Under the pieces are notes generated by a model. It worked only from the letters and a program-made list of their open reading frames with translations. It searched no databases and was not told the DNA's origin. A stretch of 33,296 nt of DNA from positions 1-33,296 of the IMG/VR virus record IMGVR_UViG_3300034111_001253. One strand, given 5' to 3'. The stretch comes from a virus. Both the position numbers and the translations under genes were made by a program. This document shows, piece after piece, positions 1 through 33,296 of this stretch (its first letter is position 1; each line of letters begins with the position of its first letter).

Positions 1-92
1 CGCCACACGAGGTAGCAGAGGCAGAGCGTTTGGAGGATCGCGCAGAGGAGAAAAATGGTGGCCTCGTCGGTCACGGCGTAGTAGAGCGTCAT
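1..92 (-). CDS. Partial small membrane protein (5' end only)
   Basis: An ATG at 92 overlaps the stop codon of the LamG gene as ATGA and opens a frame that runs off the left edge after 30 codons. The visible part starts MTLYYAVTDEATIF and continues as a hydrophobic, leucine- and cysteine-rich stretch that would fit a transmembrane segment near the N-terminus. The coupling to the previous gene follows the pattern of the whole operon, which is the main reason to believe it. Its function is unknown; a small tail-region membrane protein is possible. The rest of the gene lies outside the window. Confidence 0.5.
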   Translation of the reverse strand, partial: MTLYYAVTDEATIFLLCAILQTLCLCYLVW

Positions 93-979
93 GTGATGCC
101 CCACTTGGCGAGGAGGTAGGTCTCGACGGCGGAGCGGTTGGCGTCGGACAGCCCACTGTCATACCAAATGATTTCCGCGATATCGCCCTTGAAGAAAACA
201 GTTCCGTTAGGGTTTCCTGGCCGCACAAGCGCGCCGATATTGAGAACGCTTCGCGTCGGAATGTTACGGCCTCCTTGGCCCGTTCCAGTAGCAGTCACAG
301 ACTGAGTGCCGATCAAATTGCCGTTTCGATGCGCAGACATTGAGCCGCTTGTGACGCGATGCGTTAGCGCGGCAAAGCCTGTTGTCTCGGTTGTTTCGGT
401 GATGCTAGTATTGCTGCCGCCGAAAACAAAATGATTCCGAGCCGGGCTTGCGCCGTTGCGACGTAATGCAATCAGTCCATAGTCATCGTTGTCGCCCGGA
501 ATTGTCCACGTTAGCATCCAGCGATCTGCTGTCTCGTCGGATTTGGCGACAACAAAGCCGGTAAACCCGGTGGCATTGAAGAAGCTAAACGAGTCTCGCT
601 GCATGAAATCATTACTACCGTCAAACCGCAGCACATCCAGCCCGCCTTGAATCGCCGTCTTGCGTGCAGGCCGACTGCCGCTCGTCGCTTGCGTCATGTG
701 CCGCGAGTTTCCAGACTTGTCCTCCCACCGCGCTACGCCGCCATCCGCCGCAACGAGCGAGCCGCCGCTGGTGGCATCGTAAAGCGTGCTGGCGTCGGAA
801 GCGTCGAGCCACAGTTGCAGGCCGGAACCGACGCCGCCCGGAGCAGCAAGGGGCCACGTCCCCGCCCGCTTGAGAGCCTCGGCCTCCCTGAGACTCCACA
901 CCCCGCTCGCCGCAGAGTTCAACGCCGCCGCCGCCGGCACGCGATTGAAGCCGATGTAACCGCCTCTTGCCCGACTCAT
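89..979 (-). CDS. LamG/concanavalin-like structural protein 1
   Basis: This 296-residue protein has an N-terminal glycine/alanine-rich tail of about 45 residues, then a LamG-like (concanavalin A-like jelly-roll) domain marked by LQLWLDASDAS near residue 55, WEDKSGNSRHMTQA near 85, VLRFDGSNDFM near 118, and the closing GDIAEIIWYDSGLSD near residue 270. Such domains bind glycans or other surfaces, and in phage tail regions they usually decorate fibres or baseplates. It resembles the protein at 1774-2622 in motif order, so the two are paralogues. The start ATG overlaps the stop of the preceding gene. By hand count, bases 181-600 are about 54 percent G+C, clearly below the neighbours, which suggests the domain was acquired by recombination. 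Host-surface binding is an inference. Confidence 0.75.
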   Translation of the reverse strand: MSRARGGYIGFNRVPAAAALNSAASGVWSLREAEALKRAGTWPLAAPGGVGSGLQLWLDASDASTLYDATSGGSLVAADGGVARWEDKSGNSRHMTQATSGSRPARKTAIQGGLDVLRFDGSNDFMQRDSFSFFNATGFTGFVVAKSDETADRWMLTWTIPGDNDDYGLIALRRNGASPARNHFVFGGSNTSITETTETTGFAALTHRVTSGSMSAHRNGNLIGTQSVTATGTGQGGRNIPTRSVLNIGALVRPGNPNGTVFFKGDIAEIIWYDSGLSDANRSAVETYLLAKWGIT

Positions 980-1431
980 GCCTCACCTCCTGCACTCGCC
1001 GCAGCCCGGGCCGCACCATACGCGAGCATCAACTGCTCGAACTCTTGGAACGTCAGCGTGTGCCGCTCGCCCGCCATGTCGCTCACGACGATGGGCTGGT
1101 CGATGCCGAGCTGGGCTGCCCTCGCAGCGAGGACATACAGCCCCGTGAGCAACGCCACGCGGTCGGCCGTCCAGCCAAGCCGCCAGCCTCCCGGCGTCAG
1201 GAAGCCCGCCTCCTCCCAGGTCGGCTCGGGGGGCGGCGGGAACAGCCGATCAAGGTCGGCCTGCGTCAGCGTTGATCGCGTCCAGCCGGTGGCGGCGAGC
1301 ACGAATTGGTCGAGCGACCACTGGCTCGGGTCGGTGCGGGTCGTGCCGTCGGGCAGGTGGACGCGGTGCGGGAGGCTCAGGTGAGCCACGCCGCTGGCGT
1401 CGCGCCAGCAGGGATCGTTGAGGGCGGGCAT
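976..1431 (-). CDS. Hypothetical tail-region protein, 151 aa
   Basis: I chose the ATG at 1431 (MPALNDPCWRD) because it overlaps the upstream stop as ATGA; an in-frame start farther upstream would run into the previous gene. The protein contains a short N-terminal part with DASGVAHLSLPHRVHL, then QWSLDQFVLAATGWTRSTLT, a proline patch FPPPPEPTW and a helical C-terminus with GERHTLTFQEFEQLML. The layout (a short substrate-like segment, then a C-terminal helix pair) is loosely reminiscent of DUF4376-type tail-fibre-associated proteins, but the match is too weak for a family call. It sits between two structural genes and is presumably made with the virion proteins. Confidence 0.6.
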   Translation of the reverse strand: MPALNDPCWRDASGVAHLSLPHRVHLPDGTTRTDPSQWSLDQFVLAATGWTRSTLTQADLDRLFPPPPEPTWEEAGFLTPGGWRLGWTADRVALLTGLYVLAARAAQLGIDQPIVVSDMAGERHTLTFQEFEQLMLAYGAARAAASAGGEA

Positions 1432-1772
1432 CAGGTGATCTCTTCGTACGACACGTTGATCTGGATGTCGCCGGCGGCCGAGGCCTGGCACTTGAGCGCC
1501 ACGTTTTCGGTGACGTAGAGCGGGTAGTTGCGGTCCACGAGGATCAGGCTCGCGTCGGCCGGCACCGCGATCGTGCTGCGGAGTTTTGTGCTGCCCACCT
1601 CGAGCGTGATGTCGGCGGCGTTCGTGCCGTCGATGTTGTCGGCCGTCAGCGACACGATCCGCAGCACCGCCCCGGTCGGGCAGGTCAGCACGCCCGTGGA
1701 GTTGGTGCCCGCGGTCAGGCTGTGAAACTTCGCCTCCACCTTCGTGGGGCCGTTGAGATCGGGGCCGGGCAT
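1431..1772 (-). CDS. Small beta-rich virion protein, 113 aa
   Basis: The protein is 113 residues long and almost entirely alternating beta-type sequence: LTAGTNSTGVLTCPTGAVL, RIVSLTADNIDG, ADITLEVGSTKLRST, then YVTENVALKCQASAAGDI. This pattern is typical of small beta-sandwich phage proteins that decorate heads or tails; no catalytic motif is visible. The next upstream gene ends one base before this ATG. No family could be named with confidence. Confidence 0.65.
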   Translation of the reverse strand: MPGPDLNGPTKVEAKFHSLTAGTNSTGVLTCPTGAVLRIVSLTADNIDGTNAADITLEVGSTKLRSTIAVPADASLILVDRNYPLYVTENVALKCQASAAGDIQINVSYEEIT

Positions 1773-1773
1773 G

Positions 1774-2622
1774 TCACACGCTCCAGTGATAGACGGGGTC
1801 GGAAATCTCTTCGAGCCACAGCGACCGGGCCGCCACCGGCGGCTCGGGCTGCGGGTGCCACTTGCGGATCAGGTACTGCTCCAGCCGCCACCGCTCGAGG
1901 TCGGAGAGCACGCGCGGGTAGACGATCATCTCGGCGACAAAGCCGTTCAGCCCTTGAAGCAGCGACGGCTCGAACGCGCCGAGCAGGAACACATTGCTGT
2001 CCGTGTCCTGGGTAGCCCCCGGCGTCTGGAACGCGGCATTCGTGTCTCGCAGCGTCCCGCCGGAGAAAATGCGTGCCTCGGCGTTTTCGTAGTCGATCAC
2101 GCTGGAGTAGACGTTGGCGTCCCGCACGCTACTGCCCGGATCGTAGATGGCGTAGGCAAAAGCATCAGAATCCAACCGGCGGCCGCGCAAGACGATGCCA
2201 TTTACGTTTTGGAAAATCGACGCCCGGCTTAGGACATCCCCGCCCACGCTGGCCGAGAAGAACCGCTGGGCCGCCCCCCCTCCCACAACCGAATCGAACT
2301 TGCCGACGAGCAGCATCGTGAGCCCCGGCACGTTGCGTGCGAGATTCAGCGTGGCCGCGTTGCCCTCCAAATACTGCGTGCCGTCGAAGTCCAGCACCCT
2401 TAGCCCGTTGTAAGTGCGGCTCGCGCCGCTGGGCTGGCTGGCAGCGGTTGCCTGCGTGAAATGCCGCCCGCGGCCGGAGAGGTCGCGCCACTCGCTCACG
2501 CCGTCGCCGTTAAACGTCAGCGACGACCGCACCGACGCGTCGAGCCACAACCCGAGGCCGCGGATGCGGCGCGGCAGCGAAGACCGCGACACCGGACGCA
2601 TGGTTCTGATTGCGAGCGTCAT
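1774..2622 (-). CDS. LamG/concanavalin-like structural protein 2
   Basis: This 282-residue protein carries the same LamG-like signature as the gene at 89-979: LGLWLDASVRSSLTF near residue 24, VSEWRDLSGRGRHFTQA near 42, LRVLDFDGTQYLEG near 75, and NGFVAEMIVYPRVLSDLERW near residue 230, followed by LEQYLIRKWHP. The repeated order shows a jelly-roll domain of about 225 residues with a short basic N-terminus and a C-terminal extension of about 30 residues. It is probably a tail or fibre component that binds a surface polymer; the ligand cannot be read from sequence. The ATG at 2622 overlaps the stop of the preceding gene. Confidence 0.75.
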   Translation of the reverse strand: MTLAIRTMRPVSRSSLPRRIRGLGLWLDASVRSSLTFNGDGVSEWRDLSGRGRHFTQATAASQPSGASRTYNGLRVLDFDGTQYLEGNAATLNLARNVPGLTMLLVGKFDSVVGGGAAQRFFSASVGGDVLSRASIFQNVNGIVLRGRRLDSDAFAYAIYDPGSSVRDANVYSSVIDYENAEARIFSGGTLRDTNAAFQTPGATQDTDSNVFLLGAFEPSLLQGLNGFVAEMIVYPRVLSDLERWRLEQYLIRKWHPQPEPPVAARSLWLEEISDPVYHWSV

Positions 2623-2915
2623 GCGTCACCGGAGTCGGAGAAGATGGCGTGGAACTCGGCGGCCGACAGCTCCTCGACGTGACCGGCGGCGAGCAGATCG
2701 GGCAGCAGCTGGCCCGGCAGGACGTAGTCGCAGTAGGCGGCCGACACCGCCAGATACACCCGCCCCTGCTCGTCGGTGGGCAGCCGATCCACCGGCGGCA
2801 GCGTGCGGTCGGTGAGCGTCTCGGGCCGCGGGTAGCCGTAGGCCTGGTCGAGCTGCTCGCCGATCGACGCATAGACGGCGGGAGTCGAGCGGAAGTATCG
2901 CGGGGCGGATTTCAT
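2619..2915 (-). CDS. Hypothetical virion-region protein, 98 aa
   Basis: A 98-residue protein beginning MKSAPRYFRSTPAVYASI, with a central LPPVDRLPTDEQGRVYLAV segment and an acidic helical C-terminus ending FSDSGDA. It is coupled to its neighbours by 4-base overlaps at both ends. The short RVYLAVSAAYCDYVL stretch suggests a small globular beta/alpha fold. I do not recognise a family; its position among structural genes suggests a small fibre-associated or assembly role. Confidence 0.6.
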   Translation of the reverse strand: MKSAPRYFRSTPAVYASIGEQLDQAYGYPRPETLTDRTLPPVDRLPTDEQGRVYLAVSAAYCDYVLPGQLLPDLLAAGHVEELSAAEFHAIFSDSGDA

Positions 2916-3574
2916 ACGACTCGCCAGACTCCCGACGTGCTGTCATAAAACAGCAGGGCCGACCCGCCGTTCACCGACAGCTCGTAGTCGCCCTGCCACG
3001 GTACGGCGAACTGGGCGTTTGCCAGAGGGCCGGTGGCGTGCTGGAGCAGGATCGGGGCCGTGGCCCCGACGTTGACCACGACCACGGCGGTGCCGTCGGG
3101 GGCCGTGGCCCCGAGACCCTGCACGTTCACGCCCGTCGTGCCGGTCACCGCCAGGCGGTGAATGTCGGCGGCCGAGAGGTCGAGGCCGGTCACGGTGCTG
3201 CCGGCCTCAAACGCCGTGGGCGTGGCGACCGTGTTCTGGCCGATCGGCCCCGTGGGCCCCGTCACGCTCGGGCCCGTGGCGCCCTGCGCGCCCGTCGCGC
3301 CCGCCGGGCCGGTGACATTCGAGGCGGCGCCCGTAGGACCGGTGGCTCCGTCAACACCGATCGTGCCCGCCGGGCCCGTCACGCCCGCCCCCGTGGGCCC
3401 GGTGATCCTGAGATCGATGCCCGTGGACCATCCGCCCACCGTCTTGGGGCCGTACAGGATCCCCTCGGGCTTCTGCAGGAACAGATCGTTGAGGTTGCCG
3501 ATGCCGCCGGTCGGGGCCTCGTTGCCCACGAGCACCGGTGAAGCGCCGCCAGTCGGCAGGACGTAAAACGGCAT
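2912..3574 (-). CDS. Collagen-like tail/fibre protein
   Basis: The 220-residue protein has a globular N-terminus (MPFYVLPTGGASPVLVGNE), a collagen-like Gly-X-Y block at about residues 58-112 rich in GPTG, GPAG and GATG triplets, and a beta-rich C-terminal head that ends in a segment suited to forming a small trimeric knob. In phages, Gly-X-Y blocks form triple-helical shafts of fibres or spikes, so a homotrimeric fibre is likely. The gene is preceded by a 7-base gap after the neighbouring 94-residue protein, which carries a shorter version of the same motif. Receptor binding by the C-terminal part is an inference. Confidence 0.75.
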   Translation of the reverse strand: MPFYVLPTGGASPVLVGNEAPTGGIGNLNDLFLQKPEGILYGPKTVGGWSTGIDLRITGPTGAGVTGPAGTIGVDGATGPTGAASNVTGPAGATGAQGATGPSVTGPTGPIGQNTVATPTAFEAGSTVTGLDLSAADIHRLAVTGTTGVNVQGLGATAPDGTAVVVVNVGATAPILLQHATGPLANAQFAVPWQGDYELSVNGGSALLFYDSTSGVWRVV

Positions 3575-3581
3575 GGCTACC

Positions 3582-3866
3582 TCAAGACGTTTGACCGACC
3601 TTCAGCCACGATCCCGCCGAGCGGATGTAGAACTCGCCCGTGTCCGGGTTGAACCACGTCGCCCCGGTCGAGCCCGACGCCGGGGCCGACGAGGCCTCGT
3701 AGTGCTCGCCCACGCCGGCCGGGCCCGTCGGGCCGGTCACGGCGCAAAACGTCTGCACCGCGTTCATCGTGGCCCGCTTGGTCGCCCCGCCGCTCACGAC
3801 CGCGATCAGGTCGGGGCCGGTCACGCTCGCGGCCAGGGGCAACGCCGAGATCTTCTTGTTCGCCAT
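3582..3866 (-). CDS. Small structural protein with GPTGP motif
   Basis: A 94-residue protein starting MANKKISALPLAASVTGPDL, a beginning common in phage fibre or structural proteins, followed by a TGPTGPAG triplet block near residue 45 and a compact C-terminus with SGSTGATWFNPDTGEFYI and a final aromatic SAGSWLKVG. The C-terminus resembles the short tail-associated domains that end phage fibres. It is translationally coupled to the upstream gene (ATGA). It probably assembles with the collagen-like protein encoded just downstream. Confidence 0.65.
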   Translation of the reverse strand: MANKKISALPLAASVTGPDLIAVVSGGATKRATMNAVQTFCAVTGPTGPAGVGEHYEASSAPASGSTGATWFNPDTGEFYIRSAGSWLKVGQTS

Positions 3867-4297
3867 CAGAGCACCAGGGGTTGAGCGGTTTCGGTGACGA
3901 GCTGGTCACCCGCCTCGGTCAGGAGCAGTTCGACGCCGTCGTCGGTCTGCTTGGTATGCACCCGCACGATCGAGCGGAACGCATCGCCGTAGCGGAACAC
4001 GGGCACGCCCCGCGGGGCCGAGACCTCGTAGACCAGCTCGAGGTCGCCGGACGTCTCAACGATCAGGTCACCCCGCTTGGGCTCCCCGAACGGCAGGCTC
4101 GCGGTCGGGATCAGGAAGTCGCGCGACTCCCAGTTCTCGATCACGCCCTCCTGGCCCTGGGCCTCGAAGTCGCTTCTCCCGATGGTGGCGCTGATCTCGG
4201 CCTCGTCGCCGCCCCGCCGGTAGGTGACCGTGGCGGCGGCCGCAGCGTTGAGCTGGGCCGTGAGCCAGGCGGCACCGGCGGCGAGCATGTCGGGCAT
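3866..4297 (-). CDS. Putative head-completion or tail-joining protein, 143 aa
   Basis: The start is set at the ATG at 4297 because GGAGG lies five bases upstream; an upstream TTG in the same frame has no such site. The 143-residue protein begins MPDMLAAGAAWLTAQLNA, then has beta-rich parts including TVTYRRGGDEAEI, IENWESRDFLIPTASLPFG and RGDLIVET, ending ETAQPLVL. The size, the helical N-terminus and the beta-rich remainder, and the place just after the capsid and decoration genes, fit head-completion or head-tail adaptor proteins. No family is proven, so the role is inferred from position. Confidence 0.55.
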   Translation of the reverse strand: MPDMLAAGAAWLTAQLNAAAAATVTYRRGGDEAEISATIGRSDFEAQGQEGVIENWESRDFLIPTASLPFGEPKRGDLIVETSGDLELVYEVSAPRGVPVFRYGDAFRSIVRVHTKQTDDGVELLLTEAGDQLVTETAQPLVL

Positions 4298-4320
4298 CGG
4301 ATCCTCCACACCCGGCAAGC

Positions 4321-4359
4321 CCCCGGCGGCGCGCGGTAGCGATGGCGCGCCGTCCGGGG
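4321..4359. repeat. GC-rich hairpin after the decoration gene
   Basis: CCCCGGCGGCGCGC at 4321-4334 pairs with 4345-4359, leaving one bulged T and a 10-base loop. It lies in the 90-base gap between the decoration gene stop and the start at 4297. There is no U-run on either side, so a classical intrinsic terminator is doubtful; an mRNA-stabilising or attenuating hairpin is possible. Confidence 0.6.
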
Positions 4360-4387
4360 GTTGCGGGTAGGTTCACGGGCTGTCGGA

Positions 4388-4717
4388 CTACCGCTCGAGG
4401 TAGACGTCGACCGAGGTGGTCTGGGCGGCCGCAGCCGAAACCGCGTAGCCCATCGCCGTGCCGGTCGCGTGGCTCACGGCCACCACGCCCGACGCGGCGT
4501 ACCAGTAGACGCGCTGCCCGGCCGTCACGGCACCCTCGGTGCCGGTCGCCAGCTTGGGCACGCTCCACACGCCTTGGATCGCCACCGTGCCGACCGCACC
4601 GTTCGCGATCGGCCGCGGCGCCACGCCCACCAGCGAGCCGATCACGACCACGTCGCCGGCCGCGATGGCCCCCGACGCGGTGTGCTCGATCAGCCCGCCC
4701 TTCTGCTCATAAGCCAT
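4388..4717 (-). CDS. DUF2190-like capsid decoration protein
   Basis: The 109-residue protein MAYEQKGGLIEHTASGAIAA... has the typical DUF2190 course: GDVVVIGSLVGVAPRPIANG, GTVAIQGVWSVPKLATG, then GQRVYWYAASGVVAVSHA and a closing TTSVDVYLER. DUF2190 proteins are small beta-rich proteins that stabilise or decorate phage capsids, and are usually encoded beside the major capsid gene, as here. An AGGTG site lies shortly upstream of the ATG. It is separated from the capsid gene by 85 bases that contain a strong hairpin. Confidence 0.8.
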   Translation of the reverse strand: MAYEQKGGLIEHTASGAIAAGDVVVIGSLVGVAPRPIANGAVGTVAIQGVWSVPKLATGTEGAVTAGQRVYWYAASGVVAVSHATGTAMGYAVSAAAAQTTSVDVYLER

Positions 4718-4760
4718 TGGATCACCTGCTTTCTGTCGTTGGAGAGGTTGGAGGTCAGAT

Positions 4761-4794
4761 GCCCGGCGGGCTGGGAAGCCCCGGCCCGCCGGGC
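4761..4794. repeat. GC-rich hairpin between capsid and decoration genes
   Basis: An 11-bp perfect stem (GCCCGGCGGGC at 4761-4771, pairing with 4784-4794) closes a 12-base loop, just after the capsid gene stop at 4803. No T-run follows on the minus strand. It may trim or stabilise the capsid message or partially terminate transcription so that capsid and decoration proteins are made at different levels. Confidence 0.6.
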
Positions 4795-4802
4795 CACATG
4801 GA

Positions 4803-6656
4803 TCACGACACGTCGCCCTTCACGCTGGCGAGGTACTCGGCCTTGGCCACGCCAAAGTCGAAGTAGCCACGCATCTGAACGCCCAGCGTGTTGAAGTCGG
4901 CCTCGGCCGTCTCCACGATCGGGCTCTGCACGCCGTTCAAGAACGCCACCTCCATCGCCGGCAGGTCGGCCGGGCTGGCGACGAGGTAGTAGTCCTCCGC
5001 GCTGGTCAGGTAGGTCGTGGGGACCACCTGATACCGGCCGGCGAGGACGTTCACGTTGGGCCGCGCCGCCTCGTTGGCACCCTGGCCGATGAGGAGGTTG
5101 GTGCCCATGATCTCGGCCGCCGCCAGCTCGATGTCGGCCGGCACCAGGAGGATCCTCGGCTCGACCGCCACCGGGTTGCCGTCGGGATCCTTCAGCTTCC
5201 TGAACAGCGTCGTCAGGTTCTTCAGGTTCGCCAGGCTGAGCGCCCCGGCCGTGGTCTTGATGTTGCCACGGGCCGCGGTGTACCAGCTGGAGTGGTTCGC
5301 CTGGAACTCCGTCCAGAAGACGTCGTTGAGGCTGAGAGCACCGCCCCGGCCGATCCGCTGCGGGACCGCGGTCAGGGCACCGAGGTCGTCGTTGATCAGG
5401 TCCGTCCGGGTCACGCTGGTCATGATGCCGTAGGTCTCGGCCGAGATCGTCCGGCTCTCGTCGGAGGCCGCGGCGTTCTTCAGCTCGCCACCGTTGGGCA
5501 CCTTCTTGAACTTGAAGCCGCCGTTGAGCCGGTAGCTCGTCAGCGTCTTGAAGTCGTTCACGCTCCGGGTCGCCGAGATGCTCCGCCAGGCCTGTTCGAC
5601 CGAGTCGAAACCGGCCAGGAGGAACTTGTTCACCGTCGCCGACAGGATCCCGGCGATCGAGTGGGTCGCCCACGCGGCGGCGAGGATCGGCCGCAGCGTC
5701 GACGAGTTGATCCGCGGGCTGCCGTCGTAGCCGTTGGCCACGGCGGCCTGCACCAGCACCGTCTCGAGGCTGATGTCGCGGCGGGCCTTGTCGGCCGCCT
5801 CGAGCACCTCGGGACGGTACTTCTTCTCGACGCCGGGCAGGTTGCCCTGCAGGGCGAACGAGGCCTCGATCACCTCGGCGGTCGGGGCCACCGGCGTCAC
5901 GACGTGCCCGGCCGGAGCCACGGGCCGCTCGTCACGGGTCGACTGCAGCTTCTCCATCTTGTCGAGCCTTTCGGAAACTGCCGTCAGCTTGGCCAGCAGC
6001 TCGCTGGTGTCGGCCGAAACGGCGGGGGTGGGGACGGGCTCCACGGCGACCTCCGCCGTGGCCGCCACGACCAAGGTCTCGATGACCTCGTCCGTGGGCT
6101 TGGTGGTGGCGTCAGCCGCCATGGTGTTCTCCTCTGCCGCGTCTGCGGCGATGGAAACGGCCGTGCTGCGATCGGCCCCCAAGGTGACGAAAGAGGTCTC
6201 CCGCAGCGTGGAGGCCCGAACGATGCGGACAGGACCGGTGACGGTCTGCCCGTTGACGGAGGTAGCCTGGTCTTCGCCGAATCGCAGGTGGCGGCCGACG
6301 TCGGCCCCGACGCTGGCCTGCCACTGGTAGCCGGCGGCCGCGAGGGCGAGCACCTGGCGGGCGTTGTCGTTGTCGGCGAGGATCTCGCCCTCCACGATCA
6401 GCTGCCCGCCCTGCACGCTCGGCGTGCCCTGGCCGAGGATCGACCCGATGGCGTAGTCGTGGCCGACCACGATCGGCACGGTCTGCGGCAGCGTCATGCC
6501 GGCCATGTCGATGATCACGGGCTCCCGGCTCCAGCCCTGCCGGATCGGGGCACCGGTGTAGGCGACGATACGGAACCGCTTCGGGCCGGCCGCGGCCTCG
6601 CCGTCGGCAGCCTGCAGAAACTCCACGCCGCCCGAGAATGCGAGTTTGTCGCTCAT
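4803..6656 (-). CDS. Fused prohead protease, scaffold and major capsid protein
   Basis: The 617-residue protein combines parts that are normally separate. Residues 1 to about 165 look like a herpesvirus-type (U35/S78 clan) prohead serine protease: VPIVVGHDYAIGS with candidate His66, QWQASVGADV with candidate Ser115, and RETSFVTLGA as the closing strand. Residues 170-260 are alanine-, threonine- and proline-rich with a short coiled coil (SELLAKLTAVSERLDKMEK, about 218-236), as expected for a scaffold or delta domain. The rest is a HK97-fold capsid domain with FKTLTSYRLNGGFKFKKVP and ILLVPADIELAAAEIM. An internal ATG at 6122 has its own strong ribosome site. The start ATG at 6656 follows GGAG in the small upstream ORF. 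The catalytic residues are assigned by motif only. Confidence 0.85.
   Translation of the reverse strand: MSDKLAFSGGVEFLQAADGEAAAGPKRFRIVAYTGAPIRQGWSREPVIIDMAGMTLPQTVPIVVGHDYAIGSILGQGTPSVQGGQLIVEGEILADNDNARQVLALAAAGYQWQASVGADVGRHLRFGEDQATSVNGQTVTGPVRIVRASTLRETSFVTLGADRSTAVSIAADAAEENTMAADATTKPTDEVIETLVVAATAEVAVEPVPTPAVSADTSELLAKLTAVSERLDKMEKLQSTRDERPVAPAGHVVTPVAPTAEVIEASFALQGNLPGVEKKYRPEVLEAADKARRDISLETVLVQAAVANGYDGSPRINSSTLRPILAAAWATHSIAGILSATVNKFLLAGFDSVEQAWRSISATRSVNDFKTLTSYRLNGGFKFKKVPNGGELKNAAASDESRTISAETYGIMTSVTRTDLINDDLGALTAVPQRIGRGGALSLNDVFWTEFQANHSSWYTAARGNIKTTAGALSLANLKNLTTLFRKLKDPDGNPVAVEPRILLVPADIELAAAEIMGTNLLIGQGANEAARPNVNVLAGRYQVVPTTYLTSAEDYYLVASPADLPAMEVAFLNGVQSPIVETAEADFNTLGVQMRGYFDFGVAKAEYLASVKGDVS
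6122..6134 (-). promoter_or_regulatory. Internal ribosome binding site and in-frame start (scaffold-capsid)
   Basis: On the minus strand GAGGAG (6134-6129) lies six bases before an in-frame ATG at 6122, which is residue 179 of the fused protein. Initiation here would give a 439-residue scaffold-capsid product without the protease domain, while the full protein comes from the start at 6656. This resembles the nested C/Nu3 arrangement of lambda, where scaffold is made from an internal start in the protease gene. The site is seen directly; its use is inferred. Confidence 0.65.
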
Positions 6657-6718
6657 ACCCAGATCTCCTGCACGAGGCCGTCGGAGTCGTCGTCCCAGTC
6701 AAGCCATTCGTCGATCAC
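6653..6718 (-). CDS. 21-codon acidic ORF between portal and capsid
   Basis: A GTG at 6718 overlaps the portal stop as GTGA, and the stop overlaps the capsid ATG as ATGA. AGGAGGTG lies six bases upstream of the GTG, inside the last codons of the portal gene. The 21-residue product (IDEWLDWDDDSDGLVQEIWV after the first residue) has ten acidic residues or fewer and no basic residue. It fills the gap exactly and holds the GGAG of the capsid start. It could be a real acidic peptide or a leader that couples capsid translation to portal translation. Function is unknown. Confidence 0.55.
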   Translation of the reverse strand: MIDEWLDWDDDSDGLVQEIWV

Positions 6719-8622
6719 GCGGGCACCTCCTCGAGCTCGTAGGCCGCAGCGGCCGGCTGCGGCGGCGCTTGCTCGGCGAAGTAGTCGCGGATGACCTTCT
6801 TCATCTGCTCGGCCACGGCGGAGCGGTGCGGGTCGGCATCGACGCGCCGCAGGCACTCCTCGAGCGAGGTGTTCATGTGGACGTATTCGGGCGACAAGTC
6901 GGCCATGGCCTGCCGAAACTCGTCCTTCACCCGCGTGGTGATCACCCAAGTCGTCTCGATGCCGCGGGCCGTTCTGGCCTTCTGGATGATCAGGTCGCGA
7001 ATGTCGAGGCAGTATTCGATCAGCGGCCGCGTCTGCTGGTGCGGATCGTTGCCGCTGAGCGCCTGCATGATGCGGTCGAAGTCGAAGACGACGTCCCGCG
7101 GGCCCTTGTTCTGCTTGACGTAGGTGCTCTTGCCCGACGCCGGGGCACCGTGGACGACGACCGCCTTGACCTTCGCGGCGGGCCGGGCCGCCTCGACCGG
7201 GTCTGCACCGTTCTGCGGGGCCGCCGGAGCCGGCTGGCCGGCCGGAGCCATCGACAGGCCCAGCTCGGCCATCAGCTGCCGCTCGGCCGCGATCTGCCGC
7301 AGCTCGACGTCCCACCGCTTGCCCTGGCGGGCGTACTCGCTCGCGAGCGTGGTGGTGAGCGTGGCCAGCCGGGTCTGGCAGGCGTTGGCTTCCTTGGCCG
7401 GGTCGACGTGATCCTTGCCGTCCCACACCCAGGCCCAGTTCCACTCGCTGAACGGCGGCAGGCCGTCGGGGATCACGCCGGCCAAGCTGGCCTCGTTGAC
7501 CCAGGCCGCCAGCACGCGGTCGAGGCAGATCCGCTCGAGGTGGTCGCGGTCCACCCGCTGGTTCATGGCATAGACCTGGTGGTCCATGCGGCCGCTGGCG
7601 TAGTTGTACGACGAGCTGTCGAGGGCGGCGACGTTGTAGGGGAGCTGCAAGCAGCGGGCGATCTCGTTGAGGATCTCCCGCTTGAAGTCCTTGTAGGTGC
7701 TCGTCGGCTGCTCGGCCTTCAGCTGCGAGATGTCCCAGCCCTCGGGCAGCGTCACCAGCGACCGCTTGCGGATTTCCAGCTCCGCGAACGAATCGACTTC
7801 GTCCACCTCCGCGGCCGGGGAGTTGCTGTGGATGAACGCCGCGAAGTCGGCGGCGGTTTCGGCGGCCGCGATCACGGCCTCGGTGTAGCGCCGCAGCTGG
7901 CCGAACAGCCGCAGGGCCGGGGCCACCTCGGGGTAGCCGCGGTTCTGGCCCGGCCGCACCCGGCGGAACCAGTGGATCATGGCCGCGGCCGGCACCCGAT
8001 TGAACATCAGGTTGTTGATCCGGTAGTTGCTGCCCGGGTGGAAGTTGAGCACCTGGTAGGACACCACGTTACCCGTGGCGTCGAACTCGATCCCGTCGAC
8101 CGTGTTGCCCTCGGGCGTGATCGTCTGCGACATCAGCTCGGTGGGCGTGGCCACCATCTCGGCCTCGACCAGGCGGAGGTCGAGCTGCACGCCCGGCAGC
8201 CGGGCGTTGTTGATCATCAGGGCGAACGCCTCGCCGTCGGTGACCAGGGCCTCCCGCATCGTCCGCAGCTTGGCCGGCAGGTCGATCAGCGTGCCCCAGT
8301 CGTAAAACGCCCGCTCCACGCTCCGGGCGGCATCGACGTCGCCGATGTCGAGCTGCAGCCGGGGGCCGGTGCCGATCAGGTCGCCGGCCAGCGTGGCCGA
8401 GATCCCGGCGAGGTAGGAGTTGTTGACCCGCTCGTGGCGGGCCCGGTTCCGCATGATGCGCCGCTTGGCCGGCGACAGGGCCGCATCGGCACTGAATGCG
8501 TCGGCCGCGACCCAGTGCTTGTAGTCGTCGCCTTGCTCGGCAGCCTCGAACCGGGCGCGGGTCACCGGAGCCGCCGGCTGGCGGGGCTCTGTCTTGCCGC
8601 GAAACAGGTCAAGGAACGCCAT
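6715..8622 (-). CDS. Lambda-type portal protein fused to a P-loop kinase domain
   Basis: Residues 1 to about 450 are a lambda-family portal protein: ARHERVNNSYLAGISATL near the N-terminus, GDLIGTGPRLQLDI, LRTMREALVTDGEAFALM, RVPAAAMIHWFRRVRPGQNR and SYNYASGRMDHQ. The portal forms the dodecameric DNA channel at one capsid vertex. After an alanine/proline linker, residues about 483-620 form a P-loop kinase domain with Walker A GAPASGKST, then RDVVFDFDRIMQAL and ETTWVITTRV. This domain matches small phage AAA/polynucleotide-kinase-like proteins that are usually free-standing. The portal family is normally about 500 residues, so the extra 150 are the fused domain. The ATG at 8622 overlaps the upstream stop; a GTG one codon earlier is an alternative start. 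Confidence 0.85.
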   Translation of the reverse strand: MAFLDLFRGKTEPRQPAAPVTRARFEAAEQGDDYKHWVAADAFSADAALSPAKRRIMRNRARHERVNNSYLAGISATLAGDLIGTGPRLQLDIGDVDAARSVERAFYDWGTLIDLPAKLRTMREALVTDGEAFALMINNARLPGVQLDLRLVEAEMVATPTELMSQTITPEGNTVDGIEFDATGNVVSYQVLNFHPGSNYRINNLMFNRVPAAAMIHWFRRVRPGQNRGYPEVAPALRLFGQLRRYTEAVIAAAETAADFAAFIHSNSPAAEVDEVDSFAELEIRKRSLVTLPEGWDISQLKAEQPTSTYKDFKREILNEIARCLQLPYNVAALDSSSYNYASGRMDHQVYAMNQRVDRDHLERICLDRVLAAWVNEASLAGVIPDGLPPFSEWNWAWVWDGKDHVDPAKEANACQTRLATLTTTLASEYARQGKRWDVELRQIAAERQLMAELGLSMAPAGQPAPAAPQNGADPVEAARPAAKVKAVVVHGAPASGKSTYVKQNKGPRDVVFDFDRIMQALSGNDPHQQTRPLIEYCLDIRDLIIQKARTARGIETTWVITTRVKDEFRQAMADLSPEYVHMNTSLEECLRRVDADPHRSAVAEQMKKVIRDYFAEQAPPQPAAAAYELEEVPA

Positions 8623-8819
8623 CACTGGAATCCGCCGGGAACGATCTGGTTGAACCGCAGGCCGCGGGCCTTGGTCGAGGCCGCCGCCTTGGCCTTCAGG
8701 TACTTGTCCGCCTCGATCTGGTCGGGCAGCGGGTGGGCCTCGACCTCGCCGGCGTCGGTGCGGACGCGCTGCGGGTTCTTGGCCGCCGCTTCGATCGCGT
8801 CGGTGAGGTCGTCGCTCAT
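8622..8819 (-). CDS. gpW-like head-tail connector
   Basis: The 65-residue protein MSDDLTDAIEAAAKNPQRV... has a helical N-terminus, a beta hairpin RVRTDAGEVEAHPLPDQI, a second helix EADKYLKAKAAASTKA and a short end ARGLRFNQIVPGGFQ. Size, fold order and position between terminase and portal match lambda gpW, which joins the head after packaging. The end with a conserved arginine and GGF resembles the gpW C-terminus. The stop overlaps the portal start. Sequence identity to known gpW proteins cannot be measured here. Confidence 0.65.
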   Translation of the reverse strand: MSDDLTDAIEAAAKNPQRVRTDAGEVEAHPLPDQIEADKYLKAKAAASTKARGLRFNQIVPGGFQ

Positions 8820-8865
8820 GCTGCGACGGTAGGCGATTGCCCCGAGAAACCCGCAGGGGGTCTGG

Positions 8866-9270
8866 CTACTGGACGCGGTGCCAGTCGTGGGTGTAACGCT
8901 GCACGTCCACGAACCCCAGCCGCCTGGCGATCGCCTCGGTAGCCGGTGAAAACACGGCCAGCACCAGGTCGCGGTCGAGCACTCCGGCCGCGGCGAGCGT
9001 GGCCGATAGCGCCAAGGCTATACCAGCGCCCCGGTGCCGCTCGTCGGTCCACATCTCCAGCGTCTGCATGTCACGCCACTCGTGGGAGCAAGACCAGGCC
9101 AACAATGCCCCGCGGTCATGCCACAGCGCGATCGGCGTGGAGCTCGAGGTCTTGCCGGCCAGCCGGCTGGAGACTTCGGCCTGGAACTCGCTGCCGGGCC
9201 ACGTCAGCCGAAACTTGATCGCCGTGCAATCGGCAGGCGTCAGGCCGTCGACGGTGGTCAGCGTGATCAT
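8866..9270 (-). CDS. GNAT-family acetyltransferase
   Basis: The start at 9270 overlaps the terminase stop as ATGA. The 134-residue product has the GNAT layout: RGALLAWSCSHEWRDMQT strand, LEMWTDERHRGAGIALALSA, in which RHRGAGIA is the acetyl-CoA pyrophosphate-binding loop (R/Q-x-x-G-x-G/A), and VLDRDLVLAVFSPATEA followed by ARRLGFVDVQRYTHDW. GNAT proteins transfer acetyl from acetyl-CoA to amines of proteins or small molecules. The substrate is unknown. It sits in the packaging block, an unusual place for an enzyme of this kind, and may be a moron gene. Confidence 0.75.
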   Translation of the reverse strand: MITLTTVDGLTPADCTAIKFRLTWPGSEFQAEVSSRLAGKTSSSTPIALWHDRGALLAWSCSHEWRDMQTLEMWTDERHRGAGIALALSATLAAAGVLDRDLVLAVFSPATEAIARRLGFVDVQRYTHDWHRVQ

Positions 9271-11351
9271 TCGCCCATCTTGCGGATTTCGATCCGCTTG
9301 CCGGCACCCGGTGTGGGCAGGGCCACCTTGCGGCGTTGCCGGCCGCCCGTGTCCGTGGCCGCCGGGCTCACGCCCGCGATGCTGGCCGAGACCGCCGAGC
9401 CGACCAGGCAGTCCCACCAGTGGTTTTCAAACCGGGTGCCCGACAGCTTCCACTCGTCCACCACCCGGCCCCGGGCACTCTCCGTCCGCACCGGGTACTC
9501 GTTGGTGAGGTGGTCCCAGAGCATGTCGTGCTCCCCGGCACAGAACACGATCGCCTCGGGGTCGCCCGTGGCCAGCCGCAGCCGCGAGGCCACGAACGTC
9601 TTCCAGTAGTTCGTGTCGTAGGTGCAGCTCCGCTGGCCCTGAACTTGGCCGATCCGCCAGTTGAGCCCCAGCCGGTCGCCGCGGGCCTTGCCCTTGTCGT
9701 TGAGCGCAGGCGACGAGGCCCCGATGCCGCGGCCGTGGCTGGGCAGGATCACGCCCGCGAACGCTGACCGTTTGGCGAACGTCCGCACCGTGGCGGTGCT
9801 CTTGCCCCAGTTGGCGTCGATCATCATCTGGCTGATCCGCATGGCCGTGCCGTCCTCGCGCGGCCAGTCCCGGCCGATCAGCGTCTGCGTGACGTGCTCG
9901 AGGCCGGCTGACAGCGCCGCCTCGAAGCCGGCCCCGCCGGCCGCCGCGGCCAGCGTCCGCTTGGCGCTGCCCGCCTCGAAAAACGTCACGCCCTGGTCCG
10001 GGTAGACGCCGTAGCTCACGACGTGCCCGCCGAACGTGTCCGACCACGAGGCCACGAGCCAGAACAGCACCCGGTCCTGGACGTCGACAAACGCCGTGAG
10101 CCGGTGGTGGTTGGCCGGCACCGTGCCGCGCGGGACGTTGGTCACCCGGGCCGCCAGGGCCCGCTTGTCGAGCTTGTCGCTCTCGACGTGGTCGGCCAGC
10201 GGCTGGTTCTGGTACTCAGCGAAGAACGCGGCATCACCACGGTCGATCCGCAGGTTCCAGGCGTGCTGGATCGCCGACAGCTCGTCACTGTTGTGCCGCT
10301 CGGGCCAGGCCACCCGGCTGCCGGCGTCCATGGCCTCGCGCCGCTCGGCGTAGAAAGCGTCGGCCTCGCCTGTGCCCGTGCCGTTTCGCTGGCCGCTGCG
10401 GCGCAGCTCGCCGTACTCCAGCCACAGATCCTCGGCCGTGGGCCAGTCGTACACCAGCTGCGACCGCTCGCCCTGCCACGCCGGGTGGCGGGTGCGGTCC
10501 AGCAGCCGGTCGGCCAGGTCGTCGTTGCGGATGACGGTGATCGTGGTCAGGCCGGCGATCTTCGACCCGGGGCCGGCCAGGCCCAGGATCGCCCCCGACA
10601 GGATCTTCTCCCGGGTGGCACACTGCGACGGGCTCGCCGCCGATTCGTCGGTCTGCGGGTCGTCGATCAGGACCAGGCTCGGCCGGATGCTCGACCCGTC
10701 GGGCCGGGTGTGCTTCAGGCCGCGGATGCGGCCGGTGATGCCGGCGACCCGGACGCAGGCCCCGGCGGACACGCTGCCCTTGATCCACGGGAGCGTGATC
10801 TGGTCGGCGGCCCATTGCATCTCGGTGGGCACGCCCTGGTAGGTCTGGCCCTTGGCCCGCTGGGCGATCCGGTCGAGGCACCGCACCGGATAGCAGGCCT
10901 CCGGGAAGTCCTCGAGCAGCGCGTCGTTGTTCTCGATCTGGGCCTTCAGGCTGTCGGCCATGGCCGAGGCGATGTTCTGGTCGGCACCCACCAGGACGAT
11001 GAACTGCCGGTGGCCGTAGAGCATGGCCCACAGGCAGGCCGCCTCCGACAGCGTCGTCTTGCCCGAGCCGCGCGGCATCGCAAAGGCGAACAGCTCGCCC
11101 CGCAGGACCGCACCCTCGATCTTGCCGATGGCCGTCAGGTGATCCGGCGACCACGCCAGCGGGAACAGGTCCGGCAGGTAGGTCTCGCAGAACGCGCGGA
11201 ACGCCAGCCGGCACGACTCCCGCCGCTTCGGATCGGCGACCGGCGGCATCTCGCCGATCTCGCGCCCCTCGGCAGACTGCACACGTTTCGCGCTGGCGGC
11301 GCGTTTCTTGTGCCGCTCGTAGGCTGCGGTGGCCGCCTTGCTGGTGGTCAT
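9267..11351 (-). CDS. Terminase large subunit
   Basis: I prefer the ATG at 11351 (MTTSKAATAAYERH), giving 694 residues; the sequence upstream is a GC-tract intergenic region and no good ribosome site is visible before it. The ATPase domain has Walker A MPRGSGKTT at about 92-100 and Walker B PSLVLIDDPQ at about 224-233. The C-terminal RNase H-like nuclease shows FVDVQDRVLFWLVASW, QMMIDANWGKSTAT and WWDCLVGSAVSASI as acidic strands. The protein drives DNA into the prohead and cuts it. The gene leads the late head block and is followed by GNAT, gpW-like, portal and capsid genes. No small terminase gene was recognised; the nuclease gene upstream or a small HTH gene could serve. Confidence 0.9.
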   Translation of the reverse strand: MTTSKAATAAYERHKKRAASAKRVQSAEGREIGEMPPVADPKRRESCRLAFRAFCETYLPDLFPLAWSPDHLTAIGKIEGAVLRGELFAFAMPRGSGKTTLSEAACLWAMLYGHRQFIVLVGADQNIASAMADSLKAQIENNDALLEDFPEACYPVRCLDRIAQRAKGQTYQGVPTEMQWAADQITLPWIKGSVSAGACVRVAGITGRIRGLKHTRPDGSSIRPSLVLIDDPQTDESAASPSQCATREKILSGAILGLAGPGSKIAGLTTITVIRNDDLADRLLDRTRHPAWQGERSQLVYDWPTAEDLWLEYGELRRSGQRNGTGTGEADAFYAERREAMDAGSRVAWPERHNSDELSAIQHAWNLRIDRGDAAFFAEYQNQPLADHVESDKLDKRALAARVTNVPRGTVPANHHRLTAFVDVQDRVLFWLVASWSDTFGGHVVSYGVYPDQGVTFFEAGSAKRTLAAAAGGAGFEAALSAGLEHVTQTLIGRDWPREDGTAMRISQMMIDANWGKSTATVRTFAKRSAFAGVILPSHGRGIGASSPALNDKGKARGDRLGLNWRIGQVQGQRSCTYDTNYWKTFVASRLRLATGDPEAIVFCAGEHDMLWDHLTNEYPVRTESARGRVVDEWKLSGTRFENHWWDCLVGSAVSASIAGVSPAATDTGGRQRRKVALPTPGAGKRIEIRKMGE

Positions 11352-11411
11352 AAAACCGGCGTTTTTCCCGGGGAATAACCCTGTATCAACAGTCGGCTGC
11401 TCGCGGCTTGA

Positions 11412-11463
11412 CCCCCCCCTTGCAGAGGGGGGGGAGAACCTATACCCACCCCCCCAGGGGGGT
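11412..11463. repeat. Two homopolymeric G/C palindromes upstream of terminase
   Basis: C8 at 11412-11419 pairs with G8 at 11427-11434 around a 7-base loop. A second near-perfect palindrome, ACCCCCCCAGGGGGGT, covers 11448-11463. They lie in the 188-base gap between the nuclease stop and the terminase start, together with an A+T-rich stretch at 11465-11535 that includes TATAAA on the minus strand. No U-run follows. The tracts could form hairpins or guanine quadruplexes and may mark a late promoter or terminator. Confidence 0.55.
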
Positions 11464-11539
11464 GTAGCATTTTGCAACAGTCGCTTTGGCCTTGTTTTAT
11501 AGGCATTTTTGCGCTCAACGTGCGTTTGGTGCTTGTTTT

Positions 11540-11905
11540 CTAGGGGTTTTCGTCGCGCTTCGTTTCGGTCGCCTGCGTCGAGTTGATCAGCGCTAGCGCC
11601 AACGCTTGCAGACTAGCGGTCTCCACGATGATCACGCTGCCCCTGCGGTTTGGCTTGTGCCACACGACCGGCACGCTGCCAGTCGGCGCGTCGGCCTTGG
11701 CCTGCTCAATCGCAGCCCATAGCGATAGCCGCTCAGTCCGCTTGGCCTCCACATGGATCGGCACCCCAGGCAGCACGACGTCGGGTGAGTCTGGCCCGCC
11801 TTGGTACTGGACGCCCCTACGGGCCTCCACGCCCAGGATCGCCCCCAGCTCGGCTGCGGCCTCCCGCTCACCACGCTTTCCCTTCTGGCGACTCATGCGT
11901 CCCAT
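11540..11905 (-). CDS. Small PD-(D/E)XK-type nuclease (VRR-NUC / resolvase-like)
   Basis: The ATG at 11905 has GAGG five bases upstream and gives 121 residues. The motifs fit a small Holliday-junction-resolvase-like nuclease: MSRQKGKRGEREAAAELG near the N-terminus, GGPDSPDVVLPG with the acidic residue, and IHVEAKRTERLS with the E-x-K pair. Downstream VPVVWHKPNRRGSVIIVE closes the fold. Such nucleases are common in phage packaging or replication blocks and probably resolve branched DNA before packaging. The position directly before terminase agrees. Its exact substrate is not shown by the sequence. Confidence 0.75.
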   Translation of the reverse strand: MGRMSRQKGKRGEREAAAELGAILGVEARRGVQYQGGPDSPDVVLPGVPIHVEAKRTERLSLWAAIEQAKADAPTGSVPVVWHKPNRRGSVIIVETASLQALALALINSTQATETKRDENP

Positions 11906-11907
11906 TG

Positions 11908-12504
11908 CTACCTCACGACGCTTTTCAGGTGATCGTTCAGCATCTGCATGCGCTGCCGCTCTGGTGCCCCGCAGGGGTGGTACACGAAATCGCCCGGCTG
12001 CCAGATCGACGTCCCGCCCCAGTCGCACGAGTTGAACGCCCGCTTGTGGCAGATCGTCAGACGGTCGGCCAGCCGTTCGTGGTGCTGCATGAACCACTGC
12101 TGCAGGTTGTATTCAAGCCCCACCCATTCCGATTGGCGTTCGATGATCTCCTTGAGCAGCGACCGGCTGCCGTCTGATGCCCGCCACACAATCGACCCGC
12201 CGTTGACAAGGATGTGAGCCCCCAAGCCTTGCTCGCAGATGCTGGCATGCGGGCCCAGCTCTGGCAGCTCGTCGATCCGTTTGGTCATGTCCGTGATCAG
12301 GCAATCGGCGTCAATCGTCCACACCAGGTCGTAGCACTCCAGCAGCGTGAGCACGCGGGCCCAACAGTTCAACGCTTCCTGATACGACTCGCACGTCCAC
12401 GCCATCGTGTAGTTGTGCCGGAGGCAATACTCGAAACGATTGGGCAGCGTGATGCCGCTCCACGGCGTTCGAACACTGCACGAACTGACAAGCGCCACTT
12501 TCAT
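11908..12504 (-). CDS. Glycosyltransferase (GT34 / GMA12-MNN10-like)
   Basis: The ATG at 12504 overlaps the methyltransferase stop and gives 198 residues. A GT-A fold is indicated by MKVALVSSCSVRTPWSG, LTLLECYDLVWTIDADCLIT with the DxD motif at residues 65-67, and HILVNGGSIVWRASDGSRSL, which matches the acceptor region of GMA12/MNN10-type enzymes. The C-terminus has QWFMQHHERLADRL and AFNSCDWGGTSIW. Such enzymes add hexose from a nucleotide sugar. It is the last gene of a three-gene glycan cassette. The target could be a virion protein or a host surface polymer; the sequence does not say which. Confidence 0.75.
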   Translation of the reverse strand: MKVALVSSCSVRTPWSGITLPNRFEYCLRHNYTMAWTCESYQEALNCWARVLTLLECYDLVWTIDADCLITDMTKRIDELPELGPHASICEQGLGAHILVNGGSIVWRASDGSRSLLKEIIERQSEWVGLEYNLQQWFMQHHERLADRLTICHKRAFNSCDWGGTSIWQPGDFVYHPCGAPERQRMQMLNDHLKSVVR

Positions 12505-13088
12505 GTTCGACTCCTCACCCATAGTGCATCGCCCCAGTCGTGCCCCGGCTCCCAATGCGTCACGACGCGGTCGAAGCCGGCCAGCAGCTCGTCGAGCGTC
12601 TCGATCCGGGCGCACTCGCGGTACAGCTCGGCCCGATTGACCTCGAGGTACACCCACGAGAGCGACGTCAGCAGTTGACGGGCTCCGAGCAGCACACGGT
12701 CCTCGTAGCCCTGGACGTCGGCCACCAGCCCATCGGCACGGGTGACGATCAGATCGAGCTGCACGATGGCCACCTGCTGCACCCCCGAAAATCGCACCTC
12801 GGGATGCTCGTCGAGGTGCTTGTGCGGCGCGAGCAGGCTGGAAGACTGCCCGTTGCTGGCCAGGTGCATGTCCACCACGCCACACCCGGCCCCGGCCGCG
12901 GCCTGCACGACCATGTCGTCGGGATACCGCTGCCGGATGGCCTCGGCCGCTCCTGGGCGCGGCTCCAACCAGATCACTTGACTGCCCCAAGATCGGTACA
13001 GCGGCCCCTCCTCGCCGACGTTGCCGCCGACATGCACGATCCTCCGCTTGGGCAGATCCGAGAGGTGCTGGTTCAGGTCGATCAGCAT
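12501..13088 (-). CDS. FkbM-family methyltransferase
   Basis: The ATG at 13088 overlaps the preceding stop as ATGA and gives 195 residues. RRIVHVGGNVGEEGPLYRSW holds the SAM-binding loop (the usual DVGANxGEY is here HVGGNVGEEG), followed by QVIWLEPRPGAAEAIRQRY with the acidic residue that binds ribose. VQLDLIVTRADGLVADVQGYE and LEVNRAELYRE are typical of FkbM enzymes, which O-methylate sugars and other hydroxyl groups. It is placed between two glycosyltransferase genes, so a sugar is the likely substrate. Confidence 0.8.
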   Translation of the reverse strand: MLIDLNQHLSDLPKRRIVHVGGNVGEEGPLYRSWGSQVIWLEPRPGAAEAIRQRYPDDMVVQAAAGAGCGVVDMHLASNGQSSSLLAPHKHLDEHPEVRFSGVQQVAIVQLDLIVTRADGLVADVQGYEDRVLLGARQLLTSLSWVYLEVNRAELYRECARIETLDELLAGFDRVVTHWEPGHDWGDALWVRSRT

Positions 13089-13852
13089 CAGATCTCCACC
13101 TCCTGGTGGCAACTCACGTTGAGCATCCTCGCCACGCTGTCCACGGCCGGCCGCTGGCCTGCCATGAATCGGTCACGCAGCTCGTCGACGGTGCCGCCGC
13201 CATGCCGGTTGCGATGCGTGGTCTGCACGACGTTGATCGGGTTGGTGAAGTAGCTCGCCAGCGGCCCGCAGGCCGCCACGCTGCCCTCGATCCTGGCGTT
13301 GAGCACGTCCTCGAGCTGGTTGGGCGTGGTCGCCCCGGCAATCCACCGATTGACGTCGGCCGTGCGAAACTGCGTGGCGTCGATCGAGCCGAGACAGCCC
13401 CAGTCCACGGCGGCGCCGCGAAAGTTCCAGATCAAGAACGAGCCGGTGTCCATCAGGCCGGCCGGGAGCGGCTGAGCGGCGTCGAGCGGGTAGCAGTGCC
13501 GGAGATGAAGGCCCAGCCGATGGCTGTAGGCGGCCACGCCATCCTCCAGCGCCACCTCACCGACGTGCCACCGCACCATCCGCGTGAACAGACTGTCGTC
13601 GGTCGCGAACGCCACGGTTTCGCCGGCCATGTCCAAGGCGGCGCGGACGTCCAACTCGAAATCCGTCCGGGCCACCCAATGGCAATACGGGAACACCGCC
13701 TTCACAACGTCGAGGCTCGCCTGGTGCTCCGCGTCGTACCGGGTCAGGACCGCCACATCGGCCAGATTGATCACGCCGTGGTCCATGGCCGTCTGCAACA
13801 GCCCGTAGAGCTGGTAGGCCCGGTTGCGGCTGAACACGATCCAGCGAATCAC
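13088..13852 (-). CDS. Putative GT-A glycosyltransferase
   Basis: A GTG at 13852 starts the 254-residue protein and overlaps the upstream stop as GTGA. MIRWIVFSRNRAYQLYGLLQ is the typical beginning of a GT2-like fold, VAVLTRYDAEHQASLD follows, and ETVAFATDDSLFTRMV has a paired aspartate at residues 85-86 that takes the place of a DxD. Later sequence (WNFRGAAVDWGCLGS and NPINVVQTTHRNRHGG) is unfamiliar. The family call is therefore looser than for the gene at 11908. It is first in the cassette and probably starts or extends the glycan that FkbM methylates. Confidence 0.6.
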   Translation of the reverse strand: MIRWIVFSRNRAYQLYGLLQTAMDHGVINLADVAVLTRYDAEHQASLDVVKAVFPYCHWVARTDFELDVRAALDMAGETVAFATDDSLFTRMVRWHVGEVALEDGVAAYSHRLGLHLRHCYPLDAAQPLPAGLMDTGSFLIWNFRGAAVDWGCLGSIDATQFRTADVNRWIAGATTPNQLEDVLNARIEGSVAACGPLASYFTNPINVVQTTHRNRHGGGTVDELRDRFMAGQRPAVDSVARMLNVSCHQEVEI

Positions 13853-14040
13853 TTTTCGGTCTCCAGCAGCTTGCGGTCGAGGTCGGCGTTGACGTCACGC
13901 AGGGCTCGCACCAGCTCCATCAGCCGTTCTCCACACTTCCCCGAAGCGGTCAACGCCAATCTCAGCCGCTCGTTCTCGGCCTCGAGCGTCTTGGCCAGGT
14001 CGAGGGCCTCACTCCGGGATCGCCACCACGAAAACAGCAT
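13849..14040 (-). CDS. Small coiled-coil protein, 63 aa
   Basis: The 63-residue protein starts MLFSWWRSRSEALDLAKTL with a short hydrophobic, tryptophan-rich end, then a long charged helix with leucines at heptad spacing (LEAENERLRLALTA, ERLMELVRALRDVNADLD). It looks like a short coiled coil tethered by the aromatic N-terminus. It overlaps both neighbours by 4 bases (ATGA and GTGA). No family is recognised. Confidence 0.6.
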   Translation of the reverse strand: MLFSWWRSRSEALDLAKTLEAENERLRLALTASGKCGERLMELVRALRDVNADLDRKLLETEK

Positions 14041-14939
14041 CACGCCACCTCCTGTCTGGCCGCCTTGGCGGCCTTGGCCCGTTCGTACTCCTGCCGGCGG
14101 CGGATCGCCTCCGGGTCGCTCGCCCCACGCCGCCACTCGGCGGCCGCCTGGGCGGCACTCTTGCGGTCGTCGGGCCCGGCCGGGCCGCGCCCGGCCTTGG
14201 CCGGCTTGGGCTCGTCGTACTGGCCGGCCAGCACCCGGGTGACGAATCCCGGGCCCACGAGCTGGAACAGCGTGGCCGGCGTGTCGAAATACCGGCACCG
14301 TGGCAGGTGCTCGATCGCCCGCAGGGCCTCGTCCAGCCAGCCAGGCTCGGCCAGCCGCTCGGCTAGGGCCGGCGGTGCCGCCTTGGCCCGGTACGGCTGG
14401 ACCTTGCCCGCCTTGGCCGCAGCCAGCCACGCCGCCCGGATGGCCGCCTCGTCCTGCGAAGCCTCGCGCGGAGGAGGAGGAGGATTATCTCCTCTATTCT
14501 CCTCTCCTCTACTGCGCTCGGGCGCAGGCGGTGCCTGCGCTTGAGCGCAGGCAGCCTGACGAGGCTTCCGGCGCTCGGGATTCTCGGCGTTTTGGGCCGC
14601 CGCACGGTCGCGGTGCTGCATCCTCGACTTGGCCGCCTGGCTGAACCGGCGGTCCCATCCCGGGACGGCCACGGCCGCAGCTGCCTCGTCGATCTCCAGC
14701 CACCCGACCGCCGCCACGGCCCTCCAGAAGGCCTCGTCGGCCCCGCACGTCCTGACAAGGCGTGGCAGGGTCATCCGGGCCGTGCCGTCGGCACAGTGCA
14801 TCGAGGCCCAGCCCCATAACCGCAGGAGGTTGAACACAACCTCCTGCACAGGCAAGCCGGTCTCGTCGATCAGCTCCTGGACCTCCGGCTTGTCCGGCAG
14901 GGCCAGGTCGTAGGCGATCCATTCACCGGCCACAGTCAT
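14040..14939 (-). CDS. Replisome-organiser-like protein
   Basis: The ATG at 14939 overlaps the preceding stop and gives 299 residues. The N-terminus (GEWIAYDLALPDKPEVQEL, VFNLLRLWGWASMHCAD, RLVRTCGADEAFWRAVAAVG) has the winged-helix arrangement of phage replication initiators of the DnaD/O type. A proline-rich low-complexity linker follows (residues about 150-190), then a helical C-terminus with PALAERLAEPGWLDEALRAI and an alanine/lysine-rich tail. Such proteins bind the origin and load the helicase. No helicase or loader gene was recognised next to it, so host proteins may be used. The role is inferred from the N-terminal domain and the place beside SSB and recombination genes. Confidence 0.6.
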   Translation of the reverse strand: MTVAGEWIAYDLALPDKPEVQELIDETGLPVQEVVFNLLRLWGWASMHCADGTARMTLPRLVRTCGADEAFWRAVAAVGWLEIDEAAAAVAVPGWDRRFSQAAKSRMQHRDRAAAQNAENPERRKPRQAACAQAQAPPAPERSRGEENRGDNPPPPPREASQDEAAIRAAWLAAAKAGKVQPYRAKAAPPALAERLAEPGWLDEALRAIEHLPRCRYFDTPATLFQLVGPGFVTRVLAGQYDEPKPAKAGRGPAGPDDRKSAAQAAAEWRRGASDPEAIRRRQEYERAKAAKAARQEVA

Positions 14940-15358
14940 CCTCCTTGCGTGGCGTTCGTTTCCACTCCACCCCGCCCGCGCCGACCGGGCAACGCGCCGC
15001 CCGACGTGATTTGCCACACCCGCGCCCCCGCCGTCCCGTGCCCCTTACGCCTGGTCGCGAACCCGACCGCCTCGATCAGCCCGCGGCGTGACAGTCCGCC
15101 GATCACGGACCCGAACGCCCGGGCGTCATGCGGCACCAGGCCGAGACGCTCACAGTGGTCAGTGATCTCCTCGCCGCTGCGGGCCCGGCCGTCGGCCAGC
15201 AGCTCGAGCACGGCGGCCCGTGCGGCATCGGCGTCGAAGCCGCGCCGCTCGGCGGCCGCCACGCAGGCCGTGGCCGCGGCCCGGCCGGCCTCGCGGGGCG
15301 TGGCCGCCTGCTGGAACAGCGGGCCGAAGTCCGTCCGCTCGGGGTAGTAGTCGCTCAT
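14936..15358 (-). CDS. Winged-helix DNA-binding protein, 140 aa
   Basis: The ATG at 15358 overlaps the stop of the HTH gene upstream as ATGA. The 140-residue protein has a helical N-terminal part (MSDYYPERTDFGPLFQQAAT, ERRGFDADAARAAVLELLAD), then a winged-helix segment with RSGEEITDHCERLGLVPHD, RAFGSVIGGLSRRGLIEAV and the wing TRRKGHGTAGARVWQI. It resembles small phage proteins that bind DNA near replication genes. I infer a regulatory or replication-accessory role. The end is rich in glycine and arginine. Confidence 0.6.
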   Translation of the reverse strand: MSDYYPERTDFGPLFQQAATPREAGRAAATACVAAAERRGFDADAARAAVLELLADGRARSGEEITDHCERLGLVPHDARAFGSVIGGLSRRGLIEAVGFATRRKGHGTAGARVWQITSGGALPGRRGRGGVETNATQGG

Positions 15359-15510
15359 GTCGCCGGCCTCCGCTCCGGGTACTTGCCGTTGGCAATGAGG
15401 CACACCGCACTCTTCGGCACGCCCGTCCTGCGATGCACCTGGGTTTGCGTCAGCCCTTGGGCGAGCAACTGCTTCACGCGGGCAACGTCAACGGGCTGGC
15501 GGAATGGCAT
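15355..15510 (-). CDS. Small HTH protein, 51 aa
   Basis: This gene is short, but it has a clear ribosome site (GAGGTG four bases before the ATG at 15510) and its stop overlaps the next start (ATGA). The 51-residue product has a helix-turn-helix: DVARVKQLLAQGLTQTQV followed by HRRTGVPKSAVCLIANGKYP, which fits Hin-resolvase-type or Xre-type recognition helices. The C-terminus is basic. It is probably a DNA-binding regulator of the early operon. Confidence 0.65.
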   Translation of the reverse strand: MPFRQPVDVARVKQLLAQGLTQTQVHRRTGVPKSAVCLIANGKYPERRPAT

Positions 15511-15513
15511 GTG

Positions 15514-15942
15514 TCACCTCATTCCCGCCGAAGAGCCTTGGTTAATCGCAGCCAGGGCATGGCTGAGCGATTGATAGATCGCAGTCGTGTGCATCCTCAG
15601 CCATGGGCTAATCCGCGGAGAATTGCAGTGCGTCGCAAAAGCCACGACTTCTTTGCCGTATTGCGAGGCGTAAACGAGTTCCATCGCTGTGCCCCAACTC
15701 GGGCCGTTGGCGTTGACGAGCACAACGTGGCAAGTGGCGATGTCTTCCTTGTCGCCTTCGACGATCTTCTCGGCGTTGTCGTCCTCAATGCCGCGATAGT
15801 CACGAGACATTGGGTCCAGGATTTGATGCCCAAAAAGCCGAAGCGTTTCTGCGGCTGCGTCCCGCCATCCTTTGCACTCATCGTCTGACTTGCCGTTAAT
15901 CGGGCCAGCCAGATACACCACCTTGCAGCTTCTGTCTGCCAT
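15514..15942 (-). CDS. Nucleoside 2-deoxyribosyltransferase-like protein
   Basis: I chose ATG 15942, which has AGGA/GGA at good spacing; a GTG one codon earlier is possible. The 142-residue protein shows KVVYLAGPINGKSDDE and GWRDAAAETLRLFGHQIL near the N-terminus, then CHVVLVNANGPSWGTAMELV, in which the Glu of GTAMEL corresponds to the catalytic Glu of these enzymes. Family members cleave or exchange bases of 2-deoxynucleosides or bind nucleotides (DUF4406 is closely related). By hand count bases 15541-15900 are about 57 percent G+C, lower than the surroundings, so it may be recently acquired. Its job could be nucleotide salvage or a defence or counter-defence function; none of this is shown directly. 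Confidence 0.7.
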   Translation of the reverse strand: MADRSCKVVYLAGPINGKSDDECKGWRDAAAETLRLFGHQILDPMSRDYRGIEDDNAEKIVEGDKEDIATCHVVLVNANGPSWGTAMELVYASQYGKEVVAFATHCNSPRISPWLRMHTTAIYQSLSHALAAINQGSSAGMR

Positions 15943-15993
15943 CACGCATCCTTTCCTGTGTATTGGCCCGTATCGCCGGGCTCGCGTCCGTGG

Positions 15994-16365
15994 TTACTCG
16001 CCACTCCGGATAGGCGACCCATGCGGCTGCGATGAGTCAGCCGCTTCGGTCAGGGCGGGCCGCTCGCGTGTCTCTTGCTGTGCTGCTCGCCGCAGCTCGG
16101 CGGCCTGGCGGACAAGCCGCTCGCCGATGGCCTGGACCTTGTCGGCCTTGGCAGCCATGGCCGCCGCGGGCGTTTCGCCCCAGTGGTGGTCCAGCTTGTT
16201 TCGGATCACCTTGTTGCGCGTCGGGTCGGCAAACTGGTAGTTGGTCTCGACCCACTCGCCACACGGCGTCAGTTCGCCCCATGTCGTAAAGATCCCCATG
16301 CCTTCCTCTGCCGATGCCCGCTCGGTCAGGAAGGCGATGTACCGGCGTGGTCGCTCGTCGCTCAC
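15994..16365 (-). CDS. Hypothetical early protein, 123 aa
   Basis: The 123-residue protein has an ATG overlapping the previous stop (ATGA). It begins MSDERPRRYIAFLTERASA, has a conserved-looking aromatic centre (MGIFTTWGELTPCGEWVETNYQ), and a helical charged C-terminus with VQAIGERLVRQAAELRRAAQ. The TTWGE and YQFADPTRNKV segments look globular. No family is recognised. The position among early DNA-metabolism genes suggests a replication or host-takeover role. Confidence 0.55.
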   Translation of the reverse strand: MSDERPRRYIAFLTERASAEEGMGIFTTWGELTPCGEWVETNYQFADPTRNKVIRNKLDHHWGETPAAAMAAKADKVQAIGERLVRQAAELRRAAQQETRERPALTEAADSSQPHGSPIRSGE

Positions 16366-16562
16366 TTCACTGCCTCCACTGCCAGCCGGCCCTTGTGCCG
16401 GTACACGACGTTGCCATGCCGGCCGATGCCGGCGACGTACAACTCGACATAGCGGTTGACCTGAACCGGCAGCCGCCTTGGAAACTTGCCGCTTCGCCGC
16501 TCGTAGGTCGTGCCGTCGAGCGGCCCGCCGAGAAACTCGGCCTTCTCAAAAGGGGATGTCAT
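16362..16562 (-). CDS. Small early protein with FLGGPLDG motif
   Basis: The 66-residue protein contains EFLGGPLDGTTYERR, a motif common in small phage proteins of unknown function, followed by beta-type sequence (VNRYVELYVAGIGRHGN, VVYRHKGRLAVEAVK). AAGGAGG lies eight bases before the ATG at 16562, so the start is good. The start overlaps the end of the SSB gene by 17 bases in another frame. It is likely to be a small, one-domain protein of the early operon. Confidence 0.6.
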   Translation of the reverse strand: MTSPFEKAEFLGGPLDGTTYERRSGKFPRRLPVQVNRYVELYVAGIGRHGNVVYRHKGRLAVEAVK

Positions 16563-17040
16563 CGGGCGACCCTCCTTGGCCCACAGCCTCGACCTTGGCC
16601 GCCGGCGTACGCGCGGGGGCCGGCTTGGCCGCGGCCGCCGGCAGCGGCTCGGGGCCGGCGACCCACTTGTCCACCCGGACGTACTCGCGTCCGCTCTTCG
16701 CGATCCCGAACACCGTCTCGACGCGCACCTGCCGGCCGACGAGCTGCTCGCAGTCCCAGTCCTGCCCCTTGACCGGGACGTTGACCGAGGCCGACCGGCA
16801 GACCGACTCGATCAGCCACCGCATCTGGGCCGGGATGATCGCCTCCAGCGGCCGGAAGCCGTTGATGTTCACGGCCAGCACCAGCGACGTGCCTTGCGGG
16901 TTCTCGGGCTTCACCATGAACTTCAGATCCTTGAACTTGGCGTCCGTGATCTCGGCGGCATGCTCGCCGTCGGTCGCCATCGGCAGGTCGCCGCTGGGCT
17001 GCCCGCCCTCGTCGTCGAGCCAGAAATCGTCAAACCTCAT
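16546..17040 (-). CDS. Phage single-stranded DNA-binding protein (DUF669-like)
   Basis: The 164-residue protein ends SPDDIPF. This is the acidic, phenylalanine-terminated tail that bacterial SSB proteins use to recruit partner proteins. The body shows ADEITDA-type sequence: HAAEITDAKFKDLKFMV, TSLVLAVNINGFRPLEAI and GQDWDCEQLVGRQVRVETV, consistent with an OB-type fold of the DUF669 group. An alanine/proline linker (PAAAAKPAPARTPAAKV) precedes the tail. It is translationally coupled to the preceding gene. It is expected to coat ssDNA during replication and annealing. Confidence 0.75.
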   Translation of the reverse strand: MRFDDFWLDDEGGQPSGDLPMATDGEHAAEITDAKFKDLKFMVKPENPQGTSLVLAVNINGFRPLEAIIPAQMRWLIESVCRSASVNVPVKGQDWDCEQLVGRQVRVETVFGIAKSGREYVRVDKWVAGPEPLPAAAAKPAPARTPAAKVEAVGQGGSPDDIPF

Positions 17041-17243
17041 GTCGTCACCTCCGGGGTGTGCCTCTCGTTCCCGACCCGCACGATGCGGGCCGTGTCTGCG
17101 TCCACCAGATCCCTGATCAGGTCCATGGCCGAGCGGTAGGACATGCCGCCCGCCGTGTAGCCCTCGCAGAGCGTCTTGATCGCGGCCATGTTCCGCTCCT
17201 CATTGGCCAGCCGGGCCATCCGCTGCTCGTTCGTTTCGCTCAC
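17037..17243 (-). CDS. Small helical early protein, 68 aa
   Basis: A GTG at 17243 overlaps the upstream stop as GTGA and its stop overlaps the SSB start as ATGA. The 68-residue product begins VSETNEQRMARLANEERN and has a helical middle (MAAIKTLCEGYTAGGMS, SAMDLIRDLVDADTARIV). No domain is recognised. The conserved coupling suggests a real gene, possibly a small regulator of the recombination module. Confidence 0.55.
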   Translation of the reverse strand: MSETNEQRMARLANEERNMAAIKTLCEGYTAGGMSYRSAMDLIRDLVDADTARIVRVGNERHTPEVTT

Positions 17244-17506
17244 GATGCGGCCTCCTCTGCGGGCGCGGCGAGGCCCTTGGCCCGGGCGTAGCCCACGGCC
17301 ATCTGGACGTGCCGGTCCTCGTATCTCTTTGCCCCGTGGATCCGCACCGGCGGGCATGACTGCGTGGCGAGCTTGACGTGGTACGGGGTCAGCGACACGC
17401 CGAGCGTGGCCAGCAGGCCGGTGAACTCGCCCCACGTCATCCACGACCGCCGCCGGCCGATCCGCCGCATCCGCGTCCAGGTGCTGTGCCACGCCGGCTT
17501 ACTCAT
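17240..17506 (-). CDS. Hypothetical early protein, 88 aa
   Basis: The 88-residue protein begins MSKPAWHSTWTRMRRIGRR and is basic at its N-terminus; the middle (WMTWGEFTGLLATLGVSLTP, YHVKLATQSCPPVRI) looks like a small DNA-binding fold, with YEDRHVQMAVGYARAKGL at the C-terminus. It overlaps the ATPase gene by 8 bases and the next gene by 4. The arginine-rich N-terminus and helical content suggest DNA binding, but no family is identified. Confidence 0.55.
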   Translation of the reverse strand: MSKPAWHSTWTRMRRIGRRRSWMTWGEFTGLLATLGVSLTPYHVKLATQSCPPVRIHGAKRYEDRHVQMAVGYARAKGLAAPAEEAAS

Positions 17507-18404
17507 GGGCCACCTCCTCCACCGGCTCGAGCTCCTGGTGGCGGGCGGCGATCGCGTCGGTCAGGGCCGACCACTCGTCGGCGGTGATCTTGTCCTCGCT
17601 CACCAGCTGGTCGATCCGGTCGCCGAACTTGCCCAGCTGCTTGACGTCCGTCGCCGCGGCGATGTGGCCGCGGATCGTGTCGGCCAGCGTCTGCACCTTG
17701 AACACCGCCTCGAGCTGGGCGATGTCCATGGGCATCTCGGCCGGCAGGCCAAAGCGGTTGCCAGCGTCCCAGGCCGCCGACCGCTCGGCGTACATGATCC
17801 GTTCCTTTCCGCCCCTGCCCTTCTTGCGGCCGTCGGATCCCTCGGCCAGCCGCGTCTTGTAGTTCACGAACAGGATCAAGTCGGCCCACTCCTTGACGAT
17901 CGGGGCGACCTTCTTCGACAGCTTTATTTCAAAGCGGTCGTAGCCCTCATCCATGTCCGGCGGCGTGCAGCGCTTGACCTCGCTGTGGCCGACAAACACG
18001 ACGTTGAGCCCCTTGGCGATCAGCCCGTCGGCGGCGTCGATCAGCTGGTCAAAGGCTTCAGCGAGAATCCCAAACCCACGGCCGTATGGCATCTCATCGA
18101 CCGGCTTTCCCAGCTTTGTCTCCAGGTGAGCCCGAAGCAGCATTTCGGCCCAGTCGATGCTGTCGACGACCACCGTCTGAAACCCCTGCGGGTCGCCGGC
18201 CAGGTCGAGCATGTTCGACAACAGGTCGAGCCACTTCGTGATCCGCACCCGGGCACAGGCGATGCGCCTACTGCCGTTCTCGGTGTCGAGAATCAGAGCG
18301 CCAGGAAACTGGCTGGCCAGCGTCGTCTTGCCAATCTTTTCGACCCCGTAGATCACCGCCGCTACGGGCGATGCCTGAATTCCTCGTTCAATCTTCAGCG
18401 CCAT
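17499..18404 (-). CDS. Sak4-like P-loop ATPase (single-strand annealing)
   Basis: GAGGAGG lies seven bases before the ATG at 18404, inside the end of csrA. The 301-residue protein has a RecA-like P-loop: VIYGVEKIGKTTLASQF with Walker A GVEKIGKTT at about 20-28, Walker B QTVVVDSIDW at about 76-85, and VVFVGHSEVK with the typical sensor histidine of AAA_24/Sak4 proteins. These bind ssDNA and anneal strands in phage recombination, usually next to an SSB, as here. The C-terminus ends with a helical acidic tail. The gene is directly downstream of csrA and may be controlled by it. Confidence 0.75.
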   Translation of the reverse strand: MALKIERGIQASPVAAVIYGVEKIGKTTLASQFPGALILDTENGSRRIACARVRITKWLDLLSNMLDLAGDPQGFQTVVVDSIDWAEMLLRAHLETKLGKPVDEMPYGRGFGILAEAFDQLIDAADGLIAKGLNVVFVGHSEVKRCTPPDMDEGYDRFEIKLSKKVAPIVKEWADLILFVNYKTRLAEGSDGRKKGRGGKERIMYAERSAAWDAGNRFGLPAEMPMDIAQLEAVFKVQTLADTIRGHIAAATDVKQLGKFGDRIDQLVSEDKITADEWSALTDAIAARHQELEPVEEVAHE

Positions 18405-18594
18405 CGTTTGGCCTCCTCTGGTTCCAATCCTGAAAACACATGTCCTTCCAGATCTCCTCCCGGTAGATGTCGACGTCGTTGGGTGCCTTAAACCCCAGTC
18501 GCACCATGCCGGCCGTGATCTCATGCACGACGATCTCGACCCGGCAGTCCGGGATCACGATCGACTCACCCACTCGACGCGACAGCACCAGCAA
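18388..18594 (-). CDS. csrA: CsrA carbon storage regulator
   Basis: The start is a TTG at 18594, six bases after GGAGG. The 68-residue product matches CsrA along its length: MLVLSRRVGESIVI with the RNA-contact region at the first strand, VEIVVHEITAGMVRLGFKAP, and DIYREEIWKD with the conserved Arg45 of the RNA-binding face, plus a longer hydrophilic C-terminus ending GAED. CsrA binds GGA motifs in mRNA leaders and blocks or changes translation. It is uncommon in phages. It overlaps the ATPase gene by 17 bases. The region upstream holds several GGA motifs, so it may control itself. It could also reset host gene expression during infection. Confidence 0.9.
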   Translation of the reverse strand: MLVLSRRVGESIVIPDCRVEIVVHEITAGMVRLGFKAPNDVDIYREEIWKDMCFQDWNQRRPNDGAED

Positions 18595-18602
18595 CGCGCA
18601 CC

Positions 18603-18658
18603 TCCGTGTAAGTCCGGCCGGCTGCGATCCCTCGCCGCCGGCCGGCCACTGCCAATCC
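18603..18658 (-). promoter_or_regulatory. csrA leader with GGA motifs and CsrA-type hairpin
   Basis: Read on the minus strand, the 65 bases before csrA contain four GGA motifs: at 18658-18656, 18630-18628, 18615-18613, and in the ribosome site GGAGG at 18605-18601. The second is the apical loop of a hairpin: an outer stem of CCGGCCGGC (18645-18637) with GCCGGCCGG (18622-18614), an inner GCGA/UCGC stem and a GGGA tetraloop. The last, UACACGGAGGU, resembles the CsrA consensus ACARGGAUGU. Two or more such sites, with one covering the ribosome site, is the typical design of CsrA-controlled messages. Binding itself is inferred. Confidence 0.65.
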
Positions 18659-18659
18659 C

Positions 18660-18992
18660 TCAGCCGCCCGGCGATCCCTCGCCAGACCGGGGTCCATCCC
18701 CATCAACAAACAGCGACTCGCCCCGCTCCGCCCGGCGAGCCATCTCCGACACCTTGTCGCCGCTGCCCGGTGCCGCTTGGGTCGGCACGGCCGCGTCGAT
18801 CACCTTTTGAATCTCGTTCCTGATCTCGACCAGTTCGTCCATCGAGAGGCCGATCGCGTCGTAGAGCAGCGTGCGGTCCCCGCGAGCCGCGCGGGCCGCG
18901 TAGGTCTCGCCCTGGTTGCTCTGTCCGCCGGCCTTCGACGGGTTGCCGTAGAGGCGGATGATCGCGCACAGGTGAGCGTGAACCCGAGCCAC
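18660..18992 (-). CDS. Hypothetical early protein upstream of csrA, about 110 aa
   Basis: The frame is open through to the stop at 18660, but the start is uncertain: GTG 18992 (VARVHAHLCAIIRLYGN) is in frame, a CTG at 19013 just before the upstream stop is another option, and neither has a strong ribosome site. The body contains IIRLYGNPSKAGGQSNQ, GDRTLLYDAIGLSMDELVEI and NEIQKVIDAAVPTQ, mostly helical, and ends with a glycine-rich tail. The frame lies between an HTH gene and csrA in the early operon. No family is recognised. Confidence 0.5.
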   Translation of the reverse strand: MARVHAHLCAIIRLYGNPSKAGGQSNQGETYAARAARGDRTLLYDAIGLSMDELVEIRNEIQKVIDAAVPTQAAPGSGDKVSEMARRAERGESLFVDGDGPRSGEGSPGG

Positions 18993-19009
18993 GCGGTGAA
19001 GCCACAGTT

Positions 19010-19321
19010 TCAGTCGCGGGCAAGTGCCAGGATCGAGGCGGGTACGACGACCGGCCTCCAGCTTCTTGCGCGTCCGACGTGTCGCTTCTGGCGCTCCTTT
19101 TCGGACCACTCGCGCTGGATCTCTTCGCAGAGCTGCCTGATCTGCTCGGGCCGCGGGTCGCCCCAGCCGTCGATTGGCGGCCGGTACTGTTCCTGCCAGA
19201 TGCGCTGTATCCGGCGCGAGATCTCGGAGGTAGTCGTTCCGCAGGCCGAGGCGATGCGCGCGAGCGAGTAGCCCCGCAGCCTCCAGCTCCTGATCTGAGC
19301 GTCCGTCACCTTGACCTTCAT
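19010..19321 (-). CDS. HTH DNA-binding protein, first gene of the early operon
   Basis: AGGAGGT lies four bases before the ATG at 19321, so I choose this start; an in-frame ATG at 19447 without a ribosome site is only about 10 bases after the predicted transcript start. The 103-residue product begins with a homeodomain-like helix-turn-helix: MKVKVTDAQIRSWRLRGYSL, ARIASACGTTTSEISRRIQR, then a basic-acidic helical C-terminus containing DPRPEQIRQLCEEIQREW. It is the first gene after the early promoter and may act as a Cro-like regulator or antiterminator-type factor. The exact role is not shown. Confidence 0.65.
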   Translation of the reverse strand: MKVKVTDAQIRSWRLRGYSLARIASACGTTTSEISRRIQRIWQEQYRPPIDGWGDPRPEQIRQLCEEIQREWSEKERQKRHVGRARSWRPVVVPASILALARD

Positions 19322-19463
19322 CACGACCTCCTGTCTGAGGCGAGGTCGGCCCGGTTGCTCCGCGTCCTGCGGCTGCCATGGCGTGTCCTCGCCTGGTGCT
19401 TCCGTCACGCGGCTGGTACGTCCAGCCTGCGTGGTGGCGTCCGTCATGGACGTCACGGGCGAG

Positions 19464-19492
19464 AGATTACGCGGACGCAATAACTGCGTCAA
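19464..19492 (-). promoter_or_regulatory. Early sigma70-type promoter
   Basis: On the minus strand, TTGACG (-35, 19492-19487) is followed by exactly 17 bases and TAATCT (-10, 19469-19464). Both boxes match the sigma70 consensus well (TTGACA, TATAAT), which is striking at this G+C content. Transcription would start near 19457 and read through the HTH gene, csrA and the recombination genes. The -35 lies inside an inverted repeat. The leader to the HTH gene is about 136 bases. Confidence 0.75.
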
Positions 19493-19506
19493 CAGCAGTT
19501 ATTACG
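19476..19506. promoter_or_regulatory. Operator-like inverted repeat over the -35 box
   Basis: AATAACTGC (19479-19487) and GCAGTTATT (19495-19503) form a perfect 9-bp inverted repeat around a 7-base centre; with one mismatch the arms extend to 12 bp (19476-19487 and 19495-19506). The -35 hexamer of the early promoter occupies the centre and the inner edge of one arm. A repressor bound here would block RNA polymerase. The Xre-type gene just upstream in the same orientation is the obvious candidate for the binding protein. Confidence 0.65.
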
Positions 19507-19530
19507 CGGGCGAAATGGCCGAAAACAGGC

Positions 19531-19773
19531 CTATTTGGTGAGGCGGTCGATTTTCACGCCGAGCACTTCGGCAACCGCCTTGATGGTCTCCAGCTTCGGA
19601 GACTTGATCCTGCCGGTGCAGATCCGGTGCAGGGTCGGGTAGGTGATGCCGGCGGCCGCGGCCACTTCATCGAGGTGGAAGCCGCGAGCGTCCGTCAGCT
19701 GCTCAATCCGCTGCCCGAGCAGGCATCGCTCGAGGGTTCGCCGGGCGCCGCCTGGGTGTCTGGTAGTTGCCAT
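19531..19773 (-). CDS. Xre-family repressor-like protein, 80 aa
   Basis: The ATG at 19773 follows GGGAG about five bases upstream. The 80-residue protein begins MATTRHPGGARRTLERC and carries an Xre helix-turn-helix: GFHLDEVAAAAGITYPTLHR with the recognition helix, then ICTGRIKSPKLETIKAV and LGVKIDRLTK. It is short for a CI-type repressor, with no C-terminal protease or multimerisation domain, so it may be closer to Cro-like proteins. It lies in tandem with the early operon, upstream of its operator, and is divergent from the integrase gene. Which of the two roles it plays is open. Confidence 0.75.
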   Translation of the reverse strand: MATTRHPGGARRTLERCLLGQRIEQLTDARGFHLDEVAAAAGITYPTLHRICTGRIKSPKLETIKAVAEVLGVKIDRLTK

Positions 19774-19798
19774 GCCGTCTCCCTCCGGCTTGCCTTTC

Positions 19799-19897
19799 GA
19801 TCCCCGGCCGCCATAGGGTTCCTGCTGGCCGGGTCGCCTGACCTTCGGATCCCCGGACGGGATCCGAAGGTTCAGGAATGGCGGGGACAGGATCCCC
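19799..19897. repeat. GATCCCC repeats and 31-bp palindrome near integrase
   Basis: GATCCCC occurs three times in the 252-base gap between the repressor and integrase genes, at 19799-19805, 19848-19854 and 19891-19897. The middle copy belongs to a perfect palindrome: ACCTTCGGATCCC (19841-19853), five bases CGGAC, then GGGATCCGAAGGT (19859-19871), extended on both flanks with one unpaired base. Such arrays next to a tyrosine recombinase are candidates for arm-type binding sites of the integrase, for attP or for an operator. There is no T-run to make it a terminator. The rest of the gap shows nothing else. Confidence 0.55.
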
Positions 19898-20025
19898 AGC
19901 CGTTTAGGGGGTGCAATCCTCACGACCTGCGCCAGCGGCACTCCAATGGACCAAGGGTGCCGGCCGCACGGATTTCCCGGCGGCCCGCCGCACGGATGCG
20001 ACCTACCTTCGGGGGAGAGGTCGCC

Positions 20026-20937
20026 ATGAATCTCGACACGTTTTTGGATACCGTTTACGTCCCGCTCAAACTCCGCGGCCGGTCGCCGGAGTCCGTCCGC
20101 CTGCTCCGCCACGCGATCCGCCAGTTCAGCCTCCACCTCGAGCGGCCGGCCACGCTCGCCGACTTCGACGACCTGGTCGTGAGTCAGTTCCTCACGGCAC
20201 GGGCCGCCCGCCTGTCGCCCAACAGCGTGGCCCGGGAGCGGTCGGGCCTGCTGGCCCTCTGGAATCTCGCCCAGGCCCGCGGCCTCGTCCGGCTGCGGCC
20301 GCTGGTGGCCCCGGAGCTGATCCCGGAGCAGACGCCCCGGGCGTTCACCGCCGACGAGCTCGCCCGCCTGTGGGCCTCCTGCGGGAAGGTCCGGGGCTGG
20401 GTGGGCCCGATCCCGGCCCCGGTCTGGTTCCAGGCCCTGCTCGGGGTGCTGTTCTACAGCGGCGAGCGGATCACGGCCGTGCTGCGGGTGGGCCGGCAGG
20501 ACTGGCAGCGGCCCTGGCTGGCCGTGCCGGCCGAGGCCCGCAAGGGCAGCCGTAAGCCGGCCACCTATGCGATGCCCGACCACGTCGCCGACCTGGTCGA
20601 CCAAGTGTCCCGCCACGATCAGCCGACTTTGTTCTTCTGGCCGGCGTCCGACACGGCCCTCCGCGAGCGGTGGCGGGTGATCACCCGCCGGGCGGGGCTG
20701 GGGGACGGGCCGGAGGTGCAGTTCCATGCCTTGCGGCGGTCGTTTGCGAGCCACCTGCGGGCGGCCGGCGGGGACGCCCGGGAGGCCCTGCAACACTCCA
20801 GCGAAAAGGTCACCCGCCGATACCTCGACCCCCGGATCACCCAGGCCGGGCAGCCGGCCCCGTGGCAGCTGCTGCCCCGGATCTGGCCCGGCGACCTCGA
20901 GCCGCCGCCGGGGGCGGTGGATGCCGGGGCGGCGTGA
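20026..20937 (+). CDS. int: Tyrosine recombinase (phage integrase)
   Basis: The ATG at 20026 has GGAGAGG about five bases upstream and gives 303 residues. The N-terminal SAM-like core-binding domain runs to about residue 100 (MNLDTFLDTVYVPLKLRGRS, SPNSVARERSGLLALWNLAQ). The catalytic domain has FYSGERITAVLRVG with Arg148, basic residues near 173-177, HALRRSFASHL with His234 and Arg237, LQHSS with His257 and RRYLDP with Tyr266 as nucleophile. This is a complete set, so the enzyme should be active. It is short for a lambda-type integrase, without a clear N-terminal arm-binding domain, and looks more XerC/D-like or phage-type. It sits on the plus strand, divergent from the repressor. Confidence 0.9.
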   Translation: MNLDTFLDTVYVPLKLRGRSPESVRLLRHAIRQFSLHLERPATLADFDDLVVSQFLTARAARLSPNSVARERSGLLALWNLAQARGLVRLRPLVAPELIPEQTPRAFTADELARLWASCGKVRGWVGPIPAPVWFQALLGVLFYSGERITAVLRVGRQDWQRPWLAVPAEARKGSRKPATYAMPDHVADLVDQVSRHDQPTLFFWPASDTALRERWRVITRRAGLGDGPEVQFHALRRSFASHLRAAGGDAREALQHSSEKVTRRYLDPRITQAGQPAPWQLLPRIWPGDLEPPPGAVDAGAA

Positions 20938-20991
20938 TTGTAGGATCGTCCACCATTCGAGGGGCACCGCCCCGCAACCGAGGAGACCACG

Positions 20992-21213
20992 ATGGCAGAG
21001 GTTACGGTTCAGCAGACGAGGAAGAGGATCAAGGTTCAGCAGCCCTTCGCATTGGTGACGTTTGCCCTCGGCGTCGGCCTGATGATCATGGCCGGCCAGA
21101 CGTCCGAAGGGCCAGGCAAGGCCGCAATGATGGGCAACGGCGGCCTGACCCTATTTGCCGGCGTCGTGTGGCTGCTCGGCCTGCGCGTGGCCAAGTGGTG
21201 GCACCACGACTGA
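20992..21213 (+). CDS. Small two-helix membrane protein, 73 aa
   Basis: GAGGAG lies six bases before the ATG at 20992. After a polar N-terminus (MAEVTVQQTRKRIKVQQ) two hydrophobic helices follow, FALVTFALGVGLMIMAG and LTLFAGVVWLLGLRVA, with a short glycine-rich loop and a C-terminal KWWHHD. It is a small inner-membrane protein with both ends on the same side. In lysogeny regions such proteins sometimes exclude superinfecting phages, but nothing in the sequence shows that. Confidence 0.65.
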   Translation: MAEVTVQQTRKRIKVQQPFALVTFALGVGLMIMAGQTSEGPGKAAMMGNGGLTLFAGVVWLLGLRVAKWWHHD

Positions 21214-21233
21214 CGTCGGTACAATCCGCCCCC

Positions 21234-21413
21234 ATGCGGATCGACACCGACGACTACGTCACCTGCACCAACGCGGCCAAACTGGCCGGCGTGTCCCGCC
21301 AATACATGCGGCGGCTGGCCATGGACGGCCGCGTCCGGTCGGTCGTGATCGACGGCCTGCTGTTCGTCCACCGGGCGGACGCGCTCAAGTTGTCATCTGA
21401 CAACGGCCGATAG
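21234..21413 (+). CDS. Excisionase-like MerR/HTH_17 protein, 59 aa
   Basis: The 59-residue protein reads MRIDTDDYVTCTNAAKLAGV, then SRQYMRRLAMDGRVRSVVID and GLLFVHRADALKLSSDNGR. CTNAAKLAGVSRQYMRRL is the HTH_17/excisionase helix pair and GRVRSVVIDGLLFVHR the wing. Excisionases bend DNA to direct tyrosine recombinases. There is no ribosome site before the ATG, and TACAAT (21220-21225) ends only 8 bases before it, so the message may be leaderless. A recognisable -35 is missing. The gene is close to the integrase and on the same strand. Confidence 0.65.
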   Translation: MRIDTDDYVTCTNAAKLAGVSRQYMRRLAMDGRVRSVVIDGLLFVHRADALKLSSDNGR

Positions 21414-21433
21414 CCCTGTTGTCACCTGACAAC
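21389..21433. promoter_or_regulatory. Tandem palindromic operators GTTGTCAYCTGACAAC
   Basis: Two copies of a 16-bp palindrome, GTTGTCATCTGACAAC (21389-21404) and GTTGTCACCTGACAAC (21418-21433), stand 29 bases apart centre to centre. The first lies in the 3' end of the excisionase-like gene, the second just before a small hydrophobic peptide gene. The arms are perfect 7-bp inverted repeats and the two copies differ by one central base. I found no further full copies in the window. Their regular structure fits binding by a dimeric regulator. Confidence 0.75.
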
Positions 21434-21456
21434 CAACGGCCAAGGAGGGCCAAACC

Positions 21457-21528
21457 ATGAACGCCGACGCCTGGATCGAGCTGCTGATTATCGTGTTGCG
21501 GATCGTGGCGGCCGGCATGGCCGGCTAG
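21457..21528 (+). CDS. 23-residue hydrophobic peptide
   Basis: AAGGAGG lies seven bases before an ATG at 21457. The 23-residue product, with MNADAWIE at the N-terminus, continues as one uninterrupted hydrophobic helix with a single arginine (LLIIVLRIVAAGMAG) and ends at TAG 21526-21528. It is just downstream of the palindromic operators. The stop overlaps the stop of the convergent minus-strand gene. The form is that of a small membrane-active peptide such as a type I toxin or a tiny membrane regulator; no family assignment is possible from so short a sequence. Confidence 0.5.
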   Translation: MNADAWIELLIIVLRIVAAGMAG

Positions 21529-21908
21529 CGTTGCCGGGCCTGCCACATCGCCCGCCGCATGGCGATCCGCTCCTCGGCACCTGCGAACCACATGCCCGCA
21601 AACTCGGTCACGACCGAGCCGACCAACAGGTCGAGCGTCCGCAGGGTGTTTCCATCGGTCCCGAACCGGGCCTCCAGATCCTCGCGGACCTTGGCCTCAA
21701 CCACGTCCACGGCCACGATCGTGGCGGGCATCGGGTCGAGGTGGGTGCGGGCCACATGGGCCATCCACTTCTGCGGCCAGAAGTAGGCCACGGTCGTGGT
21801 CACCTCGTCGCAGGCCTCGGCCAGCCCTGCGGCCTGGTGGCCAAGCCGACGCCGCACCTCGTCACGCAGATCGGAGAGCGGGGTATCCACCGCCGAGGCA
21901 TCGCCCAC
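21525..21908 (-). CDS. Hypothetical protein at the end of the late operon, 127 aa
   Basis: The start is probably GTG 21908 (VGDASAVDTPLSDL), with GGAGG five bases upstream; GTG 21914 overlapping the previous stop is an alternative. The protein is mainly helical with TPLSDLRDEVRRRLGHQ, CDEVTTTVAYFWPQKWM, TIVAVDVVEAKVREDLEARF and the C-terminal FAGMWFAGAEERIAMRRAMW. The WPQKW and FAGMWFAG elements look like a helical binding surface. No family is recognised. It is the last minus-strand gene before the lysogeny island. Confidence 0.55.
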   Translation of the reverse strand: MGDASAVDTPLSDLRDEVRRRLGHQAAGLAEACDEVTTTVAYFWPQKWMAHVARTHLDPMPATIVAVDVVEAKVREDLEARFGTDGNTLRTLDLLVGSVVTEFAGMWFAGAEERIAMRRAMWQARQR

Positions 21909-21910
21909 CG

Positions 21911-22279
21911 TCACCTCCCGCCCGCAGGCCCGGCCGGTGAAACTGTCGCGGGCGATGCCCCGGGGGTGGGGCAGTTGCCGTCTTTGCAAGGCTTCGCCTT
22001 CTTGCAGGGGCAGTCGGCCGGGCACGGACAAGCCACCCGATGCCCGTCAGGCATCACCAAATAGCCCCTGCCGCCACACTCGCCGCAGCAGCGGTCAGGC
22101 TTCGGGTCCGGCGGCGTCGGCAGGGGCGGGGGCTCGGGGGGCTTCGGGGCCGCCGTGGCCAGGCTGGCCATTGCGGCATGCACGGCCGCCGCGGCCCGGG
22201 GCCGCTCGAGGTCCACCGCCTGCGGCTCGGCCGACAGCCAGACGAGAAACGCCACGATCATCCGGTACAGCCAGTCCAT
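21911..22279 (-). CDS. Membrane-anchored cysteine-rich protein
   Basis: The ATG at 22279 follows the preceding stop closely and gives 122 residues. An N-terminal hydrophobic helix (MDWLYRMIVAFLVWL) serves as signal or anchor; a proline-rich linker (PKPPEPPPLPTPPDPKP) follows, then a cysteine-rich module with ECGGRGYL, a DnaJ-like CxxCxGxG element, and CPCPADCPC, KPCKDGNC. The cysteines could bind zinc or form disulfides. The end is proline- and glycine-rich. Position beside the peptidase and small membrane proteins suggests a role in lysis or cell-envelope contact. No family is certain. Confidence 0.55.
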   Translation of the reverse strand: MDWLYRMIVAFLVWLSAEPQAVDLERPRAAAAVHAAMASLATAAPKPPEPPPLPTPPDPKPDRCCGECGGRGYLVMPDGHRVACPCPADCPCKKAKPCKDGNCPTPGASPATVSPAGPAGGR

Positions 22280-22281
22280 GG

Positions 22282-22533
22282 TCAGCCCCCCTGCGTGATG
22301 TACCACCGGTACCCGAACAGGCAGATCACAGCCCCGCCAATCGACCACACGATCCCGGCCGGCGAGTAGCCGCTGCCGTGGAGCGTGGCGTAGACCATGC
22401 CGCCGACAATCGAGCCGGCCACGCCGGTGGCGATCGTCTGCCAGCCGGGCGTCGGCTTGTCGTGCGGCACAAACCACTCCGCGACCGAGCCGGCAATCCA
22501 GCCCGTGATGATCCAGCCGAGAATCGAAAACAT
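22282..22533 (-). CDS. GlsB/YeaQ/YmgE-like membrane protein
   Basis: The 83-residue protein starts at ATG 22533, which overlaps the upstream stop, with GGGAGGG before it. It has three hydrophobic helices: MFSILGWIITGWIAGSVAEW, then IATGVAGSIVGGMVYATL and IVWSIGGAVICLFGYRW. This spacing and the glycine pattern are those of the GlsB/YeaQ/YmgE (transglycosylase-associated) family of small stress-related membrane proteins. In this phage it stands next to other small membrane proteins and a cysteine peptidase, where it could act as a holin-like protein. The family is fairly clear; the lysis role is an inference. Confidence 0.7.
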   Translation of the reverse strand: MFSILGWIITGWIAGSVAEWFVPHDKPTPGWQTIATGVAGSIVGGMVYATLHGSGYSPAGIVWSIGGAVICLFGYRWYITQGG

Positions 22534-22829
22534 CACCAGCCCTCCCTGTGGTTGATTTGGTTGCGTCCAATCTGGGCCAGCCGGTCTTCCGGCGGCAGGT
22601 CGTCTGGCACCGGCTCGGCCACCAGAATCCACATGGCCGCCTTGGCCAGCTTGGCGATCGCCGCCAACACCGGCCGCTCAGGCTTGGCCGGCACGAACGG
22701 GTTGAGCGGAGTGCCGTTGCCCTGGCCGACGAACCAGCCCAGCGCGAAGAGCAGAGCCCCGGCCGCAATCAGACGCTTGTCCCACGGACGCTGGGCGTCA
22801 CTGGGCGGGTTGGTCGAGCCAGTTGCCAT
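22533..22829 (-). CDS. Two-helix membrane protein, holin candidate
   Basis: The ATG at 22829 (MATGSTNPPSDAQRPWDKR) is preceded by GGAGG at slightly long spacing and gives 98 residues. Two hydrophobic stretches are visible, LIAAGALLFALGWFVGQG and VLAAIAKLAKAAMWILVA, separated by a proline-rich loop, with a polar C-terminus VPDDLPPEDRLAQIGRN. The size and two membrane segments fit small class II holins. The gene follows the papain-like peptidase directly. There is no sequence signature to prove holin function. Confidence 0.55.
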   Translation of the reverse strand: MATGSTNPPSDAQRPWDKRLIAAGALLFALGWFVGQGNGTPLNPFVPAKPERPVLAAIAKLAKAAMWILVAEPVPDDLPPEDRLAQIGRNQINHREGW

Positions 22830-23898
22830 GGTGAATCTTCCTCCACTTGAAGCCCGTCTTGACGTCCCCAATCGCATACGAATCGTCTTGTCGGAGAATG
22901 CCCTCGATCACCGGGCGCGTGGCCCAAAATGACCCGTCGGGCTGGTCGGCCGGATACTTGCCGGCATACGAGATCCACTTCGTGCCCCAGCTGTTGAGCA
23001 CGAGGGCCGCGTCCACCTTGCGGACGCCCTTGGGGGCCTGGTCAGCAAAGCGGATCCCTACGATGCACATCTGGTGCATCCACGTCCCCGAGGCGGGGAG
23101 CACGCCCGACTCGTCGGTGCGGTTGGCGAATCCCTGCGACGAGGCGATGGTCACAGGGAAGCCCGATGTCACGGCGGCGACCAGCTCTTCCCAGGTGCGA
23201 ATGGCGACGACGTACCGGGCGGGGTGAGCCTTCGCGAGTTGGTCAAGCCGGCCGTTGTCGCCCTGGCCGCCAGCGCCGTAGGCTCCCCACTGCTTAGCCC
23301 GCTCGGCGGAGTAGGTGGTGAGGTCGTAGCCCAGCTCGGGGAAGGGCTGCCGGTAGACCACGCCCCAGTCGCGGACCCAGCGGGCTGCGGCACCGCCGTA
23401 AGATCCGTCGGACCAGCCGCCCACGGCCGAGGTGCCCCTGCCGTCCTTGCCCCGGGCCTCGACGCGCGAGCCGCCGTAAATCGCCTCGGTGCTCGGCAGC
23501 AGCGGCGGCTCGGCCATCTGGCCGAGATCCCACGAGATCGCTTCGGAGCAGTACACGGCCCCGGCCGCGCCGAAACTGACACAATCGCCGATGCCCTGTT
23601 TCCACGCCGTGAACGGCTTGCCGTACCGAGCCCGGTGGGCGCGGTCCATCGAGCGATACAGGAACGTATCTTTCCGCTCGGCCTTGGCCATGGCCTCGGG
23701 CGCGGCGTCGGCGAAGAAGGGCCTCGGCAGCTCGGCCAGGAACTCGCGGACCCCGGCCGGATTGGGCGTGTAGCCGAAGTTGGCCGTCTCGACCCGATCG
23801 AGGGCCCGGTGGACGTAGCGGGCCGCCACCGCCGTGAGCAGGCCGGCGACGACGAGCGTCAGGATGCGGGTCAGGATCTTCTCGTCATCGCGTGACAT
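22798..23898 (-). CDS. Membrane-anchored papain-like cysteine peptidase
   Basis: The 366-residue protein starts at ATG 23898. After a short charged N-terminus, residues 11-27 (RILTLVVAGLLTAVAA) form a signal anchor, so the rest should face the periplasm or outside. The catalytic motifs of C1-type peptidases follow in order: KQGIGDCVSFGAA with Gln101 and Cys106, TWMHQMCIVGIRF with His275, and VLNSWGTKW with Asn302 in a NSWG box. The Gln-Cys distance is one shorter than in papain. Between them lies a large insert-rich region. Cysteine peptidases of this fold are rare in phage lysis blocks, yet its neighbours are small membrane proteins. It could cut cell-envelope proteins or peptidoglycan cross-links. 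Confidence 0.75.
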   Translation of the reverse strand: MSRDDEKILTRILTLVVAGLLTAVAARYVHRALDRVETANFGYTPNPAGVREFLAELPRPFFADAAPEAMAKAERKDTFLYRSMDRAHRARYGKPFTAWKQGIGDCVSFGAAGAVYCSEAISWDLGQMAEPPLLPSTEAIYGGSRVEARGKDGRGTSAVGGWSDGSYGGAAARWVRDWGVVYRQPFPELGYDLTTYSAERAKQWGAYGAGGQGDNGRLDQLAKAHPARYVVAIRTWEELVAAVTSGFPVTIASSQGFANRTDESGVLPASGTWMHQMCIVGIRFADQAPKGVRKVDAALVLNSWGTKWISYAGKYPADQPDGSFWATRPVIEGILRQDDSYAIGDVKTGFKWRKIHHGNWLDQPAQ

Positions 23899-24442
23899 TG
23901 GCGGCCGCCTCCGAGATCTCGCGCATCGCCTTCACCCACGCCACCCGCTTGTCAGTGTCCAGCGGACCGCCTTCGGTGCCGACCGCCTGGTCGAGGTGCT
24001 GGGCGATCGCGTCCCGGGCGGCCGGCTGCCGTTGGCCGATCGACACGCCGCGGCACCGCAGCTCGCGGGCCCGCCGCCGGAGGTCGTCTACTGCCACGCC
24101 GGTCTTCAGGATCGGCTCGGCCTGCTTGCCGTCCCACTCGATCTCGTCGGCCAGCTCGGCTGTCAGGGCCGCCACCACGGCGGCGTCCTCCGCCCCGTGC
24201 TGGCCGGCGAAGAGGCCGGCCAGGTCGAGCGGCCCGGCCGGGGGCGGGGACGGCGGCGCGGGTGTGACCGCCTGCCCCCAGTGCCACGAGACCACGGCGG
24301 CGATCAGCAGCGTTGCAGCGGCCATTTGCGTGCGGGTGATCTCGATCTTCGGCATGCGGGCGGCGAGCGCCTGCCCCCAGGCCAGCAGCTCCCGGTGCCC
24401 CAGGATCAGGGCCGCGGCGATGATCAGCGCGAGAGTCGTCAT
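23885..24442 (-). CDS. Membrane protein with two N-terminal helices, 185 aa
   Basis: ATG 24442 overlaps the previous stop as ATGA. The 185-residue protein has a helix in MTTLALIIAAALILGHRELL and a second in TQMAAATLLIAAVVSWHW, a proline-rich link (TPAPPSPPPAGP), and then a helical soluble part: AAVVAALTAELADEIEWDG, LRRRARELRCRGVSIGQ, and ARDAIAQHLDQAVGTEGG. It overlaps the peptidase start by 14 bases. It could be a membrane-bound partner of the peptidase or a spanin-like component; the sequence gives no further clue. Confidence 0.55.
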   Translation of the reverse strand: MTTLALIIAAALILGHRELLAWGQALAARMPKIEITRTQMAAATLLIAAVVSWHWGQAVTPAPPSPPPAGPLDLAGLFAGQHGAEDAAVVAALTAELADEIEWDGKQAEPILKTGVAVDDLRRRARELRCRGVSIGQRQPAARDAIAQHLDQAVGTEGGPLDTDKRVAWVKAMREISEAAANVTR

Positions 24443-24810
24443 GGGTTGCTCCTCACAACTGGCAGCAGCTGCTCGATCGCCCCGCTCGCGATCGCGAGCA
24501 CCAGGGCACGGACGGCGGGGCGAACGATCAACCAGAATGGGTAGGCCACGACGGGCACAGCCATCGGGGCCAAGGCGTCGAAAAGGGCCGCGGCGGCCTC
24601 GAGCACGGCGGCCTTCTTGCTCGCCCCCGGGACGTTGAGCACGTCCACGGTGTAGGTGCAGAGCCGCAGAAGGCCGACGAGCAACTCGCCGAACTCCACC
24701 CACGTCAGACCGTCGCGGGCGGCGACCTTCGCGGTCGTGATGTAGGCCCGGGCGGCGTTCACCACGTCGGTGAACTGGCTGCCGGCGGCAAGGGGCGCTT
24801 CTGCGATCAT
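24439..24810 (-). CDS. Helical membrane-associated protein, 123 aa
   Basis: The 123-residue protein (MIAEAPLAAGSQFTDVVNAA) is helical throughout, with LTWVEFGELLVGLLRLCTY and long hydrophobic stretches such as DALAPMAVPVVAYPFWLIV and RALVLAIASGAIEQLLPVV near the C-terminus, which may span the membrane. It is translationally coupled to both neighbours. No family is recognised. The place in the membrane-protein run makes a lysis or envelope role possible. Confidence 0.5.
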   Translation of the reverse strand: MIAEAPLAAGSQFTDVVNAARAYITTAKVAARDGLTWVEFGELLVGLLRLCTYTVDVLNVPGASKKAAVLEAAAALFDALAPMAVPVVAYPFWLIVRPAVRALVLAIASGAIEQLLPVVRSNP

Positions 24811-25283
24811 GTCTTCACTCCTGCGATGACGACTTCGTATGGCACCGGGCCCGTGGCCAGGTTCTGGACGGAGATCCCGGTCGGCCCGTCGAGCCAGGGG
24901 CCGGTCGGGCCGGCGGTCGGGGCCGACCAGAGAAACACGCCGCCGGGCGGCAGGGCCGTCTTGGCCGCCCCGCCCCCGATCGAGTACAGGAGCGTGCCGG
25001 TGGCGTCCCGGTTGCGGAGGTAGATCAGCCGCAGGCTGCCGAGCGAGAGCGTGCTCGAGCCGCCGAACACGTTGACCGGCAGCGAGCCCAGGTTGACCAC
25101 GTCGGTGCCGGTGCCGGTGACGGTCCGCACGTCTCGCCAGTAGCCGTCGGCCTGGGCCGGGCCGGTGCCGTTGGACAGGCTCAAAGCCTGCTGGATCGTC
25201 ACCGTGTCGGTGAGCGTGGTCGTGGCCAGCGTGTCGGTGACCACGGGCACGAGCCGAACTTGTCCAGACAGCGAAAACGACAT
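24807..25283 (-). CDS. Beta-rich structural protein A, 158 aa
   Basis: ATG 25283 overlaps the preceding stop. The 158-residue protein is beta-rich: VRLVPVVTDTLATTTLTDT, YWRDVRTVTGTGTDVVNL, LGSLRLIYLRNRDATGTLL and a GPTGPWLDGPTG loop near the C-terminus. It resembles the next gene in the motif order DVRTV, GT, LR-x-I-x-LRN, so the two are duplicates. A minor tail or decoration protein is likely. Confidence 0.6.
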   Translation of the reverse strand: MSFSLSGQVRLVPVVTDTLATTTLTDTVTIQQALSLSNGTGPAQADGYWRDVRTVTGTGTDVVNLGSLPVNVFGGSSTLSLGSLRLIYLRNRDATGTLLYSIGGGAAKTALPPGGVFLWSAPTAGPTGPWLDGPTGISVQNLATGPVPYEVVIAGVKT

Positions 25284-25795
25284 CAGGGGCTCACCGCAGT
25301 GCCAAAGACGTAGAGCTCGTAGGTGACCGGGCTTGCCGACGGGTTGGAGAGCCGAAACGTGCGGTTGTCGTTCGTCACCTCCCAGGCGTCCTGGTAGTTG
25401 ATGGCAAACCACTCGCTGCCCGGGCCGATCTCGGCGGCGTAGACGGAGGTCGGGGCCGACGGGGAGACGCCGATCAACAGCCGGCGGCCCGAGACCGTCG
25501 AGGTGTTGCGGATCTTGATGCACCGCACCTGGTTGAACACGAACGGGATCGACGTGTTCAGCGTGGTCTGCGTCAGCGCCTTGAGGTCGAACTCCTCCAT
25601 CGTGCCGGCCGGCACCGTCCGCACGTCGGCGAACACGGTGTCTGCCTGACCGGCCGCGCTGCCGTCCTCCAGCCGGTAGTCGGTCACCACCGTTTTGGCG
25701 TTGGCATAGGATCCGATTTCCTGCGTGTCGGTCCGGTTCCAGATCATGACCGTGCGGATCGTGCCCGCGAGGACATCGGTGAGGCTGTCAGCCAT
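25283..25795 (-). CDS. Beta-rich structural protein B, 170 aa
   Basis: The 170-residue protein (MADSLTDVLAGTIRTVMI) follows the same plan as the 158-residue neighbour: FADVRTVPAGTMEEFDL, VRCIKIRNTSTVSGRRLLIG, SEWFAINYQDAWEVTND and a closing PVTYELYVFGTAVSP. Its start overlaps the previous gene by 8 bases. No enzyme motif is visible. I take it to be a beta-sandwich virion protein that arose by duplication. Confidence 0.6.
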   Translation of the reverse strand: MADSLTDVLAGTIRTVMIWNRTDTQEIGSYANAKTVVTDYRLEDGSAAGQADTVFADVRTVPAGTMEEFDLKALTQTTLNTSIPFVFNQVRCIKIRNTSTVSGRRLLIGVSPSAPTSVYAAEIGPGSEWFAINYQDAWEVTNDNRTFRLSNPSASPVTYELYVFGTAVSP

Positions 25796-26024
25796 CGAAC
25801 ACCCCCATCGCGATCGCCTTGGCGAGGGTGGCTGGCTTGACGCCGAGCCGGAAGGCGGCCAACTCCACGGCGGCCCGCGAGCTGGGGTCGGGCTCGCGCG
25901 AGGTCTTCTTGCCCCAGAACTCCTGGGCGGGCGTGAAGGCCTTGGCCAGCGACGTCGAATCCGACGGGCCCGCAATCGGCTCCCGCCGGCCGCCGATCGA
26001 GCGGAAATGCGCGTCTGCGATCAT
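25788..26024 (-). CDS. Small hypothetical protein, 78 aa
   Basis: The 78-residue protein MIADAHFRSIGGRREPIAG... has a polar N-terminal half and a helical, HTH-like C-terminal half (SSRAAVELAAFRLGVKPATL, AKAIAMGVFDG). There is a 39-base gap before the next gene with a small GCCGCC/GGCGGC hairpin at 26025-26051. The C-terminal helices could bind DNA or another subunit. No family is recognised. Confidence 0.5.
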   Translation of the reverse strand: MIADAHFRSIGGRREPIAGPSDSTSLAKAFTPAQEFWGKKTSREPDPSSRAAVELAAFRLGVKPATLAKAIAMGVFDG

Positions 26025-26063
26025 GCCGCCACGGTACGGAACTACGGCGGCGAGTCGCAGGGG

Positions 26064-26693
26064 CTATGGTGCCTCGACCTCGGCGAGGCAGGCGGCATAG
26101 CCGGCCAGGTCGATCGGCCCGTCGGCGGTCTTGCTCGGCCCCATATACCGGGCCACCTTGTCGAGCGTCATGATGACGGCCCAGTCGGCCTCGGTCAGCG
26201 GCCGCTTGAGGATCTCACTGAAGGCGGCGTTGATCATCCCGACGGTCCGGCGGAAATGCTGCTTGGGGCCGCCGTACTTCGGCCGGCGGTCGCGGATCAC
26301 CTCGAGGGCCTGGAGCAGCAGCCGCTCGGCGGGCGGGGAGTCTTCGTCGGGCTCGGCCTCGAGCAGGCTGTCGCCCCGCAGCCGCGGCTCGGCCTTGAGC
26401 GCCGCCTCGCCGCGGAGGATCCAATCGACGGGGATCGTGGCCGGCTCGTCGGCGATCTCCTGCGGGTGGCATTGACCGCCGTCGCAGCATCCCCCGGCCA
26501 ACCGCTCCTCCACCGCCCGGCGAAGATCGGCGTTGTCCTGTGCTAGTTGTTCGATTGTGGCGGCCATCTCTTTGCGGTCCTCCATGAGGTGGTGACAGTC
26601 GGCGGCCAACGATCCGGCGGTGCCGGTCCATTGGCCCATGAAACGGTTCTTGCGGAGTCGGATCTCCGCCAGGTGGTCGTCGGTGAGGATCAT
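26064..26693 (-). CDS. DUF6378-like protein with coiled coil
   Basis: ATG 26693 overlaps the phosphoesterase stop and gives 209 residues. The N-terminal part is helical with a coiled-coil run (EDRKEMAATIEQLAQDNADL), followed by a cysteine patch GGCCDGGQC. The C-terminal half (LQALEVIRDRRPKYGGPKQH, FRRTVGMINAAFSEIL, ADWAVIMTLDKVARYMG and IDLAGYAACLAEV) matches the DUF6378 pattern of phage proteins, an all-helical fold often found near metabolism genes. Its biochemical role is unknown. Confidence 0.65.
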   Translation of the reverse strand: MILTDDHLAEIRLRKNRFMGQWTGTAGSLAADCHHLMEDRKEMAATIEQLAQDNADLRRAVEERLAGGCCDGGQCHPQEIADEPATIPVDWILRGEAALKAEPRLRGDSLLEAEPDEDSPPAERLLLQALEVIRDRRPKYGGPKQHFRRTVGMINAAFSEILKRPLTEADWAVIMTLDKVARYMGPSKTADGPIDLAGYAACLAEVEAP

Positions 26694-27775
26694 GCTCCGC
26701 GCTTCGCTTGGAGGTCGCGGTCGCAGAAGATCGGCTTGGCGTCGGTGACCTCGCCGCGCTTGTGATCCACCGTGATGAACGCTTGGCACGGCGGCTCGTA
26801 GGAGGCCTTGATCCGGGTGGCGTAGGCCGAGTGGCCGATGACGCTGCCGTTGGAGACGTAGCGGCCCGCCCGCAGCCAGGAGAACTGGTGCCAATGGCCG
26901 AAGACCGTCAGGTCGGCCCGATCGATCTTGTCCCAGGCGGCGATCGCCTTGTTCGTGGGGATCGTGATCCCGCCGACGCCCCCGCCATAAGAGACGGCGT
27001 GGCCGTGGTGAAACCGAACCCGGAACCCGTCGAGATCCACCACGTTGAGATAGCCCTCGCCCACTTGCCAGCGGACGTTCTTGCGGGCCTCCTGGCCGGC
27101 CAGCGTGAGGTAGAGGTGCTGCTCAAACGAGTGGTCCAACTCGGTGCCGATGCGCAGCTTCTCCGTCGATCGCCCGTGGTTGCCGCTGTTGGTCGCCACG
27201 ACCACCTCGTCGGCCATCTCGGCCACCATGTCGAGAAACCCGCGGATCCGCTCGCCGGCCCAGCGGGTGGCGGCCAGGGGGGGCAGTTGGGCCAGCTCGG
27301 CGGTGTCGGGGTGGATATGGCCGCTCAGGAAATCGCCGCCCAGCCACACGACCACGCGCGGCACCTTGACGAGTTGCCGCTGATGCTCGAGCAGCGTGGC
27401 GAACCGCTCCGACAACTCGGCGATCCGCTTGTCGGCCACGTCGAGGTCGTAGTCGTTGAGCCCGTTGACCGTCGCCGGGTCCACTCGCTCCTCGACGTGC
27501 CAGTCCGACAGGGCCACGATCACGGTCGCGGCCCCTTTGACGGATTTGGTCAGGCGGCCCGGGGTGGCGGCCTTGGCCTTGATCCCGGCTAAGCCGGCGA
27601 TGGCGTCGGCCCGCTCCCGCTCGCGGTCGATCTGGGCAAGCGCCGCCCTGTAGCGGACCTTGACCGTGGCCAGCTCGCTCCGCAGCCGCGCGAGGTCGGC
27701 GTCGGCCTGGAGCTGCTGCTCGGTGGCCACCTGGCCGGCGATGTCATCTACGATTGCGGCGGCAGCCTTAGCCAT
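26690..27775 (-). CDS. Calcineurin-like metallophosphoesterase
   Basis: ATG 27775 starts the 361-residue protein inside the end of the preceding gene (28-base overlap). After a charged coiled-coil N-terminus (about 20-65), the metal-binding motifs appear in order: ALSDWHVEE with Asp91 and His93, VVWLGGDFLSGHIH with Asp148, NSGNHGRSTEK with Asn199 and His200, HHGHAVSYGG and FGHWHQFSW. This is a complete set for a two-metal phosphoesterase. Family members in phages act on nucleic acid ends or cyclic nucleotides; the substrate here is not visible. Its place after tail genes is unusual. Confidence 0.8.
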   Translation of the reverse strand: MAKAAAAIVDDIAGQVATEQQLQADADLARLRSELATVKVRYRAALAQIDRERERADAIAGLAGIKAKAATPGRLTKSVKGAATVIVALSDWHVEERVDPATVNGLNDYDLDVADKRIAELSERFATLLEHQRQLVKVPRVVVWLGGDFLSGHIHPDTAELAQLPPLAATRWAGERIRGFLDMVAEMADEVVVATNSGNHGRSTEKLRIGTELDHSFEQHLYLTLAGQEARKNVRWQVGEGYLNVVDLDGFRVRFHHGHAVSYGGGVGGITIPTNKAIAAWDKIDRADLTVFGHWHQFSWLRAGRYVSNGSVIGHSAYATRIKASYEPPCQAFITVDHKRGEVTDAKPIFCDRDLQAKRGA

Positions 27776-28008
27776 GCCAGCACTCCTTGCGATCCGATGG
27801 TGATGTCGAGTGTCTGGAGCTTGGACGCAATCGCACGGGCGGCCGTGCTCTTGCGGCTGCCCAGTTCGCCGCGGTGCCAGGCTGCGTGAATGGCGGCGAG
27901 CGTGGCGGCATGCTCGCGCGGGGCACGCTCCCACCAGGGCCGGTTGTTGCTCGGCATGGCCGGGATCTCGGTCTTCAGCTCGGCCAGGATGTCGCGGGTC
28001 TTCTGCAT
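27748..28008 (-). CDS. Small helical protein, 86 aa
   Basis: ATG 28008 overlaps the peptidase stop as ATGA. The 86-residue product starts MQKTRDILAELKTEIPAMPS, has NRPWWERAPREHAATLAAIH and ends with a helix-turn-helix-like part GSRKSTAARAIASKLQTL, DITIGSQGVLAWLRL. The Trp-Trp motif and the C-terminal helices give it the look of a small DNA- or protein-binding adaptor. No family is recognised. It overlaps the phosphoesterase gene by 28 bases. Confidence 0.5.
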   Translation of the reverse strand: MQKTRDILAELKTEIPAMPSNNRPWWERAPREHAATLAAIHAAWHRGELGSRKSTAARAIASKLQTLDITIGSQGVLAWLRLPPQS

Positions 28009-28292
28009 CACACGTCCAGATCGGCCAGCCGACAGAATCCTTGGTCCGTCAACACGGCGGCCATCGTGTTGGCGAACTCCTCCACGCTCGACTCCATGAG
28101 ATCCGGCCAGCGGGCGTGAATCAGCTCGTGGAGCAGCGTGTCCATCAGCTCGGCCCCGGCCAGGGTGTGGTGGATGCGAATCGTCTTGGTTTCGTAGTTG
28201 CAGTCGCCGTAGGCACCACGCAGCTTTGCCGGGCGGATCGTCCACCGCTGGCCGTTGATCTCCACCGTCCGCTGTCTGCGCTGCCGGGCCAT
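28008..28292 (-). CDS. HEXXH metallopeptidase (SprT-like)
   Basis: GGAGG lies five bases before ATG 28292. The 94-residue protein has a beta-rich N-terminus (RTVEINGQRWTIRPAKLRG) and the zinc motif LLHELIHARW with His55, Glu56 and His59; the following helix SSVEEFANTMAAVL gives the third ligand. The shape fits a small SprT/minigluzincin-type peptidase. It lies after the large tail protein and before the phosphoesterase. It may process tail proteins or act on the host, but neither is shown. Confidence 0.65.
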   Translation of the reverse strand: MARQRRQRTVEINGQRWTIRPAKLRGAYGDCNYETKTIRIHHTLAGAELMDTLLHELIHARWPDLMESSVEEFANTMAAVLTDQGFCRLADLDV

Positions 28293-28324
28293 CCGTGCCT
28301 CCGCTTCCAGTTTGCAGACAAGGT

Positions 28325-28347
28325 CGAAAACGCAAATGCCGTTTTCG
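28325..28347. repeat. Short hairpin after the large tail gene
   Basis: CGAAAACG (28325-28332) and CGTTTTCG (28340-28347) form a perfect 8-bp stem with a 7-base loop in the 98-base gap between the large tail gene and the metallopeptidase gene. No T-run follows on the minus strand. It may separate the tail and downstream messages. Nothing else stands out in the gap. Confidence 0.5.
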
Positions 28348-28390
28348 CCCGCATTTTGGGCCAGATCAGCCCGGGAGCGGAGGGGGTCGG

Positions 28391-31003
28391 TCAGAAATCG
28401 ACCTGGACGGTGCCCAGAAACCTGGAGCCGGTCGGGGCAGGCCGGAAAGGCAGGAACAAAGTGTCGGAGCTGCCAAAGCCGTATTCCGTGTGATCCCTGA
28501 CGACCGTTCCCGCCTGCTCCTCGACGGGCGTGAGTGCGGCGTAAAACTCGGTCAGCGGGCCGTAGACGGCCGGCGCCGGACTGGTGGTCGGCAGCGGTGG
28601 GCCTGTCGGGGCTCCGACCGTCCCGGTGGTCAGCGAATAGTTTTCGACAACCGTCAGCGTCATCGCCATTTCCAGATTCCAGGGAAACGCTTGCCCGAGA
28701 GCGGGGTATTCGGTGACGTTTCGGATTGCCGTGAACGTGCCCTCCAGCCGGGCGTTGTCCCGATACAGCGATTGGAAATGGTAGTTGTCGGCGTTGCCGC
28801 CATACCGTTGTTCGCTCAGCAGCACCGGGCCCGGGAGCTCCTTGGTCACCGCCCAGCTGCCCTGCGGCAGCAGATCGCCGTTGCGGGTCGGGGTGAACGT
28901 GAGCGGGCTGTAACGTCCGAAGGCGGCGTTGCTCAACGTGACCACGATGTTGCCGGCTCCGCGGCCGTGGCGAAACGCGGCGTTGTGCGGCTGCGGGCCG
29001 CGCGGCATCGGGCACGCCATTCCCGTGGGCGGACAGGGGAAAATGGTCGTGCGCATCCCGTAATAGCTGCAGTCCTGCGGACCCTGCGTGAGCGGGCCCG
29101 TGGCGTCGTACGGCATCTGCGGTGAAAACAAATCCTGCGACGGACGATGCGTGACCGTGCCAAAATCGTTCTTGGAGATGTGGGCCGCGGCCGTCAGCGC
29201 GATCTTGAGCGGCCTGGCGTCCGGCCCGATCGGCCCGGTGGCCGACAGGCTGGCCAGCCTGCCGATCGGCCAGACTCGGATGCCCGTTGCCACGAACAGG
29301 TCTTGCTTGTACGGCTTCTGCATCATCCACGAGGTGCGGGCGGCCAGCTGGGCCGGCCGTTGATCGGCGGTGTCCGACACGACCTCGCCGGCGGGGTCGT
29401 AGGTCAGGATGCAGAACGCCCCCTCCGTCTGCGGGCCGGTTGGCACGCCGATCGTGAACTGTTGCTGGCTGCCGGTCACTGCGGCGATCGTGCAGCCCGG
29501 TTGGCTGACGCCGTCAACGTGCAGCTGCACCTGGCCGGCGTTGACGCCGGTGACCACGATCGGCTCGGAGAAGGTCAGGCCGACGCTGCTGACCCGCTCG
29601 GCCTGCGACAGCGGGCGATACGGCTCCCGCACCATTGCGGCCGGATGCTCGAGCACGGGCCGCGGCCCCTTGCCGCCGCTGGGCACCGGAAACGCCCGAA
29701 ACGGCACGACCGGCAGCGAGGCAGGCAGTTGGCCGAAGTCGTCGACGTATTGCGTCGAGAGGCCGCTGCCGGTCACGACGTCGCCGCCGAGCGTCATGCT
29801 GGTGTGATCGTTTTGACCCGGGGGCGACAGCAGGAGGCCGTACTGAGTAATGTTGACTTCCGTCAGCCTGCTCGGCCTGACGGCGGCGCCGGGAACCGAC
29901 TCGTCGGCATACGACGGTAGCGCGCCGGCCTCGAACCGGCGGTAAGGCTTGGTCGCATACAGATACGTCCGCGATTGCAACACGCCTGCGGTGCCCACGC
30001 CGACCGACGCATACGACTCGTCGTAATACCGGTCGTTGGGAGCCGAGATGCCAAACTTTTGCGGCGTGGTGTCCTTGGCGAACGAATAGACGATCCGCTC
30101 GGGCCGCGTCGGCCACAGCAGGATTTTGTTGGGGTCGTCGTACTCGCGGGAAAAATACTTGCTGACGACATACGCGCCGTCGGCCGCGGTGTCCGCATCG
30201 TATTGCGTCCCGGTGGGCCGCACCCGGTCGGCCACCACCACGCCGTCCCGCTCGACCACTACCCGGCAGTCCAGCCGGTTGACGTAAGCGACGAGTGGTA
30301 CGTTTTCTGCAGCCTCTTCTGCGACGATGCCTGCGTTGGGACCGGTGGCCACGCGATACCGAAAAAACTCAAAAGCCCCGTCCGGCGTCCGAGTTCGACC
30401 GAAAAGCGTGCCGGCGACATTCCGCCCGTCGGTCGCGGTCAGGAAGTCCAGGTCGTCGGCCAGCCTGGTGCGGTGCAGCTCGAGCGACGGAACCCCCGTC
30501 GTGCCATTCGGCCAGCCCACACCCTGCAGCGGCATCTGCACGCCGTCGAGCGTCAGCGTTTTCGCCACCGCAAACGTCGGGCCGGTCACGAGCGCCCCGC
30601 CGTTGGACGCGGTGTGCTGACCCAGCTCCACGGTGATCGTGGCGCCTTCGGCCGGCGGGTTGATCATCGTGCTCGCCCGCCAAGCGTCGGGAAAGAGTAG
30701 CGGTCTGGTGGCGCTGGTCGCGGTTTTGACGAACACGACGTCGCCGTGAAACTCGGGGAACTCCACCGTGCCGGCCCGTGCGATCTGCTCGGCCGCCGCG
30801 GTCGGCCGGGCCGCGTCGCCGATCGTCGTCGTCGACGGCCAGTAGGTCTCGAAGCCCTGCCCGCTGAACTGCTGCGGGGCCAGCGGCCCGGCATCCAGCA
30901 GGCCCGTAGCGTTGAGCCACTGAAAAAAAGCGCCTGTCGGGCCGGTCGGGCCGATCAGCGGAAACGAGTTGTCGCAGCAACACCCGCAGTTTGCGTGCGT
31001 CAT
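28391..31003 (-). CDS. Large tail protein, 870 aa
   Basis: ATG 31003 overlaps the upstream stop as ATGA and gives 870 residues. The N-terminus is unusual, with ANCGCCCDN followed by GPTGPTGAFF. The remaining sequence is beta-rich, with repeated modules such as FEFFRYRVATGPNAG, VAYVNRLDCRVVVERDG, GVLQSRTYLYATKPYRRFE, VGLTFSEPIVVTGVNAGQ and ATGPIGPDARPL. The size, beta content and position after the tape measure region point to a tail tip, baseplate or fibre protein. Several GPTG/TGP patches link it to the other structural genes. No domain family could be named. Confidence 0.65.
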   Translation of the reverse strand: MTHANCGCCCDNSFPLIGPTGPTGAFFQWLNATGLLDAGPLAPQQFSGQGFETYWPSTTTIGDAARPTAAAEQIARAGTVEFPEFHGDVVFVKTATSATRPLLFPDAWRASTMINPPAEGATITVELGQHTASNGGALVTGPTFAVAKTLTLDGVQMPLQGVGWPNGTTGVPSLELHRTRLADDLDFLTATDGRNVAGTLFGRTRTPDGAFEFFRYRVATGPNAGIVAEEAAENVPLVAYVNRLDCRVVVERDGVVVADRVRPTGTQYDADTAADGAYVVSKYFSREYDDPNKILLWPTRPERIVYSFAKDTTPQKFGISAPNDRYYDESYASVGVGTAGVLQSRTYLYATKPYRRFEAGALPSYADESVPGAAVRPSRLTEVNITQYGLLLSPPGQNDHTSMTLGGDVVTGSGLSTQYVDDFGQLPASLPVVPFRAFPVPSGGKGPRPVLEHPAAMVREPYRPLSQAERVSSVGLTFSEPIVVTGVNAGQVQLHVDGVSQPGCTIAAVTGSQQQFTIGVPTGPQTEGAFCILTYDPAGEVVSDTADQRPAQLAARTSWMMQKPYKQDLFVATGIRVWPIGRLASLSATGPIGPDARPLKIALTAAAHISKNDFGTVTHRPSQDLFSPQMPYDATGPLTQGPQDCSYYGMRTTIFPCPPTGMACPMPRGPQPHNAAFRHGRGAGNIVVTLSNAAFGRYSPLTFTPTRNGDLLPQGSWAVTKELPGPVLLSEQRYGGNADNYHFQSLYRDNARLEGTFTAIRNVTEYPALGQAFPWNLEMAMTLTVVENYSLTTGTVGAPTGPPLPTTSPAPAVYGPLTEFYAALTPVEEQAGTVVRDHTEYGFGSSDTLFLPFRPAPTGSRFLGTVQVDF

Positions 31004-31566
31004 GACAGCAGCGCCAACGCCCACTTGTCGTCGCCCGGCCCGGGCTCGTGCCACAGCAGCCTGACCGGGCCGCACGAGGCCGCCAGCAGCTGCGTGTAGT
31101 CGCCCTGCCGCGTGATCGCATAGAAGAACGTCCCCGAGGTCGGCAGCTTGACCTTGCACGCGATCACGCCCGCCACGGCGACGCGGCCCAACGCCAGGGA
31201 GGCGATTGGCTCAAGCGTGATGCACAGGAGGCTCGTGTTTGCGACCGGCACGACGGCCCTCATCACGACCGACTCGTTGAACTGCTTTGCAGCGGCCGCA
31301 GCCGACCCCGTCGCAGTTAACTGGCCACCAATGGGCGAGATTACGGGCGATGTGAACTGAAGCACGCCATGGATCGGCACATCGTGGGCGGTGGCGTTGC
31401 GGACGCGAATGATGTTGACGGCCCGGGTCGTGCGGCCGCCCGCAGCCTCCGCCAGCCCGCCGCGATCCCCGAGCACGATGTCGGCGGCATCCTGGGCGCG
31501 GTTCCAGGCCCGGGCCGAAAACGCCGTGGTGAGTTTCTGTCCCGGGTTGACGCGGCCGTTCCCCAT
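31000..31566 (-). CDS. Putative tail protein, 188 aa
   Basis: ATG 31566 (MGNGRVNPGQKLTTAFSARA) overlaps the previous stop and gives 188 residues. It has a helical N-terminus, then beta-rich parts: RAVNIIRVRNATAHDVP, HGVLQFTSPVISPIGGQL, NTSLLCITLEPIASLAL, and the end TQLLAASCGPVRLLWHEPG. It is encoded between the two large tail genes. No family is recognised, and a minor tail role is inferred from position. Confidence 0.6.
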   Translation of the reverse strand: MGNGRVNPGQKLTTAFSARAWNRAQDAADIVLGDRGGLAEAAGGRTTRAVNIIRVRNATAHDVPIHGVLQFTSPVISPIGGQLTATGSAAAAAKQFNESVVMRAVVPVANTSLLCITLEPIASLALGRVAVAGVIACKVKLPTSGTFFYAITRQGDYTQLLAASCGPVRLLWHEPGPGDDKWALALLS

Positions 31567-32474
31567 CACGACACCCCCAGGCCGAGTTGTGAGAAATCCG
31601 CCCGGCGGTACACCTTGTTGACGTAGACAAACTTGGGCTGCTTGAAGAGCGTGTCGTTCGCCACGGAGTCCTCGTACCTGACCCACAGGTAGTCGTGCCC
31701 GTCTTTCTCGACATTGGTGACTGCCCCGACCGTGATTGCCGGCAGCGTCTTGCCTGAGCCCTGGTTGGGCGAGGCGATGAACTTGTACGAGAGATTCCAC
31801 GGCCCGTCGCCTTTGTCGGAATCCCACTGCTGCGATCCCGAGGCCCCGGCGAAGAGCACCTCGCCGGCGGCGAACGTGCGGAACGCGGCGTTGTTGACGG
31901 TGCCGGTTAGCGACGACACGGTCTTGATGTAGTTGGTGGAAACGTACTGATTCGGGACGTCGTAGCTCTCGGTCCAGGTGAGCTGCGGGATGATGATATC
32001 CACGCCGTTGACGCTGTCGCCGTCCACCCCGATCGCCCCGAACATGTTGGGCGCGGCCGGCGAGCCCGTGTGGAACCGCTGCTCGCCGTTGGGGAAGGCG
32101 TCCGACCCGATCGCCTGCGTGACGTGCTGCGTGCCGCCGCCGGTGTCGAAGGATCGCGACCGCTTCATCGGGTCGCGCTGCTCTTCGCTCTCCCCGCCTT
32201 CCTTGCTGTAGGAGACCTCGAGCTGCCAGGCCTGGTCGCCCAAGTACTCGAGCGTGTAGCTCTCGGCCTGGAGCCGGTTCTGTGGCTGCCCCGGGAACTC
32301 CCAGAACATGTAGCTCTGCCACAGCGTCTGGTTGACGTCCGCATGGACGGCCGAGTCGTCAGTGCTGCCGAAGATCTTCCACGACTTGCGGTAGGTGCTG
32401 GTGGCCTTGCGGCCCAGCCGGTGGATCGTGGCCCCGCGCGACGAGTTGTCTTCGATCCAGGTGTACGTGGGCAT
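31566..32474 (-). CDS. Putative tail protein downstream of tape measure, 302 aa
   Basis: The 302-residue protein MPTYTWIEDNSSRGATIHRL is a well-organised beta-rich protein with WKIFGSTDDSAVHADVNQT, SYTLEYLGDQAWQLEVSY and IIIPQLTWTESYDVPNQYV. The C-terminus contains ITVGAVTNVEKDGHDYLWV and FVYVNKVYRRADF. It follows the putative tape measure gene, the usual place of distal tail or tail-tip proteins. The function cannot be shown further from sequence. Confidence 0.65.
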   Translation of the reverse strand: MPTYTWIEDNSSRGATIHRLGRKATSTYRKSWKIFGSTDDSAVHADVNQTLWQSYMFWEFPGQPQNRLQAESYTLEYLGDQAWQLEVSYSKEGGESEEQRDPMKRSRSFDTGGGTQHVTQAIGSDAFPNGEQRFHTGSPAAPNMFGAIGVDGDSVNGVDIIIPQLTWTESYDVPNQYVSTNYIKTVSSLTGTVNNAAFRTFAAGEVLFAGASGSQQWDSDKGDGPWNLSYKFIASPNQGSGKTLPAITVGAVTNVEKDGHDYLWVRYEDSVANDTLFKQPKFVYVNKVYRRADFSQLGLGVS

Positions 32475-32477
32475 GTG

Positions 32478-33296
32478 TCAGTCGGCGACGAGGCCGGCCA
32501 TCGGGTCGCGGGTGTTCTGTTCGATCGCCTTCATTACGTCGAGCTGCTTCTGGGCGAGGTTGGTGCCGAAGCCCATCTGGCCGAGGGCGGCGCCGGAGAA
32601 GGTGCCGACCACCTCGGCGGCCGTGGCGGCGGTCTGGGCTTGCGCGGCGGCGGCCCCGGCTGCGGCGGCCTGCTGCGTGGGCCGGTCGCCCAGCCCGGCC
32701 TCCATGACCCGCTCGGAGGCGGCGTCGAGCGAGGTCTCCAGCCGGTCGAGCTGCTCAGCCGACAGCTTGCCGCTGTCCCGCAGCTCGCGGAACGTGCCGG
32801 CCAGCTGCTGCAGCTGCTCCATGCTGGTCGCGCTGCCAAGGGCGGAGTCGAGGTCGCCGACCTGGCCCGACACGGCCCGGCGGTCGGCAGCCGTCTGCCG
32901 CAGCTCGCCCACGCGGCCCTCGAGGGCCGTGGCGTCAGCCTCTCTTGCAGCGGCCAGGCGGGCGTTTTCGTCCAGGCGGCCTTGGGCGGCTGCCTCGGCG
33001 GCTGCGTTGCGGCTGTCGATCTGCCGCTGGGTAATCGCCGCCGTAGTGCGGTTGGTTTCGGCGGCCTGCTCCATCCGGCCGCCCACGCCGGGGCGGGCCT
33101 GCTGCCGCGCCTGGGCCCGGGCCGTCATCTCGCTGTCCACCTTGCGGTTCTCTTCCGCCAGGTCGTAGCCCTTGACGATAAACGACTGGACCCAGTTCCA
33201 AGACTTTTTGACCGCAGCCACCATCGCGTCAAACGCCGCCATCACGCCGTTGACGATGTTGTCGACCACGCCCAGGATCAGCGCGGCGTCGATGAC
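32478..33296 (-). CDS. C-terminal part of a putative tape measure protein
   Basis: The frame is open from the right edge of the window to the stop at 32478, so only the C-terminal 272 residues are seen. The start of the visible part is hydrophobic (AALILGVVDNIVNGVMAAF), followed by alanine- and glutamine-rich coiled coil (KVDSEMTARAQARQQA, RQIDSRNAAAEAAAQGR, LDRLETSLDAASERVM) and a final alanine-rich helix. These traits fit a tape measure protein, which sets tail length, and the place before the tail genes agrees. The N-terminal part lies beyond the window. Confidence 0.6.
   Translation of the reverse strand, partial: VIDAALILGVVDNIVNGVMAAFDAMVAAVKKSWNWVQSFIVKGYDLAEENRKVDSEMTARAQARQQARPGVGGRMEQAAETNRTTAAITQRQIDSRNAAAEAAAQGRLDENARLAAAREADATALEGRVGELRQTAADRRAVSGQVGDLDSALGSATSMEQLQQLAGTFRELRDSGKLSAEQLDRLETSLDAASERVMEAGLGDRPTQQAAAAGAAAAQAQTAATAAEVVGTFSGAALGQMGFGTNLAQKQLDVMKAIEQNTRDPMAGLVAD

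What the first reader, a model, noticed from the sequence alone, without database searches (positions are those of the whole stretch)
18595..18660. csrA leader looks built for CsrA autoregulation
Four GGA motifs lie within 60 bases upstream of csrA. One is the GGGA tetraloop of a hairpin with nested perfect stems, the preferred form for CsrA binding. Another overlaps the ribosome site and extends to UACACGGAGGU, close to the CsrA consensus. A TTG start keeps initiation weak. Together this suggests that phage CsrA represses its own message.
Basis: partly seen in the sequence, partly recalled or inferred. Interest (0 to 1): 0.7.

Follow-up and report, generated by a model that had tools for sequence, protein, structure and literature searches.

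The report
CsrA-type leader heading phage operon
The stretch of RNA in front of a phage's own csrA gene folds into a row of hairpins that each display the CsrA recognition letters GGA, an arrangement kept by evolution in dozens of related phages and most likely a feedback brake, although even phages that lack csrA keep a similar one in front of their recombination gene.

Summary
This is the only cluster of three such hairpins within 100 nt on either strand of the window. About 60 related IMG/VR phage loci carry csrA just upstream of a Sak4-like annealing gene; most have a comparable leader, in two main layouts. Stems covary (16 of 23 pairs show double changes in one layout, 9 of 30 in the window's) while the loop GGA is invariant. 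Models built from these leaders find unseen relatives in the same place, one per phage. Rfam has no match. csrA leaders of unrelated phages lack it. CsrA autoregulation is the best reading, but it is inferred from sequence; no binding was tested.

About 28 loci without csrA have a similar leader directly on sak4, and no csrA was found in 31 such (mostly partial) records; in a few phages the leader precedes another first gene. The element therefore looks like a CsrA-responsive control of the whole operon, autoregulatory when csrA is its first gene.

The parts
18689..18701 (-). hairpin 0: GGGG-AUGGA-CCCC, GGA in the loop; lies in the 3' coding end of the upstream ORF
   Evidence: helix 1 (66% of cells paired; the weakest and least conserved hairpin)
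18667..18686 (-). hairpin 1: UCUGGCGA-GGGA-UCGCCGGG, tetraloop NGGA closed by A-U; in the 3' coding end of the upstream ORF
   Evidence: helix 2: 94% paired, 3 of 8 pairs with double changes; loop GGA in 14/14
18651..18664 (-). hairpin 2: GCUGA-GGGA-UUGGC; contains the UGA stop of the upstream ORF
   Evidence: helix 3: 77% paired, 3 of 5 pairs with double changes
18614..18645 (-). hairpin 3: CCGGCCGGC.GCGA-GGGA-UCGC.GCCGGCCGG, outside the upstream ORF, just before the ribosome site
   Evidence: helix 4: 93% paired; loop GGA in 14/14
18600..18610 (-). UACACGGAGGU: ribosome site GGAGGU (18600-18605) overlapped by a CsrA-like site
   Evidence: GGA within 22 nt of the start in 14/14 and 19/21 leaders, but a ribosome site favours GGA anyway
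18388..18594 (-). csrA, 68 aa, TTG start
   Evidence: Pfam PF02599 68.8 bits; aligns with CsrA/RsmE-type chains in the PDB
17499..18407 (-). sak4-like gene (AAA_24), 302 aa; overlaps the end of csrA by 20 nt
   Evidence: PF13479 155.8 bits; phrog_124 Sak4-like ssDNA annealing protein 162 bits
18660..19379 (-). upstream ORF (mechanical ORF limits; true start uncertain), which ends inside hairpin 2
   Evidence: same C-terminus in relatives

Best explanation
The 5' leader of the csrA-sak4 operon is a multi-site CsrA-binding RNA. Each hairpin presents NGGA (an ANGGAU loop) to one face of a CsrA dimer; the dimer then bridges to the next GGA and finally to the GGA of the ribosome site, blocking the ribosome. 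When phage CsrA builds up it shuts down its own translation and probably that of the overlapping sak4 gene, a homeostatic or timing brake on this operon. In related phages without csrA the same kind of leader is presumably read by CsrA from the host. Shown here: presence, predicted structure, covariation, invariant GGA in loops, position at the head of the operon, CsrA family of the protein. Inferred: RNA binding, repression, bridging, coupling to sak4, host CsrA.
For: GGA is by far the commonest triplet in hairpin loops of 27 leaders next to sak4 (40 loops; next CGG with 26, which overlaps CGGA, then ACG with 8) and is not among the top triplets in 17 csrA leaders of other phages. Covariation: layout B, 94.6% of cells paired, 16/23 pairs with double changes, 0/500 shuffles as high; layout A (the window's), 87.2%, 9/30 pairs, 0-2/500 shuffles as high. 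Loops are CGGA/GGGA/UGGA or GGA, GGA invariant in 35/35 rows. Unseen loci are found in place by the models: L260 2e-19, L262 6e-16, L265 1e-14, L271 4e-16, L256 6e-15, L113 3e-11, L143 5e-8. One copy per record in the 15 records that matched. Prior fact: E. [quoted passage not shown] dimers bridge sites 10-63 nt apart (PMC7652899). Neighbouring loop GGAs here start 18-28 nt apart.
Against: No binding or expression data; all phages are uncultivated, host unknown. Several stems are 9-13 bp, while most CsrA SELEX winners had four or fewer contiguous pairs (PMC7652899). Hairpins 0 and 1 lie in the upstream ORF, so translating ribosomes may open them. A similar leader is also found where csrA is absent, so control of csrA cannot be its only role. 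19 of 43 csrA+ rows of the tree set lack two clear GGA hairpins by my simple criterion, although the models find the element in several of these (L113, L143, L260, L262, L265). The CsrA scores below NCBI's equivalog cut-off (60.9 vs 70.1 bits).
Confidence: 0.68

Rival explanations
1. The leader mainly lets host CsrA control the phage operon; the phage's own csrA is a later or additional player. Repression by host CsrA would tie the recombination operon to host physiology.
For: 28 of 53 csrA-less sak4 loci carry two or more GGA-loop hairpins directly before sak4 (10 of 30 non-redundant, Fisher 2e-15); no csrA in 31 such records; in the sak4 tree these are interleaved with csrA+ phages (31-row clade: 15 csrA+ and 11 csrA- with leader).
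Against: Records are mostly incomplete, so csrA may lie elsewhere. The host and its CsrA are unknown. In most leader-bearing phages csrA is the first gene, which points to self-control there.
Confidence: 0.15
2. The leader acts in trans as a CsrA sponge, like CsrB/RsmZ: the transcript titrates host CsrA during infection.
For: Four GGA hairpins in about 90 nt resemble CsrB-type sponges; present also without csrA.
Against: It is fused to an mRNA rather than being a free sRNA; the GGA at the ribosome site and the fixed place directly before the first gene fit cis control. No promoter and no terminator in a fitting place was found by consensus scan, but that scan covers sigma-70 types only.
Confidence: 0.1
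3. A structured leader for something other than CsrA: ribosome-site control, an RNase site, another protein or transcription attenuation.
For: The folded leader is compact and stable; L097 has a U-run after its leader.
Against: Loops keep GGA while stems change; the adjacent gene is csrA in most cases; no U-run follows the window's hairpins.
Confidence: 0.06
4. Chance or protein-coding constraint in a G+C-rich genome.
For: Hairpins 0 and 1 are in the coding end of the upstream ORF (DGDGP, GEGSP residues conserved); whole-leader fold energy is not unusual (z -1.6).
Against: Hairpin 3 is outside that ORF; layouts A and B read hairpin 1 in different frames (GDGSP versus TDR) yet keep the same loop; covariation; background 0.5%.
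Confidence: 0.01

Closest known systems
Autoregulatory csrA leader of Escherichia coli (PMC7652899, citing Yakhnin et al. 2011)
   Same: Several GGA sites in the csrA leader, one over the ribosome site; predicted translational self-repression
   Different: Phage gene; most upstream sites sit in their own stable covarying hairpins; operon continues into sak4; similar leader kept without csrA
CsrB/CsrC, RsmX/Y/Z sponge sRNAs
   Same: Row of hairpins showing GGA in the loop
   Different: Cis position before a gene; no Rfam match
glgC-type CsrA target leader (PMC7652899)
   Same: Hairpin GGA just upstream plus GGA in the ribosome site, bridged by one dimer
   Different: Three or more hairpins; conserved as a recognisable RNA family across phages
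TwoAYGGAY RNA motif (PMC2864571)
   Same: Its name describes AYGGAY loops; many leaders here have ACGGAU loops
   Different: Listed there for human gut, gamma-Proteobacteria and Clostridiales and not as cis-regulatory; no Rfam match of any kind to TwoAYGGAY here (whether Rfam 15 holds that motif was not checked)
csrA alleles of Pseudomonas and other phages (PMC7366521)
   Same: Phage-borne csrA
   Different: No leader is described in that paper (term search); I did not compare its individual phages

Membership tests
CsrA/RsmA protein family | CsrA domain over the family cut-off | tested here: met
   PF02599 68.8 bits, cut-off 27
CsrA/RsmA protein family | NCBI equivalog CsrA (TIGR00202) | tested here: not met
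   60.9 bits against cut-off 70.1: a diverged member, so filed under the family, not as the equivalog
CsrA/RsmA protein family | RNA-contact residues such as the arginine of the HREE motif (R44 of E. coli CsrA) and the N-terminal LxRR | tested here: met
   YREEIW and MLVLSRR align with HREEIY and MLILTRR of solved CsrA; the importance of R44 is in PMC7652899, the N-terminal residues from general knowledge
CsrA/RsmA protein family | Dimer that binds GGA RNA | not testable with these tools
   needs protein
Autoregulatory csrA leader | Several GGA sites, one over the ribosome site | tested here: met
Autoregulatory csrA leader | CsrA binding and repression of csrA translation | not testable with these tools
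   inferred only
Autoregulatory csrA leader | Leader is found only with csrA | tested here: not met
   also on sak4 without csrA and before other first genes; so autoregulation is not its sole function across the group
CsrB/RsmZ sponge sRNA or other Rfam family | Match to a curated model | tested here: not met
CsrB/RsmZ sponge sRNA | Independent short transcript with terminator | tested here: inconclusive
   consensus scan shows no promoter and no fitting terminator

The most novel reading that the evidence does not exclude
A CsrA-responsive RNA element is a standard head-of-operon control of the Sak4 recombination operon in a broad group of uncultivated phages. It can be read by the host's CsrA, and many of these phages carry their own csrA as the first gene under it, so that the same switch runs in an autonomous, self-limiting form.
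Probability: 0.4. Interest if true: 0.75.

Novelty: new variant of a known kind. Interest (0 to 1): 0.62.

Why it matters
CsrA self-repression is known from E. coli, and csrA genes are known in phages, but what phage csrA does is open. A conserved, covarying leader with GGA in its loops gives that question a concrete handle: the first likely target of phage CsrA is its own operon with sak4. Sak and Sak4 are reported to be required for phage replication in Staphylococcus aureus (PMC5499656, title and abstract start only). csrA-less phages with a similar leader suggest that phages may read host CsrA, and so host physiology, to time an operon.

Tried and rejected
Rfam at gathering and permissive thresholds: nothing. 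Counting the motif GCGAGGGATCGC with mismatches: no excess in the window as bare sequence, so the signal is in structure and position. A first hairpin criterion without mismatches undercounted and was replaced. Isolated phages with close csrA or sak4: none, so no cultured host. Bacterial contigs with sak4 relatives, mostly Verrucomicrobiota: one non-significant leader match (E 0.45), and csrA in only 10 of 96 genomes of that phylum. The host could not be settled: terminase relatives are remote and mixed. Considered and rejected: a frameshifted upstream gene; the same ORF arrangement occurs in relatives. Structure prediction of CsrA was not run, since family assignment was clear. Literature: no paper found on a phage csrA leader; only open-licence papers were searched.

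Full report
The thing itself. On the minus strand, csrA (18388-18594, TTG, 68 aa) is a CsrA-domain protein (Pfam 68.8 bits; aligned with solved CsrA/RsmE-type chains), though below NCBI's equivalog cut-off. It overlaps by 20 nt a gene for a Sak4-like ssDNA annealing protein. Upstream of csrA lie, in order of transcription, GGGG-AUGGA-CCCC (18689-18701), UCUGGCGA-GGGA-UCGCCGGG (18667-18686), GCUGA-GGGA-UUGGC (18651-18664, holding the stop of the upstream ORF), CCGGCCGGC.GCGA-GGGA-UCGC.GCCGGCCGG (18614-18645) and UACACGGAGGU over the ribosome site (18600-18610).

More than chance. The leader's energy is ordinary for its composition (z -1.6), and the 12-letter core as bare sequence is not enriched. 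What is unusual is GGA in loops: the csrA leader is the only place in the window, both strands, with three GGA-loop hairpins within 100 nt. In 4,619 background 150-nt tiles of related loci, 23 have two or more (0.5%). Among csrA+ sak4 loci 38 of 60 do, or 13 of 31 after removing near-duplicates. Leader lengths differ slightly (160 versus 150 nt), which does not matter at this ratio.

Relatives. Scans of IMG/VR with CsrA and with Sak4 gave more than a hundred distinct sak4 loci; csrA lies upstream of sak4 in about 60 of them. Two layouts are common. Layout A, as in the window: two strong NGGA hairpins with a weaker one between. Layout B: an NGGA hairpin, a GGA linker, a GGA-triloop hairpin, CAGGA, a third hairpin without GGA, then the ribosome site. 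csrA genes in unrelated phages (L012-L028) have neither.

Covariation. Layout B (21 leaders): 94.6% of cells paired, 16 of 23 pairs with changes on both sides, covariation score 0.44 against 0.12 shuffled and at most 0.10 when slid. Layout A (14 leaders): 87.2%, 9 of 30 pairs, score 0.25 against 0.135 shuffled and at most 0.09 slid. The weakest helix is hairpin 0 (66%). Loops are CGGA, GGGA or UGGA, or GGA, with GGA invariant in all 35 rows. Hairpins 0 and 1 of the window overlap coding sequence, so part of their conservation could be protein; but hairpin 3 does not, and layouts A and B read hairpin 1 in different frames. The structures were drawn from these same sequences before counting, so the slid control favours them somewhat, and related sequences inflate the shuffle test; the independent finds matter more.

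Independent finds. Covariance models of the two layouts recovered loci not used in training directly upstream of csrA: L260, L262, L265, L113, L143 (layout B model), L271, L256 (layout A model). In whole viral records, 15 of 26 matched the layout B model, each exactly once. No Rfam family matched.

Models and hairpin counts also point to the 5' side of sak4 in loci with no csrA between. 28 of 53 csrA-less loci have two or more GGA-loop hairpins there. An alignment of 12 shows a similar order: CAGGAGGA, hairpin with GGA, AGGAU, GGA-triloop hairpin, GGAU, long hairpin with GGA in the loop; covariation in this group is modest (6 of 24 pairs). The 31 records checked contain no csrA, with the caution that most are fragments. 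In the Sak4 tree, csrA-less leader-bearing phages and csrA+ ones share a supported clade; distant Sak4 have neither. In L094, L097, L264 and L267 the leader sits about 530-670 nt before csrA, with another gene between (seen in L097); in L125 it precedes a helix-turn-helix gene. So the element belongs to the head of the operon rather than to csrA alone.

Mechanism. Known: CsrA dimers bind GGA in hairpin loops, bridge sites 10-63 nt apart, and in E. coli repress csrA through four leader sites including the ribosome site (PMC7652899). Here loop GGAs start 18-28 nt apart and the last lies over the ribosome site. Most likely, therefore, phage CsrA represses its own operon, sak4 included through overlap. 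Whether hairpins 0 and 1 are usable while the upstream ORF is translated is open.

Status against what is known. Phage csrA genes are on record (PMC7366521); I found no description of such a leader in the open-licence literature. It works like the E. coli csrA leader, but is a distinct, phage-borne, structurally conserved form: a new variant of a known kind.

Noticed in passing
L087-L092, L095, L102, L104, L210-L241: about 150 nt before sak4: GGA-hairpin leader directly on sak4 in phages whose records hold no csrA
   Followed up: yes
L097:1396-1531, L094:1392-1528, L264:919-1058, L267:965-1097: Leader stands 530-670 nt before csrA with another gene between (seen in L097); in L097 it is followed by a U-run that looks like a terminator
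   Followed up: partly
L125:1687-1809 (same contig as L059): Leader-like RNA (R2, E 4e-6) before a helix-turn-helix gene, with sak4 further down and no csrA
   Followed up: partly
window 18660-19379 and 19010-19492, minus strand: Two overlapping ORFs in different frames upstream of csrA; the downstream one is long and intact in relatives too, so probably two genes with unclear starts
   Followed up: partly
L010:about 5001 and about 8550: Two CsrA-domain genes in one phage stretch (79.8 and 44.3 bits)
   Followed up: no
layout B leaders, e.g. L053:2340-2467: Third hairpin with a GA-rich internal loop and no GGA in its loop, conserved just before the ribosome site; role unknown
   Followed up: no
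L156-L198 (genome contigs): Sak4 relatives, mostly in Verrucomicrobiota MAGs, lack adjacent csrA and leader; csrA was found in only 10 of 96 genomes sampled from that phylum
   Followed up: partly
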